Source of the DNA: Sporichthyaceae bacterium
GTDB taxonomy: Bacteria > Actinomycetota > Actinomycetes > Sporichthyales > Sporichthyaceae
Direction of reading: 5' to 3'
NCBI GenBank assembly: GCA_036493475.1
Contig: DASXPS010000124.1
Span: forward strand, 1-64,000
Length of the DNA stretch: 64,000 nucleotides
This document shows, one piece after another, positions 1 through 64,000 of the stretch. Under the pieces are notes generated by a model. The model searched no databases and had not been told where the DNA came from. It worked only from the letters and a program-made list of their open reading frames with translations. Positions within the stretch are counted from its first letter, which is position 1; each line of letters opens with the position of its first letter. The position numbers and the translations under genes were made by a program.

Positions 1-1641
<1,641 letters not shown>

Positions 1642-1642
1642 G

Positions 1643-2197
1643 ATGTCTGCCCGGGCTGAACATACGATCGGGGTCGCGATCGCGATCCCCGAACCGCACG
1701 GGCGGCAGCTGCAATCCTGGCGCGAGCAGTTCGGCGATCCCGCAGCCCGCAAGATCCCGTCGCACGTGACGCTGTTGCCGCCGACCGTGGTCAGCGAGGA
1801 CGAACTGCCCGCGATCGAGGAACACCTGCTGGCCGCGGCCGCGGCGAGTGAACCCTTCGCCATCCACCTGCGCGGCACCGGCACGTTCCGCCCCTCCTCC
1901 CCGGTCGTGTTCGTTCCGCTGGCCGAGGGCATCTCCGCCTGCGAACTGCTGGAGGCCAGGGTGCGTTCCGGCCCGCTGGGTCGCCGCGAGCTGGAGTTCG
2001 CCTATCACCCCCACGTGACCGTGGCGCACGACCTGCCCGACGCCGCCCTGGACCGTGCCTTCGACGAATTGGCGGGCTACGACGCCCGGTTCGGAGTGTG
2101 GGGATTCAGCCTCTACGCGCACGGAGTGGACGGCGTGTGGCGTCCGCAGCGTGACTTCGCCTTTGCAGGTGCCTTCCCGCACGCACCCGACGAATAG
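1643..2197 (+). CDS. 2'-5' RNA ligase family (2H phosphoesterase) protein
   Basis: A 184-residue protein of the 2H phosphoesterase superfamily. It carries the two hallmark HxT motifs, HVTLLPP near residue 41 and HVTVAHD near residue 115, which form the active site in ligases and cyclic phosphodiesterases of this fold. Family members act on 2'-5' or cyclic phosphate bonds in RNA; the substrate here is unknown. The start is the ATG one base after the trpS stop. An in-frame extension into trpS is open but is not typical of the family. The gene lies tail-to-tail with the carboxypeptidase gene, 32 bases away. Confidence 0.85.
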   Translation: MSARAEHTIGVAIAIPEPHGRQLQSWREQFGDPAARKIPSHVTLLPPTVVSEDELPAIEEHLLAAAAASEPFAIHLRGTGTFRPSSPVVFVPLAEGISACELLEARVRSGPLGRRELEFAYHPHVTVAHDLPDAALDRAFDELAGYDARFGVWGFSLYAHGVDGVWRPQRDFAFAGAFPHAPDE

Positions 2198-2229
2198 TCC
2201 CGCCGTGGTGAGGCTGCGTCAGGTACAAC

Positions 2230-3501
2230 TCAGCGGTACGCGCCGGCGCGACGGTAACGCCGCCGGTTGCGAACCAGGCGGGAGAAGCCCAGCAGCGCGA
2301 GCACGGAGAGCAGCGCACTACCGGCCACCGCGGACCAGTGCAGCGGCTCGCCGCTGGCCAGCGGAATGCTGTGGTGGAAGGCCATCGCCTGGTCGCGCAT
2401 GGGGCCGTCGGCCACCGGCAGCACGCCGGGGGCGGTGTCCTCTCCCGAGAGCAGGGACGGGGTGAGCGGGTCCACCAACTGGCCCACCGGGGCGGCGATG
2501 CCGTCGTGCGCGAAACCCCAGTCGAGCAGGTGGGCGGCGTCGGTGTTGACCCGGCCGTGCGGTGCGGCCACCTCACTGACCAGAATCGTGTGGCCGTTGC
2601 GGGTGGCCGCGGCGATCAAAGTGTTCTGCGCCAGCGTGGTGTAACCGGGCTTCACACCGATCGCACCGTCATAGGCGTCGGGCCCGGCCAGCAGTCGGTT
2701 CTCCGTGTACACCTGGAACGACTTGCTGGACTGCGGGGTGGCGGTCGCGGTGTGGTTGCCGGGGAACGTCGCGCGCACCGTCGAGGCGTACTTGCGGAAG
2801 TCACCGCGCTGCAGCCCGGCCCGGCCGAACAGCGCGAGGTCGTAGGCCGAGGAGTACTGCCCGTCCGCGTCCAGACCGCTGGGGTTGACCACGGTGGTGT
2901 CGTTGGCCTGCAGCCGCTGCGCCTCCGCCTGCTCCATGCGCACCGCCTTGGCCAGGTCGCCGCCGGCGCCGGCCTTGGCAATGCCGTTCGCCGCGTCGTT
3001 ACCCGAGCGCAGAAACAGGGCGTACCAGAGATCGTTGAGTTTGTAGGTCTGGCCGGCCACCATGCCGACCCGGGTGCCGTCGACGTTCTCGTCGTCGTGG
3101 TTGGCGGTGTAGGTGGCGTCCGGACTCAGCCGGGGCAGCATGGTCAGGGCGAGCAGCGTCTTTTGGGTGCTCGCGGGCCGGGCCCTGCCGTGCGGGTTGC
3201 GGGCGGCCAGGATCTGGCCGGTCGTCACGTCGGCCACCACCCACTCCGGGGAGGCCACCTCGGGCAGGCCACCCACGCCGGGCGCGGAGATGATGCCCTG
3301 CTCGGCCATCCGCGACCCGCCGATCACCGGGTGCGGCGGGACGGCGGGCGTGGAGATCGCGGCCGAGGTGGGCAGCGGCGTCGGGCCGGGGGTGGTGGCG
3401 GCACCAGCCGGCGTGCTCGCCGCAGTGGCCAGCAGGGCCGCGACCGCGACGCATGCCCCGATTTGCCCGATACGGGTGGGATTGGTGGTGACATCGATCA
3501 T
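2230..3501 (-). CDS. D-alanyl-D-alanine carboxypeptidase (peptidase S11, class C PBP)
   Basis: A 423-residue exported low-molecular-mass penicillin-binding protein that trims the terminal D-Ala from peptidoglycan stem peptides. With the ATG at 3501, a signal peptide covers about residues 9-35. The catalytic triad of motifs is STQK (Ser111, Lys114), SGN (166-168) and KPG (284-286), the last replacing the usual KTG. After a Pro/Thr-rich linker a C-terminal hydrophobic helix (about 393-410) and an Arg-rich tail suggest membrane anchoring. An in-frame start 51 bases further upstream exists but would put 17 hydrophilic residues before the signal peptide. Unusual point: Pro in place of Thr in the third motif. 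Confidence 0.92.
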   Translation of the reverse strand: MIDVTTNPTRIGQIGACVAVAALLATAASTPAGAATTPGPTPLPTSAAISTPAVPPHPVIGGSRMAEQGIISAPGVGGLPEVASPEWVVADVTTGQILAARNPHGRARPASTQKTLLALTMLPRLSPDATYTANHDDENVDGTRVGMVAGQTYKLNDLWYALFLRSGNDAANGIAKAGAGGDLAKAVRMEQAEAQRLQANDTTVVNPSGLDADGQYSSAYDLALFGRAGLQRGDFRKYASTVRATFPGNHTATATPQSSKSFQVYTENRLLAGPDAYDGAIGVKPGYTTLAQNTLIAAATRNGHTILVSEVAAPHGRVNTDAAHLLDWGFAHDGIAAPVGQLVDPLTPSLLSGEDTAPGVLPVADGPMRDQAMAFHHSIPLASGEPLHWSAVAGSALLSVLALLGFSRLVRNRRRYRRAGAYR

Positions 3502-3597
3502 GGTGAGACCAGCGTAGGGTCTGAGCGGGTTCTCGTCCTGAAACTTGACCACTTCTCAACTACACGTGCGGCTGAACATGATCTTGGAGAGTTACCG

Positions 3598-3813
3598 ATG
3601 ACACTCACCCCGCGCTCGGCCCGATTTCTCATCGGCGTCGCGGTGTGGAATGTGGTCATCTATACGGTTTTCATCAAGAACCTGTGGTTCAACGGCCCGC
3701 GGGACCGGCCGACCGGTTTCTACGTGGCGCACACGGTGTTGGTGGTGGTCAACATGGCGATCGCCGCTGTGCTGGCGCCGCTGGGCTGGCGGGCGCTGCG
3801 CGGTCAGCAGTGA
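3598..3813 (+). CDS. Small two-helix membrane protein
   Basis: A 71-residue protein with two predicted membrane helices (about residues 10-30 and 41-63) separated by a short polar loop containing FNGPRDRPTGF. A GGAG sequence lies 9 bases before the ATG. The stop codon overlaps the GTG of the amidohydrolase gene (GTGA), so the two genes are translationally coupled. I do not recognise a characterised family; the architecture resembles the small SCO-type membrane proteins found beside nucleoside and amidohydrolase genes in other actinomycetes. Function unknown. Confidence 0.75.
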   Translation: MTLTPRSARFLIGVAVWNVVIYTVFIKNLWFNGPRDRPTGFYVAHTVLVVVNMAIAAVLAPLGWRALRGQQ

Positions 3814-4979
3814 AGGAACTCCTCGCGCCGCTGGAACCCGAGCTGGTGGCGCTGCGCCGTGACCTGCACCGGCACCCGGAGACGGCGCGCAACGAACGGC
3901 GCAGCACGACGGTGGTCGCCGAGCGACTGTTCGCGGCGGGCCTCGCGCCCCGGCTGCTGCCCGCCGGGGTGGGGTTGATCTGCGACATCGGTACGGGGCC
4001 GGCGACCGTCGGGTTGCGCGCTGATTTGGATGCGCTGCCACTGCCCGATACCAAGGACGTGCCTTACCGCTCGATGCACGACGGCGTCTGCCATGCCTGC
4101 GGGCACGACGTGCACACCGCGGCGGTGCTGGGCGCCGGCCTGGTGTTGGCCGAGCAGGCCGCGCGCGGGGAGCTGCTCGGCCGGGTCCGGCTGGTGTTCC
4201 AGCCCGCCGAGGAGGTGCTGCCCGGCGGCGCGCTGGACGTGATCGCCGCGGGGGGGCTGGACGGGGTGCAGAGGATGTTCGCGCTGCACTGCGATCCGCG
4301 CACCACGGTCGGTCGGATCGCGCTGCGGCCCGGTGCGATCACCGCGGCCTCCGACCGGGTGCTGGTGCGCCTGTCCGGACCCGGCGGACACACCGCCCGA
4401 CCGCATCTGACGGCAGACCTGGTGCATGCGTTGGGCGTGGTACTGAGCTCGACCCCCGCCGCCCTGTCCCGTCGGGTGGACCCGCGGGCCGCGCTCAGCC
4501 TGGTCTTCGGCCGGGTGCTCGCGGGTGGCGCGGCGAACGCGATCCCGCACGGCGGGGAGGCCGAAGGCACCTTGCGTTGCCTGGACCCGGCGGTGTGGCA
4601 GGCGGCACCGGGTTTGGTCGAGGAGATCGTGACGGGTTTGGTCGCGCCGTATCGGGTCACCGCGTCGGTGGAGGTGACGCGTGGGGTGCCGCCGTGCGTG
4701 AACGACGCGGACAGTGTCGCGTTGCTGGCCGATGCGGCCGCCGAGGTGCTCGGTGCCGATGCCGTCACCGATACCGAGCAGAGCCTCGGCGGGGAGGACT
4801 TCGCCTGGTACCTGCAGCAGGTGCCGGGTGCGCTGGCCCGGCTGGGGGTTGCCCGACCGGGTACCGAGGGCACCTTCGACCTGCATCGCTCCGACTTCGA
4901 CGTCGACGAGCGGGCGATCGGCGTGGGGGCGGCGGTGCTGGTCGCGGCGGCGCACCGAGCGCTCGCTGCGCATGCTTGA
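3810..4979 (+). CDS. M20 family metallo-amidohydrolase / aminoacylase-like
   Basis: A 389-residue cytoplasmic M20D-type hydrolase, related to hippurate and N-acyl-amino acid amidohydrolases. Metal ligands are visible: Cys97-Gly-His99-Asp100 with His102, and the general-base pair Glu134-Glu135 in FQPAEE. A dimerisation domain follows (about 185-290, GPGGHTARPH). The C-terminal SLGGEDFAWYL block contributes the last active-site residues. The GTG start overlaps the preceding stop by four bases. The gene is followed after 8 bases by cdd, giving an amidohydrolase-cdd-deoA order. The natural N-acyl substrate cannot be told from sequence. Confidence 0.9.
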   Translation: MKELLAPLEPELVALRRDLHRHPETARNERRSTTVVAERLFAAGLAPRLLPAGVGLICDIGTGPATVGLRADLDALPLPDTKDVPYRSMHDGVCHACGHDVHTAAVLGAGLVLAEQAARGELLGRVRLVFQPAEEVLPGGALDVIAAGGLDGVQRMFALHCDPRTTVGRIALRPGAITAASDRVLVRLSGPGGHTARPHLTADLVHALGVVLSSTPAALSRRVDPRAALSLVFGRVLAGGAANAIPHGGEAEGTLRCLDPAVWQAAPGLVEEIVTGLVAPYRVTASVEVTRGVPPCVNDADSVALLADAAAEVLGADAVTDTEQSLGGEDFAWYLQQVPGALARLGVARPGTEGTFDLHRSDFDVDERAIGVGAAVLVAAAHRALAAHA

Positions 4980-4987
4980 CTCCTGCG

Positions 4988-5365
4988 GTGATCGACTGGG
5001 AGGCCTTGCAGGCCACCGCGCGCTTGGTGGCCGGCAACGCGCGGGCGCCGTACTCCGGTTTGCACGTGGGTGCCGCCGGGCTGGTCGATGATGGGCGGCT
5101 GGTCGTCGGGTGCAACGTGGAGAACGCGTCCTACGGGTTGTCCGTGTGCGCCGAGGTCGGGATGGTCGCTGCGTTGGCCGCGGGTGGGCCGGGACGGTTG
5201 GTGGCCGTCACCGTGCAGGTGCGCGACACCGCGCTGATGCCGTGCGGGCGTTGCCGGCAGGTGTTGCTGGAGCACGCGGCTCCGGGGTGTCTGATCGACG
5301 CGGTTGACGGAGCACGGTTGCTGACGGAGCTGTTGCCGGACGCGTTCGGGCCCGCGGATCTGTGA
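4988..5365 (+). CDS. cdd: Cytidine deaminase
   Basis: A 125-residue tetrameric-type cytidine deaminase of pyrimidine salvage that converts cytidine and deoxycytidine to uridine and deoxyuridine. The NVENASYGL segment binds the ribose. The catalytic CAE (54-56) and PCGRC (Cys86, Cys89) give the three zinc-bound cysteines and the proton-shuttling Glu56. The start is GTG at 4988; the frame is open far upstream through the amidohydrolase gene but codes nothing there. The stop codon overlaps the deoA ATG by one base, so the two salvage enzymes are made together. Confidence 0.95.
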   Translation: MIDWEALQATARLVAGNARAPYSGLHVGAAGLVDDGRLVVGCNVENASYGLSVCAEVGMVAALAAGGPGRLVAVTVQVRDTALMPCGRCRQVLLEHAAPGCLIDAVDGARLLTELLPDAFGPADL

Positions 5366-6636
5366 TGGACGCCGTCTCGGTGATCCGCACCAAGCGGGAC
5401 GGCGGGGTGCTGACGGACGCTCAGATCGATTGGGTGATCGACGCCTACGTGCACGGCGTGGTGGCCGAGGAGCAGATGGCCGCCCTGGCCATGGCCATCC
5501 TGCTGCGCGGCATGACCCCGGCGGAAACTTTTCGCTGGACCGGCGCGATGCTGGACTCGGGGGAGCGGCTCGAGCTGGGCGCGCTGGACCGGCCCACCGT
5601 GGACAAGCACTCCACCGGCGGGGTCGGCGACAAGATCACCCTGGTGCTCACCCCGTTGGTGGCCGCCTGCGGTGCGGCGGTGCCGCAACTGTCCGGGCGC
5701 GGGCTCGGACACACCGGGGGGACCCTGGACAAGCTCGAGGCCATCCCCGGCTGGCGGGCGCGGCTGACCCCGGATCAGATTCGTGCGCAGCTGCGCGAGG
5801 TCGGTGCCGTGGTGTGTGCGGCCGGGCCGGGGCTCGCGCCGGCGGACGCCCGGTTGTACGCGCTGCGCGATGTCACCGCGACCGTGGAGTCGATCCCGTT
5901 GATCGCCTCGTCGATTCTGAGCAAGAAGATCGCCGAGGGCACCGCGAATCTGGTGTTGGACGTGAAGGTCGGCGCGGGCGCGTTTCTGGCCGACATGAAC
6001 TCCGCTCGGGAGTTGGCCGCGACCATGGTGGACCTGGGTGCCGCGCACGGCGTGCGAACCGTCGCGCTGCTCACCGACATGGATGTCCCGCTGGGTCGGA
6101 CGGCCGGCAACGCGCTGGAGGTGGCCGAGGCCGTCGAGGTGCTCGGGGGCGGCGGGCCGTCGGATGTGCGCGAGCTGACGCTGCGGCTGGCCGAGGAGAT
6201 GCTGGCATTGGCCGGGCTGGAGGTCGATCCCGCCGTTGTGTTGGCCGATGGGCGGGCGATGGATTCCTGGCGGGCGATGATCGCCGCGCAGGGTGGGGAT
6301 CCCGACGCGACACTGCCCACCGCGGCGCACACGGATGACATCCGCGCCGACGCCTCGGGCGTGTTGATGCGACTGGATGCCCGCGCGGTGGGCGTCGCGG
6401 CTTGGCGACTGGGTGCCGGCCGCACCCGGAAGGAGAACCCCGTGTCCGCCGCGGCCGGCGTGGTCATCCACACGCGGCCGGGGGAGTCGGTGCGGGCAGG
6501 GCATCCAATACTCACCCTGCACAGCGACGACCCGGCGAAGTTCGCCGCCGCGCGCGAGGCCCTGGCCGGTGCTGTCGACATCGGCCGGTTCAGCCCCGCC
6601 CCGCGCCCCCTCGTCCTCGACCGCCTCGGTCCCTGA
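5365..6636 (+). CDS. deoA: Thymidine (pyrimidine nucleoside) phosphorylase
   Basis: A 423-residue phosphorylase that cleaves thymidine or deoxyuridine to the free base and deoxyribose-1-phosphate. The signature SGRGLGHTGGTLDKLEA lies near residues 109-125, and KHSTGGVGDK near residue 80 is the phosphate-binding loop. The C-terminal VIHTRPGESVRAG domain is typical of the family. The ATG at 5365 overlaps the cdd stop; a GTG one codon upstream is equally possible. It ends 4 bases from the oppositely oriented deoC, whose enzyme works two steps downstream in the same pathway. Confidence 0.96.
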   Translation: MDAVSVIRTKRDGGVLTDAQIDWVIDAYVHGVVAEEQMAALAMAILLRGMTPAETFRWTGAMLDSGERLELGALDRPTVDKHSTGGVGDKITLVLTPLVAACGAAVPQLSGRGLGHTGGTLDKLEAIPGWRARLTPDQIRAQLREVGAVVCAAGPGLAPADARLYALRDVTATVESIPLIASSILSKKIAEGTANLVLDVKVGAGAFLADMNSARELAATMVDLGAAHGVRTVALLTDMDVPLGRTAGNALEVAEAVEVLGGGGPSDVRELTLRLAEEMLALAGLEVDPAVVLADGRAMDSWRAMIAAQGGDPDATLPTAAHTDDIRADASGVLMRLDARAVGVAAWRLGAGRTRKENPVSAAAGVVIHTRPGESVRAGHPILTLHSDDPAKFAAAREALAGAVDIGRFSPAPRPLVLDRLGP

Positions 6637-6640
6637 CCCC

Positions 6641-7426
6641 CTACGCAGAAGTGCGCCGGGCGCGGACGAGTTCACCGAGCAGGGCGGAGGCGCCGAAGCG
6701 AAACTGATCAGGCGTCAGGTTGTCGGTGCCGTAGGCCTTGCGGGCCAGTGCCAGGTACTCCAGGGCGGCCTCGACGGTACGCACCCCACCGGAAACCTTG
6801 ACCCCGACCGGGCGGTCGGTGTGTTCGACCGCGGCGGCCAGCAGGATGCCGGCGACCTGCGGTGTCGCACCGGGCCAGTGCTTACCTCTGCTGGCCTTGC
6901 CGGTGCTGGTCTTCAGCATGTCCGCGCCCGCGGCCATCACGGCGTGCGCGGTGGTGGCGATGAGGCCGGGATGCTGGAGTTCACCGGTTTCCAGAATCAC
7001 CTTCAGCGGCACGTCGCCGATCGCGGCGCGGACCGCGCCCACCTCGACGCCGGCGTGCTCCGGGTGACCGGCCAGCACCGGGCGACGGTCGATGGTCAGG
7101 TCGATCTCCTGCGCGCCGGCCGCCACCGCCGCGGCGGCCTGGGCCGCCTTGGTCTGCGGATCGGCCACACCGGAGGGGAACGCGCCGGCCACCGCGGCAA
7201 GGCGGATTCCCGTGCCCTGCAGGGCATTTTCCGCGGTCGACAGCAGCGCCGGGTAGATGCACACCGCAGCCACCGGCGGCACCGTGGCGTCCTCCGGGTC
7301 GGGTTGTTGGGCATCCCAGCACAGGGCGGTGATCAGCGCCGGGGTGTCGTCGGTGCCCAGCGAGGTCAGGTCCACCAGGCGAATGATCGCGTCGAGGTCG
7401 GCCCCGTTCATCGGTGATCCTGTCAT
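6641..7426 (-). CDS. deoC: Deoxyribose-phosphate aldolase
   Basis: A 261-residue class I aldolase that splits 2-deoxyribose-5-phosphate into acetaldehyde and glyceraldehyde-3-phosphate. The Schiff-base lysine is Lys172 in DMLKTSTGK, and the accessory lysine is Lys210 in GVKVSGGVR. An AAAGGA ribosome-binding site precedes the ATG. The start overlaps the stop of the phosphosugar mutase gene (ATGA), making it the last gene of a minus-strand operon with PNP and mutase. The three steps from nucleoside to glycolytic intermediates are therefore encoded together with the convergent cdd-deoA pair. Confidence 0.96.
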   Translation of the reverse strand: MTGSPMNGADLDAIIRLVDLTSLGTDDTPALITALCWDAQQPDPEDATVPPVAAVCIYPALLSTAENALQGTGIRLAAVAGAFPSGVADPQTKAAQAAAAVAAGAQEIDLTIDRRPVLAGHPEHAGVEVGAVRAAIGDVPLKVILETGELQHPGLIATTAHAVMAAGADMLKTSTGKASRGKHWPGATPQVAGILLAAAVEHTDRPVGVKVSGGVRTVEAALEYLALARKAYGTDNLTPDQFRFGASALLGELVRARRTSA

Positions 7427-9081
7427 CCGGTGATCCTTTCCTGCAGTTCCTCGCCGGCCCCGTCCAGCAACGCCGCCAGCGAGGCGCGGATCGCGGCCAG
7501 GTCGAGGAACGGCGGGTCGGCGACCGCGTGCAGATAGATCTTGAGCTTCGGCTCGGTCCCGCTGGGGCGCACGATCGCGCGTACCCGTTCGGTAGTGAGC
7601 AGCACGCCCATGGTCGGCGGCAGGTCCGCGAACTGCAACAGGTTCTGTGCCTGCGCCGGGTCACCGGCCAGCGTCCGCGGTGGCGAGTCAAGCAGGGCGT
7701 CCAATGCGGCTGCCGCGGCGGCCGGCGAGGTCACCGGCACGCTGCGCGCGACGCTCACGTGCGCCCCGATGCGCGCCGCGATCGAGTCCAGCCGCTCGGC
7801 CAGGCGCACGCCGCGGTCCCGGGACTGTGCGGTCATCTCCGCGATGACCAGGGCGGCGGTGATGCCGTCCTTGTCCGCGACGGCTGTGGGGTCCACGCAG
7901 TAACCCAGCGCTTCCTCGTAGGCGTAGGCCAATTGCGGCACCCGGGCGAGGTACTTGAACCCGGTGGGGGTGAGCACGCACGGCTGCTCGGCGGCCGCGG
8001 CCAGGCGGGCCAACGCCCCGGAGGACACGATCGTGGTGGCCAACACCCCGCCGATCGGGATACGGCGGCTGTAGAGCAAGTGCTCGGCGAGAAGCACGCC
8101 GACCTCGTCGCCGGTCAGCCGTCGGTAGTCGACGATCTCGCCGGAGCGGCCCATGACCGGGACCATCACCGCGCACCGATCCCCGTCGGGGTCGTGCGCG
8201 AGCACCAGATCCGCCTCGACGTCTAACGCCCGGGCGCGGGCCAGGTCCAGGGCGCCCGGCTCCTCGGGGTTGGGAAAGCGCACGGTCGGGAACGTCGGGT
8301 CCGGCGCCGCCTGCTCGGCGACCTCGACTGCGTCCGGGAACCCCGCCGCGGCCCAGGCGCGGTGGAACACCTCGCCCGCCACGCCGTGCAGCGCGGTGTG
8401 CACCACCGTGATGCCCCGGGCCCCGGGGTCCAGCAGTCCCACCGCGCGGTCGAGATACGCCCGGGCCACCTCGTCGCCGAGCTGCTCGGCGCCGTCATCG
8501 CGCGGCACGTCCACCGCAGCGGGCGACGCGGCGATCAGTGCCGCGATCTCCGCGTCGATCGGCGGCGCCAGCTGCGCCCCGTCGGCCAGGTAGACCTTGT
8601 AGCCGTTGTCCGCGGCGGGATTGTGCGAGGCGGTGACCATCACCCCGGCGGCAGCACCGAGGTGCCGGACCGCGAAGGCGAGCACCGGGGTGGGCAACCG
8701 GGGCGGCAGCAGCAATACCGGCCGGTTTGCGCCGCGCAGCACGGCCGCGACATCGGCGGCGAACACGTCGGAGTACCAGCGCGCGTCGTGGCCGATCACG
8801 ACCGGACCGGCCACCTGATGCTGCGTCAGGTATACGGCCAGTCCGGCGGTGGCGCGGATCACCACGGCCCGGTTCATCCGGTTCGGCCCCGCCGCCATCG
8901 GCCCGCGCAGGCCCGCGGTGCCGAACGCCAGATCGGTGTCCACCCGGTCTGCCAATTCCGCCGCCGCCACCGGGTCGTGCACGGCGGCATCGGTCAGCGC
9001 GGCCAACTGTGCCCGGTCATCCGCGTCCGGGTCGCCGTCGATCCAGGCCCGGGCGCGGTCGATCACGGTCACCGCGGCCAT
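7423..9081 (-). CDS. Phosphosugar mutase (phosphopentomutase/phosphomannomutase, alpha-D-phosphohexomutase family)
   Basis: A 552-residue member of the alpha-D-phosphohexomutase superfamily. Visible elements are FGTAGLRG (53-60), the phosphoserine loop TASHNP (150-155, Ser152), the metal loop DPDGDRC near residue 280, and a C-terminal phosphate-binding RPSGTEPKLK. Length and loop sequences match the PMM/PGM2 group that includes phosphopentomutases. Lying between PNP and deoC, it most likely converts (deoxy)ribose-1-phosphate to the 5-phosphate, an inference from context. The start is ATG at 9081, which overlaps the PNP gene end by 13 bases. The frame stays open for another 156 codons upstream but that region is PNP on another frame. 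Confidence 0.9.
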   Translation of the reverse strand: MAAVTVIDRARAWIDGDPDADDRAQLAALTDAAVHDPVAAAELADRVDTDLAFGTAGLRGPMAAGPNRMNRAVVIRATAGLAVYLTQHQVAGPVVIGHDARWYSDVFAADVAAVLRGANRPVLLLPPRLPTPVLAFAVRHLGAAAGVMVTASHNPAADNGYKVYLADGAQLAPPIDAEIAALIAASPAAVDVPRDDGAEQLGDEVARAYLDRAVGLLDPGARGITVVHTALHGVAGEVFHRAWAAAGFPDAVEVAEQAAPDPTFPTVRFPNPEEPGALDLARARALDVEADLVLAHDPDGDRCAVMVPVMGRSGEIVDYRRLTGDEVGVLLAEHLLYSRRIPIGGVLATTIVSSGALARLAAAAEQPCVLTPTGFKYLARVPQLAYAYEEALGYCVDPTAVADKDGITAALVIAEMTAQSRDRGVRLAERLDSIAARIGAHVSVARSVPVTSPAAAAAALDALLDSPPRTLAGDPAQAQNLLQFADLPPTMGVLLTTERVRAIVRPSGTEPKLKIYLHAVADPPFLDLAAIRASLAALLDGAGEELQERITG

Positions 9082-9884
9082 GCCCGCAGCACCCCGTCGA
9101 GCAGCGCCCCGAGTTCCCCGGCGGCGGCCCTGCCCACCGCCAACACGTCGGCGTGCGCCACCGCCGCGTCGGACAGCCCGGCGGCGACGTTGGTGACCAG
9201 CGAGACACCCAGCACCTCCATGCCCAGGTCGCGGGCGGCGATGGCCTCCAGCGCGGTGGACATGCCGACCAGGTCCGCGCCGAGGATCCCGGCCATGCGC
9301 ACCTCGGCCGGCGTCTCGTACTGCGGCCCGGCGAACTGCGCGTACACGCCCTCCGGCAAGCCCGGCCGCACCGTGCGGGCCACCGTGCGCAGCCGCTCGG
9401 CGTAGGCGTCGGTGAGGTCGACAAATCGGGGGCCAAGTAGTGGGGAGGCGCCGGTCAGGTTGAGGTGATCGGCGATCAGCACCGGGGTGCCGGGCGGCCA
9501 CTCCGCCCGCAGCGACCCGGCCGCGTTGGTCAACAGCAGCCCGCGGCAACCCGCTGCGGCCAGCGTGCGCACCCCGTGCACCACCGCGGCCACGTCGCGG
9601 TCCTCATAGAAGTGGGCGCGCCCGGCCAGCACCGCCACGGTGCGTCCGTCGAGCGGGCCGAGGCAGATCTCGGCGCGGTGTCCGGCCGCGGTCGGCTCCG
9701 GGAAACCGGGCAACGCGGCCATGGCCACCGTGGTGTGGACCGGGAGCGAATCCAGCGCCGCGGCCCAGCCGGACCCCAGCACCACGGCGAGGTCGATGGA
9801 ATCGATCCCGGCCGCCCGGCGCAGTTGCTGGGCTGCGGCCTCGGCGAGGCCATAGGGATCGGACACCGCGGGGCCGACGGCCAC
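9069..9884 (-). CDS. punA: Purine nucleoside phosphorylase (trimeric, type II)
   Basis: A 271-residue enzyme that phosphorolyses inosine/guanosine-type nucleosides. The family signs are VVLGSGW (phosphate loop), GRAHFYE, LLTNAAGS, and AGPQYETPAEVRM with the base-binding glutamate, followed by GMSTALEAIAA. Length matches the trimeric mammalian-like class rather than the hexameric DeoD class. GTG start, 4 bases after the cyclotransferase gene on the same strand. It forms an operon with the mutase and deoC downstream. Confidence 0.95.
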   Translation of the reverse strand: MAVGPAVSDPYGLAEAAAQQLRRAAGIDSIDLAVVLGSGWAAALDSLPVHTTVAMAALPGFPEPTAAGHRAEICLGPLDGRTVAVLAGRAHFYEDRDVAAVVHGVRTLAAAGCRGLLLTNAAGSLRAEWPPGTPVLIADHLNLTGASPLLGPRFVDLTDAYAERLRTVARTVRPGLPEGVYAQFAGPQYETPAEVRMAGILGADLVGMSTALEAIAARDLGMEVLGVSLVTNVAAGLSDAAVAHADVLAVGRAAAGELGALLDGVLRAWPR

Positions 9885-9888
9885 GACC

Positions 9889-10341
9889 TCAGGGACCGAC
9901 GGACCGGCAGGGCCGGTCGCGCAGCCAGGCGACGTAGTCGTCCGGCGCGCCGGCCTTTTCCGCCGCGTCGGCTATCTGGAACACCACACGCGCCGAGGGC
10001 AGCCCACCCTCGTAACCGTCGACCACGTACATCCAGGCCAATTCGTCGCCCTCCAGCGTGGCCACCCGCACCCGGATCTTGTGATAGATGCCGATCGCGG
10101 AGCCCTCCCAGCCGTCCAGCGCGCTCTCGTCCTGCGCTGTCACGTCGTAGAGCGCCACGAACACCTGATGGCCGAAGTCCTCCACCACCGTGGTGAGCGG
10201 GCCCTCCCAGCCGTGCTCCTCACCGCCGAACGTCAACCGCCACCCGTTGAGCCAGCCGGTGCCCCGTTGCGGCGAATGCGGCGCCAACAGGCCCATGAGG
10301 GCCGGGTCGAGATTGGCGCCGTACGCCGCGTAGAGAGCCAT
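9889..10341 (-). CDS. Gamma-glutamylcyclotransferase-like protein
   Basis: A 150-residue AIG2/GGCT-fold protein. The N-terminal YAAYGANLD is the substrate-binding loop of the fold, and the acidic residue in DGWEGSAIGIYHK is in the place of the catalytic Glu. Family members release 5-oxoproline from gamma-glutamyl amino acids or amines; the substrate here is unknown. The start is the ATG just before YAAYGANL. It is the first gene of the minus-strand PNP operon, 54 bases from the divergent lpdA, so the shared intergenic region must hold both promoters. Confidence 0.85.
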   Translation of the reverse strand: MALYAAYGANLDPALMGLLAPHSPQRGTGWLNGWRLTFGGEEHGWEGPLTTVVEDFGHQVFVALYDVTAQDESALDGWEGSAIGIYHKIRVRVATLEGDELAWMYVVDGYEGGLPSARVVFQIADAAEKAGAPDDYVAWLRDRPCRSVGP

Positions 10342-10395
10342 GAATGCCAACCCTACGCAGCCTCGCGGCCGAACCCCGGCAACCGGTTGGGAACA

Positions 10396-11772
10396 ATGCG
10401 GGGTGTGACGCGAATCGTGGTGGTGGGCGGGGGTCCCGGAGGTTACGAGGCGGCTCTGGTGGCGGCCAGGCTGGGCGCCGAGGTCACCGTGGTCGACCGG
10501 GACGGATTGGGCGGTTCGGCGGTGCTCACCGACTGCGTGCCGTCCAAGACGCTCATCGCCAGTGCCGACGCCGCGGGGGCCGCCGGGGCGAGCGGATTGG
10601 GCGTGGCGCTGTCCGATCCGACGGTGCATCTGGGTCGGATCAATGCCCGGGTGTTGGAGTTGGCCCGGCAGCAGTCCACGGACATCGCCACCCGCCTGCG
10701 CGCCGCCGGGGTGCGGGTGATCCGCGGGCACGGCCGGTTGGACGGGCCGAGCGCGGTTCTCGCCGACGTCGAGGACGACACGCAGCGGCTGTCCGCGGAC
10801 GCGATTCTGATTGCCACCGGCGCTCACCCGCGGGTGCTGGCCGAGGCACCGCCGGACGGTGAGCGAATCATGACGTGGACTCAGGTTTATGACCTCGCCG
10901 AGTTGCCCGAGCATTTGGTGGTGGTCGGCTCCGGGGTGACCGGCGCGGAGTTCGCCGACGCCTATCACCGGTTGGGCGCCCGGGTCACCTTGGTGTCCTC
11001 CCGCGACCGGGTGCTGCCCGGCGAGGACGCCGACGCGGCCGCGGTGCTGGAGGCGGCGTTCACCCGCCGGGGCATGACGGTGTTGTCGCGGTCCCGGGCG
11101 GCGGGGGTGACCCGGGTCGGCGACGGGGTGCAGGTGACGCTGACCGACGGGCGCGTGGTGGAGGGCAGCCACTGCCTGATGGCTGTCGGCTCGGTGCCGA
11201 ACACCGCCGGGTTGGGGTTGGCCGAGGCCGGGGTGCGCTGCACCGAGGCGGGCTTCGTCGACGTCGACCGGGTGTCCCGCACCTCGGCGCGGGGTGTTTA
11301 TGCGGCCGGGGACTGCACCGGGGTGCTCATGTTGGCCTCGGTCGCCGCGCAGCAGGGCCGCATCGCCATGCAGCACGCGCTGGGTGACGCGGTGCGCCCG
11401 CTGGACCTGCACACGGTGGCCGCGAACGTGTTCACCGAACCGGAGATCGCCACCGTCGGCTGGACGCAGGACGCGGTGGAGCGGGGCGAGATCCCGGCGC
11501 GCACGGTGACCCTGCCGCTGTCCACCAACCCGCGGGCCAAGATGCAGGGCGTGCGGGACGGTTTCGTGAAGCTCTACTGCCGGCCGGGCACCGGGATCGT
11601 GATCGGCGGCGTGGTGGTCGCCCCGCGGGCCAGTGAGTTGATTTTCCCCATCTCGTTGGCGGTGGACGGGCAGCTCTCGGTGGACCAGATCGCCCACGCG
11701 TTCACCGTGTACCCGTCGATGAGCGGTTCGGTGGCCGAGGCCGCCCGGTTGTTGCACCTGCCGCCGGACTGA
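10396..11772 (+). CDS. lpdA: LpdA-type flavoprotein disulfide reductase homologue lacking the first redox cysteine
   Basis: A 458-residue two-dinucleotide-binding flavoprotein. It has an N-terminal FAD motif (VVVGGGPGGYEA), an NAD(P)H motif (VVGSGVTGAEFAD), the second FAD motif (VYAAGDCTG) and a C-terminal dimerisation domain. The redox loop reads GGSAVLTDCVPSKT. The second cysteine is kept but the first cysteine of the CxxxxC pair is replaced, as in mycobacterial LpdA (Rv3303c), which acts as an NAD(P)H quinone reductase rather than a lipoamide dehydrogenase. The C-terminal His-Glu pair of true lipoamide dehydrogenases is also missing (FTVYPSMSG instead). A GTG three codons downstream is an alternative start. 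Confidence 0.9.
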   Translation: MRGVTRIVVVGGGPGGYEAALVAARLGAEVTVVDRDGLGGSAVLTDCVPSKTLIASADAAGAAGASGLGVALSDPTVHLGRINARVLELARQQSTDIATRLRAAGVRVIRGHGRLDGPSAVLADVEDDTQRLSADAILIATGAHPRVLAEAPPDGERIMTWTQVYDLAELPEHLVVVGSGVTGAEFADAYHRLGARVTLVSSRDRVLPGEDADAAAVLEAAFTRRGMTVLSRSRAAGVTRVGDGVQVTLTDGRVVEGSHCLMAVGSVPNTAGLGLAEAGVRCTEAGFVDVDRVSRTSARGVYAAGDCTGVLMLASVAAQQGRIAMQHALGDAVRPLDLHTVAANVFTEPEIATVGWTQDAVERGEIPARTVTLPLSTNPRAKMQGVRDGFVKLYCRPGTGIVIGGVVVAPRASELIFPISLAVDGQLSVDQIAHAFTVYPSMSGSVAEAARLLHLPPD

Positions 11773-11820
11773 CGCTGCGGGGGGCGCCGGGCGGGGCGGG
11801 CGCCGGGCGGGGGCGGGCGC

Positions 11821-11863
11821 CGTCGCTGGGGCGGGGGCCGTCGCTGGGGCGGGGGCCGTCGCT
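11821..11863. repeat. G-rich 18-base tandem repeat, about 2.4 copies
   Basis: Two perfect copies of an 18-base unit beginning CGTCGCTGGGGCGGGG lie head to tail (11821-11838, 11839-11856), followed by the first 7 bases of a third. Immediately upstream, a related GGGCGCCGGGCGGGG unit is also repeated (about 11788-11820). Runs of 4-5 G at short spacing could form G-quadruplex structures on the plus strand. It begins about 48 bases after the lpdA stop. Confidence 0.75.
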
Positions 11864-11886
11864 CCGCTCATTCATGAGCGCAGCGA

Positions 11887-11959
11887 GCACTGTCATACGC
11901 CAGGCGTCGTTTTCGCGGCGATTTTGGTCGTCAAAGTGACGTCTGGCGTATGACAGTGC
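11887..11959. repeat. Long inverted repeat, 22-base arms with one mismatch
   Basis: The left arm (11887-11908) starts GCACTGTCATACGCCAGG and the right arm (11938-11959) ends CTGGCGTATGACAGTGC; they pair over 22 bases with a single mismatch around a 29-base loop. The stem could form a strong hairpin or cruciform and lies about 115 bases after lpdA. No T-run follows, so a classical intrinsic terminator is unlikely. It could be a dispersed intergenic element or an excision scar; a single window cannot decide. Confidence 0.8.
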
Positions 11960-12117
11960 CGCGTTGCATCGAGCGGAAAGCCGGGTTGGGCATGGCCCGG
12001 ACTGGGCCGTTCGGCCGGTATTCGGCGACGAACGGACGGTTCGGGGTTTGGACCGCAACTCCGGGGTCGGCGTGGCGCGTCCGAGGCATCATCACTGGTT
12101 CCAGCCCGGAGCGCGCG

Positions 12118-12345
12118 ATGTCCCTGTTCTCCAGCACGCGGATCACCGTCGACGTGCTCGGCCGGTCGCGCCGTCGTGGCCTGTCGCGCCGCGCGCTGCT
12201 CAACGGTCGCCTGTCGCCCGTTCGACTGGCGCGTCAGGTCACCGTGCCGGGCCCCGCCTTCGGGGACCACGACGCTCGGGTAGCCGCGATCGTCGCGCAG
12301 CGCCGTCGGATCGCCATGACGGTGCGGGCGCCGCAGTGGTGGTAG
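12118..12345 (+). CDS. Possible small basic protein, unrecognised
   Basis: A 75-residue open frame rich in Arg, with a GGAG 8 bases before its ATG and a hairpin just after its TAG. No known motif is visible and no membrane or signal segment is present. It stands alone in the gap before the pseudokinase. Arg-rich short frames arise by chance in GC-rich DNA, so this is only a candidate; the ribosome-binding site and following hairpin are the supporting points. Confidence 0.3.
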   Translation: MSLFSSTRITVDVLGRSRRRGLSRRALLNGRLSPVRLARQVTVPGPAFGDHDARVAAIVAQRRRIAMTVRAPQWW

Positions 12346-12347
12346 TC

Positions 12348-12364
12348 GGGCGCGGCTGGCGCCC
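12348..12364 (+). terminator. Weak hairpin after the small open frame
   Basis: GGGCGC and GCGCCC pair around a 5-base loop, starting 2 bases after the TAG of the small frame at 12118-12345. No U-run follows. Stem of 6 GC pairs only, so a terminator role is tentative. Confidence 0.3.
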
Positions 12365-12472
12365 TTAGCTCCGCTTGCGGGCTTTCGCCTGGATGCATTG
12401 AGCGTGAGCCCTCGAGGGGGCAGGATGCGGGTCGAACCGGTGACCTGCGCCGGCCGGGCGAGAGGTTGATCG

Positions 12473-13915
12473 ATGGCGTCGTCCGTGGATCCGGCCGAGG
12501 GGCGAGTTCCGGGGGGCTACTCCGTTATCCGGGAGCTGGGGGTCGGCCGCTTCGGCCGTGCCGTGCTGTGCCGGGACACCGCCAACCGAGAGATCGTGGT
12601 CCGGATCTCGGGCATCGCGGGGGAACGCGCCGCGGCGCTGGAGGCGGAGCTACGCACGGTCGCTGCGGCGGCGTCACACCCCTGTGCGGTGGCTATCCCC
12701 AAGGTGTGGAGCGACCCGGAGCTCGGTGTGTGCTTCGAACAGGCCTATTGCCCCGGGGTGGCCGCGGGCCCGGTGGACGCCGAGGCGTTGGCCGTCGGCG
12801 GGGTTCGCCTCACCGCCGCGCTGGCGCATGCCCATCGGCTGGGCCTGCTGGACGGGGACCTCCGGCCCGATGACGTGATGCTCGACGCGGACGGGAATTG
12901 GTTGCTCGCGGACGCCGGCGTGCTCGACGCCGTGCGCCGGGCCCGTCCCGAGCTCGCGGTCGACCGCGACTCGCTGTTCTCGCCGCGGGAATTGCGTGGG
13001 TGGGAGCCACCGGCCGAATCGGCCGACGTGTACTCCCTCGGCGCCACGCTACGGGCGTTGCTCGGCGACAGCCCGGTCGAGGTTGGGATGGACGCGTTAT
13101 TGGGCCGGATGCTGGCCCCGAACCCCGCGGACCGTCCGGCGCTCGTCGAGGTGGACGAGGTGCTGCGGGCCGAGGTGCCCTCGGCCGCGCAGGCTGCCCT
13201 GCCCCCGCCCCCGGCGGGTCCGCGGCCGGCGCCGCCGCCGCCCCGGCCCGCGATTCGGGTCGCGTCGGTGGCGTCGGTCGCAGCTGCGGCGGGTAGCCGC
13301 CGGCGGATGCTGGCCGTGGCCGGGGCCATCGGTGCGGTGTTCGTGGTCGCGGCTGGTGGGGTGGCGGTCGCGAACAGTGGGGGCAATCACGGGTCGGCAA
13401 CGGCGGCTGCAGCCACGGCCTCGCTAGCGCCCAGCGCGAGCCCGACAGCGGGCGTCGCTTCTGCCGAGGCAACCCTCACGCCCTACATAGATGCCCTCAA
13501 GATTGGTCCGAATGCGAAGGGGAGCACCGACTTCCGGCTGTTCGTCACGTACGAGATGCCGGGGATGCCCTCCCAGGTGCATCAGTGGCAGGTTTTCGCG
13601 ATCAACCCGCAGACCAAGGCCAGTACGCCGCAGGGATACGCGCCCGCGCAGTTCCCGACATCGGCCTCGCCCAAGGGGCCACGTGGAGGGTGGCAGTACA
13701 CGTACCGGTTGAAAGCGGGGACTCCGTTCAATTCGTGCGTGCAAGTCCGGACTGACACCTACGCCACGGCCACCGCTCCAGCCGTGGGGTATCCCTCGAG
13801 GCAGGCGTGCGCGAGCGCAGCGGGTGTGAAGCAGGCCGATAAGGCGTTGGCGGCGGCGAAAGCCGCAGCCGCTAAGCAAGCTAAGGCAAAGAAGGCGGGG
13901 GCCAAGAAGGGCTAG
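12473..13915 (+). CDS. Membrane-anchored serine/threonine protein pseudokinase
   Basis: A 480-residue protein with a kinase-like domain (about 15-235), a Pro-rich linker, one membrane helix (about 279-300), a 130-residue extracytoplasmic domain and a Lys/Ala-rich tail (last about 30 residues). The glycine loop is present (ELGVGRFGRA), but the ATP-anchoring VAIK lysine is Arg44, HRD reads DGD (127-129), the catalytic-loop KPxxN reads RPDDV and DFG reads DAG (147-149). The F-helix aspartate (ADVYSLG) and the final RP are kept. Catalysis is therefore doubtful. A GAGAGG ribosome site precedes the ATG. It is convergent with the WXG100 gene 7 bases away, suggesting a sensory or scaffold role in that secretion locus. 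Confidence 0.85.
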   Translation: MASSVDPAEGRVPGGYSVIRELGVGRFGRAVLCRDTANREIVVRISGIAGERAAALEAELRTVAAAASHPCAVAIPKVWSDPELGVCFEQAYCPGVAAGPVDAEALAVGGVRLTAALAHAHRLGLLDGDLRPDDVMLDADGNWLLADAGVLDAVRRARPELAVDRDSLFSPRELRGWEPPAESADVYSLGATLRALLGDSPVEVGMDALLGRMLAPNPADRPALVEVDEVLRAEVPSAAQAALPPPPAGPRPAPPPPRPAIRVASVASVAAAAGSRRRMLAVAGAIGAVFVVAAGGVAVANSGGNHGSATAAAATASLAPSASPTAGVASAEATLTPYIDALKIGPNAKGSTDFRLFVTYEMPGMPSQVHQWQVFAINPQTKASTPQGYAPAQFPTSASPKGPRGGWQYTYRLKAGTPFNSCVQVRTDTYATATAPAVGYPSRQACASAAGVKQADKALAAAKAAAAKQAKAKKAGAKKG

Positions 13916-13922
13916 GGGCCGG

Positions 13923-14222
13923 TCAGCCTCGGTTCAGCGTCTGGCTCAGCGACTGGTCGGCCTGCTGGAACGTCTCCGCGGCCTTGTGGAGGTACCGGCC
14001 CATCTGGTCCAGGCCGTCAATGGTGCTCTTCGCGCCGTGGGTGAACTCCTGGTAGGCGTGCTCGAACTGCTTGCTCGACGCGTCCGTCACATAGCCGCCG
14101 TTGACCAGGCTGTTGACGAGCTTCTGCAGCTCTTCGAGCTTGGCCTGGATCTCCTGCTGGCCGGAGGTGAGCCGGGTGGCCGCGGACTTCATCTCTTCGT
14201 AGGTGACGTTCACGTTGGCCAT
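13923..14222 (-). CDS. WXG100 (ESAT-6-like) type VII secretion protein
   Basis: A 99-residue helical-hairpin protein of the WXG100 superfamily, the substrate and partner class of type VII secretion. Two amphipathic helices flank the turn NGGYVTDASS (41-50), where the usual W-x-G is replaced by the GGYVT variant common in actinomycete members. A GGGGAG ribosome site precedes the ATG. The C-terminal helix has the spacing of family members, but no clear YxxxD/E export motif is seen at the very end. It is divergent from the FtsK/EssC-like gene, with 156 bases between them, and convergent with the pseudokinase. Confidence 0.92.
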   Translation of the reverse strand: MANVNVTYEEMKSAATRLTSGQQEIQAKLEELQKLVNSLVNGGYVTDASSKQFEHAYQEFTHGAKSTIDGLDQMGRYLHKAAETFQQADQSLSQTLNRG

Positions 14223-14378
14223 GTCGGACTCCCCGCGCTGGTATCGAGACGGCGCTTGCACTCTGCCGCACCGCGCGCCCGCCCACAACCGCTTGTTGTC
14301 ACCTGACGAACGCCTGTTGCCCGCCGGGTCCCGGCGCGCAATTGTTGCCCGCAGCATCGGCCGCGGATTGGGGACAAC

Positions 14379-17300
14379 GTGCAGCTGCGCCTGAGCGTGA
14401 ATCAGGAAGGTGGCTCCGCCACCGATCTGTTGATCGACGCCGACGCCGGCGTGACCATCGACGGGCTGGCGGCGGAGATCGCCCGCAGCGTGGGCGGCTC
14501 GGCGTCGCCTGAGCTGTTCCTCGACGGGGTGCGGCTCGATCCGGCGACGGCGCTGGGTGATTCGCCGATCCGCGACGGCATCGTGCTCGGCGTCGGGACG
14601 CCTGCCCGGGACGCGGGCCCGCTCGGGCCGGGGGTTTTCGAGCTGCGCGTGGTGGGCGGGCCCGGTGCGGGTGAGGTGTACCGCCTCGGGCCCGGCACGT
14701 ACCCGATCGGCGGGGCGGCCTCGGATTGGATCCGGCTGGCCGACAGTGCCCTGCCGGCGGCGACGCTGACCGTGGAGGTCGCCGAGAGCGGCACTGCGAC
14801 GGTGACAGTGGCGGGCGAAGCGCGGCTGGAGGAAACCCCGCTCAAGGGTGTGACGACCCCGTGGCCGAGCGGGCATTTGCTGGCCGTGGGTCGGGTGTTG
14901 TTGGAGGCGGCGCTGCCGGACTTCCCGGACGCGGCGCTGCACGTCTCCGAGGACGGGACGGGCCTGGACTACAGCCGCCCGCCGCGGCTCGCGCCGCCGG
15001 AGCGTAAGAACCAGTTCGCCCTGCCCGCCGCGCCCAAGGCCAACGAGCGCCGCCCGCTGCCCTGGGTGATGGCCGTGGTGCCGCTGATCGGCGCGGTGGC
15101 GCTGGCCGCGGTCACCAAGCAGACCACATTCCTGGCCCTCGCCCTGCTCAGCCCCATCTCCATGATGGCCAATCACTTCAACGAGCGGCGCACCGGAAAG
15201 CAGTCCTACGCGCGCACGGTCGAGGAGTACCAGCGCCGCCGCGACGCGATCGTGGCCGACGCCGAGGAGGCGCTGGCCACCGAGCAGGCCGCGCACCGCG
15301 CCGACTGCCCGGACCCGGCGTTGGTGGCGCTGCTGGCCACCGGCCCCCGCCAGCGGCTGTGGGAACGTCGCCACTTCGACCCGGACTGCGGGTTGGTCCG
15401 GCTCGGCACCGGGACGCTGCCCAGCGAGGTCGTGCTGACCGATCCCGACGTCGAGGAGCACCGCCGCCGCGAGCCACTGCCGATGCACGACGTGCCGATC
15501 ACGGTGCCGTTGCGCACGTTCGGCGTGCTCGGGTTGGCCGGCCGGGCCGCGGACGTTCGCGCGCTGGCCTGTTGGGTGGTCGCGCAGAGCGCGGCCCTGC
15601 ACAGCCCGACCGACCTGGGCATCTGCGTGCTCGCCGAGCCGGCCGCGGCACCGGCCTGGGGGTGGGTGCGCTGGTTGCCGCACGCCCGCCCGCGCAATGG
15701 GCAGGACACGCTCGCGCTGCTGGGCACGAGCACCCAGTCCGTCGCGCAACGGGTCGCCGAACTCGGGGCCCTGCTGGCGGAGCGTCAGGAAGAGCTGCGC
15801 AAGGCCGGGGTGACCGGGCGGCTGAACGTGCCCGACGTGCTGGTCGTGATCGACGGTTCCCGACGTTTGCGTTCCCTCCCCGGTGTGCCGCAGTTGCTCG
15901 AACACGGGCCGACCGTGGGCATTCACCTGCTGTGTCTGGAGAGCGAGGGTCGGTTCCTGCCCGAGGAGTGCAAGGCGGTCGGGATTATCAGCCAGAACGG
16001 CAATCTGTCGATGCGTCAGTCCGGAGCGGAGGGCATCGCGACCATCCGTCCGGACCTGGTCACCCCGGCCTGGTGCGAGAGGGTCGCCCGGGGCATGGCC
16101 GCGTTGCGCGACGTGTCCCATGACGACGACGCGACCCTGCCGGACGCCGCGCGGCTGCTCGACGTGCTCGGCCTGGCCAGCCCCACCGCGGACCGGATCG
16201 CCTCCGGCTGGGCCACCGGCGGGACGAGCACCCGCGCCGTGGTCGGCATCAGCCTGGACGGCCCGTTCGCCCTGGACCTACGCCGCGACGGTCCACACGG
16301 CCTGATCGCCGGCACCACCGGTTCGGGCAAGTCCGAACTGTTGCAGACCATCGTCGCCTCGCTCGCGGTAGCGAACCGGCCGGACGCGATGACCTTCGTG
16401 CTGGTCGACTACAAGGGCGGTAGCGCCTTCGCGGAGTGCGCGCGGTTGCCGCACACGGTGGGCATGGTCACCGACCTCGACGCGGGCCTGGTGCGCCGGG
16501 CGCTGGACTCGCTGGTCGCCGAACTGCAGCGCCGCGAGCACACCTTGGCCGCGGCCAAGGCGAAGGACCTGGAGGCCTATCTCGAGGCGCGACGGCGTAA
16601 CCCCGAGTTGGCAACGATGCCCCGCCTGGTCATCGTCATCGACGAATTTGCCACCCTGGTCAGGGAATTGCCGGACTTCGTCACCGGTCTGGTGAACGTC
16701 GCGCAGCGGGGTCGATCCCTCGGTATCCACCTGTTGCTCGCGACCCAGCGGCCCTCCGGTGTGGTGTCCCCGGAGATCCGGGCCAACACCAACCTACGCA
16801 TCGCGCTGCGGGTCACCGACGCGTCGGAGAGCAGCGACGTGATCGAGACCCCGGACGCCGCGCGCATCCCCAAGTCCGCGCCCGGCCGCGCCTACGTCCG
16901 GCTCGGGGCCGCCGCGTTGGTGCCGTTCCAGACCGCGCGGGTCGGCGCTCGGGCGCCGGGTCGCCGCGCCGTCGCTGCCCCGCCGCCGTTCATCACGGCG
17001 CTGGCCCCGGCCGAGTTCGGTGACGCCGCGCCACACCGTCCGCGCGAAGTGGCCGTCGACGAGACGCCGGTGACCGATCTCGCCGAATTGGTCGACGCCA
17101 TCAGCGAAGCCGCCGTCCAGTTGGGCCTGGCCAGCCAACCCAGCCCGTGGCTGGCCCCGCTGCCGACGCAGGTGACCGTGGCCGACCTGGACGCCGCGGC
17201 GAAGCCGAGCGAACGCGATGGCGGGCTGCGCCCGGCTCCGTTCGCGCTGGTGGACCTGCCCGACACGCAGTCCCGCGAGGCCGACACCATTGACCTGGCG

Positions 17301-18725
17301 ACCTTCGGGCACCTGTTCGTGGCGGGATCGCCGCGCACCGGTCGGTCCCAGACGCTGCGCACCATCGCCGGGTCCCTCGCGGCGCGCAACAGCGCCGCGG
17401 ACGTGCATCTGTTCGGCCTGGACTGCGGCAACGGTGCGCTGTTGCCGTTGGCCGGACTGCCGCACTGCGGGGCGGTGGTGCGGGCCGCGGAGACCGAGCG
17501 GGTGGAACGCCTGCTCACCAAATTCGCCGATGCCGCGCGGGATCGGATGCGCCTGCTCGGCGAGGGGAACGTCACCGACATCGGCGAGCAACGCGCCTCG
17601 GCGCCGGCGGCCGAACGGCTGCCGCACCTGGTGTTGCTGATCGACCGATGGGAGGGCTTCGTCGCCTCTCTCGGTGACCGGGACGGCGGTTCGTTGACCG
17701 ACCGGGTGATGCGCCTGGCCCGCGAGGGTGCCGCGTTGGGTATTCACCTGATCATCTCCGGCGACCAGACGCTGCTCGGCGGTCGGATGGGTTCGTTGAC
17801 GGACCGCAAGGTCGTACTGGGGCTGGCCGACAAGGGCGACTTCGGGTTGATCGGGATCAACGCGCGCACGGTGCCGGACGCGCTGCCGCCCGGCCGCTGC
17901 TACCGCGCCCCCGGCGGTGCGCAGGCCCAGATCGCCTTGCTGGATGCGGATCCAGCCGGTGCGGCGCAGGCCGACGCGCTGGCCCGGATCGGCGCGGAGG
18001 CCCGGGAGCGGGATGGCGAAATCCCCGAGAACCTGCAGCCGTTCGCGGTCGACGTGCTGCCCTCGCACATCACGTTCGAGGCGGCGTGGCAGTTGCGCCC
18101 GGCCGGCCACGCGCCGGGTTGGGCGCTGGTCGGGGTGGGTGGTGACCGACTGACCGCGATCGGCGTGGACCTGCTCGAGGGCACCCCGGCGTTTCTCATC
18201 GGCGGCCCGCCGCGGTCGGGCCGCAGCACCGCGTTGCACGCCGTCGCGGCGTCTTGTCTGGCGAGTGGGGTCCGGGTGCTGGTGATGACCCCGCGGCCCT
18301 CGCCCCTGGCGGGGTTGGCCGGCCGGGACGGCGTGGTCGCCGTCGAGGCCGACCCGGCACCGGAGGTGCTGCGCGACGCCATCGCCGCGGGCGGCCCACT
18401 GGTCGTGCTCGTCGACGACGCCGAACTACTGCGCGACGCCGCGGCCTCGGCGGAGTTGTCGGAGATCGTGCGCCGCACCTATCCCTCGGTGGCAGTGGTC
18501 GCGGCCGGCGACCCCGATGGCTTGGGCACCGGCTTCTCCGGCTGGCAGGTCGAGGCCCGCCGAGCCCGCCGCGGCCTGCTGCTGTCTCCGCAGAACCTCG
18601 CCGACGCCGACCTGATCGGGGTGCGGATCGCGCGCACGTCGATCGGCAACCCGATCGAGCCGGGGCGCGGGCTGTTGCATCTGGGGGACGCTCAGTTGTT
18701 GACGGTGCAGGTGCCGCAGGCGTAG
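14379..18725 (+). CDS. FtsK/SpoIIIE type VII secretion ATPase, EssC-like with N-terminal ubiquitin-like and FHA-like regions
   Basis: A 1448-residue motor ATPase. Residues 1-75 have the size and pattern of a YukD-like ubiquitin fold; about 83-200 look like an FHA domain. Two membrane helices follow (about 226-265), then three FtsK-type ATPase domains. Domain 1 has a proper Walker A (GTTGSGKSE, about 646) and Walker B (LVIVIDEFATL). Domains 2 (GSPRTGRSQ, about 983) and 3 (GGPPRSGRST, about 1274) carry Arg in place of the Walker lysine, though their Walker B strands (LLIDRW, VLVDDAE) are partly kept. GTG start with an upstream GGGGAC. This layout recalls Firmicute EssC more than mycobacterial EccC. 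It should drive export of WXG100-type substrates. Confidence 0.92.
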   Translation: MQLRLSVNQEGGSATDLLIDADAGVTIDGLAAEIARSVGGSASPELFLDGVRLDPATALGDSPIRDGIVLGVGTPARDAGPLGPGVFELRVVGGPGAGEVYRLGPGTYPIGGAASDWIRLADSALPAATLTVEVAESGTATVTVAGEARLEETPLKGVTTPWPSGHLLAVGRVLLEAALPDFPDAALHVSEDGTGLDYSRPPRLAPPERKNQFALPAAPKANERRPLPWVMAVVPLIGAVALAAVTKQTTFLALALLSPISMMANHFNERRTGKQSYARTVEEYQRRRDAIVADAEEALATEQAAHRADCPDPALVALLATGPRQRLWERRHFDPDCGLVRLGTGTLPSEVVLTDPDVEEHRRREPLPMHDVPITVPLRTFGVLGLAGRAADVRALACWVVAQSAALHSPTDLGICVLAEPAAAPAWGWVRWLPHARPRNGQDTLALLGTSTQSVAQRVAELGALLAERQEELRKAGVTGRLNVPDVLVVIDGSRRLRSLPGVPQLLEHGPTVGIHLLCLESEGRFLPEECKAVGIISQNGNLSMRQSGAEGIATIRPDLVTPAWCERVARGMAALRDVSHDDDATLPDAARLLDVLGLASPTADRIASGWATGGTSTRAVVGISLDGPFALDLRRDGPHGLIAGTTGSGKSELLQTIVASLAVANRPDAMTFVLVDYKGGSAFAECARLPHTVGMVTDLDAGLVRRALDSLVAELQRREHTLAAAKAKDLEAYLEARRRNPELATMPRLVIVIDEFATLVRELPDFVTGLVNVAQRGRSLGIHLLLATQRPSGVVSPEIRANTNLRIALRVTDASESSDVIETPDAARIPKSAPGRAYVRLGAAALVPFQTARVGARAPGRRAVAAPPPFITALAPAEFGDAAPHRPREVAVDETPVTDLAELVDAISEAAVQLGLASQPSPWLAPLPTQVTVADLDAAAKPSERDGGLRPAPFALVDLPDTQSREADTIDLATFGHLFVAGSPRTGRSQTLRTIAGSLAARNSAADVHLFGLDCGNGALLPLAGLPHCGAVVRAAETERVERLLTKFADAARDRMRLLGEGNVTDIGEQRASAPAAERLPHLVLLIDRWEGFVASLGDRDGGSLTDRVMRLAREGAALGIHLIISGDQTLLGGRMGSLTDRKVVLGLADKGDFGLIGINARTVPDALPPGRCYRAPGGAQAQIALLDADPAGAAQADALARIGAEARERDGEIPENLQPFAVDVLPSHITFEAAWQLRPAGHAPGWALVGVGGDRLTAIGVDLLEGTPAFLIGGPPRSGRSTALHAVAASCLASGVRVLVMTPRPSPLAGLAGRDGVVAVEADPAPEVLRDAIAAGGPLVVLVDDAELLRDAAASAELSEIVRRTYPSVAVVAAGDPDGLGTGFSGWQVEARRARRGLLLSPQNLADADLIGVRIARTSIGNPIEPGRGLLHLGDAQLLTVQVPQA

Positions 18726-18736
18726 CTGTCCAGTCA

Positions 18737-19384
18737 ATGCTCTTGCCTGAGTGGGTGCCAGAGAGCAAGATCGCCGCCGTGAAGGGACCGTTGTCGTTGG
18801 CGTTCGACGCGGCTGAGGCGCTTCAGGAAGCGACCGCCGAGCGACTACCCCGCAGCAAGGCCGTCGGGCCGGACCCCATGATCGACTACACCGTGCCCAT
18901 CAACAATGACGCACTGCACGCCGCGATCGATGCGCAAGCTCGGGACAACACGTCGCAGACGGAGAAGGCACTGCACCTTGCCCTGGCTCGAGCGGTCTAC
19001 CTGGGCTGGGCCCAGCCGCATCTGATTTCCATCCGACGACCCGACGGCGTCCGCCTGGTTCCGCCCGGCCTGAAGATTCGCCCGGTCCGCCCCCGGATAC
19101 CCGACTCGCCGCTGCTCGTTTATACCGACGAACGGTTCATGACATCTGCGGAAGCACGTGACCTGCAAGTGCTCTACGCGTGGGAGGTGTTCTCCGACGC
19201 CCTCGTGGGGAACGGATCCGGGGTGCTGGTCAACATCGGCGACGACGCCCCTACCGTTCAACTGACACCTGCGCATTGCCGCAAGATTCGCCGCTTGCTG
19301 GGCAGGTCCGGGCAGGGTCCGCTGAAGTGGCCCGCCGGCTGGCCGAAGCCAGAGGACAGAACGCCGGGTGCGGGCGACGGCTGA
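18737..19384 (+). CDS. SseB-like domain protein, unknown function
   Basis: A 215-residue soluble protein starting 11 bases after the ATPase stop, so almost certainly in the same transcript. The C-terminal half, with LLVYTDERFMTSAEARD, then VLVNIGDDAPTVQLTP, matches the pattern of SseB N-terminal domains (a strand ending in a Thr-Asp/Ser-Asp, then GLVLNPG and an LTPE helix). The first half has an ALHLALARAVYLGW helix as in that family. SseB-like proteins are frequent in actinomycetes, including near type VII genes; the role is unknown. No signal peptide or membrane helix is seen. The recognition is moderate. Confidence 0.6.
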   Translation: MLLPEWVPESKIAAVKGPLSLAFDAAEALQEATAERLPRSKAVGPDPMIDYTVPINNDALHAAIDAQARDNTSQTEKALHLALARAVYLGWAQPHLISIRRPDGVRLVPPGLKIRPVRPRIPDSPLLVYTDERFMTSAEARDLQVLYAWEVFSDALVGNGSGVLVNIGDDAPTVQLTPAHCRKIRRLLGRSGQGPLKWPAGWPKPEDRTPGAGDG

Positions 19385-19445
19385 CCGGGCTGTCACTTGC
19401 GGCGTTGCTGCTCTTCCCATTCTTCGCTCGCGATGTCATCACAAC

Positions 19446-19476
19446 CCAAGGAAACGCTTCCGCGGAAGCGCCTTGG
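19446..19476. terminator. Hairpin between convergent genes, probable bidirectional terminator
   Basis: A 16-base perfect palindrome (CGCTTCCGCGGAAGCG, 19455-19470) is nested in CCAAGG/CCTTGG arms with a 3-base AAA bulge on the left. It sits in the 179-base gap where the SseB-like gene and the carboxylase alpha gene point at each other. There is no strong T-run, as is common for actinobacterial terminators. Confidence 0.6.
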
Positions 19477-19563
19477 TGCGACCACCGCCGCATCCCCTCA
19501 TGGCGCGCCGGGCCATCACGGCGTACGGATAGCCCCACACGCCATGAGAGGACGGGGGGTCGG

Positions 19564-21315
19564 TCAGTCCTTGATCTCGCAGAGCACCGAGCCGCTGGTC
19601 ACCGTCGCCCCGACCTCGGCGGTCAGGCCGGTGATGGTGCCCGCCTTGTGGGCGTTCAGCGGCTGCTCCATTTTCATCGCCTCGAGCACCACGATCAGGT
19701 CGCCGGCGGCCACCTGAGCGCCTTCTTCCACCGCGACCTTGACGATGGTGCCCTGCATCGGGGAGGTCAGCGAATCACCGGTCGCGGCGGCGGTTTTGCC
19801 GCCGCCCATCTTGCGGGCTTTCTTCGCCGGTCCGGCGGTGGCCGGGGTCGCGGCGGCGAAGCCGGCGGGCAGTACGACCTCGAGGCGCCGCCCGCCCACC
19901 TCGACGGTGATTGCCTCCCGGGCGGCCGGCTCCGGGGCCTCGCCCGGGGCGCCGCCGTACGGGATGAGCTGGTTGTCGTACTCGGTCTCGATCCAGCGGG
20001 TGTGCACCTTGAACGGACCCTTGGCGGGCGCGAAGGCCGGGTCGGACACCACCGCGGCGTGGAACGGGATCACCGTCGGCATGCCGTCGACGACGAACTC
20101 GGCCAGCGCGCGACGCGAACGCTCCAGAGCCTGCTGCCTGCTGGCGCCGGTGACGATCAGCTTCGCGATAAGTGAGTCGAAGTTGCCGGGAATGGTCTCG
20201 CCGACCTCGTAGCCGGAATCCAGTCGCACGCCCGGGCCGGTCGGCGGCTTCCAGGCGGTCAGCGTGCCGGGTGCGGGCAGGAAGCCGCGGCCGCCGTCCT
20301 CGGCGTTGATGCGGAACTCGATGGAGTGGCCGCGGATCTCCGGGTCGTCGTAGCCCAGCGCCTCACCGTCGGCGATGCGGAACATCTCGCGCACCAGGTC
20401 GATGCCGGTGACCTCCTCGGACACACAGTGCTCGACCTGAAGCCGGGTGTTGACCTCGAGGAAGGAGATGGTGCCGTCCTGCCCGACGAGAAACTCGCAG
20501 GTCCCCGCGCCGATGTAGCCGGCCTCGCGCAGGATCGCTTTGGAGGAGTTGTACAGCTCGTCCATCTGAGCCTGCGTCAGGTACGGCGCAGGGGCCTCTT
20601 CGACAAGCTTTTGGTGCCGGCGCTGCAGCGAGCAGTCACGGGTGGAGACGACGACCACGTTGCCGTGCGAGTCGGCCAGGCACTGGGTCTCGACGTGCCG
20701 CGGGCGGTCCAGATACCGCTCGACGAAGCACTCGCCGCGACCGAACGCGGCCACCGCCTCGCGGACCGCGGACTCGTAGAACTCGGGTATCTCGTCGAGG
20801 TCGCGGGCCACCTTCAGGCCCCGTCCGCCGCCGCCGAACGCCGCCTTGATGGCGATCGGCAGGCCGTGCTCCTTGGCGAAGGCGACGACCTCGTCGGCGC
20901 CGGAGACCGGGTCCGCGGTACCGGCCACCAGCGGGGCGCCGGCCTTCTGCGCGATGTGGCGGGCCTTGACCTTGTCGCCCAGCCCGACGATCGCCGCGGG
21001 CGGCGGACCGATCCAGGTCAGCCCCGCGTCGATCACCGCCTGCGCGAAGTCGGCGTTCTCGGCCAAAAAGCCGTAGCCGGGGTGCACCGCGTCCGCACCG
21101 GACTTGGCGGCGGCGTCCAGGATCTTGTCGATGACCAGGTACGTCTCGCCGGGCGTGGACCCGCCCAGCGCGAACGCCTCGTCGGCGACGCGGACGTGCA
21201 GCGCCTCGCGGTCCGGGTCGGCGTAGACCGCCACGCTGCCGATACCCGCGTCCCGACAGGCCCGGGCCACCCGGACGGCGATTTCTCCGCGGTTGGCGAT
21301 GAGCACCTTGCGCAC
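19564..21315 (-). CDS. accA: Acetyl/propionyl-CoA carboxylase alpha subunit (biotin carboxylase + BCCP)
   Basis: A 583-residue biotin-dependent carboxylase subunit that carboxylates its own biotin with bicarbonate and ATP. The N-terminal biotin carboxylase (about 1-450) shows the [11 protein letters not shown] opening, the glycine-rich ATP loop FGGGGRGLK, and [10 protein letters not shown]. The C-terminal carrier domain (about 510-583) has EAMKMEQ with the biotinylated Lys548. The short length and direct carrier fusion fit actinobacterial AccA2/AccA3. It should pair with the carboxyltransferase AccD and epsilon subunit encoded at 27.0-28.9 kb, and be modified by BirA at 29 kb. GTG start with a strong GAGGAGG ribosome site. 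It supplies malonyl- or methylmalonyl-CoA. Confidence 0.95.
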
Positions 21316-21502
21316 GCACGACCTCCTCGTTGTCCGGCGAGTCTATTGAGCCGCTGACCTGGCCCGGCCGGGCGGTGCGCGGGGGCATTACCGTGGAGTA
21401 CCCGGATCGTCTAGGTGGTGGTCACATGAGCGAGCTTGCGAGCTCATCAATGAACACAGTGCGACCGTGCCTCATCGGCGCACCGAGGAACGAGGTGCGG
21501 CG

Positions 21503-22669
21503 ATGAGCTTTGCCCTCTCCGCGGAGCACGAAGCGTTCCGCAAGGTTGTCCGCGACTTCGCCGAGAAGGAAATCGCCCCCAATATCGAGGCCTGGGAGCA
21601 AGCCGGCGGGCTGCCCGCGCAGGCCGTGCTGGGCATGGGCGAGCTGGGCCTGTTCGGACTGACCGCGGCCGAGGAGTACGGCGGCGGCGGCGGGGACTTC
21701 ACCAGCCTGTGCGTGGCGCTGGAGGAGATCGGCCGGGTCGACCAGTCCATCGGCATCACGCTGGAGGCCGGGGTCGGCCTGGGCATCAACCCGATCGCCA
21801 CCTTCGGCACCGCGGCGCAGAAGGAACGCTGGCTGCCGGACCTGGTGGCCGGCCGGACGCTGGCCGGGTTCGGGCTCACCGAGCCGGAATCCGGCTCGGA
21901 CGCCGGGGCCACCCGCACCAAGGCGCGGGCGGAGAACGGCGAGTGGGTCATTGACGGCGCCAAGGCGTTCATCACCAACTCCGGACACGAGCTGACCTCG
22001 CTGGTCACCGTCACCGCGCGCACCGGGTCGATGGAGGACTCCTCGGCGGAGATCTCCACGATCATCGTCCCGTCCGGCACCTCCGGGTTCACCGCGGAAC
22101 CGGCCTACCGCAAGCTCGGCTGGCACCTGTCCGACACCCATCCACTCAGCTTCGACAACTGCCGGGTGCCCGAGGCCAACCTGCTCGGCCCGCGGGGCCG
22201 CGGGTTCGCGCAGTTCCTGGCCACGCTGGACGACGGCCGGGTGGCCATCGCGGCGTTGGCGCTCGGGTTGTCCCGGGCCTGCCTGGAGCACTCGGTGGCC
22301 TACGCGAACTCGCGCCGCTCGTTCGGGGTGCCGATCGGGCGCAAGCAGGGCGTGGCCTTCCAACTCTCCGACCTCGCCGTGGCCGTCGAGGCCTCCCGGT
22401 TGCTGGTCTACAAGGCGGCATGGCTGAAGGACTCCGGGGCGCCGATGAAGGAGTTCAAGCAGGCCGCGTCGATGGCCAAGCTGTATGCCACCGAGGCCGC
22501 GGTCACCGCCACCCGCACCGCCACGCAGGTGTTCGGCGGCTACGGCTTCATGGAGGAGTACCCGATCGCCCGGTTCTACCGGGACGCGAAGGTGCTGGAG
22601 ATCGGCGAGGGCACCTCGGAGGTGCAGCGCATGCTGATCGGGCGGGGGCTCGGGCTACCGGTTGAGTAA
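21503..22669 (+). CDS. Acyl-CoA dehydrogenase
   Basis: A 388-residue FAD-dependent acyl-CoA dehydrogenase. Family marks are FGLTEPESGSDAGATRT in the N-terminal/middle domain, QVFGGYGFMEEYPI near the C-terminus and YRDAKVLEIGEGTSEVQ, which contains the catalytic-base glutamate region. Acyl-chain preference cannot be read; short or branched chains are likely from length. The start is the ATG at 21503 behind GAGGTG. Its 3' end overlaps by 15 bases with the oppositely oriented DUF7064-type gene. It is divergent from accA, suggesting linked control of acyl-CoA metabolism. Confidence 0.93.
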   Translation: MSFALSAEHEAFRKVVRDFAEKEIAPNIEAWEQAGGLPAQAVLGMGELGLFGLTAAEEYGGGGGDFTSLCVALEEIGRVDQSIGITLEAGVGLGINPIATFGTAAQKERWLPDLVAGRTLAGFGLTEPESGSDAGATRTKARAENGEWVIDGAKAFITNSGHELTSLVTVTARTGSMEDSSAEISTIIVPSGTSGFTAEPAYRKLGWHLSDTHPLSFDNCRVPEANLLGPRGRGFAQFLATLDDGRVAIAALALGLSRACLEHSVAYANSRRSFGVPIGRKQGVAFQLSDLAVAVEASRLLVYKAAWLKDSGAPMKEFKQAASMAKLYATEAAVTATRTATQVFGGYGFMEEYPIARFYRDAKVLEIGEGTSEVQRMLIGRGLGLPVE

Positions 22670-23635
22670 CCAGGGTGGTTGTCCACCGTCGGTGAAGATC
22701 CGGCTGCGTTCCAGCCAGCCGGTCGTCACCTCGCCGTCCCATTGCACGCGTACGGGACAGTCGGTCATGACTTTGCGCCCCGGCGCGCGGTCTCTGCCGA
22801 AGAAGAAGTCGTTGGGCTGACCCAGGGTCAGCGTCACCCCGTGCAGCACCTCGACGTCGATGGGGCGGTGCTCGGCGAAGGTGATGGTGCCACCGGGCGG
22901 GTTGCCGATAACCTCGTCGAAGCCCGGCGTGCTCTGCGGCACCGCGGAGGTCAACACGCCGTCGTGCAGGACCGCGCCCTCACTGGTCGCCAGCCGGCCG
23001 TCCGGGGTATGGACCCGCAGCAGGCTGAACGCGCGTCCGCTGGGGAAGATCGCGTGCGCCCACACGTGCCCGCCCAGCCCGGCCAGGTCCCGCTTGCCGG
23101 TGCTGTGGTCGCGATACCCCGTGGTGTCGATCGGATAGGTCGTCCCGGCCGCGGTGACGGTGCCGCGCCAGTGGCCGTGCTGCTCGTAGTGGGTCTCGCC
23201 CAGGCTGTGCATCGCGCCCATGTCCCAGATCGGGGTGGCCGAGGTGAAGGTCAAATCGATGTCCAGACCGACCACCTCGCCGTCGACGATCCGGTCCGCG
23301 GCCAGCTCCGCGCGACCGGTGGGGCGCCCGGCGCCGCGGAAGCGGACGTCCCAGCGGCGCATCGGCTCCCGACAGGTCAGGCTCAGCGGCCCGCTGCCGA
23401 TACCGTCCGCACCCGGTCCCACCGCCTTGGCGACCACCAGGGTCTCGCCGGGCAGGTAGGCGACCGCCCAACTGCGCCACAGCTCCGGCCCGGCCGGGGA
23501 GCGGCCCAGGTGCAGCAGCACGCCCACGCCGACGGCCGGGTCGAACCCGTCCCAGGCGAAGTTCTCGCTCCACAGCGGGACGTTGGCCGGCCGGGTGTGC
23601 AGGCCCTCCAGGGCGAGTTCGTGGTCGGATGCCAT
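22655..23635 (-). CDS. DUF7064/DUF7065-type protein (CrtC-like double lipocalin fold suspected)
   Basis: A 326-residue protein without signal peptide or membrane helix. The beta-rich pattern, with PLWSENFAWDG at the N-terminus, SLGETHYEQHGHWRG in the middle and GYRDHSTGKRD just after, resembles the actinobacterial DUF7064/7065 proteins related in fold to hydroxyneurosporene synthase. Such proteins are common beside lipid and steroid metabolism genes, but no reaction is established. The ATG lies 6 bases after the stop of the C-terminal fragment at 23642, so an upstream gene was once probably co-translated. Family assignment by pattern only. Confidence 0.6.
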   Translation of the reverse strand: MASDHELALEGLHTRPANVPLWSENFAWDGFDPAVGVGVLLHLGRSPAGPELWRSWAVAYLPGETLVVAKAVGPGADGIGSGPLSLTCREPMRRWDVRFRGAGRPTGRAELAADRIVDGEVVGLDIDLTFTSATPIWDMGAMHSLGETHYEQHGHWRGTVTAAGTTYPIDTTGYRDHSTGKRDLAGLGGHVWAHAIFPSGRAFSLLRVHTPDGRLATSEGAVLHDGVLTSAVPQSTPGFDEVIGNPPGGTITFAEHRPIDVEVLHGVTLTLGQPNDFFFGRDRAPGRKVMTDCPVRVQWDGEVTTGWLERSRIFTDGGQPPWLLNR

Positions 23636-23641
23636 GGATTC

Positions 23642-23886
23642 CTAGTCCCCGCCGCCGTCGGTGGCAACCAGCCGCCGCAGCGCTGGGAATACGTTGCCCA
23701 CCTTGCCCAGCAGGTACCGCCCGTAGCTGCCGGTGAACTCGTGCACGCTCGCGTTGTCCCAACGGGTGTCCCGGTCTTCGGCGAGGGCGCCCTGCCCGAC
23801 CGGACGCACGTCAGCATCCCGGGCGGAGTCGAAGAACAGCGGCCGGCAATGGCGCGAGGCTGATGACCGGGATGCCCTGCACGGCC
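23642..23886 (-). pseudogene. Probable 3' remnant of a lost upstream gene
   Basis: The region codes for about 80 residues ending in NASVHEFTGSYGRYLLGKVG and a basic short tail, then TAG 6 bases before the next gene's ATG. That tail reads like the real end of a protein and the spacing like an operon junction. The upstream part runs into the maf 3' end without a sensible start or domain. It may be the last fifth of a gene whose front was deleted. I do not recognise the family. It could instead be a short genuine gene with a weak start. Confidence 0.35.
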
Positions 23887-24498
23887 TCAGTCTTTCGTCC
23901 ACAGCGAGGGCCACGCGATGCCCAGCTCGGCGAGCAGGCGGCGCAGCAGCGGCAGGGAAACGCCGACGACGTTGTGGTGGTCGCCGTCGATGCGCTCAAC
24001 GAATGCCCCGCCCAGGCCGTCGACGGTGAAGGCGCCCGCGACCCACAGCGGTTCCCCGGTGGCGACGTACGCGTCGATCTCGGCGTTGCTGACGTCGGCG
24101 AAATACACGGTGGTGGAGGCGACCTCGCCGACCCGGCGGCCGGTGGCGGGCTGGATGACGCAGTGGCCGGTGTGCAGGATGCCGGCACGGCCGCGCATGG
24201 CCTGCCAGCGCGCCCGGGCCACGTCCGGAGTTACCGGCTTGCCCAGCGCCCGCCCGTCGAGCTCGAGCAGCGAGTCGCAGCCGAGCACCACGGCGCCCTC
24301 GGAATCGGCGAGGCGGCCGGCTACCGCGGCGGCCTTGAGCTCGGCCAACCGCTGCGCAGTGGCCGCCGGGGTCGGTTCGGTGATGCCGTCCTCGGCGACG
24401 TCGCTGACGATCACCTCGGGATCCATCCCCGCCGCGCGCAACGTGGCCAGCCGGGCCGGGGAAGCCGAGGCGAGGACGAATCGCGGGCGCGGGCTCAC
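23887..24498 (-). CDS. maf: Maf-family nucleotide pyrophosphatase
   Basis: A 203-residue Maf/HAM1-fold enzyme that hydrolyses nucleotide triphosphates, thought to clean modified pyrimidine nucleotides and influence division. The N-terminal ASASPARLATL corresponds to the S-x-S-P-R-R substrate loop, with Ala in place of the first Arg. VLGCDSLLELDG carries the catalytic acidic residue, and GKPVTPDVAR is the usual third motif. GTG start. It is divergent from hmgA with about 40 bases between the start codons. In many actinobacteria maf lies next to acyl-CoA carboxylase genes, as loosely seen here. Confidence 0.92.
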   Translation of the reverse strand: MSPRPRFVLASASPARLATLRAAGMDPEVIVSDVAEDGITEPTPAATAQRLAELKAAAVAGRLADSEGAVVLGCDSLLELDGRALGKPVTPDVARARWQAMRGRAGILHTGHCVIQPATGRRVGEVASTTVYFADVSNAEIDAYVATGEPLWVAGAFTVDGLGGAFVERIDGDHHNVVGVSLPLLRRLLAELGIAWPSLWTKD

Positions 24499-24539
24499 GC
24501 GGGCATTCTCGCGGGCCGCGGGTTTGTCAGGATGGGGGT

Positions 24540-25721
24540 ATGCCCCACTACCGAGTCGGCGGTGAGATCCCGCCCAAGCGGCACACCCAGTTTCGCCGGC
24601 CCGACGGCAGGCTGTATCACGAGGAGTTGATGGGCGCCGAGGGCTTCTCCTCGGACTCCACGCTGCTCTATCACGCCGAGGTGCCCTCGGCGGTGGTGGC
24701 GAGCCGACCGTGGGAGCTGCCCGAGCAGTGCACGGCGCCCAACCATCCGCTGCGGCCGCGGCACCTGCGGTTGCATCTGCTGGGCGGGGACGGGGCCGAT
24801 GCAGTGACGGGCCGTCAGCTGGTGCTGGGCAATGGCGACGTGCGGATCTGCTACGCCGTGGCGTGCGTGGCCTCGCCGCTGTATCGCAACGCGATCGGCG
24901 ACGAGTGCGTGTTCGTCGAGTCCGGGACGGCGACGGTGGAGACGGTGTTCGGCGCGATCGAGGCCGCGACCGGGGACTACCTGGTGATTCCGCGCGGGAC
25001 CACCCACCGGTGGGTGCCGAGGGGGCCGGAGCCGCTGCGGCTGTACGCGATCGAGGCCAACTCGCACATCACCCCGCCCAAGCGGTACCTGTCCGCCCGC
25101 GGGCAGTTCCTGGAGCACTCGCCGTACTGCGAGCGGGATCTGCGCGCGCCGGGTCCGCCGCTGCAGGTGGAGGGCAACGACGTCGAGGTGTACGTGAAGC
25201 ACCGCGGCAGCACGGGTCTGATGGGCAGCCTGGTCACCCAGGCCGGCCACCCCTTCGACGTCGTCGGCTGGGACGGCTGCCTGTATCCGTATGCGTTCAA
25301 CGTCGCGGACTTCGAGCCGATCACCGGGCGGGTGCACCAACCGCCGCCAGTGCATCAGGTGTTCGAGGGCGACAACTTCGTGGTGTGCAACTTCGTGCCA
25401 CGCAAGGTGGACTATCACCCGCTGGCCGTGCCGGTGCCCTACTACCACTCGAACACCGATTCCGACGAGGTCATGTTCTACGTGGCCGGGAATTACGAGG
25501 CCCGCAAGGGATCCGGGATCGCGGTGGGCTCGGTGTCGCTGCACCCCGGTGGGCATGCCCACGGCCCGCAACCCGGTGCCGCGGAGGCCTCGTTGGGGGC
25601 AGAGCGGTTCGACGAACTCGCGGTTATGGTGGACACCTTCCGTCCGTTGGAGTTGGGTGTGGCGGCAACCGCGTGTGAGGACCCGGATTACGCGTGGTCC
25701 TGGGCGGGGCGCCGGTTGTGA
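24540..25721 (+). CDS. hmgA: Homogentisate 1,2-dioxygenase
   Basis: A 393-residue cupin-fold non-haem iron dioxygenase that opens the ring of homogentisate in tyrosine/phenylalanine breakdown. The family marks are GDYLVIPRGTTHRW in the N-terminal domain, and PVPYYHSNTDSDEVMFYVAGNYEAR with SVSLHPGGHAHGPQPGA in the C-terminal domain, which supply the His/Glu iron ligands. The length is somewhat below that of animal enzymes, as usual for the actinobacterial group. No fumarylacetoacetase or maleylacetoacetate isomerase gene lies in the window. The next gene's GTG overlaps its stop by three bases. Confidence 0.93.
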   Translation: MPHYRVGGEIPPKRHTQFRRPDGRLYHEELMGAEGFSSDSTLLYHAEVPSAVVASRPWELPEQCTAPNHPLRPRHLRLHLLGGDGADAVTGRQLVLGNGDVRICYAVACVASPLYRNAIGDECVFVESGTATVETVFGAIEAATGDYLVIPRGTTHRWVPRGPEPLRLYAIEANSHITPPKRYLSARGQFLEHSPYCERDLRAPGPPLQVEGNDVEVYVKHRGSTGLMGSLVTQAGHPFDVVGWDGCLYPYAFNVADFEPITGRVHQPPPVHQVFEGDNFVVCNFVPRKVDYHPLAVPVPYYHSNTDSDEVMFYVAGNYEARKGSGIAVGSVSLHPGGHAHGPQPGAAEASLGAERFDELAVMVDTFRPLELGVAATACEDPDYAWSWAGRRL

Positions 25722-26392
25722 GCGAGCGCAAGGAGCTGGTCAGCTCACTGCTGACGACCTCGCTGGACAAGGCTCTCGGCGCGCAGGCGCCATTGGCCAA
25801 GGCGTACGTCCGCCGCGAGCAGCCCAACGCGACGCCGGCGGAGGTGCTCGCCGAGGCTGAGCGGCGTTTCCTCAACATCGTCACCACCATCGGCGCCGCG
25901 GCCGGCGCGTCGGCCGCCGTACCCGGTGTGGGCACCGCCGCCGGGCTGGTCGCCAACCTCGCCGAGGTCGGCGCATTCGTGGAGGCCAACGTGTTCTTCG
26001 TGCTGATCGTCGCGGAGATCCACGGCCTGCTGCCCGACGATCCCGAGACGCGCCGCGCGCTGGTGCTCGCGTCGTTGCTGGGGGATGTGTCGACGTTGCT
26101 CATCCGGGAGGTCGGTGGTCCCGCGCAGCACTGGGCCCGGCAGATCGTGGAACGCATGCCCAGCGGGGTGCTCGGTCCCACGAACCAAGCACTCGGCCGT
26201 AAGTTCCTCACCCGCTGGGGTGCCCGGCAGGGCGCGCTGGTGTTGGGGCGGGAACTCCCGATGCTGATCGGCGCGGGCATCGGGGGTGCGGGCAACCGGG
26301 CGCTGGCGAGGGCCACGGTGAAGGGGACCCGGGAGGTCTTCGGCCCGCCGCCGGATGAGTGGGGCGTGTTCAAGGTGACATCGCTTCAGTAG
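25718..26392 (+). CDS. EcsC-like Ala/Gly-rich protein, unknown function
   Basis: A 224-residue protein with two long glycine/alanine-rich hydrophobic stretches, about residues 50-80 (TIGAAAGASAAVPGVGTAAG) and 175-200 (LPMLIGAGIGGAGN), separated by a mostly helical polar part with EIHGLLPDDPETRRALVLA. This general pattern is seen in EcsC-type proteins. No signal peptide is present. GTG start overlapping the hmgA stop (GTGA), so it is coupled to hmgA; a GTG 24 bases upstream is an alternative. Function unknown; a link to homogentisate breakdown is not evident. Confidence 0.65.
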   Translation: MSERKELVSSLLTTSLDKALGAQAPLAKAYVRREQPNATPAEVLAEAERRFLNIVTTIGAAAGASAAVPGVGTAAGLVANLAEVGAFVEANVFFVLIVAEIHGLLPDDPETRRALVLASLLGDVSTLLIREVGGPAQHWARQIVERMPSGVLGPTNQALGRKFLTRWGARQGALVLGRELPMLIGAGIGGAGNRALARATVKGTREVFGPPPDEWGVFKVTSLQ

Positions 26393-26412
26393 CCCGGTAT
26401 CTGCACGGGCTA
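26390..26412 (+). terminator. Hairpin overlapping the stop codon
   Basis: TAGCCCG (containing the TAG stop of the upstream gene) pairs perfectly with CGGGCTA around a 9-base loop, followed by TTCGTTCG. It could end the hmgA transcript. Confidence 0.4.
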
Positions 26413-26516
26413 TTCGTTCGCCCGCATCGGTCAAACGGGCCGGTACTCGATGGGCCGTTCGCCCGGGAATCCCGGCGATCGACCGATTTCGAGGCCCCCC
26501 AGCAACGCGCACTCCG

Positions 26517-26927
26517 GTGAGGGCGTCAGAAGATCAGGTGGCTTTCGAGGGAGTTGTGTTGAGAGGCCTGTGTTCTGACCGCGAGGTCACAGGGCTGCTG
26601 TTTGGCGCCCACCTCGACATGACCGACGGCATCACGGGTGTCGAGCGGGGCATCGAACTGCGGGGCATGGTGGCTCGTCCGGCGACGAACCGGCTGGCGC
26701 GTCCGCGTGCCCACCGGTTCCGTCTGCTCGTTCCCGAGGCCAGTGCGATCGAACTGGAGGACGGCGTGGGCGTCATGGTGTTCGGCAAGGTGGTCCACGA
26801 CCTGCGGGCGCAAACGCTCACGGTGTCCGGGCCGCTGCCGGTGGTGATCCGCGTCTTCACCACCGCCGATGAATTCGACCTCGAGGTCGAGGACAAGAGC
26901 GCGGGTCGCTGGCGCGATCTGTTCTGA
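26517..26927 (+). CDS. Conserved-looking hypothetical protein
   Basis: A 136-residue soluble protein, GTG start, no signal peptide or membrane helix. The middle part alternates hydrophobic and charged residues in a beta-rich pattern (GIELRGMVARPATNRL, VGVMVFGKVVHDL, VVIRVFTTADEFDLEVED). I do not recognise the family. It stands alone between hmgA's partner and the convergent accE gene. Codon use is like that of neighbouring genes, so it is probably real. Downstream starts (GTG at 26553) would shorten it. Confidence 0.55.
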   Translation: MRASEDQVAFEGVVLRGLCSDREVTGLLFGAHLDMTDGITGVERGIELRGMVARPATNRLARPRAHRFRLLVPEASAIELEDGVGVMVFGKVVHDLRAQTLTVSGPLPVVIRVFTTADEFDLEVEDKSAGRWRDLF

Positions 26928-27024
26928 CCGCGACGCGGCTGCCTGGCGTGACCAACGTCTGGGCGACTGCACGGCGCCACCCCCGTCCCGACCAACGAAC
27001 CGGACCGGGGGAGCCCCGCAGGCA

Positions 27025-27249
27025 TCAGCAGCGCCAGGCGCTCGCCCGCCACGCGCCGGCGCCCGGACGCACCGGCCTGCGCAGCAGTGGCTCGCGGTTC
27101 CGCCACGCGGAGGGCACCTCGGGTTCGGACTTCACCGGCGCGCCGGAACGTGCAGCTACCACCGCGAGCAGCGCGGCGAGTTCCTCGTCGCTCGGCTCGC
27201 CGCGCACAATGCGCAGCACAGGGTGCCCACTTGGGCCCGTGGGACTCAC
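27025..27249 (-). CDS. accE: Acyl-CoA carboxylase epsilon subunit
   Basis: A 74-residue accessory subunit found only with actinobacterial acyl-CoA carboxylases, where it stabilises the alpha-beta complex. The family pattern is clear: an N-terminal [19 protein letters not shown] helix, then a variable linker, and a C-terminal basic tail with SAWRNRE and [11 protein letters not shown]. The GTG start overlaps the accD stop by three bases (GTGA), so the two are translationally coupled. It belongs with accD and the alpha subunit gene at 19.6-21.3 kb. Confidence 0.88.
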
Positions 27250-28865
27250 AGCGGAATGTTGCCGTGCTTGCGCGGCAGCGACGTCTCGCGCTTGTTGCGC
27301 AACGTGCGCAGCGCCCGGATGACCTGACCCCGGGTCTGCGACGGCTCGATCACCGCGTCCACGTAGCCACGCTCGGCGGCGATGTAGGGGTTGGCGAGGT
27401 GGTCCTCGTACTCGGTGATCAGCTCCTTGCGGCGGGACTCCGGGTCAGCGGACTCCGCCAGGTCCTTGCGGTACAGGATGTTCACCGCGCCCTGCGCTCC
27501 CATCACCGCGATCTGCGCGGTCGGCCAGGCGAAGTTCAGGTCCGCGCCCAGGTGCTTGGAACCCATGACGTCGTACGCGCCGCCGTAGGCCTTGCGGGTG
27601 ATCACCGTGACCTTGGGCACGGTGGCCTCGACGTAGGCGTAGATCAGCTTCGCGCCGCGGCGGATGATGCCGTCCCACTCCTGCGAGGTGCCCGGCAGGA
27701 AGCCCGGCACGTCGACGAAGGTCAGGATCGGCACGTTGAACGCGTCGCAGGTGCGCACGAAGCGCGCGGCCTTCTCCGAGGCGTTGATGTCCAGGCAACC
27801 GGCGAACTGCATGGGCTGGTTGGCCACCACGCCGACGGCGTGCCCGTCCACCCGGCCGAACCCGATGATGACGTTCGGCGCGTACAGCGGCTGCACCTCG
27901 AGGAACTCGCCGTCGTCGAGCACCTTCTCGAAGACCGAGTGCATGTCGTAGGGGGTGTTCGCCGAGTCCGGGATGAGTGTGTCCAGCGCCCGGTCCTCGT
28001 CGTTCACCTCGAGGTCGGTGGCCGCGTCGAAGACCGGCGGATCCTCCAGGTTGTTGCTGGGCAGGTAGGACAGGATCGCCTTGACGTACTCCAGGGCGTC
28101 CTGTTCGTCCGCGCCCATGTAGTGCGCGTTGCCGCTCTTGGTGTTGTGCGCGCGCGCACCGCCGAGGTCCTCGAAGCTGACCGTCTCCCCGGTCACGGTC
28201 TTGATCACCTCCGGGCCGGTGATGAACATGTGGGAGGTCTGGTCGACCATCACCACGAAGTCGGTGATCGCGGGGGAGTAGACGTGCCCGCCGGCGCAGG
28301 TGCCCATGATCAGCGAGATCTGCGGGACCACGCCGGAAGCCTTCACGTTGCGCGTGAAGATCTCGCCGTAGAGGCCGAGGGAGGCCACGCCCTCCTGGAT
28401 CCGGGCACCGGCGCCCTCGTTGATGCCGATGATCGGGCACCCGGTCTTGATCGCCAGGTCCATGATTTTGACGATCTTCTCGCCGTACACCTCGCCCAGC
28501 GAGCCGCCGAAAACCCCGAAGTCCTGGGAGAACACGCACACCTGGCGGCCGTCGATGGTGCCGTAGCCGGTGACCACGCCGTCGCCGTACGGCCGGTTGC
28601 GCTCCAGCCCGAACGCCGTCGAGCGGTGCCGGGCGAACTCGTCCAGTTCCACGAACGAGCCGGAGTCCATCAGCACGGCGATCCGCTCCCGGGCGGTCAT
28701 CTTGCCCTTGGCGTGCTGCTTCTCCACCGCCTTGGCCGAGGCGGCGTGGATGGCCTCCTCCTGCCGCACCGCCAGCTCGGCAATCTTGCCCGCGGTGGTG
28801 TGGATGTCGATGTCGTGCGAATCCGGCGGGGAGTCGGGAAGCTCGTCGAGAGCCGGTTCGGCCAC
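27246..28865 (-). CDS. accD: Acyl-CoA (propionyl/acetyl) carboxylase beta subunit, carboxyltransferase
   Basis: A 539-residue carboxyltransferase that moves the carboxyl group from carboxybiotin to acetyl- or propionyl-CoA. The N-terminal crotonase-like half shows [14 protein letters not shown] and [16 protein letters not shown]. The oxyanion-hole segment [13 protein letters not shown] is conserved. The C-terminal half has [14 protein letters not shown] and [17 protein letters not shown]. This pattern is that of AccD5/PccB. GTG start with GAGGTG upstream. The start is divergent from birA (98 bases), whose product attaches the biotin used by this complex. Confidence 0.96.
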
Positions 28866-28963
28866 GGATCACCTCGGGGAAAGACGGTGCAGAGTCGTTG
28901 CGAGCTTATTGAGGGCCCCGTGGCGCGCACCGGGCGCCCCGTGCGCCCCCTACGCTGGCGCTC

Positions 28964-29731
28964 GTGGCTCTGGACGCCGTGACCCTGCCGGACGGCTGGC
29001 AGTTGCAGGTGGTCGTCGAGACCGACTCCACCAATGTGGACCTGCGCGAGGCCGCCAGGGCGGGCACGGCGAGGCCAGGGCAGGTTTTGATCGCGATCCA
29101 CCAAAGGGCCGGGCGCGGGCGGTTGGATCGGCGCTGGGAGTCCGAGCCGGGCACCGGGCTGACGTTCTCCGTGCTGGTCGACCCGAGCCCGGTGGGCGTG
29201 GCGTTGTGGGGGTGGTTGCCGCTGCTCGCCGGCCTGGCGATGGCCGAGGGCGCGGGCGCCGCCGCCGGTGTTCGGCTGCGGGTGAAGTGGCCCAACGACG
29301 TGCAGTCACCCGACGGTCGCAAGGTCGCCGGGATCCTGTCCGAGCGGGTGGACACGGCCGAGGGGCCGCGCGCGGTGGTCGGCATCGGGCTGAACGTCAG
29401 CAGCACGCCGGAGCAGCTACCCGTGCCCACCGCCGGGTCGCTGGCCATGGCCGGGGGCACGGTGGATGACCCCGGCGCGATCCTGAGCGCGGTGCTGGCC
29501 CGCCTGGACGCGCGGCTGGCCGCCTGGCGGGCCGCCGAGGGAGACGCCGCGGCGGCGGGTCTGCTGGACGCCTACGCCGCGGCCAGCGTCACGTTGGGTG
29601 CCGACGTCACCGTCACCCTGCCCGGCGGTGAGGCGGTGCTCGGCAACGCGTTGCGCATCGACCCGGACGGCTCCCTGGTGCTGCGCACGGTCGACGGCGA
29701 ACGCACTATCTCGGCCGGGGACGTCGGCTGA
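28964..29731 (+). CDS. birA: Biotin-[acetyl-CoA-carboxylase] ligase, monofunctional
   Basis: A 255-residue biotin protein ligase that makes biotinyl-AMP and transfers biotin to the carrier lysine of carboxylases. The adenylate loop GRGRLDRRW (50-58) and the catalytic KWPNDV (Lys108) are present, followed by KVAGILSE and GIGLNV. The C-terminal SH3-like domain (about 210-255) is kept. There is no N-terminal winged helix, so it should not repress biotin genes. GTG start; divergent from accD. The PH-domain gene starts directly at its stop. Confidence 0.94.
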   Translation: MALDAVTLPDGWQLQVVVETDSTNVDLREAARAGTARPGQVLIAIHQRAGRGRLDRRWESEPGTGLTFSVLVDPSPVGVALWGWLPLLAGLAMAEGAGAAAGVRLRVKWPNDVQSPDGRKVAGILSERVDTAEGPRAVVGIGLNVSSTPEQLPVPTAGSLAMAGGTVDDPGAILSAVLARLDARLAAWRAAEGDAAAAGLLDAYAAASVTLGADVTVTLPGGEAVLGNALRIDPDGSLVLRTVDGERTISAGDVG

Positions 29732-30322
29732 GTGCGCCGCGGTCGGCTGAACCTCGGCGAGGGTGAGCAGTACGCGCTGCGGCTGCGTCGGCACTGCTAC
29801 ACATTGGCCGGCCCGGCGCTCGTGCTGCTGATCTGCGCCGGCGGCGGCGCCTTCCTGATCGGGACGGTCCCGGACACCGGCGGCCACCACCTGCTGCGGG
29901 TGCTGATCAGCGGCGCCATCGCCCTGGTCGGGCTGCGCTGGGCGGTGTGGCCGTTCCTCGTCTGGTACGCCACCAGCTGGCTGTTCACCAACCGGCGGCT
30001 GATCGTCTGCGAGGGCGTGCTGTCCAAGCGCGGCATCGACGTGCCGCTCGGGCGGGTCACCGGGGTGGGCAGCACCCGCAGCCTGCTGCAGCGCCTGTGC
30101 GGGGCCGGGCGGTTGTCCATCGTGTTCGCCGGCGGCTACGCCGCGGAGCTCTACCCGGCCGGCCAACCCGGCCACGGACTGCTGGTTATCGACGACCTGC
30201 CGCTGCTCAATGAGGTGCAGCCACTGCTCGCGTACCTGGTGGACAGCGCGCCCCGGATCGCCTTCCTGCCCCCCGCCGCACCCCCGCCCGGCCCCGACCC
30301 CGCGCTGCCCGACCTGTACTAG
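29732..30322 (+). CDS. Bacterial PH-domain membrane protein
   Basis: A 196-residue protein with two N-terminal membrane helices (about 24-45 and 56-80) and a cytoplasmic bacterial PH domain (about 85-170) carrying the typical TSWLFTNRRLIVCEGVLSKR opening and the DVPLGRVTGV strand. A Pro-rich tail ends the protein. The GTG abuts the birA stop with no gap, implying one transcript. Such birA-PH pairs are common in actinomycetes; function unknown. Confidence 0.85.
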   Translation: MRRGRLNLGEGEQYALRLRRHCYTLAGPALVLLICAGGGAFLIGTVPDTGGHHLLRVLISGAIALVGLRWAVWPFLVWYATSWLFTNRRLIVCEGVLSKRGIDVPLGRVTGVGSTRSLLQRLCGAGRLSIVFAGGYAAELYPAGQPGHGLLVIDDLPLLNEVQPLLAYLVDSAPRIAFLPPAAPPPGPDPALPDLY

Positions 30323-30501
30323 AGCGACGTCCACAGGGTTATCCCCGGGGTGTGGACGGGCTCGGCCAGGGTGAGCGAGCGCCGCGAGTGACAGATGTGC
30401 TCTGTCTTGACCAGAGTTTGGGCGCGGCGGACTTGCCACGGCAAAACGCCACGAACTCGCGTTACCGCGTCCGAGGGGACTTTGCGTTTTACCATTCGGC
30501 C

Positions 30502-31173
30502 ATGACCCGTCTGCTGCTTGCCGAAGATGACGTCGCCATTTCCGAGCCGTTGGCCCGTGCACTGCGCCGCGAGGGCTACGCGGTGGAGGTGAGAGCCGAT
30601 GGCGTTCAGGCACTGGAACGGGCCCGCCAGGGCGGTATCGATCTGGTCGTGCTGGACATCGGGCTGCCCGGCCTGGACGGCCTGGAGGTGTGCCGACGCC
30701 TGCGCGGGGACGGCCAGGTGATCCCGGTGTTGGTGCTCACCGCGCGTGCCGACGAGGTGGACACCGTGGTCGGTCTGGACGCCGGTGCCGACGACTACGT
30801 GACCAAGCCGTTCCGGCTGGCCGAGCTGCTCGCCCGGGTCCGCGCGCTGCTGCGCCGCGGCGCCCCGGAGGTCGGCCACGGCATCCGCGGCGTGCGCATC
30901 GACATCGAGTCGCACCGCGCCTGGATGGGCGACACCGAGCTCCAGCTCACCGCCAAGGAGTTCGACCTGCTGCGCGTGCTGATCCGCGACGCCGGTCGCG
31001 TGGTCACCCGTGACCAGCTCATGCGCGAGGTCTGGGACACCACTTGGTGGACCTCCACCAAGACCCTGGACATGCACATCTCCTGGCTGCGTAAGAAGCT
31101 CGGCGACGACGCCACCAACCCGCGATACATCACCACCGTGCGTGGCGTCGGGTTCCGCTTCGAGCGCGAGTAG
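30502..31173 (+). CDS. OmpR/PhoB-family response regulator
   Basis: A 223-residue two-domain transcription regulator. The receiver domain has the acidic pair Asp9-Asp10, phospho-acceptor Asp52, Thr80 and Lys102. The C-terminal winged helix (about 125-222) has LTAKEFDLLRVLI and the recognition-helix region TKTLDMHISWLRKKLGD. It starts with an ATG after a 179-base gap and is followed after 30 bases by its histidine kinase. The target genes and signal are unknown; divergent or downstream cell-envelope genes are possible targets. Confidence 0.95.
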   Translation: MTRLLLAEDDVAISEPLARALRREGYAVEVRADGVQALERARQGGIDLVVLDIGLPGLDGLEVCRRLRGDGQVIPVLVLTARADEVDTVVGLDAGADDYVTKPFRLAELLARVRALLRRGAPEVGHGIRGVRIDIESHRAWMGDTELQLTAKEFDLLRVLIRDAGRVVTRDQLMREVWDTTWWTSTKTLDMHISWLRKKLGDDATNPRYITTVRGVGFRFERE

Positions 31174-31203
31174 GAGCCATTCGCGGCGGGGGACACGTAA
31201 TTC

Positions 31204-32457
31204 ATGGGTAGGCGCCTGGTCGTCTCCACCCTTTCGGTGGTCGTGGTCGTCGTGCTGTTGCTCGGCGTCCCGTTGGGCGTTGCCATGCGCAACGGCATCA
31301 CCAGCAGCGCCAATGACAGCCTGCGCACCGAGGCCCAGCGGCTGCTCAACACCATCGAGGTGCGCTCGGAGCTGCACGAGCAGATCGACAAGGAATCCCT
31401 CGACCGGCTGGTCTCGCGGGACCGCTCCGCCACCGTCGTGCTGGACGACCACCCGGCGCTGACGCTGGGCGCCCCGACGCCCAAGGGCAGCTTGCGCACG
31501 CTGACCATCGGCGACACCCGCAACGGTGACCGGGTGACCGTCTCCGAGCCGAGGAGCCGGGTCACCAACCAGGTGCGCAAGGCCTGGCTGCTGATCCTCA
31601 TCGAGGCGTTCTTCGCGATCGCCACCGCGGGCGCCCTGGCCGCGCTGCAGGCACGCAGCCTGACCCGCCCCCTGATCGAGCTCGCCGAGACCGCCGAGCG
31701 GTTCGGTTCGACCGATCCCACCCGACGCCGACATCGGCGCAGCTATGGCCTGCCCGAGGTGGATCGGGTCGCCGACGTCCTGGAGAAACGCGCAGAACGC
31801 ATCGCGCACATCCTGGCCGGGGAACGCGCCTTCGCGGCCAATGCCAGCCACCAACTGCGCACCCCGCTGACCGCGTTGTCCATGCGGTTGGAGGAGATTG
31901 CCATGTCCGACGACCTGGACGTGATGCGCGACGAGGCCAACGTCGCGCTGGGCCAGGTGGAGCGGCTCACCGAGGTCGTCGAGCAACTGCTGACCAGCCA
32001 CCGCACCCCGCCGGTCGTGGCCGGCGAAACGGTGGAGATCGACAAGATCGTCAGCCAACAGATCGACGAGTGGAGCATGGCGCTGCGCAAGCTGGGCCGC
32101 TCCATGCAGCTCGTCGGCGTGCCCGCCCTGACCGCCCGGGCCAACTCCGGCGCCGTGTCCCAGATCCTGGCCACGCTGGTGGAGAACGCGCTGCACCACG
32201 GCGGTGGCATGGTGTCCATCCGCACCCGCACCGTCGGCGGCTCGGTGGTCATCGAGGTCACCGACGAGGGCCCCGGCGTCTCCGAGGAACTCGGCCACCG
32301 CATCTTCGAGCACGGCATCTCCGGCGGTAGTTCCACCGGCAAGGGCCTGGCCCTGGCCCGCGACCTGGCCCGCGCCGACGGCGCCCGCCTGGAGCTGGTA
32401 CAGCAACGGCCGGCAGTCTTCGCGTTGTTCCTCGCCGCCCCGGAGTTCCCGACCTGA
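31204..32457 (+). CDS. Sensor histidine kinase
   Basis: A 417-residue membrane histidine kinase. A first helix (about 5-28), a roughly 95-residue extracytoplasmic sensor, a second helix (about 128-150), a HAMP linker (SLTRPLIELAETAERF), the H-box NASHQLRTPLTAL with His216, then N-box ENALHHGG and G-box DEGPGV. ATP-binding G2 box GGSSTGKGLALA is kept. It should phosphorylate the response regulator encoded 30 bases upstream. The sensor domain has no recognised ligand-binding motif, so the signal is unknown. Confidence 0.95.
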   Translation: MGRRLVVSTLSVVVVVVLLLGVPLGVAMRNGITSSANDSLRTEAQRLLNTIEVRSELHEQIDKESLDRLVSRDRSATVVLDDHPALTLGAPTPKGSLRTLTIGDTRNGDRVTVSEPRSRVTNQVRKAWLLILIEAFFAIATAGALAALQARSLTRPLIELAETAERFGSTDPTRRRHRRSYGLPEVDRVADVLEKRAERIAHILAGERAFAANASHQLRTPLTALSMRLEEIAMSDDLDVMRDEANVALGQVERLTEVVEQLLTSHRTPPVVAGETVEIDKIVSQQIDEWSMALRKLGRSMQLVGVPALTARANSGAVSQILATLVENALHHGGGMVSIRTRTVGGSVVIEVTDEGPGVSEELGHRIFEHGISGGSSTGKGLALARDLARADGARLELVQQRPAVFALFLAAPEFPT

Positions 32458-32488
32458 TCCTGGCGGTGCACGCGGAGGTGAAGCGTCG

Positions 32489-32785
32489 GTGTTCTTCCTG
32501 ATGGTCGCGGTGATCGCGGTGGTGGTCTTCGGCGTGGCCGCGGTGGCCGCCGGGCACGGCGGGACTCTCGGTCCCGATCGGCCGGTTGCGGCGGCGCCGT
32601 TGCGGGACGGCCCGGTCGACGCCGGCGCTTTAGCGGCGGTGTCGTTCCCGGTGGTGGTGCGCGGCTACCGGATGGACGCCGTCGACGCGGTCCTCGACCG
32701 GTTGGGAGCCGAACTCGCCGAACGGGACGCGCGCATCGCCGAGTTGACCAGCCCGCCCGCCCCCGCCGCGGACCCCTACGCGTGA
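32489..32785 (+). CDS. DivIVA-domain membrane protein
   Basis: A 98-residue protein with an N-terminal membrane helix (about 2-22), a short linker, and one DivIVA-type repeat SFPVVVRGYRMDAVDAVLDR followed by a coiled coil (LGAELAERDARIAEL). Such single-repeat proteins accompany tag in actinobacteria. A GGAGG lies 11 bases before the GTG. The stop overlaps the tag GTG (GTGA). A role at the cell pole or septum is suggested by the family; not shown here. Confidence 0.8.
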   Translation: MFFLMVAVIAVVVFGVAAVAAGHGGTLGPDRPVAAAPLRDGPVDAGALAAVSFPVVVRGYRMDAVDAVLDRLGAELAERDARIAELTSPPAPAADPYA

Positions 32786-33360
32786 GTGATGCGATTGCGG
32801 GCCCCGACGGACGGCTGCGCTGCCCCTGGGGACTGAGCACCGCGGACTACATCGCCTACCACGACACCGAGTGGGGCGTGTCGGTGCACGGCGATGACCG
32901 GCTCTATGAACGCCTCACCCTGGAGGCCTTCCAGTCCGGCCTGTCCTGGCTGACCATCCTGCGCAAGCGGGAGTCGTTCCGCGCGGCGTTCGCCAACTTC
33001 TCCATTCCCGCGGTCGCCGCGTTCAGCGACGACGACACCGTCCGGCTGCTCGCCGATCCCGGCATCGTGCGCAACCGGGCGAAGGTGGCCGCGGCGTTGA
33101 ACAACGCCCGGGCGGCGGCCGAACTCGGCCCCGGCGGCCTGGACGAGCTGCTCTGGTCGTTCGCCCCGACCGGCAAACGCAAGCGACCCGCGACCTTGGC
33201 CGACGTCCCCGCCACCACACCGGAATCCACCGCGATGGCCAAGAACCTGAAGAAGCGGGGCTTCGTCTTCGTCGGCCCGACGACCGCCTACGCGCTCATG
33301 CAGGCAACCGGGATGGTCGACGACCACTTGGTCGGTTGCGTCGCCCCGCTCAAGGCCTGA
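32782..33360 (+). CDS. tag: DNA-3-methyladenine glycosylase I
   Basis: A 192-residue base-excision repair glycosylase that removes 3-methyladenine. The N-terminal RCPWGLSTADYIAYHDTEWG holds the family's conserved Cys, His and Glu-Trp residues, with FQSGLSWLTILRKRE and the KNLKKRGFVFVGPTTAYAL C-terminal helix pair. C-terminal CV (residues 186-187) agrees with the zinc site only partly, as a His at 182 follows the family. GTG start coupled to the DivIVA-domain gene. It converges with the secreted-paralogue array, 7 bases away. Confidence 0.94.
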   Translation: MSDAIAGPDGRLRCPWGLSTADYIAYHDTEWGVSVHGDDRLYERLTLEAFQSGLSWLTILRKRESFRAAFANFSIPAVAAFSDDDTVRLLADPGIVRNRAKVAAALNNARAAAELGPGGLDELLWSFAPTGKRKRPATLADVPATTPESTAMAKNLKKRGFVFVGPTTAYALMQATGMVDDHLVGCVAPLKA

Positions 33361-33367
33361 CGCAAGA

Positions 33368-34948
33368 TCAGGACGTCGTGCGCCCGGTCTCCTGCTCGTA
33401 GGTGAGCTTCGCATCGGAGATGCGGTCCTCCGGGGCGGTGGACGTGGACTGCGGTGCGTCGTTCGTGGCCGGCGGTGCACTGGAGGGCATCGCGGGGTCG
33501 TGCTCGTGGATGGCGAAGCCCGCCGAGGTTTCGGTCGCGTCGGGCGTCGCGGTCGCGCTGGGCGTCTGGCTCGGCGTGGCCGACGCGCTCGGCGTGGCGC
33601 TGGGCGTCGCGGACGGGCTCGGCGACGGGGACGTCGACGGTGTGGCCGCGACGCCCAGAGGCCCCGGCAGTTGCGGCAACGCGGCCAGAGTGCGGTCGGT
33701 GGTCTCGCCGAGGAACAGATCGCCGGGGTTGGGATCGTCGTCCTGCTCGGGCAGCAGTACCTGGGGCCGGCCGGGCAGCATCAGTGGGTGCAGCGCGGCC
33801 GGGTCCACGACCTGGAGCAACCGGTCCAGCAGGCCGGTGTGCAGGTGCGAGATGCGGTTATGGGTGCGGTGGTTGTTGAACCGGCCCGAGCCGCTCTCGA
33901 ACGCGGTCAGGATGTGCCCGCGGTAGAGGGTCATGTTCTCCGGCAGGCTCGGCGTCCACAGGCAGGCGACCGGGGCCTTCCACTGCTTGGGGTCGGTACG
34001 CCGAACGATGTTCATCTGCCCGCGGTAATGGCTGTTGGAGGAGATGAACACGAAGTGGTCCTCGGTCACCAGCAGGCCCTGGGTGCGCGGCGGCACCTTC
34101 CACGGGCCCTCGACCTGTTGCAGTCGGCCGTTGGCCTGGTTGACGGTGTAGCGGTACATCCGAGTCGGCCGCAAGATCGAGTGCCGCCCGGCCCATACGG
34201 AGCCGTTGGGCTCGACGAACATGAAGCCGGTGGATTGGATGGGTTGCGGGCGGCCATCGGCCCGCATGTAGGGCATCTTCCCGTTCTTGGCCACCGTCAT
34301 CAAACGCCGCAAGCGGGACAACGGGTATTGGCGCACCTTGGCCTGCTTGTAGTGCCCGGCCGTGTCTTGCGCGATCAGCCAGTTGCCGACCACGCCCATG
34401 GCCCCCAGGTGTGATGGTGCGATCTTCACCGTGCCGACGTGCTTGCCGGTGATCGGGTCGATGCCGACGAGGTAGGACTTGTGCCCGAGGTGGTACTCGC
34501 CGAGCAGGATCAGGGCGTGGCCCTTGCCGTCCCAGTTCCACCAGGTGGCCAGGCCCTGCGGGGAGTACTTGGAGAGGTAGGGCATCACCGGGCCGGGGTG
34601 AAACACCTCGTCGTAGAGCCGGGAGACCGACCCACCCTGGTAGCGGGCGCGCTTGGCCGGGCGCTGGCTGCCGTTGCACTTCGGGCCGGGTAGCGCCGGT
34701 GGCAGTACCCGCACCGCCGGGGTTGCGCCACTGAGCGGTGCCACGAACGCGCGGGCCCCGGCCGGGATGGCCGCCCCTATCGCCGCCGCCTCGGCGGCCT
34801 TGGCGACGGCGCCGTGATATGCCGAGTGATTCGGGCGCACCGCGTCGGCCAGGGTCGCGGGCAGCGAAACGGGCCCGTTGGGAGCGAGGGTGACCAGCGC
34901 GAGTCCGCCCAGCAGCGCGAGGGCTGCGTTCCGCGGACGCGGCGACAT
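33368..34948 (-). CDS. Secreted paralogue 1: two-cysteine repeat-rich protein with Ser/Thr/Pro stalk
   Basis: A 526-residue exported protein, the most divergent member of the four-gene array. The signal peptide (about 1-30) follows an excellent GGAGGAAG ribosome site at the ATG 34948. The core (about 75-390) shares blocks with the others: YSPQGLATWWNWDG, KSYLVGIDPITG, VVGNWLIAQD, QGLLVTEDHFVF and TPSLPENM. Repeated VxG/WxAG strands suggest a beta-propeller-like fold. The family's two cysteines are kept (GPKCNGS and VACLWTPS). Unlike the others it has a long C-terminal tail (about 420-520) very rich in Ser, Thr and Pro, probably a wall-spanning or glycosylated stalk. Function unknown. Confidence 0.8.
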   Translation of the reverse strand: MSPRPRNAALALLGGLALVTLAPNGPVSLPATLADAVRPNHSAYHGAVAKAAEAAAIGAAIPAGARAFVAPLSGATPAVRVLPPALPGPKCNGSQRPAKRARYQGGSVSRLYDEVFHPGPVMPYLSKYSPQGLATWWNWDGKGHALILLGEYHLGHKSYLVGIDPITGKHVGTVKIAPSHLGAMGVVGNWLIAQDTAGHYKQAKVRQYPLSRLRRLMTVAKNGKMPYMRADGRPQPIQSTGFMFVEPNGSVWAGRHSILRPTRMYRYTVNQANGRLQQVEGPWKVPPRTQGLLVTEDHFVFISSNSHYRGQMNIVRRTDPKQWKAPVACLWTPSLPENMTLYRGHILTAFESGSGRFNNHRTHNRISHLHTGLLDRLLQVVDPAALHPLMLPGRPQVLLPEQDDDPNPGDLFLGETTDRTLAALPQLPGPLGVAATPSTSPSPSPSATPSATPSASATPSQTPSATATPDATETSAGFAIHEHDPAMPSSAPPATNDAPQSTSTAPEDRISDAKLTYEQETGRTTS

Positions 34949-35150
34949 GACTTCCTCCGGCAGCGGGCGGTCGGCCAGGGTGGGTACCACCGATGGACGC
35001 GCGCCCGTGCGCATTCCACCGGGGGATACGCCGGAGTATGGTCGCGCCGGACAAAAACGCCAGGGGCGCGGCTGCAGGATTTACGGAAACCTAACGTGCG
35101 ATGACCGTGGATCTTCCTTCGGTTTCCGCGATGGGCCCCGAACAGCCCAA

Positions 35151-35323
35151 TCAGAGCAGCTGATCGGTCAGCGAGCGCACCTTGTCCAGCGGGGCGACGT
35201 GCACATCGCCCACCCGATTGACTGCCTGGGGATATTTGTGCGAACCGCTCTCGAAGTCGAGTCGCCGGAGTCGAAGTGCCCGGCCCAGACGTGACCGTCG
35301 TAGGAGGTCATGAAGCTCGCGCC
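35151..35323 (-). pseudogene. Deletion remnant of a fifth secreted paralogue
   Basis: On the minus strand the first 60 bases encode GASFMTSYDGHVWAGHFDS, matching the middle of the intact paralogues (ASFMASYDGHLWAGHH). Then, after a frame change near 35255, another frame encodes FESGSHKYPQAVNRVGDVHV and a family-like C-terminus to a TGA at 35151. In intact members about 90-95 residues lie between these two blocks, including the second conserved cysteine. The copy is thus internally deleted and frameshifted and cannot make a working protein. The N-terminal half is also gone. A 7-base direct repeat ACTTCGA flanks the junction. Confidence 0.8.
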
Positions 35324-35378
35324 CGTGCACGAACTGCACGTCGCCGGTCGGCAGCTACCGGCAGGAGTCGAGCATCGA

Positions 35379-36527
35379 CTACTCCAAGTGAGATCCGGCC
35401 GAGGGTTGATCTTTATGTGGTTCAGAGAACGTCGATGCCGGGGGAGCCTGATTCGTCAACGCACTCAATGCGGCATACGGGGCGATGTGCAGGTTGGTGA
35501 CGCGATTCTGTGCCTTCGGGTACAACGCGGAGCCGCTCTCGTAGACCACCAGGACGCGGTCATCCAGCACCGCGAGGCTTTCGCCCATGCTCGGCGTGGC
35601 GAAGCACCGACCCAGCGGGCTGATCGACGGTGACCGCTCAACCACGGTCATCGTGCCGGAGCGGGTGCCCAGCGAGCTCTCGAACACGAAACGGTCGTCG
35701 GTGACCAGCAGGCCCTGGGTCTGCGCCGGTACCTCGTAGGCCTGGCCCACCGGGGTCAGCACGCCGGTGGAGGACACCGCGTACTGGAACATCCGGTCCG
35801 GGCCGTTGGCGTTGTAGTGCCCCGCCCAGAGGTACCCGTCGTGCGTGGCCAGGAAGCTGGCGCCGTAGATCTCCTGAAGATCCGCGGAGTGTGGCACGAA
35901 CGGTTGCGTGCCGGTCAGGTGCGCCTTCTGGAACGCCACCGCAAGGTCTGCCAGTCGGTAACGGCGAACCCGTTCCGGCCCGCGCCGCGGGCGGTCCTGC
36001 GCGATCAGCCAGTCGCCGACCACGGCGAGTCCGCCGAAGTGCGACTCCTCGGTGGTCACCGTGGCGTAGGGCAGCCCGGTGTCCGGGTCCAGCGCAACCA
36101 GGTACGACGGTGAACCCAGGCGGTACATGCCGATCAGCAACAGCTTGTGGTGCAGGCCGTCCCAGTCCGGCCAGACCACCATGCCCTGCGGGGTGTGCGT
36201 GGACAGGAAGGGGATCGCGAAGGACTGGCGGAACGTCTCGTCGTAGACGTAGGAGGCGGACGGCCCCGGGTAGAACCGGGAGCTGTTGGTGCTCGGCGCG
36301 TCCGCGCACACCGAGGAGTCGGGCAACCGGCTCAACGCGATCGGGTGGGCGGCGAACGCAGCGGCGGTCGCCGACGCCTCGTCGGTCGTGGCGCCGGAGG
36401 AGGAGGCCGCGGCCACCACGGCGACGGTCACACTCGCCGCGCCCATCGCGGCGGCCTTGCGGGGCGGTGAGGAACGTCGGCGGCGGTGCTGGGGGACGCG
36501 GCGGTGCCGACCGGAAGCAGATGACAT
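35379..36527 (-). CDS. Secreted paralogue 2: two-cysteine repeat-rich protein
   Basis: A 382-residue exported protein. The n-region is unusually long and Arg-rich (RRRR), followed by a hydrophobic segment (MGAASVTVAVVAAASS). The mature part shares with the array: FYPGPSASYVYDETF, TPQGMVVWPDWDG, GDWLIAQD, ASFLATHDGYLWAGHYN, TQGLLVTDDRFVFESS and CFATPSMGESL. Cysteines are exactly two (SSVCAD; LGRCFATP). The short polar C-terminus lacks a stalk. It starts with ATG 36527; a second ATG at the hydrophobic segment is possible. Stop lies 56 bases from the ruined fifth copy. Function unknown. Confidence 0.8.
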   Translation of the reverse strand: MSSASGRHRRVPQHRRRRSSPPRKAAAMGAASVTVAVVAAASSSGATTDEASATAAAFAAHPIALSRLPDSSVCADAPSTNSSRFYPGPSASYVYDETFRQSFAIPFLSTHTPQGMVVWPDWDGLHHKLLLIGMYRLGSPSYLVALDPDTGLPYATVTTEESHFGGLAVVGDWLIAQDRPRRGPERVRRYRLADLAVAFQKAHLTGTQPFVPHSADLQEIYGASFLATHDGYLWAGHYNANGPDRMFQYAVSSTGVLTPVGQAYEVPAQTQGLLVTDDRFVFESSLGTRSGTMTVVERSPSISPLGRCFATPSMGESLAVLDDRVLVVYESGSALYPKAQNRVTNLHIAPYAALSALTNQAPPASTFSEPHKDQPSAGSHLE

Positions 36528-36656
36528 GGCAGACCGCCCCCCAGTCCTCGACCGCGGCCGTTCCACGGTGGTGCTCCGGACGTTAGTGATCAGGCAGCGG
36601 CCGGCAAGACGCGCTGCTCCGATCGGGTGCGCCGGGTTTCGACCGGTGCGCCCGGG

Positions 36657-37823
36657 TCACCTTTGCGCGGTGCGTTCCGACATGCCGCTGTCCCCGGTCG
36701 GGTTGGCCAACGTGCTCAGCGTCGCGTACGGCGCCTCGTGCATGTGCGTCACATGGTTGGCCGATTTCGGGAACCGGTAGGACCCGCTCTCATAGACCAC
36801 CAGGACCTGACCGTTGTCGTACACCGCGCCCTCGCCCAGCGAGGGCGCGCCGAAGCACAGGCCGGGTGCGCCGGACAAGTAGTGGTTCTGGGCGGTGACG
36901 GTCACGAAACCGGGCTCGTCACCGTTCACGTTGTGGCTCATGAAGATGAACCGGTCCGCGGTGACCACCAAGCCGTCGGTGAACGCCGGCACCTGCCACG
37001 CGTCGCCGACCTGGGTGAGCACGCCGTCGCTGGAGACCGAGTACTGGTACATCCTGTCGACGGTCCCCCCGTGGTGCCCGGCCCACAGGTAGCCGTCGTA
37101 GGAGGACATGAAGCTGGCGTTGTAGACCGGCTGCGTGCCACCCCAGCGCTTCACGTATGGCTTGCTGCCGTCGGTGTGCGACTGCTCGAAGGCCGCAGCC
37201 AGGTCGACCAGGCGGTACTTGCGCACGCTCTCCCCGCCCCACTGGGCCTGGTCCTGGGCGAACAGCCAGTCGCCGACCACCGCGATGCCGCCGAGGTGGG
37301 CCTCCAGCACCCGGATGGTGCCGTAGACCGAACCGTTGGACGGGTCCAAGCCGACCAGGTAGGAGTCGTGGTTCTTCTGGTACATGCCGATGACCACGAG
37401 GCTGGCGCCGTCGTTGAACCAGCGCGGCCAGACCGCCATGCCCTGCGGGGTGTAGTCCTCCGACAGGTAGGGGACCGCGAAGGTCGCCTTGAACAGCGAG
37501 TCGTACAGCGCCGACCCGGAGGGGCCGGGGTAGAAGGTCTTGAGGCCCTGTCCGGTGATGTCACAGATGCGCTCGGTGGGCAGCGGGAGGTTGGCCGGAC
37601 GATTCTGATCGGCCGCGGCCGGCTGCGGCTCGGAATCGACGGTGGACGGGTTGGCCTGAGCCCCGCTCGGGCCGCCGGCGGTCGGGCCGGCGGACAGCGG
37701 GACGCTGATCTGCGCGACCGGCGCCACGGCCTGCGCGGACCCCATCGGATGCAAGGCCATGCCAAAGCCGGTGACGGCCGCTGTGGCCACCACCGCCATT
37801 CCCAAACGTCGCATTGCGCTCAT
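36657..37823 (-). CDS. Secreted paralogue 3: two-cysteine repeat-rich protein
   Basis: A 388-residue exported protein with signal peptide (about 5-32, ending near GSAQA). AGGGGCGG sits just before the ATG at 37823; an ATG three codons further in would also work. Shared blocks include FYPGPSGSALYDSLF, TPQGMAVWPRWFNDG, SYLVGLDPSNG, GGIAVVGDWLFAQD, NASFMSSYDGYLWAGHH, DRMYQYSVSSDGVLTQ, DGLVVTADRFIFMS and CFGAPSLGEG. Mature cysteines are two (ERICDI; GLCFGAP). Downstream 168 bases separate it from paralogue 4, upstream region has two ACATGT palindromes 4 bases apart. Function unknown; the motif-by-motif identity with its neighbour is clear. Confidence 0.82.
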   Translation of the reverse strand: MSAMRRLGMAVVATAAVTGFGMALHPMGSAQAVAPVAQISVPLSAGPTAGGPSGAQANPSTVDSEPQPAAADQNRPANLPLPTERICDITGQGLKTFYPGPSGSALYDSLFKATFAVPYLSEDYTPQGMAVWPRWFNDGASLVVIGMYQKNHDSYLVGLDPSNGSVYGTIRVLEAHLGGIAVVGDWLFAQDQAQWGGESVRKYRLVDLAAAFEQSHTDGSKPYVKRWGGTQPVYNASFMSSYDGYLWAGHHGGTVDRMYQYSVSSDGVLTQVGDAWQVPAFTDGLVVTADRFIFMSHNVNGDEPGFVTVTAQNHYLSGAPGLCFGAPSLGEGAVYDNGQVLVVYESGSYRFPKSANHVTHMHEAPYATLSTLANPTGDSGMSERTAQR

Positions 37824-37991
37824 TCCGCCCCTTTGAGCACATGTCACCACATGTGTATTGCAAGGGACTCAGAGTAAGTCTCGATCGGCCAATGTCGTCG
37901 TTCTTGGTGACATGGGTGCCCCGGGTTGAGAGCAATTTTTCCCACCGCGGCATTTACCCAGGTCAGCGGCCTTTGAGACGTCTTGACCCGA

Positions 37992-39080
37992 TCAGCGCGG
38001 CGGCGGATTCAGCAACGCGGCGAGTTTGGCGTACGGCGCGATGTGCAGGTTGGCCACCCGGTTCACCGCGTCCGGGTAGCGGGCCGAGCCGCTCTCGAAC
38101 GTGACGAAGACCTGGTCCCCGTTGAGCACCATGCCCTCGGTCATGCTCGGCGTGCGGAAGCACCGGCCATGTCCGTCGGCCAGGTGGTGGGTCTTCATGG
38201 TCACCGTCATGTCCGACTGCTGGGTACCCGAGGCGCTGCTGAAGATGAAGCGGTCCGCGGTGACCACCAGACCGTCGATCTTCGGCGGCACCTCCCAGGG
38301 GTCACCGAGTTGGGTCAGGGTGCCGTCCTCGGCGACCGAGTACTCGTACATTTGGTCGATTCCGGCGCCGTGGTGCCCGGCCCAGAGGTGGCCGTCGTAG
38401 GAGGCCATGAAGCTGGCGAAGTAGACCCGCTGCAGTGCGCCGAAGCGCTGTACGAACGGCTTGCTGCCGTCGGCCCGGGACTGCTCGAAGGCCGCCGCCA
38501 GGTCCTGCAGGCGGTACTTGCGGACCTGCTCCCCGCCGTCCTGGGCCTCGTGCTGGGCGATCAGCCAGTTACCGACGATGGCGATGCCACCGAAGTGGGC
38601 CGCCTCGGTGCGCACGGTGCCGAACACCCCGCCGGTGGTTGGGTCGACCCCGACCAGGTAGGAGTCGCCGTCGGAGTACATGCCGATCACCAGCAGGGGC
38701 GTGCCGTCGCTGAACCACTTCGGCCACAGCGTCATGCCCTGCGGGGTGAGGTCGGGCAGGTAGGGGATCGGGTAGGACTTGCTGAACGTCTGGTCGTAGA
38801 CGTAGGACGCGGACGGGCCCGGATAGAACGGGCCGTTCTGCGTCACGGTCTGGGTCGCGCAGGGCAGCGGCGTCCACTGGGCGCGGGTGGGCGGCGGGGC
38901 GGCGAACGGCACTGCCAGCGCGGGCACGGTGAGCGGCGCCCCCGTGCGCGGCACGGACGCGGGCGGCTGCGGGTCGGTCTGCGCAGCGGCGGCAGAAACC
39001 GGCGGACGGACCACGATGCTCAACGCGGCGAGAACCGCCGCGGCCAGCGCCATGCCCGTCAACCGACGTGTGTTGCGCAC
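37992..39080 (-). CDS. Secreted paralogue 4: two-cysteine repeat-rich protein
   Basis: A 362-residue exported protein and the shortest, most canonical member. The signal peptide spans about residues 8-32 (ALAAAVLAALSIVV core). The mature part shows FYPGPSASYVYDQTF, TPQGMTLWPKWFSDG, SYLVGVDPTTGG, GGIAIVGNWLIAQ, FASFMASYDGHLWAGHHG, DQMYEYSVAEDGTLTQ, DGLVVTADRFIFSS, GRCFRTPSMTEG and FESGSARYPDAVNRVANLHI. It has exactly two cysteines. GTG start; upstream 247 bases lack other genes, so it could lead the array's transcription, though each member has its own gap. No known enzyme motif is visible. Confidence 0.82.
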   Translation of the reverse strand: MRNTRRLTGMALAAAVLAALSIVVRPPVSAAAAQTDPQPPASVPRTGAPLTVPALAVPFAAPPPTRAQWTPLPCATQTVTQNGPFYPGPSASYVYDQTFSKSYPIPYLPDLTPQGMTLWPKWFSDGTPLLVIGMYSDGDSYLVGVDPTTGGVFGTVRTEAAHFGGIAIVGNWLIAQHEAQDGGEQVRKYRLQDLAAAFEQSRADGSKPFVQRFGALQRVYFASFMASYDGHLWAGHHGAGIDQMYEYSVAEDGTLTQLGDPWEVPPKIDGLVVTADRFIFSSASGTQQSDMTVTMKTHHLADGHGRCFRTPSMTEGMVLNGDQVFVTFESGSARYPDAVNRVANLHIAPYAKLAALLNPPPR

Positions 39081-39327
39081 TACTGCCCCCCCGAGCGGTA
39101 GTTACACCAAGTGGCACAATGTGTGCTCAGCGTAATTAGCTGGACGTGAAGCGCACAGCAACCACGCCCGGATGACTCCATTCGGGGGATTGATTCTCAG
39201 GTTGCGGCCGGCCGGCGTTCATGAATCGGCAGCCTCGGGCGCGCCGAAGGGGGGTCCGCCGCGCGCGGTCGACGGGGCGATCCCCGATAATGGTTCCGCG
39301 CGCACAGGCACAGGAGAGGAGCTGAGC

Positions 39328-39495
39328 ATGGCGGCCATGAAGCCGCGGACCGGTGACGGACCGCTCGAGGTCACCAAGGAAGGTCGCGGCATCGTCATGC
39401 GGGTTCCGTTGGAGGGTGGCGGCCGACTGGTGGTCGAGCTCTCCGCCGACGAGGCAGGTGCTCTCGGGGAGGCCCTCCAGGGCGTGGTCGCCTGA
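39328..39495 (+). CDS. DUF3117 small protein
   Basis: A 55-residue actinobacteria-specific protein, MAAMKPRTGDGPLEV then an RGIVMRVPLEGGGRLVVELS beta-stretch and a short helix. The match to DUF3117 is complete in length and sequence. A strong AGGAGAGGAG ribosome site precedes the ATG. It commonly sits next to pepA or sigma-E genes in actinobacteria. Function unknown. Confidence 0.9.
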   Translation: MAAMKPRTGDGPLEVTKEGRGIVMRVPLEGGGRLVVELSADEAGALGEALQGVVA

Positions 39496-39530
39496 CCAGC
39501 GGCGGCCAGAAACATCGTGAGGCTGGGATC

Positions 39531-41033
39531 GTGACCTCGATGACGCTGGCCACCGGCCGGCCCCTGCTCGGTGACGGTGCCGAGGTATTCGCCCTGCCCA
39601 TCGCCCTCGGTGCCGACGGCCCGCAGGCCGGTCCGGGTGTCGCCGAGGTGGGCAAGGCGCTGGGGCTGGACCTGACCGCGTTGGCGGCCCGCGAAAAGGC
39701 CACCGGCGCGGTCGGTGACGTCGTGTCAATACCGATCCCGGCCGGGTCCGGCCCAGAACAGCTGCTGCTGGTCGGCGTGGGCGCGGGCGGGGTCACCGAG
39801 CTGCGTCGGGCGGGCGCCGCCGTGGCCCGGCGCGTCCGCACCCGCAAGAAGCTGTCCACCACGCTGGGCATGTCGGTGACCCCGGACGGTTTGCGAGCGC
39901 TGGTGGAGGGCCTCGCGCTGGGGTCGTACAGCTACGGGCTGCGCAGCGGGCCGGCCAAGCAAGAGGCGGTCGGTGCGGTCACCCTGCACGTCAAGGGCAA
40001 CGACAAGGCGGTCACCGCGGCCGGCGAGGCGCTGGACCGCGGACAGGTGACCGCAACCGCGGTGTGCCTGGCCAGGGACCTGGCGAACACCCCCTCGGCA
40101 AAGAAGACCCCGGCCTGGCTGGCCGAGCAGGCCGCCACGATGGCCAAGAAGGCCGGGCTGGGCGTGCAGATCTTCCAGCCCGAGCAGCTGGCGAAACAGG
40201 GCTTCGGTGGATTGCTGGCGGTGGGCGCCGGGGCCGCGGCTCGCCGGGGGCCGCGGTTTGTCCAGCTGACTTATGTTCCGGACGGCGCCGCGAAGACGCC
40301 GCACATCGTGTTGGTCGGCAAGGGCATCACGTTTGACTCCGGCGGCCTGTCGCTCAAGCCCAATGACGGCATGGTGGCGATGAAGGCCGACATGGCCGGT
40401 GGGGCCGCGGTGATCGGGGCGATGAGCGCGCTGCGCGCGCTGGACATCCCGGTCCGGGTGACCGGCCTGGTGGCCGCCGCGGAGAACATGCCGTCCGGAT
40501 CGGCCTATCGTCCGGGCGACGTGATCCGGCACTACGGCGGGCGCACCGTGGAGGTGCTCAACACCGACGCCGAGGGGCGGTTGGTGCTGGCCGACGCGCT
40601 GGCCTATGCGGACGCGAAGCTGGACCCGGACCTGGTGGTGGATCTCGCCACGTTGACCGGGGCCGCCACGCTCGCGCTGACCCGACGCATCGGGGCACTG
40701 TTCAGCAACGACGAGCGGCTGGCCGGTGCGCTGTTGGCAGCTGCGGAGACCTCCGGTGATCGACTGTGGCGGTTGCCGTTGACCGAGGACTACCGCCGGG
40801 CGCTGGACTCGCCGGTGGCCGACCTCGCGCACGTGCCGCGCGACCGCAAGGTGCAGGGCGGCGCGATCACCGCCGCGTTGTTCCTGCGCGAGTTCGCCGG
40901 CGCCCGCCGCTGGGCGCACATCGACATGGCGGGCCCGGGCAAGATCGACGCCGACGAGCACGAGAACACCAAGGGCGGCACCGGTTACGGCGTCCGCCTG
41001 CTGCTGCGCTGGCTGGAGTCCTACCGCCGCTAG
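39531..41033 (+). CDS. pepA: Leucyl aminopeptidase (M17, cytosol aminopeptidase)
   Basis: A 500-residue two-metal exopeptidase that releases N-terminal amino acids. The M17 signature NTDAEGRL is present, with KGITFDSGGLSLKP carrying a metal-binding Asp and the catalytic Lys region, and MKADMAGGAAV. C-terminal domain holds the metal-centre residues DMAGPG and is full length. GTG start, 35 bases after the DUF3117 gene. It converges with the O-methyltransferase gene with no gap. In this part of the chromosome it looks like house-keeping protein turnover. Confidence 0.95.
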   Translation: MTSMTLATGRPLLGDGAEVFALPIALGADGPQAGPGVAEVGKALGLDLTALAAREKATGAVGDVVSIPIPAGSGPEQLLLVGVGAGGVTELRRAGAAVARRVRTRKKLSTTLGMSVTPDGLRALVEGLALGSYSYGLRSGPAKQEAVGAVTLHVKGNDKAVTAAGEALDRGQVTATAVCLARDLANTPSAKKTPAWLAEQAATMAKKAGLGVQIFQPEQLAKQGFGGLLAVGAGAAARRGPRFVQLTYVPDGAAKTPHIVLVGKGITFDSGGLSLKPNDGMVAMKADMAGGAAVIGAMSALRALDIPVRVTGLVAAAENMPSGSAYRPGDVIRHYGGRTVEVLNTDAEGRLVLADALAYADAKLDPDLVVDLATLTGAATLALTRRIGALFSNDERLAGALLAAAETSGDRLWRLPLTEDYRRALDSPVADLAHVPRDRKVQGGAITAALFLREFAGARRWAHIDMAGPGKIDADEHENTKGGTGYGVRLLLRWLESYRR

Positions 41034-41672
41034 TCAGCGGGCGGGGCGCTTGGCGCCGGCCAGGATGCCGTTGCCGATGGGCAGCAGCACCGCGGCGAAC
41101 TGCTCGCTGTCCAAAAGCGCCCGACCCAGGTCGCGAACGGCGGCCGAGCGCGGGTCGGACTCCCGCAGCACGGCGCGCTGGCCGTCGGCGAAGGCCACCA
41201 CACCGCCCACGCGCAGCAGGCGCGGGGCCTCGCGTAGGTGCTCGGCGTACTCGGTCGGATCGCCGCTGACCCACATCAGGTCGTAACCGCCATCGGTCAG
41301 CCGGGGCAGCACGTCGGCGGCGTGACCGGCGATCAACCGGGTGCGGTTGCCGGGCAGGCCCGCGTCCGCGAAGGCCTGCTTGGCCGCTCGCTGGTGCTCC
41401 GGATCGGCATCCACCGACGTCAGCACCCCGTCCGGGCGCATGCCGCGCAACATCCATAACGCGGACACCCCGGCACCGGTGCCGATCTCGATCACCGAGT
41501 GCGCATCGAGCAGGGCGGCCAGGAACCGCAGTGCCGCCCCGGTGCTGGGGCTGGGCACGGTCACGCCCAGCGCGTCGGCCCGGGCGCGGGCAGCGCGCAG
41601 CACCTCGTCCTCGGGGACGAAGCCGTCGCTGTCGGTGGTCTGCATCTGCACAAGGATCTCGGACACGGTCAT
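41034..41672 (-). CDS. Class I SAM-dependent O-methyltransferase (sigE-adjacent)
   Basis: A 212-residue catechol-type O-methyltransferase. The SAM-binding motif is VIEIGTGAGVSALW, followed by the acidic loop SVDADPEHQ. The sequence is close in form to the mycobacterial methyltransferase encoded divergently from sigE (Rv1220c type). Usual DxD metal site reads DLMWVSGDP, where the first metal Asp is changed to VSGD, so metal dependence is uncertain. The start is ATG at 41672, 128 bases from the divergent sigE start. Substrate unknown. Confidence 0.88.
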   Translation of the reverse strand: MTVSEILVQMQTTDSDGFVPEDEVLRAARARADALGVTVPSPSTGAALRFLAALLDAHSVIEIGTGAGVSALWMLRGMRPDGVLTSVDADPEHQRAAKQAFADAGLPGNRTRLIAGHAADVLPRLTDGGYDLMWVSGDPTEYAEHLREAPRLLRVGGVVAFADGQRAVLRESDPRSAAVRDLGRALLDSEQFAAVLLPIGNGILAGAKRPAR

Positions 41673-41710
41673 CTGTCGCCTCCGAGCAGCAGCCTATTGG
41701 CGCGACACCG

Positions 41711-41736
41711 GGAACTTTGCCGACCCGCCGCGCGTT
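41711..41736 (+). promoter_or_regulatory. Putative ECF sigma-factor promoter of sigE
   Basis: GGAACT at 41711-41716 and CGTT at 41733-41736 are separated by 16 bases, matching the GGAAC-N16-CGTT form recognised by SigE/SigH-type ECF factors in actinobacteria. It lies 65 bases before the sigE ATG on the right strand, which would give positive self-regulation. Sequence match only. Confidence 0.55.
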
Positions 41737-41800
41737 TCCCACAGCAGGTTGAGACAGAGGCCATAGCCGTTGCACAGGGAGCGGCACAAGGTTGGGATAC

Positions 41801-42391
41801 ATGAGGACACTGCAGGTGGACCAGGTCCCGCTGCCGGCCGCCGCTGAATGGACGCCCCCCTCGTGGGAGGAAATTGTCCGCACCCACTCCGCCCGGGTCT
41901 ACCGACTCGCCTACCGCTTGACGGGCGATCAGCACGACGCCGAGGACCTCACCCAGGAGGTCTTCGTCCGTGTGTTCCGGTCGCTGTCCAGCTATACGCC
42001 CGGCACGTTCGAGGGCTGGTTGCACCGGATCACCACGAACCTGTTCCTCGACCAGGTCCGCCGCAAGCGCCGAATCCGTTTCGAGGGCTTGGCGGACGAC
42101 GCGCACGAGCGCCTGCCCGGTCGCGAGCCCAGCCCGGCGCAGGTCTTCGACGATCGTCATCTGGACGCCGACGTTCAGCGTGCCCTGGACGACCTGCCGC
42201 TGGAGTTCCGCGTTGCGGTCGTGCTGTGCGACATCGAGGGCCTGTCCTACGAGGAGATCGCGGCCACCCTGGACATCAAGCTCGGCACCGTGCGCAGCCG
42301 GGTGCACCGCGGCCGCACCCGGTTGCGGGCGTCGCTGGAGCACCGCGCGCGGCGCCACGAGGTGCCCGCACAGCGTGAGGTAGAGGCGTGA
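41801..42391 (+). CDS. sigE: ECF sigma factor SigE
   Basis: A 196-residue group 4 sigma factor of the cell-envelope stress response. Region 2 ([20 protein letters not shown], then [19 protein letters not shown]) and region 4 ([20 protein letters not shown], then [20 protein letters not shown]) are both complete. The closeness to mycobacterial and streptomycete SigE and the neighbouring O-methyltransferase support the assignment. An ATG at 41801 with AAGG upstream is chosen over an earlier in-frame TTG. The anti-sigma gene overlaps its stop. Activity is expected to be held by that zinc anti-sigma factor. Confidence 0.93.
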
Positions 42392-42942
42392 CCGAGCAGC
42401 CACGTCACCACCTGGGTCACCGCCTGAGCGGTTACCTGGACGGTGAGTTGCCGCGCGGGACCCGGCAACTGGTCTCCGCGCATCTGTCGTTGTGCTCGAC
42501 CTGTCGGGTGGCCGCGGTCAAGGATTCGCACACCAAGGCGGGGCTACGTGAGCACGGTGCGCCCGCCCCGTCGGACTCGCTGATGAGCTCGCTGTTGTCC
42601 ATCCCATCCGCTGACGGGCCGTCAGTGTTGGCAGGCGCGGACAAGGGCTTCCCGGTACACACCCCGGCGCATCGCCGCCGACTGCCCGGTGCGCACCTGC
42701 TGGCCGCCGGGGTGGCCGGGGTGGCCGCGCTGACCGTCGGCTCCGCGGTGTTGTCCGACGGCTCCATCGCGCACTCGCACGCGGTCCGCCACGCGTCGGT
42801 GGGCGGCGGACTGTCGGCCGGGCCGACGATCTCCGACGCCGATGACACCGCGCCGGCGCAGGGCGACGTCTGGGTGCCGGACCCGATCGCACTGCCCACG
42901 CTGCCGCACATCGAGGGCGCGGAGTTGGTCCGCGCCCGCTGA
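42388..42942 (+). CDS. rseA: Zinc-finger anti-sigma factor (RseA-like)
   Basis: A 184-residue regulator with an N-terminal ZAS domain. The H-x3-C-x2-C pattern is His32, Cys36, Cys39 in [10 protein letters not shown] hydrophobic stretch (about 101-123, [19 protein letters not shown]) may be a membrane helix, with a roughly 60-residue acidic outer tail. The GTG start overlaps the sigE stop by four bases, ensuring balanced production of sigma and anti-sigma. It should bind SigE and release it on envelope or redox stress. Confidence 0.9.
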
Positions 42943-43041
42943 GCCTGCCACCCGCAGTTCGCCCGCCGGTCGCGTCCTTGCCAAACGCTGTGCTGCAGGC
43001 GAGTAGTGTGCGCGCAATCTCGGGGAAGCGGGGAGGGCTCG

Positions 43042-45564
43042 GTGCCTGACGTGCTGTTGTCGCTGGTCGTCCCGATGTACGGGGTGGCGGGCTACCTGGC
43101 TGACTTCCTCGCCTCGTTGGATGCCGCCGACGGCGGCCTGCACGACATCGAGTTGGTGTTCGTCGACGACGGCTCCACCGATGGATCCGGGCAGATCGCC
43201 GCTGCGTGGTTGGCCGCGCGTCCGGGCGTGCGTGGGCAGCTATTGACCCTGGAGAACGGCGGACCGGCTGCCGCCCGCCTCGCCGGCCTGGCCGAGGTGA
43301 CCGGCGCGTGGGTCACCTTCCCGGATCCCGACGACATCCTGACGCCGAGTTACCTGCAGGTGGTGCGCGAGTTCCTGCACTCGCCGCAGTGTGCGGACGT
43401 GCACTTGGTGACCACCAACCTGGTGTTCTGGCACGAGGCAACCGGGGAGCGTTCCGACACCCATCCGCTGCGGTTCAAGTTCGCCGACGCCCACCATCGC
43501 GTAGTGGATTTGGCGACCCAACCCCGGTTCGTGCACCTGTCCGCGCCGACCGCCTGCTTCCGCCGCGCCGAGCTGCAGGCGCAGGAGCTGAGCGTCGACC
43601 CACGTGTCCGGCCCACGTTCGAGGACGCTTATCTGACGGCGCTTCACTTGGCGGCCTATGAGCACCCGCGGCTGGCGTTATTGGAGGACGCGGTCTACCT
43701 GTATCGCAAGCGGGCCGACGAAAGCTCCGCGGTGCAGTCCGGGTGGAGTATGCGGGGGAAGTACTGCGATGTCCCGCGCTATGGCTGGCTGGAGCTGCTG
43801 CGCCGGGTGGCCGAGCAACGCGGCAGGGTGCCGGTCTGGACACAGAACGTGGTGCTCTACGACGCGCTGCGGTACTTCCGTCGGGAACGTCGTCGCGGTT
43901 CGCCCACATCGCGGATCCCGCAGGAGTGGAAGGACGAGTTTCTCGCGTTGTTCCGCGAGGTGCTCACGCTGATCGATGCCCGGACCATCGAGGAGTACAA
44001 GATCACCCCGGTGTCGGCGGACCTGCGCCGGGCGCTGCTCCACGGGCTGAAGGCGCCGGGCCCGCCGGTGTCGCAATGTTGGTTCGACCAGTTGGACATC
44101 GACCGTCGGCTGGTGCGGGTGCGGCACTTCCGCGACGTCAAGGGCGAGGAATTCCGGGTGCGGGGCAAGGCGGTGCAGCCGGTTTTCGGCAAGGTCCGCG
44201 AGCGGTCCTGGTTCGGCCGGCCGTTGGTCACCGAACGGATCGCCTGGCTGCCCGCGGTCGGCACGGTGTCGGTGTGGGTGGACGGTGAACCGTGCCAGGC
44301 GATCGTCGGCCCGCCCGCCGGACGTCGATACTCGTTGGGGGCCGGCGCGATCTGGCGCGGGCTGGCCGACCGCGAGCCCCCGGCCGATGAGCAGACGCCC
44401 GGTCCGGTCGGCGACACCGGCACGTTCGCCGTGCTGCGCGAGGCCATTCAGTGGGAGCGTCCGGCGCCGAAAGAGCTGGTCGACAACGCCTTGGGACGGG
44501 TGGCCGCGCGCAGCGGCTGGTCGCGGCGTCGCTACGCAGATGCCTGGCTGCTCACCGACGGCCGGGCGGCCGCGCGGGGCGACGCCGAACACCTGTACCG
44601 CTACCTGCGCACGCGCCAGGCCGGGGTGAACGCCTGGTTCCTGCTCGGCCGGGAGAGCGGCGATTGGGAGCGGCTGTCCGCCGAGGACTTCCGGCTGATC
44701 GCGTACGGCAGCCGGGACCACGACATGGCGCTGTCGCATGCTCGGCACCTGATCGCCTCCACCCCGGAGGTGGCGGCCTTCTGCCCGGTCTCCGTCGAGT
44801 TGCCCGCCGGTGCGCGGCGTACCTACCTGGCGCCGGGTCCAGCCACCGCGGTCCCTGCCCGCGCCCTGGAGAGCCTGGATCTGGTGCTCACCCCGACCCT
44901 GGCCGAGCAGCTGGCGCTGGTTTCTGACGGATCCTCATCCCTGCTCACCGACCGGGAGGTCCGGGTCGCCGGCGCGCCGCGCTTCGATCGACTCCTGGAG
45001 GCCGGCCGGGGGCTGCCACCGGGCGGGCCGACCATGTTGGTGGTCCCGGTCGGGGAGTCCGGGCCGGCGGAGTGGCGGGCGCTGCTGGCCCGCGAGGACG
45101 TCCGCGGTGCGGACCTGCGCACCGTGCTGCTCACCGATGTCGAGCGGGCCGGGGCGCTGAGCGGGGGCACGGTGCCGGGCGGGATCGAGATGTACGACCT
45201 GCACCGCTCGGATACGGCCGCGCTGTTGGCCCGGGCCACTGTGGTGCTCACCGACGAGGCCCCGCTGACCCTGGACGCGGCCTGGTTGGGTCGCGCGGTG
45301 GTGCACCTGCAGCCCGGTGAGCCCTCCGCGGCCGGCTGGGCCTTCCGTGATCTCGGTCTGGGTCCGGTGACCACCGACGCGAACGCGGCGATGGCCGCGG
45401 TGCACGCCGCGCTGGATCGCGGCGGGGTGCCGGAGGCCGGCCATGCGCAGCGCGCGGCCGAGGTCTTCGGCGAGCGCGGCACCGGGTGCTGCGAACGGTC
45501 CTATGCAGCGGTATGCGGCCTGACCCGGCAGCTCTCCCACAAGCAGCTATTCCGCCGCCCCTAG
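43042..45564 (+). CDS. Bifunctional GT2 glycosyltransferase / CDP-glycerol glycerophosphotransferase-like protein
   Basis: An 840-residue two-part enzyme. Residues 6-230 form a GT2 domain, with VVPMYG, VFVDDGSTDGSG (Asp42-Asp43) and FPDPDDILTP as nucleotide-sugar and metal sites. Residues about 490-840 resemble the TagF/TarF family that polymerises glycerol-phosphate (SRRRYADAWLLTDGRAA, then EHLYRYLR). The HxD-like catalytic residues of TagF are hard to place, so the activity is unproven. Same layout is known in actinobacterial wall teichoic-acid-like loci. GTG start with GGGAGGG before it. It opens the surface-glycan region and converges with the next gene by four bases. Confidence 0.82.
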   Translation: MPDVLLSLVVPMYGVAGYLADFLASLDAADGGLHDIELVFVDDGSTDGSGQIAAAWLAARPGVRGQLLTLENGGPAAARLAGLAEVTGAWVTFPDPDDILTPSYLQVVREFLHSPQCADVHLVTTNLVFWHEATGERSDTHPLRFKFADAHHRVVDLATQPRFVHLSAPTACFRRAELQAQELSVDPRVRPTFEDAYLTALHLAAYEHPRLALLEDAVYLYRKRADESSAVQSGWSMRGKYCDVPRYGWLELLRRVAEQRGRVPVWTQNVVLYDALRYFRRERRRGSPTSRIPQEWKDEFLALFREVLTLIDARTIEEYKITPVSADLRRALLHGLKAPGPPVSQCWFDQLDIDRRLVRVRHFRDVKGEEFRVRGKAVQPVFGKVRERSWFGRPLVTERIAWLPAVGTVSVWVDGEPCQAIVGPPAGRRYSLGAGAIWRGLADREPPADEQTPGPVGDTGTFAVLREAIQWERPAPKELVDNALGRVAARSGWSRRRYADAWLLTDGRAAARGDAEHLYRYLRTRQAGVNAWFLLGRESGDWERLSAEDFRLIAYGSRDHDMALSHARHLIASTPEVAAFCPVSVELPAGARRTYLAPGPATAVPARALESLDLVLTPTLAEQLALVSDGSSSLLTDREVRVAGAPRFDRLLEAGRGLPPGGPTMLVVPVGESGPAEWRALLAREDVRGADLRTVLLTDVERAGALSGGTVPGGIEMYDLHRSDTAALLARATVVLTDEAPLTLDAAWLGRAVVHLQPGEPSAAGWAFRDLGLGPVTTDANAAMAAVHAALDRGGVPEAGHAQRAAEVFGERGTGCCERSYAAVCGLTRQLSHKQLFRRP

Positions 45565-47501
45565 AGGTTCGGGTGCGGTAGCGGGTCGAGTTGCGGCGGT
45601 GGGTGGAAGCCGGCCCATTGCTGGGGCTCCTTGGCGAGCCAGCGCTGGTCGCCCTGCTCGGGCATCCAGGTGTGGTCCTGGCCGCGGTAGTACAGAAAGC
45701 CGAGGTCGTGCATCGAGTACATGAGCGCGCCATTGGCCTGGATCATCTTGATCATGTGGGCGTCGACCCCGCGGGCGGTCGCCTTCCAGCCGCCGAAGGC
45801 CAGCGTGTCGTCCCGACTCATCAGGATCGTGCCGCCGTGCACGAACTTCACCCGTCGCTGGGGCGGCATGTTCGTCCAACGGATGGTGACGTCGCTGTTG
45901 TGCAGGTAAGCGAAGAAGCCCGAGGTCCCGATCATGGTGGCGCCGGAATAGGCATGTGCCTGCACCTGATCGGTGACGTGATGAGGTCCGTACCAGTCGT
46001 CGTCGTCGATCTTGGTGACCAACCGCCCGGTGCACTGGCGCAGGCCCCGGTCCAGGGCGATGCCGAACAGCACCCCGCCGTCGACCTCGACCACGGTGAG
46101 CGGTCGCTCGAAGCCGGCCAGGGCCTCGGCCACGCCGGGGGTGTCCCGGCTGATGCCGTGCAACACCAGGACGGTCTCCAACTCCGGCCAATCCTGGCGG
46201 GCCACCTGGGCCAGCGCGAACGGCAGGTTCGCTGCGCGGCGGGTGGTGAGCAGCGCGCTGACGCCCGGCGCGGGAGTGATCGGCCGACCGAGACGCGCAC
46301 CCTGCGTGGCCCAGAACGTGGCGGGCGCGAAGCGGGACAGCGCCGCCCGGCGGGTGGTCACCGACCAGTCCTCGCGGGCGATCGCGTCCGACCAGTCGGC
46401 GCCCTCGCAGTTCAGCCGGCTGGTAAGCGTCGGGCCGAGCGCGTCGGCGACCTCTGCGGGTAGGCCCGGCGCCGAGGTGGGCACCCCCGCGCAGGCCAGT
46501 TGGCTGAGCAGCCGGGCCAGTCCCCAACGGTCGGCGGAGGCCGCGTCGGGTACCTGGAGGGCGCGCAGGTCGCGCAGCGCTGCAATGTGATTCTCCGTCA
46601 GCCCAATGCGGACCTCTCCCTGCAGCGGTGCACCGGCGGTGCCGATGGTGAAGCTGCCCGCGCCGTTGTCCACGGTCAGCCGGCCGATGGTGGCAGAAGG
46701 TTCCCGCTCGAACCCGGACGGGGAGACCACCACGGTGTCCACCGGGGGCAGCCGCAGCCCCTCGTCGAGGTAGAGGTGGGGGATGTCGTCGTTCGGTTCC
46801 TCGAGGTCCGGGCCGATGAGCAGGTCGACCAGGGTGCCCTCCACCGGGTGGCGGATCTTGGTCTTGGGTCCCACCAGCAGCGCGGCGCTGTCCCCGGCCG
46901 CCCATATCAGGGCATCGGCCGAGGTCAGCCCCAGGCGCAGTCCGGCGGCGGGCACAATGCCGCCCGCGGCGCCGGGCGCGCGCAGCACCACGCGGCCCAA
47001 CGCTTGTACGGCGATCGGATCGGCCACGCCCAGGGTGAGCACCAGCGGCCCGGGGGCGCCGTCGGCCGGTCGGCGCACGGCGATCTCGGTGATCTCGTTG
47101 CGCAGTAGCGAGGTCGGGACGGCGACGGCCTGCAGCCGATCGGTGTGCAGCACGGCGAAGGTGACCCGGCGTGCCTGCCCGGCGCGCACCAACCAGGGCA
47201 GGATGCGACGCAGTTCGGCCAGCGAACCGGCGACCACCGCGACTTCGGCCCACTGCTTGCGCCCGTCGTCGCCGCGCAGTTGCCCGACCCGGGTACTCGT
47301 CCAGTCCGGCCCGGAGGCCTCGACCAGCGCGCGAGCCTCGGCCTCCACCACCGAGACCAGCACCAGCAGTCGATGCGCCGTGCGGTCACCGGAGGGCCGG
47401 CTCGGAGCGGGTACCGGGTTCGCGGTCGCCGAGGTGGCCAGCCTCCGGGCCTGTCGGCGCAGCCCGGCGACGGTGTCCGACACGCTGCGTTGGTTCGGCA
47501 T
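45561..47501 (-). CDS. GT2 glycosyltransferase with unfamiliar N-terminal half (paralogue A)
   Basis: A 646-residue protein whose C-terminal part (about 395-640) is a GT2 domain: VSALLTTRRAANLPFALAQV, LVLHG, then KIDDDDWYG near residue 498 with the DxD motif, and FGIALDRGLR. The first 390 residues have no recognised family. They alternate Ala/Leu-rich helices with strands (LVLTLGVADP, RLGLTSADALIWAAGD) and end with RIGLTENHIAALRDLRAL, which resembles the same part of the protein at 52.7 kb. The C-terminal tail PPPQLDPLPHP is also shared. It is divergent from galE. Sugar and acceptor unknown. ATG start at 47501. Confidence 0.82.
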   Translation of the reverse strand: MPNQRSVSDTVAGLRRQARRLATSATANPVPAPSRPSGDRTAHRLLVLVSVVEAEARALVEASGPDWTSTRVGQLRGDDGRKQWAEVAVVAGSLAELRRILPWLVRAGQARRVTFAVLHTDRLQAVAVPTSLLRNEITEIAVRRPADGAPGPLVLTLGVADPIAVQALGRVVLRAPGAAGGIVPAAGLRLGLTSADALIWAAGDSAALLVGPKTKIRHPVEGTLVDLLIGPDLEEPNDDIPHLYLDEGLRLPPVDTVVVSPSGFEREPSATIGRLTVDNGAGSFTIGTAGAPLQGEVRIGLTENHIAALRDLRALQVPDAASADRWGLARLLSQLACAGVPTSAPGLPAEVADALGPTLTSRLNCEGADWSDAIAREDWSVTTRRAALSRFAPATFWATQGARLGRPITPAPGVSALLTTRRAANLPFALAQVARQDWPELETVLVLHGISRDTPGVAEALAGFERPLTVVEVDGGVLFGIALDRGLRQCTGRLVTKIDDDDWYGPHHVTDQVQAHAYSGATMIGTSGFFAYLHNSDVTIRWTNMPPQRRVKFVHGGTILMSRDDTLAFGGWKATARGVDAHMIKMIQANGALMYSMHDLGFLYYRGQDHTWMPEQGDQRWLAKEPQQWAGFHPPPQLDPLPHPNL

Positions 47502-47555
47502 GTGACTGCTCCCCCTGCCCGTCCCGGCCTCCGCACGACACCTTAGGGTGCCGTG

Positions 47556-48518
47556 ATGACCTGGCTGGTCACCGGCGGCGCGGGCTACATCGGGGCGCAC
47601 GTGGTACGTGCGTTGCGGGACGCCGGTCAGCCGGTGGCGGTGCTCGACGATCTCTCCACCGGCCGGCGCGACCGGCTGCCCCCGGACGTGCCGTTCCTGC
47701 AGGGCGATATCGCGGACGTGGACGCGGTCGAGCACCTGCTCACCGACCACGACGTGCAGGGTGTGGTGCACCTGGCGGCCAAGAAGTCGGTGCCGGAATC
47801 GGTGGCCCGACCGCTGTACTACTACCGGGAGAACGTCGGCGGCTTCGGCGCACTACTGTCCGCGATGCGGGCCGCCCACGTGCGCCGCCTGGTGTTGTCC
47901 TCCAGCGCCTCGGTGTTCGGCACTCCGGGTACCGATTCGGTGGATGAGGAGTCCCCGACGTTGCCGGAGAATCCGTACGGGCGCTCGAAGCTGATCTGCG
48001 AGTGGATGCTGGCCGACGCCGCGTCGGCGGGTCCGTGGCACTGGATCGCGCTGCGGTATTTCAACGTCGCCGGGGCGGGAGCGCCGGAGCTCGGCGATCG
48101 CGGTGTCACCAACCTGATCCCCGCGGTGTTCGCCGCGCTGAGCGCCGGGGAACGCGCGCAGGTCTTCGGTGGGGACTGGCCGACCCGGGACGGCACCTGC
48201 GTGCGCGATTACATCCACGTGGTGGACCTGGCCCGGGCCCACGTGGCCGCGGTGCAACGGCTGACCGACTCCCAGCCCTACGGCCGGATCTTCCACGTCG
48301 GGCGGGGAGTAGGGGTCACCGTGCAGGAGGTCCTCGACACTGTGGCCGAGGTGACGGGGCATCAGATGGAGCGGGAGGTGGTTGCCCGTCGGCCCGGCGA
48401 CCCGGCCGCCGTGGTCGGTGCGGTGGAGCGCATCGCCGCCGAACTCGGTTGGCGGGCCGAACGGGACCTGCGCGACATGATCGCCAGCGCATGGGAGGCG
48501 TGGCAGCGTGTGGGCTGA
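47556..48518 (+). CDS. galE: UDP-glucose 4-epimerase
   Basis: A 320-residue extended short-chain dehydrogenase that interconverts UDP-glucose and UDP-galactose. The NAD loop is TGGAGYIGAHVV, and the catalytic Tyr-x-x-x-Lys is NPYGRSK with the serine region SSSASVFG. RDYIHVVDLA is typical of GalE. A GTG one codon before the ATG is possible. It overlaps the following GT2 gene (GTG within its end), so they are co-translated. UDP-galactose from this enzyme is likely the donor, directly or as UDP-galactofuranose precursor, for polymers made in this locus. Confidence 0.93.
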   Translation: MTWLVTGGAGYIGAHVVRALRDAGQPVAVLDDLSTGRRDRLPPDVPFLQGDIADVDAVEHLLTDHDVQGVVHLAAKKSVPESVARPLYYYRENVGGFGALLSAMRAAHVRRLVLSSSASVFGTPGTDSVDEESPTLPENPYGRSKLICEWMLADAASAGPWHWIALRYFNVAGAGAPELGDRGVTNLIPAVFAALSAGERAQVFGGDWPTRDGTCVRDYIHVVDLARAHVAAVQRLTDSQPYGRIFHVGRGVGVTVQEVLDTVAEVTGHQMEREVVARRPGDPAAVVGAVERIAAELGWRAERDLRDMIASAWEAWQRVG

Positions 48519-49533
48519 CCGACTGGCGAAACTGCGCCGTCGTCCCACCGCGGCGCCCGCCCGCCCGGTCGGCCCGACCGAGTCGCTGCCGGCCACTGCC
48601 GCGGTGGTGCTGAACTATCGCGCTGCCGAGGACACGCTCCGCGCGGTCGAGGCGGTGCGCGCGGGCAGTGTGGTGCCGCGGCTGATCGTGGTGGACAACG
48701 GCCCGGCCGATGACGCGTACCGGGACCTGCTCGCCCGGCTCGGCCCGGACGTGGACTGCCTGGCGTCGGGGGAGAATTTGGGCTACGCGGCCGGCAACAA
48801 CATCGGCATCCGACGCGCGCTGGACGCGGGTGCGGAGTTCGTCTGGATCCTCAACCCGGACACCGAGGCCGAGCCCAGCGCGCTGCGTCGCCTGCTGCGC
48901 ACCGCGGTGGCGCGACCGGACGCAGGCGTGCTGGGTCCGCGGATCCTGTTCCCCAACCGGCGTATCCAGTTCGATGGTGGCACCGTGGATGCCGCCCGCT
49001 TCGGCGCGCCCAGCCACCTGAACTACGGGCTGCGGGCCAAGGAGACTCCGCCCGCCGCGGAACCGATCGCGGTCGATTACGTCAACGGCGCGTCGATGTT
49101 GATCCGGGCCGACGTGCTGCGCAGCGTGGGCCTGCTGCCCGAGGACTACTTCCTGTACTTCGAGGAGACGGCCTACTGCCGCGAGGTGATCGCGGCCGGT
49201 TGGACCTGCCTGGTCGATCAACGGGCCCGGGTGGTGCACCACAACCGGTCCCGTCCGGGCCTTCCGACGGTCTACTACATCTACTACATGACGCGGAACC
49301 GGTTGCGTTTCGCCCAGCGGTACTTCGATGCCGATCCGGCCGCGGTGCTGGCTGACTGGAACACTGCGTTCCTCGACGCCTGGCGGGGGCGGGTCGCGCG
49401 CGACGCTCCGGATTGGTCGGCCACGTTCGAGGCGATCGTGCACCGGGCTGTGGCTGACGCTGCATCAGGGATTACCGGTCGGGTGCCCGAGGTGGAGCTG
49501 ATCCCGCACCCGGACGACGGTCCCGAGCCTTAG
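48508..49533 (+). CDS. GT2 glycosyltransferase (rhamnosyl/galactofuranosyl-transferase-like)
   Basis: A 341-residue inverting glycosyltransferase with the GT2 elements VVLNYRAAEDT, VVDNGPAD, NLGYAAGNNIGI and ILNPDTE, whose Asp is the metal-binding DxD equivalent. NGASMLIRADVLRSVG then EDYFLYFEET form the acceptor/catalytic base loop common to WbbL/GlfT1-type enzymes. A basic N-terminal stretch could associate with membrane. GTG start 11 bases inside galE. The stop overlaps by four bases the convergent methyltransferase gene. Donor likely UDP-Gal-type or dTDP-Rha, inferred from neighbours only. Confidence 0.9.
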   Translation: MWADRLAKLRRRPTAAPARPVGPTESLPATAAVVLNYRAAEDTLRAVEAVRAGSVVPRLIVVDNGPADDAYRDLLARLGPDVDCLASGENLGYAAGNNIGIRRALDAGAEFVWILNPDTEAEPSALRRLLRTAVARPDAGVLGPRILFPNRRIQFDGGTVDAARFGAPSHLNYGLRAKETPPAAEPIAVDYVNGASMLIRADVLRSVGLLPEDYFLYFEETAYCREVIAAGWTCLVDQRARVVHHNRSRPGLPTVYYIYYMTRNRLRFAQRYFDADPAAVLADWNTAFLDAWRGRVARDAPDWSATFEAIVHRAVADAASGITGRVPEVELIPHPDDGPEP

Positions 49534-50522
49534 GTGGTACGCAACCAGATGCTGCCGCCGGGATTGTTCGCCCACATCGGCATCGCTGCGGCCACCGCGT
49601 CCGAGTGCCGGCACTGAAGGTAGTGATTGAACCAGGTGATGCGTAGCTGCGGCTGCCCGATCAGCAGCGCCCGCAGCAGATACGCCTCGTTCCACGCGTG
49701 CCCCCGATAGACCCAGTCCTCCGGGTACTCGAACGGCCAGAAGATGTCGTGTATGTGCACGTGCACGCCCGCGGGCAGCGCCGGCACCACCTCGAGCAGC
49801 AACCGGTTCACATCGCTGCCGATCCGGCTGACGTGGGTGGAGTCGATGAACAGCAGGTCCCCAGTGCCGAGGTCACCGAACACCGAATCGGCCACCGCGT
49901 GCAAGGGTTTGTCGAGCACAGTGGCCCGCGCGCGATCCTCCGGGCGCAGCAGTGCGTTCAGCCGATCCGGGTAGGGCTCGATGAACGTGAGGTGCAGCGC
50001 TCCGTTGAGGAATCGTTCGTTGACGTCCAGCATCAACGCCGAGGACCAGCCCGATCCGACCTCGACCACGTTCCCCGGACGAAGGTGACGCAGCATCGAG
50101 TACAGGGCGAGCCCGTCGCCGTGGGCGAAGTAGTCGTTGGCGAAGCCGTAGCGCAGTCCGTCGTGCGGTCGAGCCGCGAACGGTTGCTCGGCGTACAACG
50201 CGGCGAACGGTTCAAGCAGCGCGAGTTGGTCCGCGGCGTGTACCTCGATGCCCGGCAGGTCGGCCCGGTTCCGGTCGAAGATCTGCGCTGCCCGGGCGCG
50301 CACGTCGGTCAGGTCCGGGATCGGAGAGTAGAAATGCCCGGGCGGCACGACCTGCAGCACCTCGGCGCCGGGGTGCACGGCCGGTCCGGCCGCAGGCTTG
50401 CGGGCCCGCAGATTCCGGTTGGCCCTTTGCAGCTCACGATTCTCCCGGCGCAACCGGTCCCGCTCCGCGAGCAGCGCCGCGACCGGCGGGATGCGTCGCA
50501 CCCACTCCCGCAACGCCTGCAC
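49530..50522 (-). CDS. Class I SAM-dependent methyltransferase with N-terminal coiled coil
   Basis: A 330-residue methyltransferase of the Methyltransf_24 type often found in glycan clusters. An N-terminal coiled coil (about 15-43, ERDRLRRENRELQRANRN) precedes the catalytic domain (about 120-300): VVEVGSGWSSALM is the SAM-binding loop, and LLFIDSTHVSRIGSDVN includes the acidic/His site. HIHDIFWPFEYPEDW is a strongly conserved segment of the family. GTG start. It would methylate a sugar or polymer end; the substrate is unknown. GH16 genes lie upstream on the same strand 20 bases away. Confidence 0.86.
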   Translation of the reverse strand: MQALREWVRRIPPVAALLAERDRLRRENRELQRANRNLRARKPAAGPAVHPGAEVLQVVPPGHFYSPIPDLTDVRARAAQIFDRNRADLPGIEVHAADQLALLEPFAALYAEQPFAARPHDGLRYGFANDYFAHGDGLALYSMLRHLRPGNVVEVGSGWSSALMLDVNERFLNGALHLTFIEPYPDRLNALLRPEDRARATVLDKPLHAVADSVFGDLGTGDLLFIDSTHVSRIGSDVNRLLLEVVPALPAGVHVHIHDIFWPFEYPEDWVYRGHAWNEAYLLRALLIGQPQLRITWFNHYLQCRHSDAVAAAMPMWANNPGGSIWLRTT

Positions 50523-50542
50523 CGGACGAGCCTATTGGGTGG

Positions 50543-51787
50543 TTACTGCTGCCAGGCCCGCACCCAGTCCACCGACATGGACGCAGGGACCTGCCCGGCC
50601 GTCAGCTTGGGTACCTCCCAGTCGGAGGTGAGCAGGCTGAGCAGCAGGTATTCCGGGCGTTGCGACACGCCGACGGTCAACCGCGAGGTCTCCACACCGT
50701 CCAGTCGGAAGATGTACTGCGTTGGCGTCCACTCCACCGAGTACACGTGGTATCCGTCCGACGGCATGCTGCCGGGGTAGTACTTCTTGAAGTCCTGGGC
50801 GCCGCCGGTCTTCACGCTGGTGATGGCACCGTTGGCCTGCCGCTGTGGCCAGTACACGTAGGCGTGGTAATCGCCGTTGCCCACGCCGGCACCGAAGTCG
50901 TCGCCGAAGTATTCGGTGATGTCCACCTCGACCCCGGTCTGCGCCGGGTTGTCCGGCGCCGGGTTGGCCGGGCCCGTCCCGCCGGGCAACATCCAGAACG
51001 AGGCATGCATGCCCTCGGCGTGCTCGTACTTCAGCCGCGCGGCGAGCACCCCGTAGGTGAACGTGTGGGAGTTCTGCGTGCCGAACTGGGCGTTGAAGTA
51101 CTTGCCGCTCGGGCAGATTTTCCCGCTCACCGCCGGCGTGGTCGACGGGTCGTGCGCCACCCCGATCACCGCATAGCCGTCGTGCACGGTGCCCATGTCC
51201 GCGGTCGCGCTGGCGCAGGTGCGCCCCGCGTACGCCCCGGTGGGCAGCACGGTCCAGTCCGAGCCCAACGACGTGCCGTCGAAATCGTCGCCCCATACCA
51301 GCTTCCACGGTGAGGAGCTCACCGAGCCGGTGGTGATGGGGCCGTTGCCGCTGTCGCTGGTGGCCCGGTAGCTCGGCGCGTTGGTGTCGGAGGACGCGGA
51401 CACCTGGAAGACGAACTCGCCGTCCTTGTCTTGCTCACCGGTGGCCGCCGGGGTCCACTTCTCGCCGTCACTGCTGCGCTCGACGGTGACCTTGGCGCCG
51501 GGCTTTGCCGGCTGGAACGACGCCACCCCGGGCATGAGCTGGTGGCCGCCGGCGTCCTGCCCGATCGGGGGTCGCAGCACCAGTTGCGCGGGGTCATTGA
51601 CCATCGTGGGAGGGCTCGTGGCCGGCGCGGCCGAGGCTGCCGGACTCGCCGCGGTGACTACGGGCGGCGCCGATGCGGCGTGGTTACCGCCGGCCGCGCC
51701 GCACGCGCTGACCCCAACCGCGGCCAGGGCCAGCGCGCCGAAGGTGCCGAGCATGCGGACCCGCAGCCGGGCCGGTCGGGTGGCCAC
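50543..51787 (-). CDS. GH16 family glycoside hydrolase, lipoprotein
   Basis: A 414-residue exported beta-glucanase-type hydrolase. The signal peptide ends in a lipobox with Cys29 (VGVSAC), so the enzyme should be lipid-anchored. A Ser/Ala/Pro linker and an Ig-like region (about 50-150) precede the GH16 domain (about 165-414). The catalytic signature E-x-D-x-x-E is EVDITE (about 288-293). The GTG start overlaps the last base of the preceding gene's TAG, giving coupling; the internal ATG at 51754 would cut the basic n-region. Substrate probably a beta-1,3/1,4-glucan or galactan; unknown. Confidence 0.9.
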   Translation of the reverse strand: MATRPARLRVRMLGTFGALALAAVGVSACGAAGGNHAASAPPVVTAASPAASAAPATSPPTMVNDPAQLVLRPPIGQDAGGHQLMPGVASFQPAKPGAKVTVERSSDGEKWTPAATGEQDKDGEFVFQVSASSDTNAPSYRATSDSGNGPITTGSVSSSPWKLVWGDDFDGTSLGSDWTVLPTGAYAGRTCASATADMGTVHDGYAVIGVAHDPSTTPAVSGKICPSGKYFNAQFGTQNSHTFTYGVLAARLKYEHAEGMHASFWMLPGGTGPANPAPDNPAQTGVEVDITEYFGDDFGAGVGNGDYHAYVYWPQRQANGAITSVKTGGAQDFKKYYPGSMPSDGYHVYSVEWTPTQYIFRLDGVETSRLTVGVSQRPEYLLLSLLTSDWEVPKLTAGQVPASMSVDWVRAWQQ

Positions 51788-52629
51788 TACTTCTGGGACA
51801 CGTGGACCCAGTCCACGCTCATCGCCTCGGGCAGCTTCTTGTTGTTCATCTTGGGCACCTCCCAGTCGGAGGTGAGCAGGCTCAGCAGCACGCTCTCCGG
51901 GCGGTGGGAGATGCCTTCGGTGATCCGCTGGGTCACCTTGCCGTCCACCGAGAAGATGTACGCCGTGGGCGTCCACTCCACCGCGTAGGTGTGGTATCCG
52001 CCGGACGGCTTTTTGCTGCCGATGACCGAGGTCGCTTTCGCCGCCCGGCCGCCGATCTTTTTCGCGGAGCCGTCCGGCTGTGGCGAGTAGACGTAGCTGT
52101 AGATGCCCGCCTTCGGGTTGCCGAAGGCGTCCCCGAAGTACTCCGCCGCGTCGACCTCGACGCCCCGGTAGCCGGGGAGGTCCGCGCTGGAGGTGCCGAC
52201 CACAGGGGCTGCCGCGGAGGGCAGCATCCAGAACGCCGCGTGCATGCCGCGGTCGCCCTGGAACTTGATCCGGGCTTCGAACTTGCCGTAGAGGAAGCTC
52301 TTGGTGGTCTCGATCTGGCTGTTCAAGTAGTGGGTCGGGCAGGTCGAGGTCTTCTTCTTCGACGTGTCCACCGCGGCGCCGATTTTGGCCTCGCCGCCGG
52401 ACACCGTGGACATTTTCTTCGTGGCGACCGCGCAGGTGCGACCGGCGTTGGCCCCGGTGGGCAACACCTTCCACTGCGAGGACAAGGAGGAGCCGTTGAA
52501 CTCATCGGCCCAGGCCGGCTGGTAACTGCTCGAGGCAGCCTGCGCGCCGTCGCTGCCGTGAGCCATCACGGCAACCGCCCCCAGCGCCGTCGCCGCCGCC
52601 GTGGCTGCGCCCACCAATTTGACGTTCAA
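51787..52629 (-). CDS. GH16 family glycoside hydrolase, secreted
   Basis: A 280-residue exported hydrolase, a close paralogue of the next downstream gene but without lipobox or Ig-like region. Signal peptide about 1-31. The catalytic signature is EVDAAE with nucleophile Glu158 and acid/base Glu163. The shared blocks ADEFNGSSLSSQWKVLPTGA, MHAAFWMLP and SVLLSLLTSDWEVPK show recent duplication. Three cysteine pairs are not obvious, but Cys66/Cys97 match positions in the paralogue. ATG start at 52629, divergent from the GT at 52742. Substrate unknown. Confidence 0.92.
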   Translation of the reverse strand: MNVKLVGAATAAATALGAVAVMAHGSDGAQAASSSYQPAWADEFNGSSLSSQWKVLPTGANAGRTCAVATKKMSTVSGGEAKIGAAVDTSKKKTSTCPTHYLNSQIETTKSFLYGKFEARIKFQGDRGMHAAFWMLPSAAAPVVGTSSADLPGYRGVEVDAAEYFGDAFGNPKAGIYSYVYSPQPDGSAKKIGGRAAKATSVIGSKKPSGGYHTYAVEWTPTAYIFSVDGKVTQRITEGISHRPESVLLSLLTSDWEVPKMNNKKLPEAMSVDWVHVSQK

Positions 52630-52741
52630 GTGTCCTCCCCGTGATCACAAAAACCTCCGCCAGGGTACGGGTGCAGACCTGTCGCGTTGCGTTCTTCCGG
52701 CTTCCGCGACCCGCGCGTTACCCGACTACGCTGCGGAGATC

Positions 52742-54559
52742 ATGACCACCAGACGGGGGCCGGCCGGCCGGACGTGGCAGGCCCGGTCGGGGCCGGACAC
52801 CCCATCGCCGGCCAAAGCCGACGAACCGCCCGCGGGGGGACCGCGCCGGCTGGACATCTTGCTACCGGGTGCCCGGGCGGTCCCCGGGTCGAGCGCGCAT
52901 GTGAGTTCTCTCAGCGAACTGACGCCGGCTCAGGCAAAGCAGCGCTGGGACGAGGTCGAGGTGCACGCGCCCTCGCTGGCCGCGCTACGCCAGGCGCTGC
53001 CCTGGTTGGGCCTGGCCGGACGTACCCGACGTCTGGTGGTCCGGGTGGCGGCGACCGACCGCCCGGAGTTGCTGCGGGTGCCCGCCGCGGTGGGCCGTCG
53101 GGTGCCCACCACCGCGGAACTGAGCCGCGCCGAAACCGGCCTGCACATCGGCGTCGAGTTGGCCAAGCACACCGAGGTCGCGATGATCGCCCGTGCGGTG
53201 CTGGACGCCGGATTGCCGGCGTTCTCGCGTACTGCGGGACTGCGCGTCGGGTTGACCGGGCCCGAGGCATTGGTCTGGGCCGTCGGTGATCCGACGGTCG
53301 GGGCGGCTCTCGGCCCGGTGGACCCGGCCCTGCCGGCCGCTCACGACGTGCTGGTCGGCCCGAACACCTTGCATGTGGATCCGCGGGTGCCCCGGGTGAG
53401 CGGCGGACTGCCGCCGGTGGACACCGTGTTGTGTGCACCGCGCGGGTTCTGCGCAGCCGGGCCCGAGGTCGCGCTGCTCGACAGGGACGGCACGCTGCGC
53501 TGGGCCGATGCCGAACGCCGGATCGAGTCGTGGACCGGCCTCACCGAGAACGACATCGCGGCGCTGCGTGCGGTGCGCGCGGTCCGGGTGGCGGACGGTC
53601 TCGATCCGCGGGTGGTCGCGCAGCTGTGCTGTGCGGGCATCCCGGTGTGCGCCAAGGATCCCGGACTGGACGCGGCGCTGGGCTTGGAGCTGACTGCTCG
53701 GCTGCGCACCCTGGACCCGGACGCGCTCGCCGACCCCATCGACCGGGAGTCCTGGTCGATCGATACCCGGCGGCTCGCGCTCGCCCGGTTCGCCCCGGCC
53801 GCCCGCTGGGCCGCCACCGCTGCGGCACTCGGCGTGCCGACCCGCCCGAAGCCCACGGTCAGCGTGCTGGTGGCCACCCGACGCACCGCGCTGCTGCCCT
53901 TCGCCCTGGCCCAGATAGCCCGACAGGACTGGGCAGATCTGCAGGTGGTGCTGGTCCTGCACGGGCCAACCGCGGCCGATCCCGTGGTGGCCGACGCCAC
54001 TGTCGGGTTTCCCCGCCCGCTGCAGATCGTCGAGGTCGGCGCGGACGTGGTGTTCGGTCGGGCCCTGAATATCGGCCTCGATCACTGCGCCGGGGACCTG
54101 GTCACCAAGTTCGACGACGACGACTGGTACGGCCCGGCGCACATCACCGATCTGGTGCAGGCACACGAACACAGCGGCGCACTGCTGGTCGGCTGTGGTG
54201 GCTATTACGTCTACCTGGCCGGCCCGGACGTCACCATCCGCTGGACGCACGTGCCCACCGAAGCCGCCACTACTTGGGTGCACGGCGGCACGATCCTGCT
54301 CGAACGCGCCGCGCTGCGTGCGTTGGGCGGATTCGCCGCGGTGCCGGTGGGCGAGGATGCCGTGCTGTTGACCGCGGTGCGCACCGCGGGCGGTGCCATC
54401 TACGGCATCCACGACCTCGGGTTCTGTTACTTCCGCGGTCGCGACCACACCTGGATCCCAGCCGAGGGTGACACCCGGTGGCTGGACACCGACGCGGTCA
54501 AGCTGCCCGGCTTCGCCCCGCCGCCGCAACTTGACCCGATGCCGCACCCGTGGCGGTAG
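52742..54559 (+). CDS. GT2 glycosyltransferase with unfamiliar N-terminal half (paralogue B)
   Basis: A 605-residue paralogue of the protein at 45561-47501. The C-terminal GT2 part (about 370-600) has VSVLVATRRTALLPFALAQI, VLVLHG, KFDDDDWYG (about residue 457) and WVHGGTILLERAAL. The N-terminal half (about 30-360) again lacks a known family but has TGLTENDIAALRAVRA matching the other copy. The shared tail is PPPQLDPMPHP. The frame is open 47 codons further upstream, but the ATG at 52742 fits the family start better. It ends 6 bases from the convergent methyltransferase. Donor and acceptor unknown. Confidence 0.82.
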   Translation: MTTRRGPAGRTWQARSGPDTPSPAKADEPPAGGPRRLDILLPGARAVPGSSAHVSSLSELTPAQAKQRWDEVEVHAPSLAALRQALPWLGLAGRTRRLVVRVAATDRPELLRVPAAVGRRVPTTAELSRAETGLHIGVELAKHTEVAMIARAVLDAGLPAFSRTAGLRVGLTGPEALVWAVGDPTVGAALGPVDPALPAAHDVLVGPNTLHVDPRVPRVSGGLPPVDTVLCAPRGFCAAGPEVALLDRDGTLRWADAERRIESWTGLTENDIAALRAVRAVRVADGLDPRVVAQLCCAGIPVCAKDPGLDAALGLELTARLRTLDPDALADPIDRESWSIDTRRLALARFAPAARWAATAAALGVPTRPKPTVSVLVATRRTALLPFALAQIARQDWADLQVVLVLHGPTAADPVVADATVGFPRPLQIVEVGADVVFGRALNIGLDHCAGDLVTKFDDDDWYGPAHITDLVQAHEHSGALLVGCGGYYVYLAGPDVTIRWTHVPTEAATTWVHGGTILLERAALRALGGFAAVPVGEDAVLLTAVRTAGGAIYGIHDLGFCYFRGRDHTWIPAEGDTRWLDTDAVKLPGFAPPPQLDPMPHPWR

Positions 54560-54565
54560 CCGAGC

Positions 54566-55507
54566 TCAGCGCTGTCGAGTAGCCACCAGGGCCAACGCCG
54601 GGCCGTTCAGGTGGCCGGGGTCATCGAACGCGATCGCGTCCACCGACCAACCCACCCGGGCCAGCCCGGCCAACAGATCCGCCCGGCTCAACCAGTTGCT
54701 GTACGCGGCATTGCCGCCACAGAAAGCGGAGGACTCCAACGCGTCGCCGTAGACGTAGCGGTGCAGGGTGTACTCGAAGCCGTCCACCTCGGCGGTTGTG
54801 GTGTCCTCGAACTTGGCGGCCAACGGGGGCTTGGCCGCCGTCACCTCGGCGTCCCAGTAATGGGTCCACAGGAATAGCCGGTCGGCGATCGCAGCGGTCA
54901 GCGCGAGCGTCTCCATCGGCTCGCGCATGTGGTAGAGCACGCCGCTGGCCAGACACAGATCAAAGTGCCCATCGGGTTCGCGCAGGTAGGCCATGAAGTC
55001 GCCGAGCAGGAACCGGGCGCGGGAGCCGGTGAGTTCCTTGGCCACCAGGCATTTCAGGTAGGCCCGGGTGTTGCCCTCCACGGCGAGCACATCGGCGCCG
55101 GCGGTGGACAGCAGGTGACTGTGACCGCCCTCCAACGGGCCCAGTTCCAGCACCCGGTACCCGTCCACACCGCCGAACTGCTCGATCGCCCAATGGATCC
55201 GGGCGTCATCGAACAGCCCGACCCGGCCAGCGCTTGCGCCCACCGCAGCGGGCAGTCGGGAGGACCACTCGCCCTGAAAGATGTCCACCGCACATTGGGC
55301 GGAGGGGGCGGTGTGCACGTAGGCGTCCAAGACGGCGGGCGGACCGGCGGGGCGCTTTGCAGCCGCGTTCTTGGGACGTGTCGACTTCGGTACCGGGCGC
55401 GGGGCCGGGTCGAGTTTCCTGGCCAGCCGGCGCCGCGCACCACGCAGCACTGCGGGTACCCCGCCGGCGCGCAACGTCGCCCGCGCGGTGCGCAGTGCGG
55501 TGATCAT
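54566..55507 (-). CDS. Class I SAM-dependent methyltransferase
   Basis: A 313-residue methyltransferase. The catalytic domain (about 90-290) has RVLELGPLEGGHSHLL as the SAM loop, VLAVEGNTRAYLK as the acidic strand and DLCLASGVLYHMREP as motif 4. An Arg-rich N-terminal region (about 15-60) may bind membrane or polymer. GGTGGAGG precedes the ATG at 55507; a GTG 4 codons upstream is an alternative. It sits directly downstream of the giant protein gene on the same strand (79 bases), so they may be one transcript. Substrate probably a sugar. Confidence 0.85.
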   Translation of the reverse strand: MITALRTARATLRAGGVPAVLRGARRRLARKLDPAPRPVPKSTRPKNAAAKRPAGPPAVLDAYVHTAPSAQCAVDIFQGEWSSRLPAAVGASAGRVGLFDDARIHWAIEQFGGVDGYRVLELGPLEGGHSHLLSTAGADVLAVEGNTRAYLKCLVAKELTGSRARFLLGDFMAYLREPDGHFDLCLASGVLYHMREPMETLALTAAIADRLFLWTHYWDAEVTAAKPPLAAKFEDTTTAEVDGFEYTLHRYVYGDALESSAFCGGNAAYSNWLSRADLLAGLARVGWSVDAIAFDDPGHLNGPALALVATRQR

Positions 55508-55598
55508 GCGTGCCTCCACCCCGACGGTCAGGTCGAACGAGTATCGCTAACCGGTTCCGGCCTGTCTAACACTCCGTCAGGGCGGGGCTGACCTCCCG

Positions 55599-58500
55599 TC
55601 AACGCCGCAAAGCGATTGCCCTGCGGCGCAGCCGGCCGGCCCGGCGACGAAGGACACGTAATCTGCGGGCCGGGGTGCGCAGCGCCTTGCGGAGCCGCAC
55701 CGGTGCGGATGCCTCCAGTTGCGCGACCTTCGCGCGGCTGCTCGCCAGTCGCTTCTCGGCGCGTTGTGTTTTGGCCCGGGAGGTGGCGAGTGCGGCCTCA
55801 GCCTGCGCCTGCCGCCGTTGCGCGCGCCGCCCGGCGCGCCGCTCCCAGGCGAGCTGCCCACGTAACGACTGCGTCTCGGCGACCGCCGCGGCCAACTGTT
55901 CCTCGCGGGCACCCAGGCCGCCGGGGGTATCCCACAATCTTGCTGCGGTGGCGATGTCACCGCGGGGTTCGATCATCGAGATCAGCTTCGCGGTATCGGC
56001 GTCGCCGACCACGTGCTGCAGGCCCGCCTCGGCCGCGACCAGCTCGTGCCACCGCGCCTCGGCGGCCTCGGCCAGGCCCAACGGTTCGGCCAGCCGCCCC
56101 AGTATCTGACGGATCGTCGTTCCGGCACCCCATGGGTGCGCGCAGCGGTTGACCACCACTTCACCCGCGAACAGGAACAGTGCACGCAGCGCGGCGAGTT
56201 CGGCGTCCACCCCGGTGCGGGCCCGCCATTCGTCGTCCACCGCGACCAACTCGTCGTCGGGGGTGAGGATCCAATTGCCGGGGTGCGCGTCCAACCGGTC
56301 CGGTTGCCACATCGGCACGCCGGTCCGGGGCAGCAACGGGTGTGGTTCGGCGTCGTCCGGCACCACGCTCTGCCCGACCGCGGCCGCGTCGTACCACCGA
56401 TGCAGCTGCCGGTGCAGTTCGGCCTCATCGCCGTCGTGCAGCGCGTCCAGCAGTAGGGCGTCCATCGGACGGCCGGGGATCAGCGACGAGGTTGCCTCGA
56501 GCCGCTGGGTCAACCAGTCCATGGTGTGGGTGTGCGCGTCGCCGCGGGTGCGGAACTGATCGTCGAGACCAAGCGCCCGGGTCCGTCGGAACTCGGTCAG
56601 CCGAGAGTTGTTGATCATCCAGGCCAATGCATCCTCGGTGTGCGCAGCAATCGCCTCGGATGTGCGGGCGCACACCACCAGGAAGCACGGCGCGGTGGAC
56701 AGTCCCATGCCCTCCTCGATCAGCACGCGCTGGAAGCGGCGGCCGGAGACCACAGCCTCGCTGCCCCGGAATGCTCCGTCCAGCGGGTAGCGCACGAGCT
56801 TGTCCACCACGTCCACGGCATCCGGACGGTCGTACACCGCGGCGTCGAGCACCACTCGCGGCAACTTGTAGTCCGGGTACGGGGCGAACCACCGGGTGGC
56901 GGTGAGGCCCTGCTCGGCGAACATCGCGGTCAGCCGGCGGGCGGTCCAGGTGCGCGGCCCGCGCCGCTGCAGCGGATAGTCGGCCATGCCCACCCACGGG
57001 GTGTTGTGGTGGTCCTCGTGCCGGCCGACGAGATAGCCCAATCCCAACTGGTTCTCGATGGCCACCACCAGCACGCCGCCCGGCGCCAGCGCGTCCGTGG
57101 CCGCGCTCAGCAGTCGCGCGGGACCGGCGGGGTCGTCCTTGGCGGTGTACTCCAGCAGTCCGCAGATCAGCACCAGATCCAGGTCGCGGACGTCCGCGAT
57201 GCCCTCCTCGGCGCGACCGTCGACGATCTGCACGTTGGGCAGGTCCGCGCAACGAACCCGGGCCGCGGCCGCGCGGCTGCGCACGCCCTCCACCCCCAGC
57301 ACCGACGCGCCGCTCTCGCCCATTGCCCGCGCCATCACCCCGGAACCGCAGCCCAGATCAGCGATACGCATGCCGGCGTGCAGCCGCAACGGGGCGAGCA
57401 GACCCAGCCGTTGCGGGGAGAAGTGGTAGGCCAGTTCCCAGCTCTGCCCGGCGTGCGTGGCCAACTCGTCGCAGCCCGCGCGGGTGTCGCTTGCGGCCCG
57501 CAGCACGGCCAGGACCTCGTCCTCGGCACCGTCGGCGTAGCGCACCGCGTCCGCGCCGGACTCGGTCGGCTTGCTCACGTTCGTTCCCCCGTCGTGCTTC
57601 CTCGACCCCGTGCCGAGCACGGTGGCCAGCCAGTCCCGGCTGTGCTGCGCGGTCATCATGCGCCGGCCCAGCACGAACTCTCGAGCTGACTCGGCGCGCA
57701 GTGCTGCGGTGTCCGGGTCCGCGAGGATTTCCGACAGAGCTGCGACCCAGGACGTTGGGGCGTTGTCGGTGAGACGGGCCAGGTGCTCAGTGCCTCGATA
57801 CGGTCCCACGTCGGAGGCCACCACGGGCAGGCCCAGCAGCGCGTATTCGAGCAGTTTGAGGTCGCTCTTGGCGTGGTTGAACCGTGAGCTCACCAAAGGC
57901 GCGACCGCGGCGTCCCAGCGGCCGGTGTGGCTGCGCAGCCAGGCGACAAATTCCGGGTAGTGCCGGGCGTCCCGCGGGACGGGCAGTCGCGTGATCCACT
58001 CGTCGCCGTCGAACTCGGCGGCGACACCGATCACCTCCAGGGTCACCGGCCCGCCCACCTGAGCGGCCACCTTGTCCAGCACCGGTTGCAGCAGCAACAG
58101 GTCCTCGAGGTGAGTACGGGTGCCCATGTACACCAGGCGGAAACCCTTGTGGCGGGGGGGTTTGCGCTGGTCAGGCGTGACGGTCCAGATGCGCGGGTTG
58201 AGGTGGTTGGGCACCAACACCGACCGCGCACCACACCACGGGGCCAACCGCTCCGCCAACGCGGGTGTGCTCACCAGGACCGTGTCCGCGCTGCGCAGGC
58301 GGGTGCCCAGTTCGACGGTCAATCGCAAGAAGTCCCGCGGGTCCAGGTTGGTCCGCGGTTGGGCCTCCGGATCGATCAGGTCATCGTCGATGTCCACCAC
58401 CAGCCGGGTGCCGGTGGCCCGCACCGCGGCCAATAAGGGCTCCGCGTCGGCCCCGAGCATGCGTTGCTGGACCAGCAGGACGTCCAGCCCGCGCAGCACC

Positions 58501-60419
58501 TCGTGATCGCGCAGTTCGCCCGCGAACACCTGGCGCACGGTGGCCGCGCCCGGTTCCAGTTGCGCAAAGCGGGCCAGGATGCGGATCTGCTCGCAACCCT
58601 CGTGGTGACCCTGCCGGCCGAGCATCACGTAGCCGACTCGGGGTCGCCGGGCGGCTCGGTGCGCGACTTCGGTGTAGCAGGCGCGATGTCGTTCGATGGC
58701 CACCTCGCTGGGCACGACAGCGCGCCGTGGCACCTCCGAGCGCAGCCGTTGCACCCGATCCGGGTGCAGGACCAGTTCGCGCAGCTGCTCGGCGGCCGCG
58801 TCGAGGTCGTCGGCGGGCAGCGCCAGGCCGGCGCCGAGCTCACGCACCCGGGCGGTGGCCTCACCCTCACCCAGCACCAGCAGCGGTACCCCGAGCGCCC
58901 ACCACATGCGCGCGGGCGCTGACCAGGCATCTGTGGGGTCGGCGAGCACAAATCCAAGGTCCGGGTCTATCTCGTTGAGCACCCGGTGCAGCGCGCCGGG
59001 ATTATTTGCGGTGTGCCCGATCAGCAGGTCACCGGGCGCGGCCGGGCCGACCCCCAGCGTGTGAAACTCCACCGCCGGACCGGTCCGCTCGGCCAACGTC
59101 CGCAGCCGCTCGACGACCCCCCGTGCGTCGACCGGCCACGCCAGCACGCGGGTCGGGCCGCCGCGCCGGGCCCGGCGCCGCCGCATCGCTTGCCCGGCCG
59201 GAGCCGCGGTGCCCGGGTCGAGCACCGCGACCCGCGCGTCGGCCACGGCTGCCGCGGCGTCCGGGCCGGGTGCGACCAGCAGGTCGGCGTGGACCTTGGG
59301 GCCGACCGGGAGCCGACTGATGCCGACCACGCACGGCATGCCCAGTCGATGGGCCAGGTCCACCAGCACCGGCGCCAGTGGCGCGGCGTTGTCCACGTGC
59401 ACCAGTTCCGGATTCAGGTCGACCAAGAGCACCAGCAACGCGGCAGCGTCGAGCGGACCGGTGTGCAGCGCGACGACGTCCGTGCCGTCGTCATCGATCC
59501 GGGTCAACGTCGCGCCGTCGGAGTCGCCCGCCAGCAGGTAGGAAACCTGCACATGGGTCAAGCCCCGGGCGATGCGCCGCAGTGCCTCGGCGGTGTCCGA
59601 GGGTCCGGGCAGGTACAGCCGCCGCGGCAATACCGCGGACCGCGCGGCCAGTACCGCTGCCGACCCGGTCCGATCCGGCAGGCCCTGCCGATTGGGCACC
59701 GACGGCCCGGGCACGGGTGCGTCCTCCGTGCGCAGCGCCGCCACCCGGGTGGCTACCACGGTGCGCAGTCGGTGCATCGCGGACAACCTGGCCACCGTGG
59801 CCAGTGACAGGGTGGGTTCGGCGGCGGACCGCCAGGCGTCCAGGGCGGCCCGGCTGATCAGCACCACCCCCCGGTCGACCCGGTCCACCTCGACGGTGAC
59901 CGGCCCGGCGGCCTGGCCGACCGCACGGGCGATCTCCGCCGCGCCGAGGTGCCCGCATCCTGCGAAGTCCGCGGCTCGGCTGTGCACGTCAGCGGCCACG
60001 ATGCCCACCCCGGCCGAGCCCGCCAGGATTCGACGTAGCGCGGCCAACCAGCCGGGCCCGACCTCGACGTCTGCGTCGAGCAGCACCAGATCGCCCTGGC
60101 CGGCCTGCGTGGCGGCTTCGGCCGCGCAAACGCCGTGTCCGCGGGCGTGTTGGTGACGGATGATCCGCACCCCGTCTGTCCCGAAAATTACCGCGCGTTG
60201 GCAATCTGACGTGTAGTCATCGATCACCAGCAACGACGCACTCCGGGTGTGCGCGAGCACTGAGCGCCACGCTGCCGTGGTGGCCGGCCGGCGCGCGTCG
60301 ACGATGATCGCCACGGTGAGTGCGGCATCCACCTCGGCCGTGCTGAGGTCGGTGTACGCCGGGTCGAGCGGCGCGATTGCTGCGTACTCCGGGCTCGCCG
60401 AATGCCAACCGGTGCTCAC
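55599..60419 (-). CDS. Giant multidomain GT2 / GT4-like / methyltransferase / kinase-like / coiled-coil protein
   Basis: A 1606-residue protein. Approximate layout: GT2 (1-230, with LLVIDDYTSD and LVLLDADVEVGPG), a GT4-like region (235-585, HTANNPGALHRVL), a second GT4 (590-935, VGYVMLGRQGHHEGCEQIRI, LLEYALLGLPVVASDVGPYRG), a SAM methyltransferase (about 945-1250, IADLGCGSGVMARAMG near 1020), a kinase-like segment (about 1280-1450, AHPGNWILTPDDELVAVDDEW near 1378) and a C-terminal coiled coil plus highly basic tail (about 1495-1606). The methyltransferase-kinase-coiled-coil order recalls the chain-terminating O-antigen protein WbdD. GTG start overlapping the upstream GT2 stop (GTGA). Expected to build and cap a surface polymer; that is inference. 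Confidence 0.8.
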   Translation of the reverse strand: MSTGWHSASPEYAAIAPLDPAYTDLSTAEVDAALTVAIIVDARRPATTAAWRSVLAHTRSASLLVIDDYTSDCQRAVIFGTDGVRIIRHQHARGHGVCAAEAATQAGQGDLVLLDADVEVGPGWLAALRRILAGSAGVGIVAADVHSRAADFAGCGHLGAAEIARAVGQAAGPVTVEVDRVDRGVVLISRAALDAWRSAAEPTLSLATVARLSAMHRLRTVVATRVAALRTEDAPVPGPSVPNRQGLPDRTGSAAVLAARSAVLPRRLYLPGPSDTAEALRRIARGLTHVQVSYLLAGDSDGATLTRIDDDGTDVVALHTGPLDAAALLVLLVDLNPELVHVDNAAPLAPVLVDLAHRLGMPCVVGISRLPVGPKVHADLLVAPGPDAAAAVADARVAVLDPGTAAPAGQAMRRRRARRGGPTRVLAWPVDARGVVERLRTLAERTGPAVEFHTLGVGPAAPGDLLIGHTANNPGALHRVLNEIDPDLGFVLADPTDAWSAPARMWWALGVPLLVLGEGEATARVRELGAGLALPADDLDAAAEQLRELVLHPDRVQRLRSEVPRRAVVPSEVAIERHRACYTEVAHRAARRPRVGYVMLGRQGHHEGCEQIRILARFAQLEPGAATVRQVFAGELRDHEVLRGLDVLLVQQRMLGADAEPLLAAVRATGTRLVVDIDDDLIDPEAQPRTNLDPRDFLRLTVELGTRLRSADTVLVSTPALAERLAPWCGARSVLVPNHLNPRIWTVTPDQRKPPRHKGFRLVYMGTRTHLEDLLLLQPVLDKVAAQVGGPVTLEVIGVAAEFDGDEWITRLPVPRDARHYPEFVAWLRSHTGRWDAAVAPLVSSRFNHAKSDLKLLEYALLGLPVVASDVGPYRGTEHLARLTDNAPTSWVAALSEILADPDTAALRAESAREFVLGRRMMTAQHSRDWLATVLGTGSRKHDGGTNVSKPTESGADAVRYADGAEDEVLAVLRAASDTRAGCDELATHAGQSWELAYHFSPQRLGLLAPLRLHAGMRIADLGCGSGVMARAMGESGASVLGVEGVRSRAAAARVRCADLPNVQIVDGRAEEGIADVRDLDLVLICGLLEYTAKDDPAGPARLLSAATDALAPGGVLVVAIENQLGLGYLVGRHEDHHNTPWVGMADYPLQRRGPRTWTARRLTAMFAEQGLTATRWFAPYPDYKLPRVVLDAAVYDRPDAVDVVDKLVRYPLDGAFRGSEAVVSGRRFQRVLIEEGMGLSTAPCFLVVCARTSEAIAAHTEDALAWMINNSRLTEFRRTRALGLDDQFRTRGDAHTHTMDWLTQRLEATSSLIPGRPMDALLLDALHDGDEAELHRQLHRWYDAAAVGQSVVPDDAEPHPLLPRTGVPMWQPDRLDAHPGNWILTPDDELVAVDDEWRARTGVDAELAALRALFLFAGEVVVNRCAHPWGAGTTIRQILGRLAEPLGLAEAAEARWHELVAAEAGLQHVVGDADTAKLISMIEPRGDIATAARLWDTPGGLGAREEQLAAAVAETQSLRGQLAWERRAGRRAQRRQAQAEAALATSRAKTQRAEKRLASSRAKVAQLEASAPVRLRKALRTPARRLRVLRRRAGRLRRRAIALRR

Positions 60420-61930
60420 CCTCCGGCCTCGGTGCGGTCACGGGCCGCATTCGTCGCGCGTACCCGGCGCAGCACGGCGCGCGCCACTCGGCGCGCCCGC
60501 CGGGCGGCGGCAGCCGTCGCCGGGGTCGGCTCCGAAGCAGCCTGACCGGACGTGGCCTTACCGGTTCCGGTCTTCGCAGAGGGCGTCCCCGCCTCGAGTT
60601 GTTTGACGCGTTTCAGCGCACGGGTGAGTTTGCGTTCGGCATCGACCGCGGCCCGCCGGGCAGTGCGCAGTTCCTCGACCAGCAGGCTGTTGCGGCGGAT
60701 CCGGTCCGCCGCCGCGGCGCGGTACAGCGCGAGCACGTCGGCCGGCGCGGTCCCCGGCGGGATCACCTCGGGGTCGTCCTCGGTCGGCGGGTCGAGGGTG
60801 AACAGATCGTGAATGCCGAACGCGGCGACCAACGCCTCGTAGGTCTCGCGGTGGCTGCCGAACAGTTGACTGAACGGCACCGGGTCCCGGAACAACGGCA
60901 CCAGATCGCGGTCGCTGCGTACCCGGCGGCGTTGCAGGTCCGCGCGAGTATGCGCCAGGTCGTCGATCTGCGCGAACATCGAGTCCACCGCGAAGGCCCC
61001 GGTCATCCCCACCTTGGAGACCTCCAGGGTCTCCCGGTCGTCCTCGGCCTTGCCGTGGCGCAAATCGAGGACCGAGGTGTCGTCCGCACCCTCGAAAAAT
61101 CCTCGTCGCACCGTCAACGCGATGGCCGGAGCGAAACACTGGGCCAACGTCTCGTCGGAGAAGTTTTTGTACATGCTCATCAGGGCATTGCGCTCGCAGA
61201 GGAAGCGCAGGTACCAGTCGGCCGTCTTGCCGATCGAGCCGTGGTGGCGGTGATAGACGACCGAGGTCGGCACATAGCGCACCCGGTGACCCAGCAGATT
61301 CAACCGCCAGCCGAAGTCCACGTCCTCGAAGAACATGAAGTAGCGGTCGTCGAAGCCTCCGGTGGACCGGTAGACGTCTGCGCGCACCACCATCGCCCCG
61401 CCACAGGCGAACAACATGTCGCGGGCGTCGTCCCACTGCCCCTCATCGGGCTGTCGAAAATCCCGCTGGAACCCGTTACCGGTCCAGAACAGCCCGCCGT
61501 CCACGAAGTCGATCAGCGAGCCGTCCCAGTTCAGGATCTTGCAGGCCACGCACGCGATCGTCGGGTCTGCCTCGAGCACCGCGACGGCCTCGGCCAGCCA
61601 GCGCGGGTCAGGTTTCGCGTCGTTGTTGAGGAACGCGATGTATTCGCCGGTGGCGTGCGCCACCCCGAGCGAACACCCGCCGCTGAACCCCGTATTGGTC
61701 GGCGAAGCGATCAATTCGACCTCGGGCGCGGCAGCGCGGATGCGCTCGATGCTGCCGTCCTCGGACGCGTTGTCCACGCAGAGCACCTGGACACGCTCCG
61801 CGGGCCAGTCCAACTCGCCCAGCGCGCTCAGACACGCGATGGTGTCCTCTGCGCCCTTGTAGTTGATGGTGACCACCGAGACCACCCCGGCCCGCGCTCG
61901 CGCACCGGTTCCCGCGGCTGCGGTGCTCAT
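60416..61930 (-). CDS. GT2 glycosyltransferase with coiled-coil and basic C-terminus
   Basis: A 504-residue protein. GT2 domain (about 14-290): SVVTINYKGAEDT, VLCVDNASEDGS, NTGFSGGCSLGVAHATGEYI, FLNNDAKPDP (DxD) and DDRYFMFFEDVDFGW (acceptor loop). A long C-terminal region contains a coiled coil (about 420-455, VEELRTARRAAVDAERKL) then an Ala/Arg-rich basic tail. GGGAGG precedes the ATG at 61930. Its stop overlaps the giant protein's GTG, so the two are coupled. Rhamnosyl- or galactosyl-type transfer is plausible, unknown donor. Confidence 0.9.
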   Translation of the reverse strand: MSTAAAGTGARARAGVVSVVTINYKGAEDTIACLSALGELDWPAERVQVLCVDNASEDGSIERIRAAAPEVELIASPTNTGFSGGCSLGVAHATGEYIAFLNNDAKPDPRWLAEAVAVLEADPTIACVACKILNWDGSLIDFVDGGLFWTGNGFQRDFRQPDEGQWDDARDMLFACGGAMVVRADVYRSTGGFDDRYFMFFEDVDFGWRLNLLGHRVRYVPTSVVYHRHHGSIGKTADWYLRFLCERNALMSMYKNFSDETLAQCFAPAIALTVRRGFFEGADDTSVLDLRHGKAEDDRETLEVSKVGMTGAFAVDSMFAQIDDLAHTRADLQRRRVRSDRDLVPLFRDPVPFSQLFGSHRETYEALVAAFGIHDLFTLDPPTEDDPEVIPPGTAPADVLALYRAAAADRIRRNSLLVEELRTARRAAVDAERKLTRALKRVKQLEAGTPSAKTGTGKATSGQAASEPTPATAAAARRARRVARAVLRRVRATNAARDRTEAGG

Positions 61931-62015
61931 CAAGCCCTCCCGAGTTTGCTCGCCGTCAGCCGACCTCTGCGGTGGAGACTAAACCCGTCCCGGCGGGGGA
62001 GACAGCGAGCCCGCC

Positions 62016-62717
62016 TCATCTCCTGGTCAAGGCCAGCAGGAGCGCGAATATCGCCCGCAACAGGTACAGGGAGGCCTTGATCGGGTGCTGGCTCGGTGTC
62101 CCGCCCTGCCGGGGTCGCATGCTGACGGGCAATTGCGTCACGGTGAGGTTCGCTCGCGACGCCATCACCAACGACTCCACGGTGTCGCCCAGGTATTCCA
62201 CCGGATAGCGCCGCGCGAACAGCGCAATCGCCTCGCGATCACAGGCACGGAAGCCCGACGTCACATCGGTGAGCGGACTGTGCGTAATGCGGGAGAGCGC
62301 CGAGGCGAGAATTTTCATGGCCCATCGGCGCGGGCCGTGCGCCGGGTAGTCACCCGTACCGGCGAAGCGGGCTCCGATGACGATGTCGGCCGAGTCCAGG
62401 GCGCGCAGCATGGCGGGAATCGCCGCCGGATCGTGTTGCCCGTCGGCGTCGACCTGAATGGTGACGTCGAAATCCCGTTCCCGGGCGTAGCGGTAACCCA
62501 ACCGCATGGCCCCGCCGACGCCGAGGTTGTAGGGCAGGCGAAGCACCTCGGCACCGCAGTCGCGGGCAACGCGTGCGGTCGCGTCGACCGAACCGTCGTC
62601 GACCACGACGACCTGGCTGACCTCGGGCTGCTGTCGCACCTCCCGGATCACCCGAGCGATCGATGCCTCTTCATTCCAGGCAGGGATGATGACGAGGACC
62701 CGGCCGCGGTCATCCAT
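62016..62717 (-). CDS. Polyprenyl-phosphate GT2 glycosyltransferase (DPM1-like)
   Basis: A 233-residue GT2 of the dolichol-phosphate mannosyltransferase type, which loads a sugar onto polyprenyl phosphate for export or wall synthesis. LVIIPAWNEE, VVVVDDGSVDAT, QVDADGQHDP and ARFAGTGDYP followed by DVTSGFRACDREAI are typical. A hydrophobic C-terminal segment (about 212-230) may anchor it in the membrane. The ATG at 62717 overlaps the DUF2304 stop by 8 bases; an ATG 21 bases upstream is possible. It forms a polycistronic trio with DUF2304 and GtrA. Confidence 0.92.
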   Translation of the reverse strand: MDDRGRVLVIIPAWNEEASIARVIREVRQQPEVSQVVVVDDGSVDATARVARDCGAEVLRLPYNLGVGGAMRLGYRYARERDFDVTIQVDADGQHDPAAIPAMLRALDSADIVIGARFAGTGDYPAHGPRRWAMKILASALSRITHSPLTDVTSGFRACDREAIALFARRYPVEYLGDTVESLVMASRANLTVTQLPVSMRPRQGGTPSQHPIKASLYLLRAIFALLLALTRR

Positions 62718-63054
62718 GCTCGCGTTCACCCAGGGCATGGCGCAGCAGCGCGATCTCTTCGCCGAGGGTCCTGGTCTCCCCTTCCAGCCGGCTCACTTCC
62801 CAGCTGAGATGGACGCCGAGCAGCAACAGGAACGCGACCGCAAGGAACAACGCGAGGTTGGCGCCGTCGTACACCCCGAGTCGGTGGGCGATCCGATCGA
62901 ACAATCCGGGGGCGAAACTGAACGGGGCCACGGCGATTGCGGTCACGATCCACAGCGCCGCGTACTTCTCCCGCAGGTGTGCACGGCGCAGCAGCTCGAT
63001 CACGACGCCGGCCAGCGCCAGCGCGAACAGGCCCGTGACGATATGCCAATCCAT
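62710..63054 (-). CDS. DUF2304 membrane protein
   Basis: A 114-residue protein with three membrane helices (about 5-24, 33-50, 67-88) and a C-terminal coiled-coil segment (LEGETRTLGEEIALLRHAL). The family nearly always sits beside a polyprenyl-phosphate GT2 gene. AAAGGA precedes the ATG at 63054. Coupled with the GT2 downstream. It may help the transferase at the membrane; role not established. Confidence 0.88.
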   Translation of the reverse strand: MDWHIVTGLFALALAGVVIELLRRAHLREKYAALWIVTAIAVAPFSFAPGLFDRIAHRLGVYDGANLALFLAVAFLLLLGVHLSWEVSRLEGETRTLGEEIALLRHALGEREHG

Positions 63055-63128
63055 CTCGTGTCCTTTCGGGCCGACGGAGTGCTCGCGGGAACCGGTGACG
63101 GAAGAACCATGCCACGGCGCTGCACCGT

Positions 63129-63527
63129 TCACGCCATGACGACCCGGGACGCCACGATGTAGTTGGCCACGGCCAAGGTCACCGCGGAGATCACCTTCGC
63201 GATCCGGTAGTCGAGCCCGAGGTTCGCCAACGACTTGACGATCACGAAGTTCACCCCCACGTTGGCGGCGAGCAGGAGCAGGTACTGGCGGGCTCGCCCG
63301 CTCTCCCGACGAAGCATCACCGGGGAGAAGACCCAGAGCCGCAGCAACGCGTAGTTGACCACGGCCGAGGTGAGGTAGGCGCACACCACCGATAGCCCCA
63401 GGGGCGCGCCGGCACCCGAGTGCAGCCCGACGAGTACCCCGAAGTCGACGCCGAAGCTGGCGCCGCCGGCGATCAGGTAACGAGCGTAGGACGACCGAGT
63501 GCCGCTCCTCGTCGCGCGCGCCGCCAT
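63129..63527 (-). CDS. GtrA-family membrane protein
   Basis: A 132-residue protein with four membrane helices (about 16-36, 42-62, 80-100, 110-128) and the family's opening YLIAGGASFGVDFGVLVGL. GtrA proteins are thought to flip polyprenyl-linked sugars across the membrane, together with the preceding GT2. ATG start at 63527 and 75 bases before the DUF2304 gene. Upstream is the truncated gene at the window end on the same strand. Confidence 0.9.
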   Translation of the reverse strand: MAARATRSGTRSSYARYLIAGGASFGVDFGVLVGLHSGAGAPLGLSVVCAYLTSAVVNYALLRLWVFSPVMLRRESGRARQYLLLLAANVGVNFVIVKSLANLGLDYRIAKVISAVTLAVANYIVASRVVMA

Positions 63528-63564
63528 GGGTAGAAGCGTCTGCCTCTCGCTCGGCGAACGGTGA

Positions 63565-64000
63565 TCAAGGTCCGGTGTTCGATCCTACGGGGGTGACCCC
63601 CGGCGATCCGGTGAGCCGGTACAGGGTGAGCCGGCTGGTGCCGCGGACGAAGGCGCGGCCAGGACCCAGGCACGGTGCCGCGGGCAAGGGGCTGTCCGAG
63701 AGCACCCACCCCGGATGCAGCGCCAGCAAATGTGGATCGCAGGGATGCACGAACAGGGTGGCGGCATCGATCCGGGTCCGTTGCACCGCCGCCGGTCCCG
63801 GCTTGGCCAAGGGAACCCATTGGTAGTTCGTGTAGTTGTTCCAGGCCTCCTGCTGCCCGGGGAACAACCCGCTCATCACCGCGGCGTCGGGGTAATAGGT
63901 GACACCCGACAACGTCTCGACCCCGGCGGCTCGGGCCACCGAGGCCAACAACGGATCCCCGAACACGACGACCAACGGCGCGGGGTCGGACTGCTTGATT
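63565..64000 (-). CDS. C-terminal end of a large (probably membrane) protein, cut by window end
   Basis: About 145 residues, open in frame to the window edge, so the true start lies outside. Visible blocks are VVVFGDPLLASVARAAGVET, LSGVTYYPDAAVMSGLFPGQ, AWNNYTNYQWVPLAKPGP, LFVHPCDPHLLALHPGWVLS and LPAAPCLGP. This is the periplasmic-looking tail of actinobacterial multi-pass membrane proteins of unknown function found in surface polysaccharide loci. The stop is 37 bases before the gtrA start. Its two cysteines (HPCDP, APCLG) may form a disulfide. Confidence 0.6.
   Translation of the reverse strand, partial: IKQSDPAPLVVVFGDPLLASVARAAGVETLSGVTYYPDAAVMSGLFPGQQEAWNNYTNYQWVPLAKPGPAAVQRTRIDAATLFVHPCDPHLLALHPGWVLSDSPLPAAPCLGPGRAFVRGTSRLTLYRLTGSPGVTPVGSNTGP

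What the first reader, a model, noticed from the sequence alone, without database searches (positions are those of the whole stretch)
33368..39080. Tandem array of four secreted paralogues of unknown function, possibly an undescribed surface system
Four intact adjacent minus-strand genes encode exported proteins sharing about ten ordered blocks (PQGM-type, SYLVGxDPxxG, VVGxWLxAQ, ASFMxSYDG, WAGH, VTxDRFxF, PSMxE, FESGS, NRVxNLH). Repeating short strands suggest a beta-propeller or a similar repeat fold. No enzyme signature or known family is apparent to me. A local expansion of a secreted family in one genome is typical of surface or host/environment-facing functions.
Basis: partly seen in the sequence, partly recalled or inferred. 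Interest (0 to 1): 0.75.

Follow-up and report, generated by a model that had tools for sequence, protein, structure and literature searches.

The report
Secreted five-bladed propeller gene array
Four neighbouring genes (plus the wreck of a fifth) make exported proteins predicted to fold into five-bladed propellers, belonging to a family with no Pfam or NCBIfam entry that various bacteria export by at least two routes, probably to bind or process an extracellular molecule that is still unknown.

Summary
Four intact minus-strand paralogues (33368-39080) share a ~280-residue exported domain, and a deleted, frameshifted fifth copy lies between two of them. The genome has three more intact copies. 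A congener has five, one of them alone in the syntenic slot, so the slot expanded locally.

None of the four matches Pfam or NCBIfam. Profile self-comparison finds five ~51-residue repeats (0 of 500 column shuffles as high), and the two best profile matches among solved structures are propellers.

The domain recurs with signal peptides in Amycolatopsis, Prauserella, Saccharopolyspora and a Solirubrobacteraceae MAG. In one other actinobacterial family it sits between a WXG100-like N-domain and an EspC-like C-domain ending in YxxxD, the type VII secretion signal; all five such genomes encode EccB. Distant anchored and lipoprotein relatives exist. Gln114, Tyr135, His162, Tyr247 and Glu329 are invariant in 29 divergent proteins.

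Best explanation: an unnamed family of extracellular five-bladed propellers working through a conserved polar pocket, probably enzymatic, otherwise ligand-binding. Substrate unknown. It is not glutaminyl cyclase. The "surface system" reading is only partly supported: no wall anchor or consistent partner genes were found.

The parts
37992..39080 (-). paralogue 1 (362 aa, GTG start): signal-type N-terminus plus five-bladed propeller domain
36657..37850 (-). paralogue 2 (397 aa): signal-type N-terminus plus propeller domain
35379..36566 (-). paralogue 3 (395 aa; real start may lie further in): signal-type N-terminus plus propeller domain
33368..35014 (-). paralogue 4 (548 aa; start may be a later ATG): signal-type N-terminus, propeller domain, Ser/Thr/Pro-rich tail; syntenic counterpart of the single copy in the congener (47% identity)
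35163..35320 (-). remnant of a fifth paralogue, two pieces in different frames (35264-35320 and 35163-35255), about 85 residues between them deleted
38022..38861 (-). core propeller domain of paralogue 1 (residues 74-353), five repeats of about 51 residues
38859..38861 (-). Cys74 codon of paralogue 1, conserved in the Sec-type members, inferred to pair with Cys307
38160..38162 (-). Cys307 codon of paralogue 1, conserved in the Sec-type members, absent from the WXG100-fused members
38595..38597 (-). His162 codon of paralogue 1, invariant in 29 aligned relatives (with Gln114, Tyr135, Tyr247, Glu329)
33371..33787 (-). low-complexity tail of paralogue 4, ending with the motif RxSDAxxxY shared with two congener copies

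Best explanation
The array encodes Sec-exported proteins whose working part is a five-bladed beta-propeller of about 280 residues. In the Sec-type members it is probably stapled by one disulfide between the N-terminal segment and the fourth blade. The repeat starts of the blades (PQG, HxGG, ASF, QG, MxEG) together with [FY]ESG should place an invariant polar set (Gln114, Tyr135, His162, Tyr247, Glu329) around or near the central opening. I think this pocket binds and most likely chemically processes (hydrolase or lyase type) a small extracellular ligand, and that the local duplication supplies variants of substrate range or expression. Shown by computation: paralogy, export-type N-termini, the fivefold repeat, the invariants, the family's distribution, and the type VII secretion form. 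Inferred: the disulfide, the pocket geometry, the enzymatic role. Unknown: the substrate.
For: Fivefold repeat: self-alignment score 26.2 against a maximum of 15.3 in 500 column shuffles (smaller alignment 1 of 500), with offsets of 1, 2, 3 and 4 repeat lengths. The two best profile matches in the PDB are propellers (1l0q 0.0022, 8pjs 0.0045; two PQQ-type propellers near E 1). Weak matches to the propeller families Glu_cyclase_2, Lactonase, PQQ_2, Kelch and NHL. Export: signal-type N-termini; in relatives a WXG100-like N-domain and EspC-like C-domain (23.8 bits against a cut-off of 23.5 in one protein), with YxxxD 18-22 residues from the C-terminus in 5 of 5; EccB in those 5 genomes. Invariant Gln, Tyr, His, Tyr, Glu in 29 proteins. 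Distant anchored homologue at hhalign probability 98.35, E 1e-14. Local expansion at a syntenic slot.
Against: No structure could be predicted, so the positions of the invariant residues are inferred from repeat register. No enzyme family matches. Tyr and Glu can be structural in propellers. Genomic context gives no consistent pathway: three loci lie near polyol or sugar genes (an iol cluster, a sugar ABC cluster, a UgpB-like ABC operon), most do not. A pure binding role explains the same facts nearly as well.
Confidence: 0.5

Rival explanations
1. Non-catalytic ligand binding: secreted lectin-like or small-molecule-binding propellers, the paralogues differing in ligand, as in the five-bladed lectin tachylectin-2 (from my own knowledge).
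For: Extracellular, expanded locally with 34-54% identity, no enzyme match, one distant relative is a predicted lipoprotein in an ABC-transporter operon.
Against: Lectin-type specificity usually varies between paralogues; here a polar set stays invariant across Sec, type VII and membrane-anchored forms of low identity. There is one conserved set, not one site per blade.
Confidence: 0.3
2. Structural or assembly component of the cell surface (S-layer-like or filament scaffold), with the propeller as a building block.
For: Best PDB profile match is a surface-layer propeller, 1l0q. EspC-like partner domains in the type VII form. Ser/Thr/Pro-rich stalk-like tails on several copies.
Against: The 1l0q match covers repeat features common to many propellers. 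Most members are single stand-alone domains without an anchor. Copy number is low and distribution patchy.
Confidence: 0.12
3. A divergent glutaminyl cyclase (type I, five-bladed), modifying exported peptides.
For: Same blade number and similar blade motif; weak profile similarity (Pfam 0.0021 in Prauserella copies; hhalign 4.5e-5 over 64 columns).
Against: Residues conserved in actinobacterial cyclases (the YEGTG-type, LTW, EGWGL, LNEL and LNGIA motifs) have no counterparts in the family alignment. Only part of the domain aligns.
Confidence: 0.03

Closest known systems
Type I glutaminyl cyclase / glutamine cyclotransferase (PF05096; PDB 3nol, 2faw)
   Same: Five-bladed propeller (PMC7948796), about 230-280 residues, comparable blade motif with a conserved Gln-Gly in blade 1 and weak profile similarity.
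   Different: None of the cyclase-specific Glu/Trp/Asn motifs; the family has an invariant His in blade 2 and an ESG motif in blade 5 instead.
YVTN-type surface-layer propeller (PDB 1l0q)
   Same: Extracellular propeller; best sequence-profile match among solved structures (E 0.0022).
   Different: Partial, low-scoring match (profile positions 40-155); seven-bladed in the solved protein (own knowledge), five repeats here.
WXG100 / EspC type VII secretion substrates (PF06013, PF10824, PF21725)
   Same: In one actinobacterial family the propeller lies between a WXG100-like N-domain and an EspC-like C-domain that ends in YxxxD.
   Different: The window's own proteins lack these domains and carry Sec-type signals; I know of no described substrate with such a propeller, and a limited paper search found none.
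Lactonase / PQQ / NHL / Kelch propeller families
   Same: General propeller features; weak hits of single members.
   Different: All far below curated cut-offs and matching only stretches.

Membership tests
Beta-propeller fold, five blades | Five tandem repeats of about 40-60 residues | tested here: met
   Profile self-alignment at 51-residue offset, 0 of 500 shuffles as high; five repeat starts identifiable
Beta-propeller fold, five blades | Four-stranded blades in a three-dimensional circular arrangement | not testable with these tools
Type I glutaminyl cyclase (PF05096) | Family profile above curated cut-off | tested here: not met
   No window protein matches; best 0.0021 among the nine rows of A4
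Type I glutaminyl cyclase (PF05096) | Conserved Glu/Trp motifs (YEGTG-type, LTW, EGWGL) seen in actinobacterial cyclases | tested here: not met
   Compared by eye, with the hhalign alignment
Surface-anchored protein | LPXTG, lipobox or C-terminal transmembrane anchor | tested here: not met
   No strongly hydrophobic C-terminus in the four; no lipobox or LPXTG seen on inspection
Sec-exported protein | N-terminal basic region plus hydrophobic segment | tested here: met
   Hydropathy maxima 1.9-2.7 over 15 residues at all four N-termini; no dedicated signal-peptide predictor was available
Type VII (ESX) substrate, window proteins | WXG100-like N-domain and C-terminal YxxxD/E helix | tested here: not met
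   No WXG100 match in the four proteins; EccB not found in the genome
Type VII (ESX) substrate, fused relatives L077-L081 | WXG-type N-domain, YxxxD/E near C-terminus, ESX genes in the genome | tested here: met
   Pfam cut-off reached only by EspC in L081, and three of the five have WDS or WSS in place of WxG

The most novel reading that the evidence does not exclude
The family is an undescribed class of extracellular propeller enzyme with a Gln/His/Tyr/Glu active site that bacteria have repeatedly fitted to different export routes (Sec, type VII secretion, lipoprotein, membrane anchor), implying a common extracellular substrate.
Probability: 0.3. Interest if true: 0.65.

Novelty: new variant of a known kind. 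Interest (0 to 1): 0.48.

Why it matters
The family has no Pfam or NCBIfam model, so its members are probably annotated as hypothetical proteins. Recognising one domain across Sec-secreted, type VII-secreted and membrane-anchored proteins gives a concrete, small target for structure work, names five residues to mutate, and offers a case in which the same folded cargo domain appears to travel by Sec in one lineage and by an ESX system in another.

Tried and rejected
(1) Known family: Pfam, NCBIfam and PHROGs gave nothing above cut-off for the propeller part. (2) Glutaminyl cyclase: rejected on motifs. (3) Lactonase: hhalign alignment only partial and off-register. (4) C-terminal motif RxSDAxxxY as a sorting tag shared with other secreted proteins: a search of four related genomes found it convincingly only in the propeller proteins, next best E 0.02. 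(5) Phage or plasmid origin: no plasmid match; the one 'phage' record that matches (MT835755) reads as a bacterial chromosome piece. (6) hhalign's built-in self-comparison returned nothing, so I wrote a profile self-alignment with shuffled controls. (7) Operon or pathway from context: neighbours differ between copies. The polyol/sugar neighbours of three loci are a lead only, since such genes are common and I made no background count. (8) The first genome-contig query found no relatives; a broader alignment found six.

Full report
OBSERVATION. The window lies in contig C124 of a 4.27-Mb actinobacterial genome whose order is represented by only five held genomes. Four intact minus-strand ORFs at 33368-35014, 35379-36566, 36657-37850 and 37992-39080 align over one domain, with identity to the first (37992-39080) of 53, 50 and 34%. 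Between the genes at 33368-35014 and 35379-36566 lies a wreck of a fifth copy (about 35163-35320): two pieces in different frames with the middle deleted. The own genome holds three more intact copies, one on C194 and a tandem pair on C46.

FAMILY RANGE. The congener G001 has five dispersed copies and three genomes of the sister genus have none. In samples of the class and phylum the domain is rare: 11 of 393 and 8 of 396 genomes, the window's own genome included. Some of the weakest phylum hits are only general propellers, such as L112. Named carriers are Amycolatopsis, Prauserella, Saccharopolyspora and a Solirubrobacteraceae MAG, with one or two copies each (the Amycolatopsis sp. 2-2 copy is split in two frames). 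In the maximum-likelihood tree, paralogues 1-3 plus the C194 copy form one clade, and paralogue 4 groups with the C46 pair and all five G001 copies. The window's slot is syntenic with G001 contig C94. There the order (biotin-protein ligase, response regulator, histidine kinase, tag, one propeller gene, DUF3117, M17 aminopeptidase) is the same, with a single propeller gene. The slot therefore holds one gene in the congener and four plus a remnant here. The tree does not show whether paralogues 1-3 arose here or were lost from the congener.

FOLD. I compared the family profile with itself. With 17 members the best off-diagonal alignment runs at an offset of 51 residues, and further alignments run at about 104, 161 and 209; 1 of 500 column shuffles scored as high. 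With 25 members the score is 26.2 against a shuffle maximum of 15.3, 0 of 500. Five repeats can be read: PQGL..., HLGGIAV..., ASFMAS..., TQGLVVT..., MPEGITV.... The two best profile matches in the PDB are propellers, 1l0q at 0.0022 and 8pjs at 0.0045. Five weaker rows (E 0.23-1.2) include two PQQ-type propellers but also a porin and a subtilase cytotoxin subunit, which I take as chance. Single members touch the Glu_cyclase_2, Lactonase, PQQ_2, Kelch and NHL models below cut-off. I conclude a five-bladed propeller, likely but not proven. Two cysteines (Cys74, Cys307 of paralogue 1) are conserved in the Sec-type members and lacking in the WXG100-fused ones, as expected of a disulfide formed outside the cell.

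EXPORT ROUTES. The window proteins have signal-type N-termini and no C-terminal anchor. In family f26 five proteins carry the same domain between N- and C-terminal helical-looking regions. Pfam recognises WXG100, T7SS_signal and EspC features in two of them (L077, L081), only EspC in L081 above its cut-off. All five end with YxxxD 18-22 residues from the C-terminus; YxxxD/E is the described type VII secretion signal (PMC3935865). All five genomes encode EccB; the window genome and its congener do not. A sixth, looser case, L082, has a WXG100-like region but no YxxxD near its end, and its genome showed no EccB. So in f26 this domain is most likely a type VII cargo. More distant relatives are membrane-anchored (L109-L111; L109 has hhalign probability 98.35, E 1e-14) or a predicted lipoprotein (MT835755).

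MECHANISM. In an alignment of 29 proteins, Gln114, Tyr135, His162, Tyr247, Gly270 and Glu329 are invariant, and position 269 is Gln in 26 and Asp in 3. Gln114, His162 and position 269 fall at the starts of repeats, which in propellers commonly face the central opening (own knowledge). Such persistence of polar residues across export routes and low identity suggests a functional pocket. I favour a catalytic one; a binding pocket is the main rival. Context is weak. The C46 pair lies between iolA and iolD of an inositol cluster, the Prauserella copy beside a sugar-type regulator and ABC genes, and the gut relative in a UgpB-like ABC operon with a PHP-domain hydrolase. Most other copies have unrelated neighbours, and I did not count a background.

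COMPARISON. Type I glutaminyl cyclases are five-bladed (PMC7948796) and show the closest blade motif, but their conserved Glu/Trp motifs are missing here, so membership fails. No curated family was found. No paper held the terms WXG100, beta-propeller and type VII secretion together, which is a limited search of an open-access library.

VERDICT. Real, not an artefact; fold well supported; export well supported; role open. I rate it a new family within a known fold, of moderate interest, the type VII-fused form being the most surprising part.

Noticed in passing
window 14379-18725 (+): 1448-aa FtsK/SpoIIIE ATPase resembling YukB (E 5.7e-64) and EccC5 (1.3e-57), although EccB was not found in this genome: possibly a reduced type VII-like system.
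   Followed up: partly
L016 6523-14806: The tandem propeller pair of contig C46 sits on the opposite strand between iolA (MMSDH) and iolD, with iolC nearby: an inositol catabolism cluster.
   Followed up: partly
L096 8088-12857 and L094 6573-9283: Next to the WXG100-fused propeller gene lie one (L094, overlapping) or three tandem (L096) lipoproteins of one family, the L094 one with a weak PD40 propeller match.
   Followed up: partly
L133 (MT835755.1): GenBank record called 'Bacteriophage sp.' encodes ABC sugar transport genes, a PHP-domain hydrolase, a cobalamin-dependent methionine synthase-like protein and an antiporter-like protein: looks bacterial, not phage.
   Followed up: partly
L047 7929-8979: The copy in Amycolatopsis sp. 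2-2 is split over two frames while that of A. eburnea is intact: frameshift or sequencing error.
   Followed up: no
L022 9058-9892: In genome G006 the family gene is broken into three pieces, a likely pseudogene.
   Followed up: partly
window 43006-63527: Run of glycosyltransferase-type genes, with an ECF sigma factor and zinc-finger gene pair just before it; not studied.
   Followed up: no

Follow-up and report, generated by a model that had tools for sequence, protein, structure and literature searches.

An O7-type candidate chain terminator encoded together with glycosyltransferases in an actinobacterium of the Sporichthyaceae

The reading frame, its glycosyltransferase regions and its neighbours

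The window, that is, the whole 64,000-nucleotide stretch of Sporichthyaceae DNA analysed here, contains on its minus strand an ORF of 1606 amino acids that is open without interruption from position 60419 to 55599. GC content by codon position is 0.77/0.52/0.86, the same pattern as in the surrounding genes, and homologues were found along the length of the ORF. The GTG start codon overlaps the stop of an upstream GT2 gene encoding 505 amino acids (60416..61933, minus strand), whose product has a C-terminal coiled coil and basic tail of its own. The heptad pattern of this C-terminus was matched by 0.3% of shuffles, and the upstream GT2 is a candidate partner or polymerase.

The first 936 residues contain the glycosyltransferase (GT) regions. 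Residues 1-250 (59670..60419, minus strand) form a GT2-like region of the GT-A type, which matched PF00535 at 17.9 bits, below the cut-off of 23.3. A DAD motif is located at residues 115-117, of which the relative L101 keeps only D117. Residues 263-590 (58650..59633, minus strand) are weakly GT-B/GT4-like (PF13439, E 0.016; 15.7 bits against a cut-off of 28.5, below threshold) and have a homologue of 38-46% identity in a genome of the same family. The GT4 domain at residues 592-936 (57612..58646, minus strand) is above the PF13692 cut-off, with a match spanning residues 762-901 (29.4 against 27 bits). Three glycosyltransferase regions had been proposed in the first-pass annotation; by sequence, one of them is firm and the other two, both below their Pfam cut-offs, are probable. 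A PDB search with a profile built from two sequences and covering the entire GT part gave no match, and among the 98 genomes searched no full-length relative of the ORF was found outside the window's own genome.

The joint between the GT part and the C-terminal module covers residues 937-950 (57570..57611, minus strand) and includes the sequence GAC GGG GGA ACG AAC GTG AGC. Codon 948, a GTG (V948), sits 6 nt after GGGGGA, a possible Shine-Dalgarno sequence, and is overlapped by a TGA of the +1 frame (GTGA). Codons 944-945 contain a run of five G. Removal of a single G from this run makes the first frame end in KHDGERT exactly at the GTGA, which would give two overlapping genes.

The neighbourhood in the window includes several GT2 genes, GtrA and genes for GH16, methyltransferases, a nucleotidyltransferase and an epimerase. 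A polyprenyl-phosphate GT-like gene (62016-62738), GtrA (63129-63527) and a DUF7657/DUF7654 membrane protein (63565 to contig position 65679; L098:565-2679) resemble a three-component extracytoplasmic glycosylation set, a three-part system adding sugars outside the membrane (PMC11127046). DUF7657 proteins are also encoded near homologous modules in Pseudomonas and Lautropia loci.

The C-terminal module: methyltransferase, kinase fold and terminal helix

A class I SAM methyltransferase occupies residues 957-1190 (56850..57551, minus strand), and residues 1010-1174 are above the Pfam cut-offs for it. Six SAM residues named for ORF6 of Klebsiella O7 (Y28, Y66, G91, G93, E112 and Y158) share a single offset across the homologues and are all present in the window protein, where they map to Y961, Y998, G1023, G1025, E1044 and Y1091. 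Conservation was assessed on 76 sequences, and the catalytic and SAM residues are kept in 70-76 of them.

A PDB profile search with the module showed only methyltransferases among its best matches, and the kinase was therefore examined by fold. AlphaFold2 and fold matches place a kinase-fold domain at residues 1251-1494 (55938..56669, minus strand). The model of this region alone has a pLDDT of 94.5, and its N-lobe has no helix between the strands at the position of alpha-C. The catalytic loop, D1377-x-x-P-x-N1382 (56274..56291, minus strand), has its D in 75 and its N in all 76 of the homologues; in the DFG-equivalent D1395-x-E-W (56226..56237, minus strand), D and E are found in 76/76 and W in 75/76. 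The distances from D1377 to N1382 (5) and from N1382 to D1395 (13) are the usual kinase spacing, and E1397 and R1273 are invariant. The metal and catalytic residues, whose loss across homologues would have spoken against a kinase, are thus kept. In Foldseek searches of the PDB with the kinase region alone, the best E-value was 0.085 and no match was below 0.001; the 50 best matches are nevertheless all kinase-fold proteins, among them choline/ethanolamine kinases, FGFR, Rio2, maltose kinase and, at rank 24, AmiN. AmiN is the published fold match of the O7 kinase (PMC11231755). The segment HPGN...VDDEW, called kinase-like on first inspection of the sequence, lies inside this high-confidence domain.

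For the whole C-terminal module the mean pLDDT was 90.3. WbdD (4azs) was Foldseek rank 1 in the PDB, with E 3.1e-9 over 578 alignment columns that included both domains. The overall superposition on 4azs was poor (rmsd 19.6), indicating that domain placement differs.

Following the kinase fold, AlphaFold2 predicts a single long helix at residues 1501-1580 (55680..55919, minus strand), a probable coiled coil. Its heptad pattern is weak (p ~0.12 by shuffling). The coiled coil proposed earlier thus stands as a long predicted helix, but one of only about 70-80 residues, and it is the weakest element of the terminator reading set out below. The last 34 residues (1573-1606; 55602..55703, minus strand) include 16 R/K and no D/E, and this strongly basic tail probably contacts the membrane. 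A hetero-coil between the helix and the C-terminus of the upstream GT2 is possible. The C-terminal order of SAM methyltransferase, kinase fold, long helix and basic tail agrees with the initial description.

Relatives, known terminators and export genes

When 84,980 genomes were scanned with an alignment, 373 relatives of the C-terminal module were recovered; 80 of these were used for locus counts. The closest, with the full module and 44-55% identity, belong to Pseudonocardiaceae, and full-module homologues from Gram-negative bacteria share 21-30% identity. Further relatives were found in Acidimicrobiia, Cellulomonas, Acidobacteriota, Nitrospirota and many Pseudomonadota. In the tree, the window module is placed beside Allokutzneria (support 99) in a 13-member clade with all Pseudonocardiales rows (support 100). 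A tblastn search with residues 950-1606 led to plasmids of Pseudomonas asturiensis and Citrobacter braakii, in which the homologue follows permease and ATPase genes; both ATPases carry the cap-reading domain Wzt_C (Pfam; both cases tested). Wzm/Wzt genes lie directly upstream on the same strand in 36 of the 80 homologous loci.

Sequence comparison assigns the module to the methyltransferase-kinase terminator family of Klebsiella O7 ORF6-N and Legionella Lcin_0519. The module had been described as WbdD-like. This fits its architecture and fold, with WbdD as top match, a kinase fold, invariant residues and homologues beside Wzm/Wzt, whereas by sequence it belongs with O7 ORF6-N and Lcin_0519. 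Membership in WbdD's own family was rejected: phmmer to 4azw gave E 0.82 and covered the methyltransferase only, and WbdD was absent from the 60 best profile matches.

In O7 ORF6, a methyltransferase is followed by a 223-residue domain recognised by no database, then by a coiled coil and, at the C-terminus, GT2s. In vitro the protein adds both phosphate and methyl to the chain end, an activity abolished by D441A, and the authors of that study regard it as different from WbdD (PMC11231755). By position, D1377 would correspond to D441, although indels make this placement approximate. The two proteins share the order of methyltransferase and database-invisible kinase, in the window protein probably followed by a coiled coil as in O7, the six SAM residues, the AmiN-like kinase fold and, in the deposited frame, GT modules on the terminator polypeptide. 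In O7 the terminator comes first, followed by a CBM-like domain, the coiled coil and the C-terminal GT2s (PMC11231755), whereas the window protein begins with its GTs, a CBM was not noticed in it and only the basic tail follows the coil. The O7 cluster is ABC-transporter-dependent, and the host of the window has no Wzt_C.

The Lcin_0519 family combines a methyltransferase with a kinase-like domain lacking helix alpha-C, has Wzm/Wzt neighbours and is likewise described as distinct from WbdD (PMC9758233). A coiled coil, probable in the window module, is common in this family, whose Wzm/Wzt neighbours are found in some genomes. The paper names proteobacterial orders as main holders, does not mention actinobacteria and does not describe GT fusion (PMC9758233).

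WbdD of E. coli O9a shares the order of methyltransferase, kinase and C-terminal helix, which in WbdD is a coiled coil, and is the top PDB fold match, but belongs to another family by sequence and is without GT modules; its C-terminal region recruits the polymerase (PMC3482155). WsaE of Geobacillus, also Gram-positive, has a methyltransferase and two GT domains and terminates a surface glycan, but it does so by plain O-methylation and is tied to Wzm/Wzt export; neither a kinase nor a coiled coil is mentioned for it (PMC2943079). WbbB of Klebsiella O12 carries both its polymerase and its terminator module on a single polypeptide, with a coiled-coil ruler; it differs in having a chain-terminating GT instead of methyltransferase and kinase, and in its polymerase GTs, which are C-terminal, beyond the coil (PMC11231755). 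In every case described in PMC11231755, the terminating enzyme and the polymerising GTs are at opposite ends of the coil. This layout, with the coil between polymerase GTs and terminator, is absent from the window protein, in which the GTs directly precede the methyltransferase. The suggestion of a self-contained machine that polymerises and terminates goes beyond these data: the GTs are found on the side of the terminator, their polymerase role is putative, and the fusion may in fact be a pair of overlapping genes.

Most of what is known of capping-type chain termination comes from the O antigens of Gram-negative bacteria, in which the cap is also an export signal. No Wzt_C domain was found in the host genome or in any of 11 Pseudonocardiaceae genomes carrying the module, while it was present in 5/5 other genomes tested. 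The terminator gene of the host is not beside Wzm/Wzt. This does not exclude family membership, because such a neighbour is frequent rather than universal: only 27% of the neighbourhoods of Lcin_0519 homologues have one of the Wzt type (PMC9758233). The only clear Wzm/Wzt pair of the host lies on another contig (C75, L100:7454-9298), without a Wzt_C match and together with CDP-alcohol phosphatidyltransferase, GT and LytR-CpsA-Psr genes. Because Wzt_C is absent from the host and from the 11 Pseudonocardiaceae, the cap in this clade probably does not license export in the known way. These data suggest termination without cap-gated export.

Proposed function and alternative readings

The analysis establishes family, fold, conserved active sites and the gene context of the homologues, and we consider it probable that residues ~950-1606 are a bifunctional chain terminator of the O7 ORF6-N/Lcin_0519 family, with methylphosphate-type capping and length control of a surface glycan. 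By analogy with O7 ORF6 and WbdD, from which substrate, methylphosphate product and ruler function are taken (PMC11231755, PMC3482155), the kinase domain would act on a surface glycan that is still growing and bound to the membrane, phosphorylating its non-reducing end, and the methyltransferase would then methylate the end phosphate. The blocked chain end would stop elongation. The C-terminal helix and basic tail may hold the capping domains at a fixed distance from the membrane and in this way set chain length; the GTs of residues 1-936, together with the GT2-coiled-coil protein of the overlapping gene upstream, would add sugars to the same glycan. Membrane contact is probable, and the GT part may belong to the same polypeptide. 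Weak single-domain fold matches of the kinase, the lack of Wzt_C in the host, the short and weak coil and the placement of the GTs count against the terminator reading.

The kinase-like domain might instead be a pseudokinase or an acceptor-binding domain in an enzyme that only methylates the chain end, like WbdD of E. coli O8 or WsaE of Geobacillus. The domain lacks helix alpha-C along with the glutamate of the ion pair, the classical beta-3 lysine was not identified, none of 68 homologous domains has a Pfam kinase match, and the Foldseek E-values are weak. However, 75-76 of 76 homologues retain D, N and D with the distances usual in kinases (D+5 N, N+13 D), and the O7 homologue, which is just as divergent, has a kinase activity in vitro that is lost in D441A (PMC11231755), so that we judge a pseudokinase improbable. 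About equally small is the chance that the module tailors another molecule, such as a glycolipid, a wall teichoic-type polymer or a secondary metabolite, rather than acting as a length-setting terminator. The absence of Wzt_C from the host and the 11 Pseudonocardiaceae genomes would fit such a role, as would the position of the host Wzm/Wzt pair among CDP-alcohol phosphatidyltransferase and LytR-CpsA-Psr genes, but the neighbourhood in the window is a surface-glycan cluster (several GT2, GtrA, GH16, nucleotidyltransferase, epimerase), and DUF7657 proteins are found with the module in the window as well as in O-antigen loci of Gram-negative bacteria.

Whether the GT part and the terminator form one chain is a closer matter. 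An uninterrupted ORF with coding GC and homologues along its length agrees with the single 1606-residue protein proposed at first, but the single polypeptide is uncertain because of the possible Shine-Dalgarno sequence and the GTG/TGA overlap at the joint, where the frame hangs on one G of the five. Two overlapping, translationally coupled genes, one for GT2-GT4-GT4 (residues 1 to ~946) and one for a terminator of ~659 amino acids starting at GTG 948, have only slightly less than an even chance in our estimate. This estimate includes an apparent fusion produced by one extra G, through sequencing error or recent mutation, as well as a terminator made by internal initiation. Besides the signals at the joint itself, the stand-alone GT homologue from the same family as the host stops at residue 936, the Pseudonocardiaceae terminators begin at about residue 952, and a similar overlap is seen between the genes of the upstream pair in the window. 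Against this, the deposited frame runs through the joint without a stop and keeps a normal GC content by codon position there, and in other lineages glycosyl- or glycerophosphotransferases are truly fused to the N-terminus of the terminator module (L060, L067, L051 and L066). The joint may be a matter of sequencing or assembly, a recent natural fusion or an internal initiation site. GT part and terminator are encoded together in either case, as one chain or two.

An O7/Lcin_0519-type terminator is known as such; what is new is the actinobacterial lineage without Wzt_C, the unusual place of the GTs and perhaps their presence on the same chain. In the literature searched, we found no description of a methyltransferase-kinase-coiled-coil terminator joined to GTs in actinobacteria. 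More tentatively, and with doubt outweighing confidence, we propose that Pseudonocardiaceae and the host kept an O7-type terminator without Wzt_C, in which capping sets length or protects the chain end without gating export, and which is joined here behind three GT regions. An actinobacterial terminator with intact active sites but without the cap-reading domain would uncouple length control from the export licence, two roles that usually go together, and each could be tested alone. With the O7-type assignment, a group of proteins whose kinase part is unannotated by Pfam also receives a name and a mechanism.

Several further observations were made among the relatives. Two scans of IMG/VR gave no relatives, and two 'phage' records with the methyltransferase part are unannotated faecal contigs, one with Wzm/Wzt-like genes; a viral origin was rejected. 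In MT836085 (human faeces; labelled Bacteriophage sp., unverified), the homologue of the methyltransferase part follows Wzm/Wzt-like genes, and the record is probably a bacterial contig. N-terminal fusions elsewhere include the Nitrospirales proteins L060 and L067, of 2964 and 3496 amino acids, with several GTs around the terminator module and TPR repeats in L067, and the Nitrospira proteins L051 and L066, with a CDP-glycerol glycerophosphotransferase-like domain fused ahead of it. The Pseudonocardiaceae terminators (L018-L028, L035) are mostly 1130-1245 amino acids long, with a C-terminal GT2 in those tested. Most of them adjoin a protein of ~375-490 amino acids, without a Pfam match in the two tested, which has one TM segment, a proline-rich linker and the N-terminal motif SWQDEL..LD..L..G.IS..DYR.RRD.
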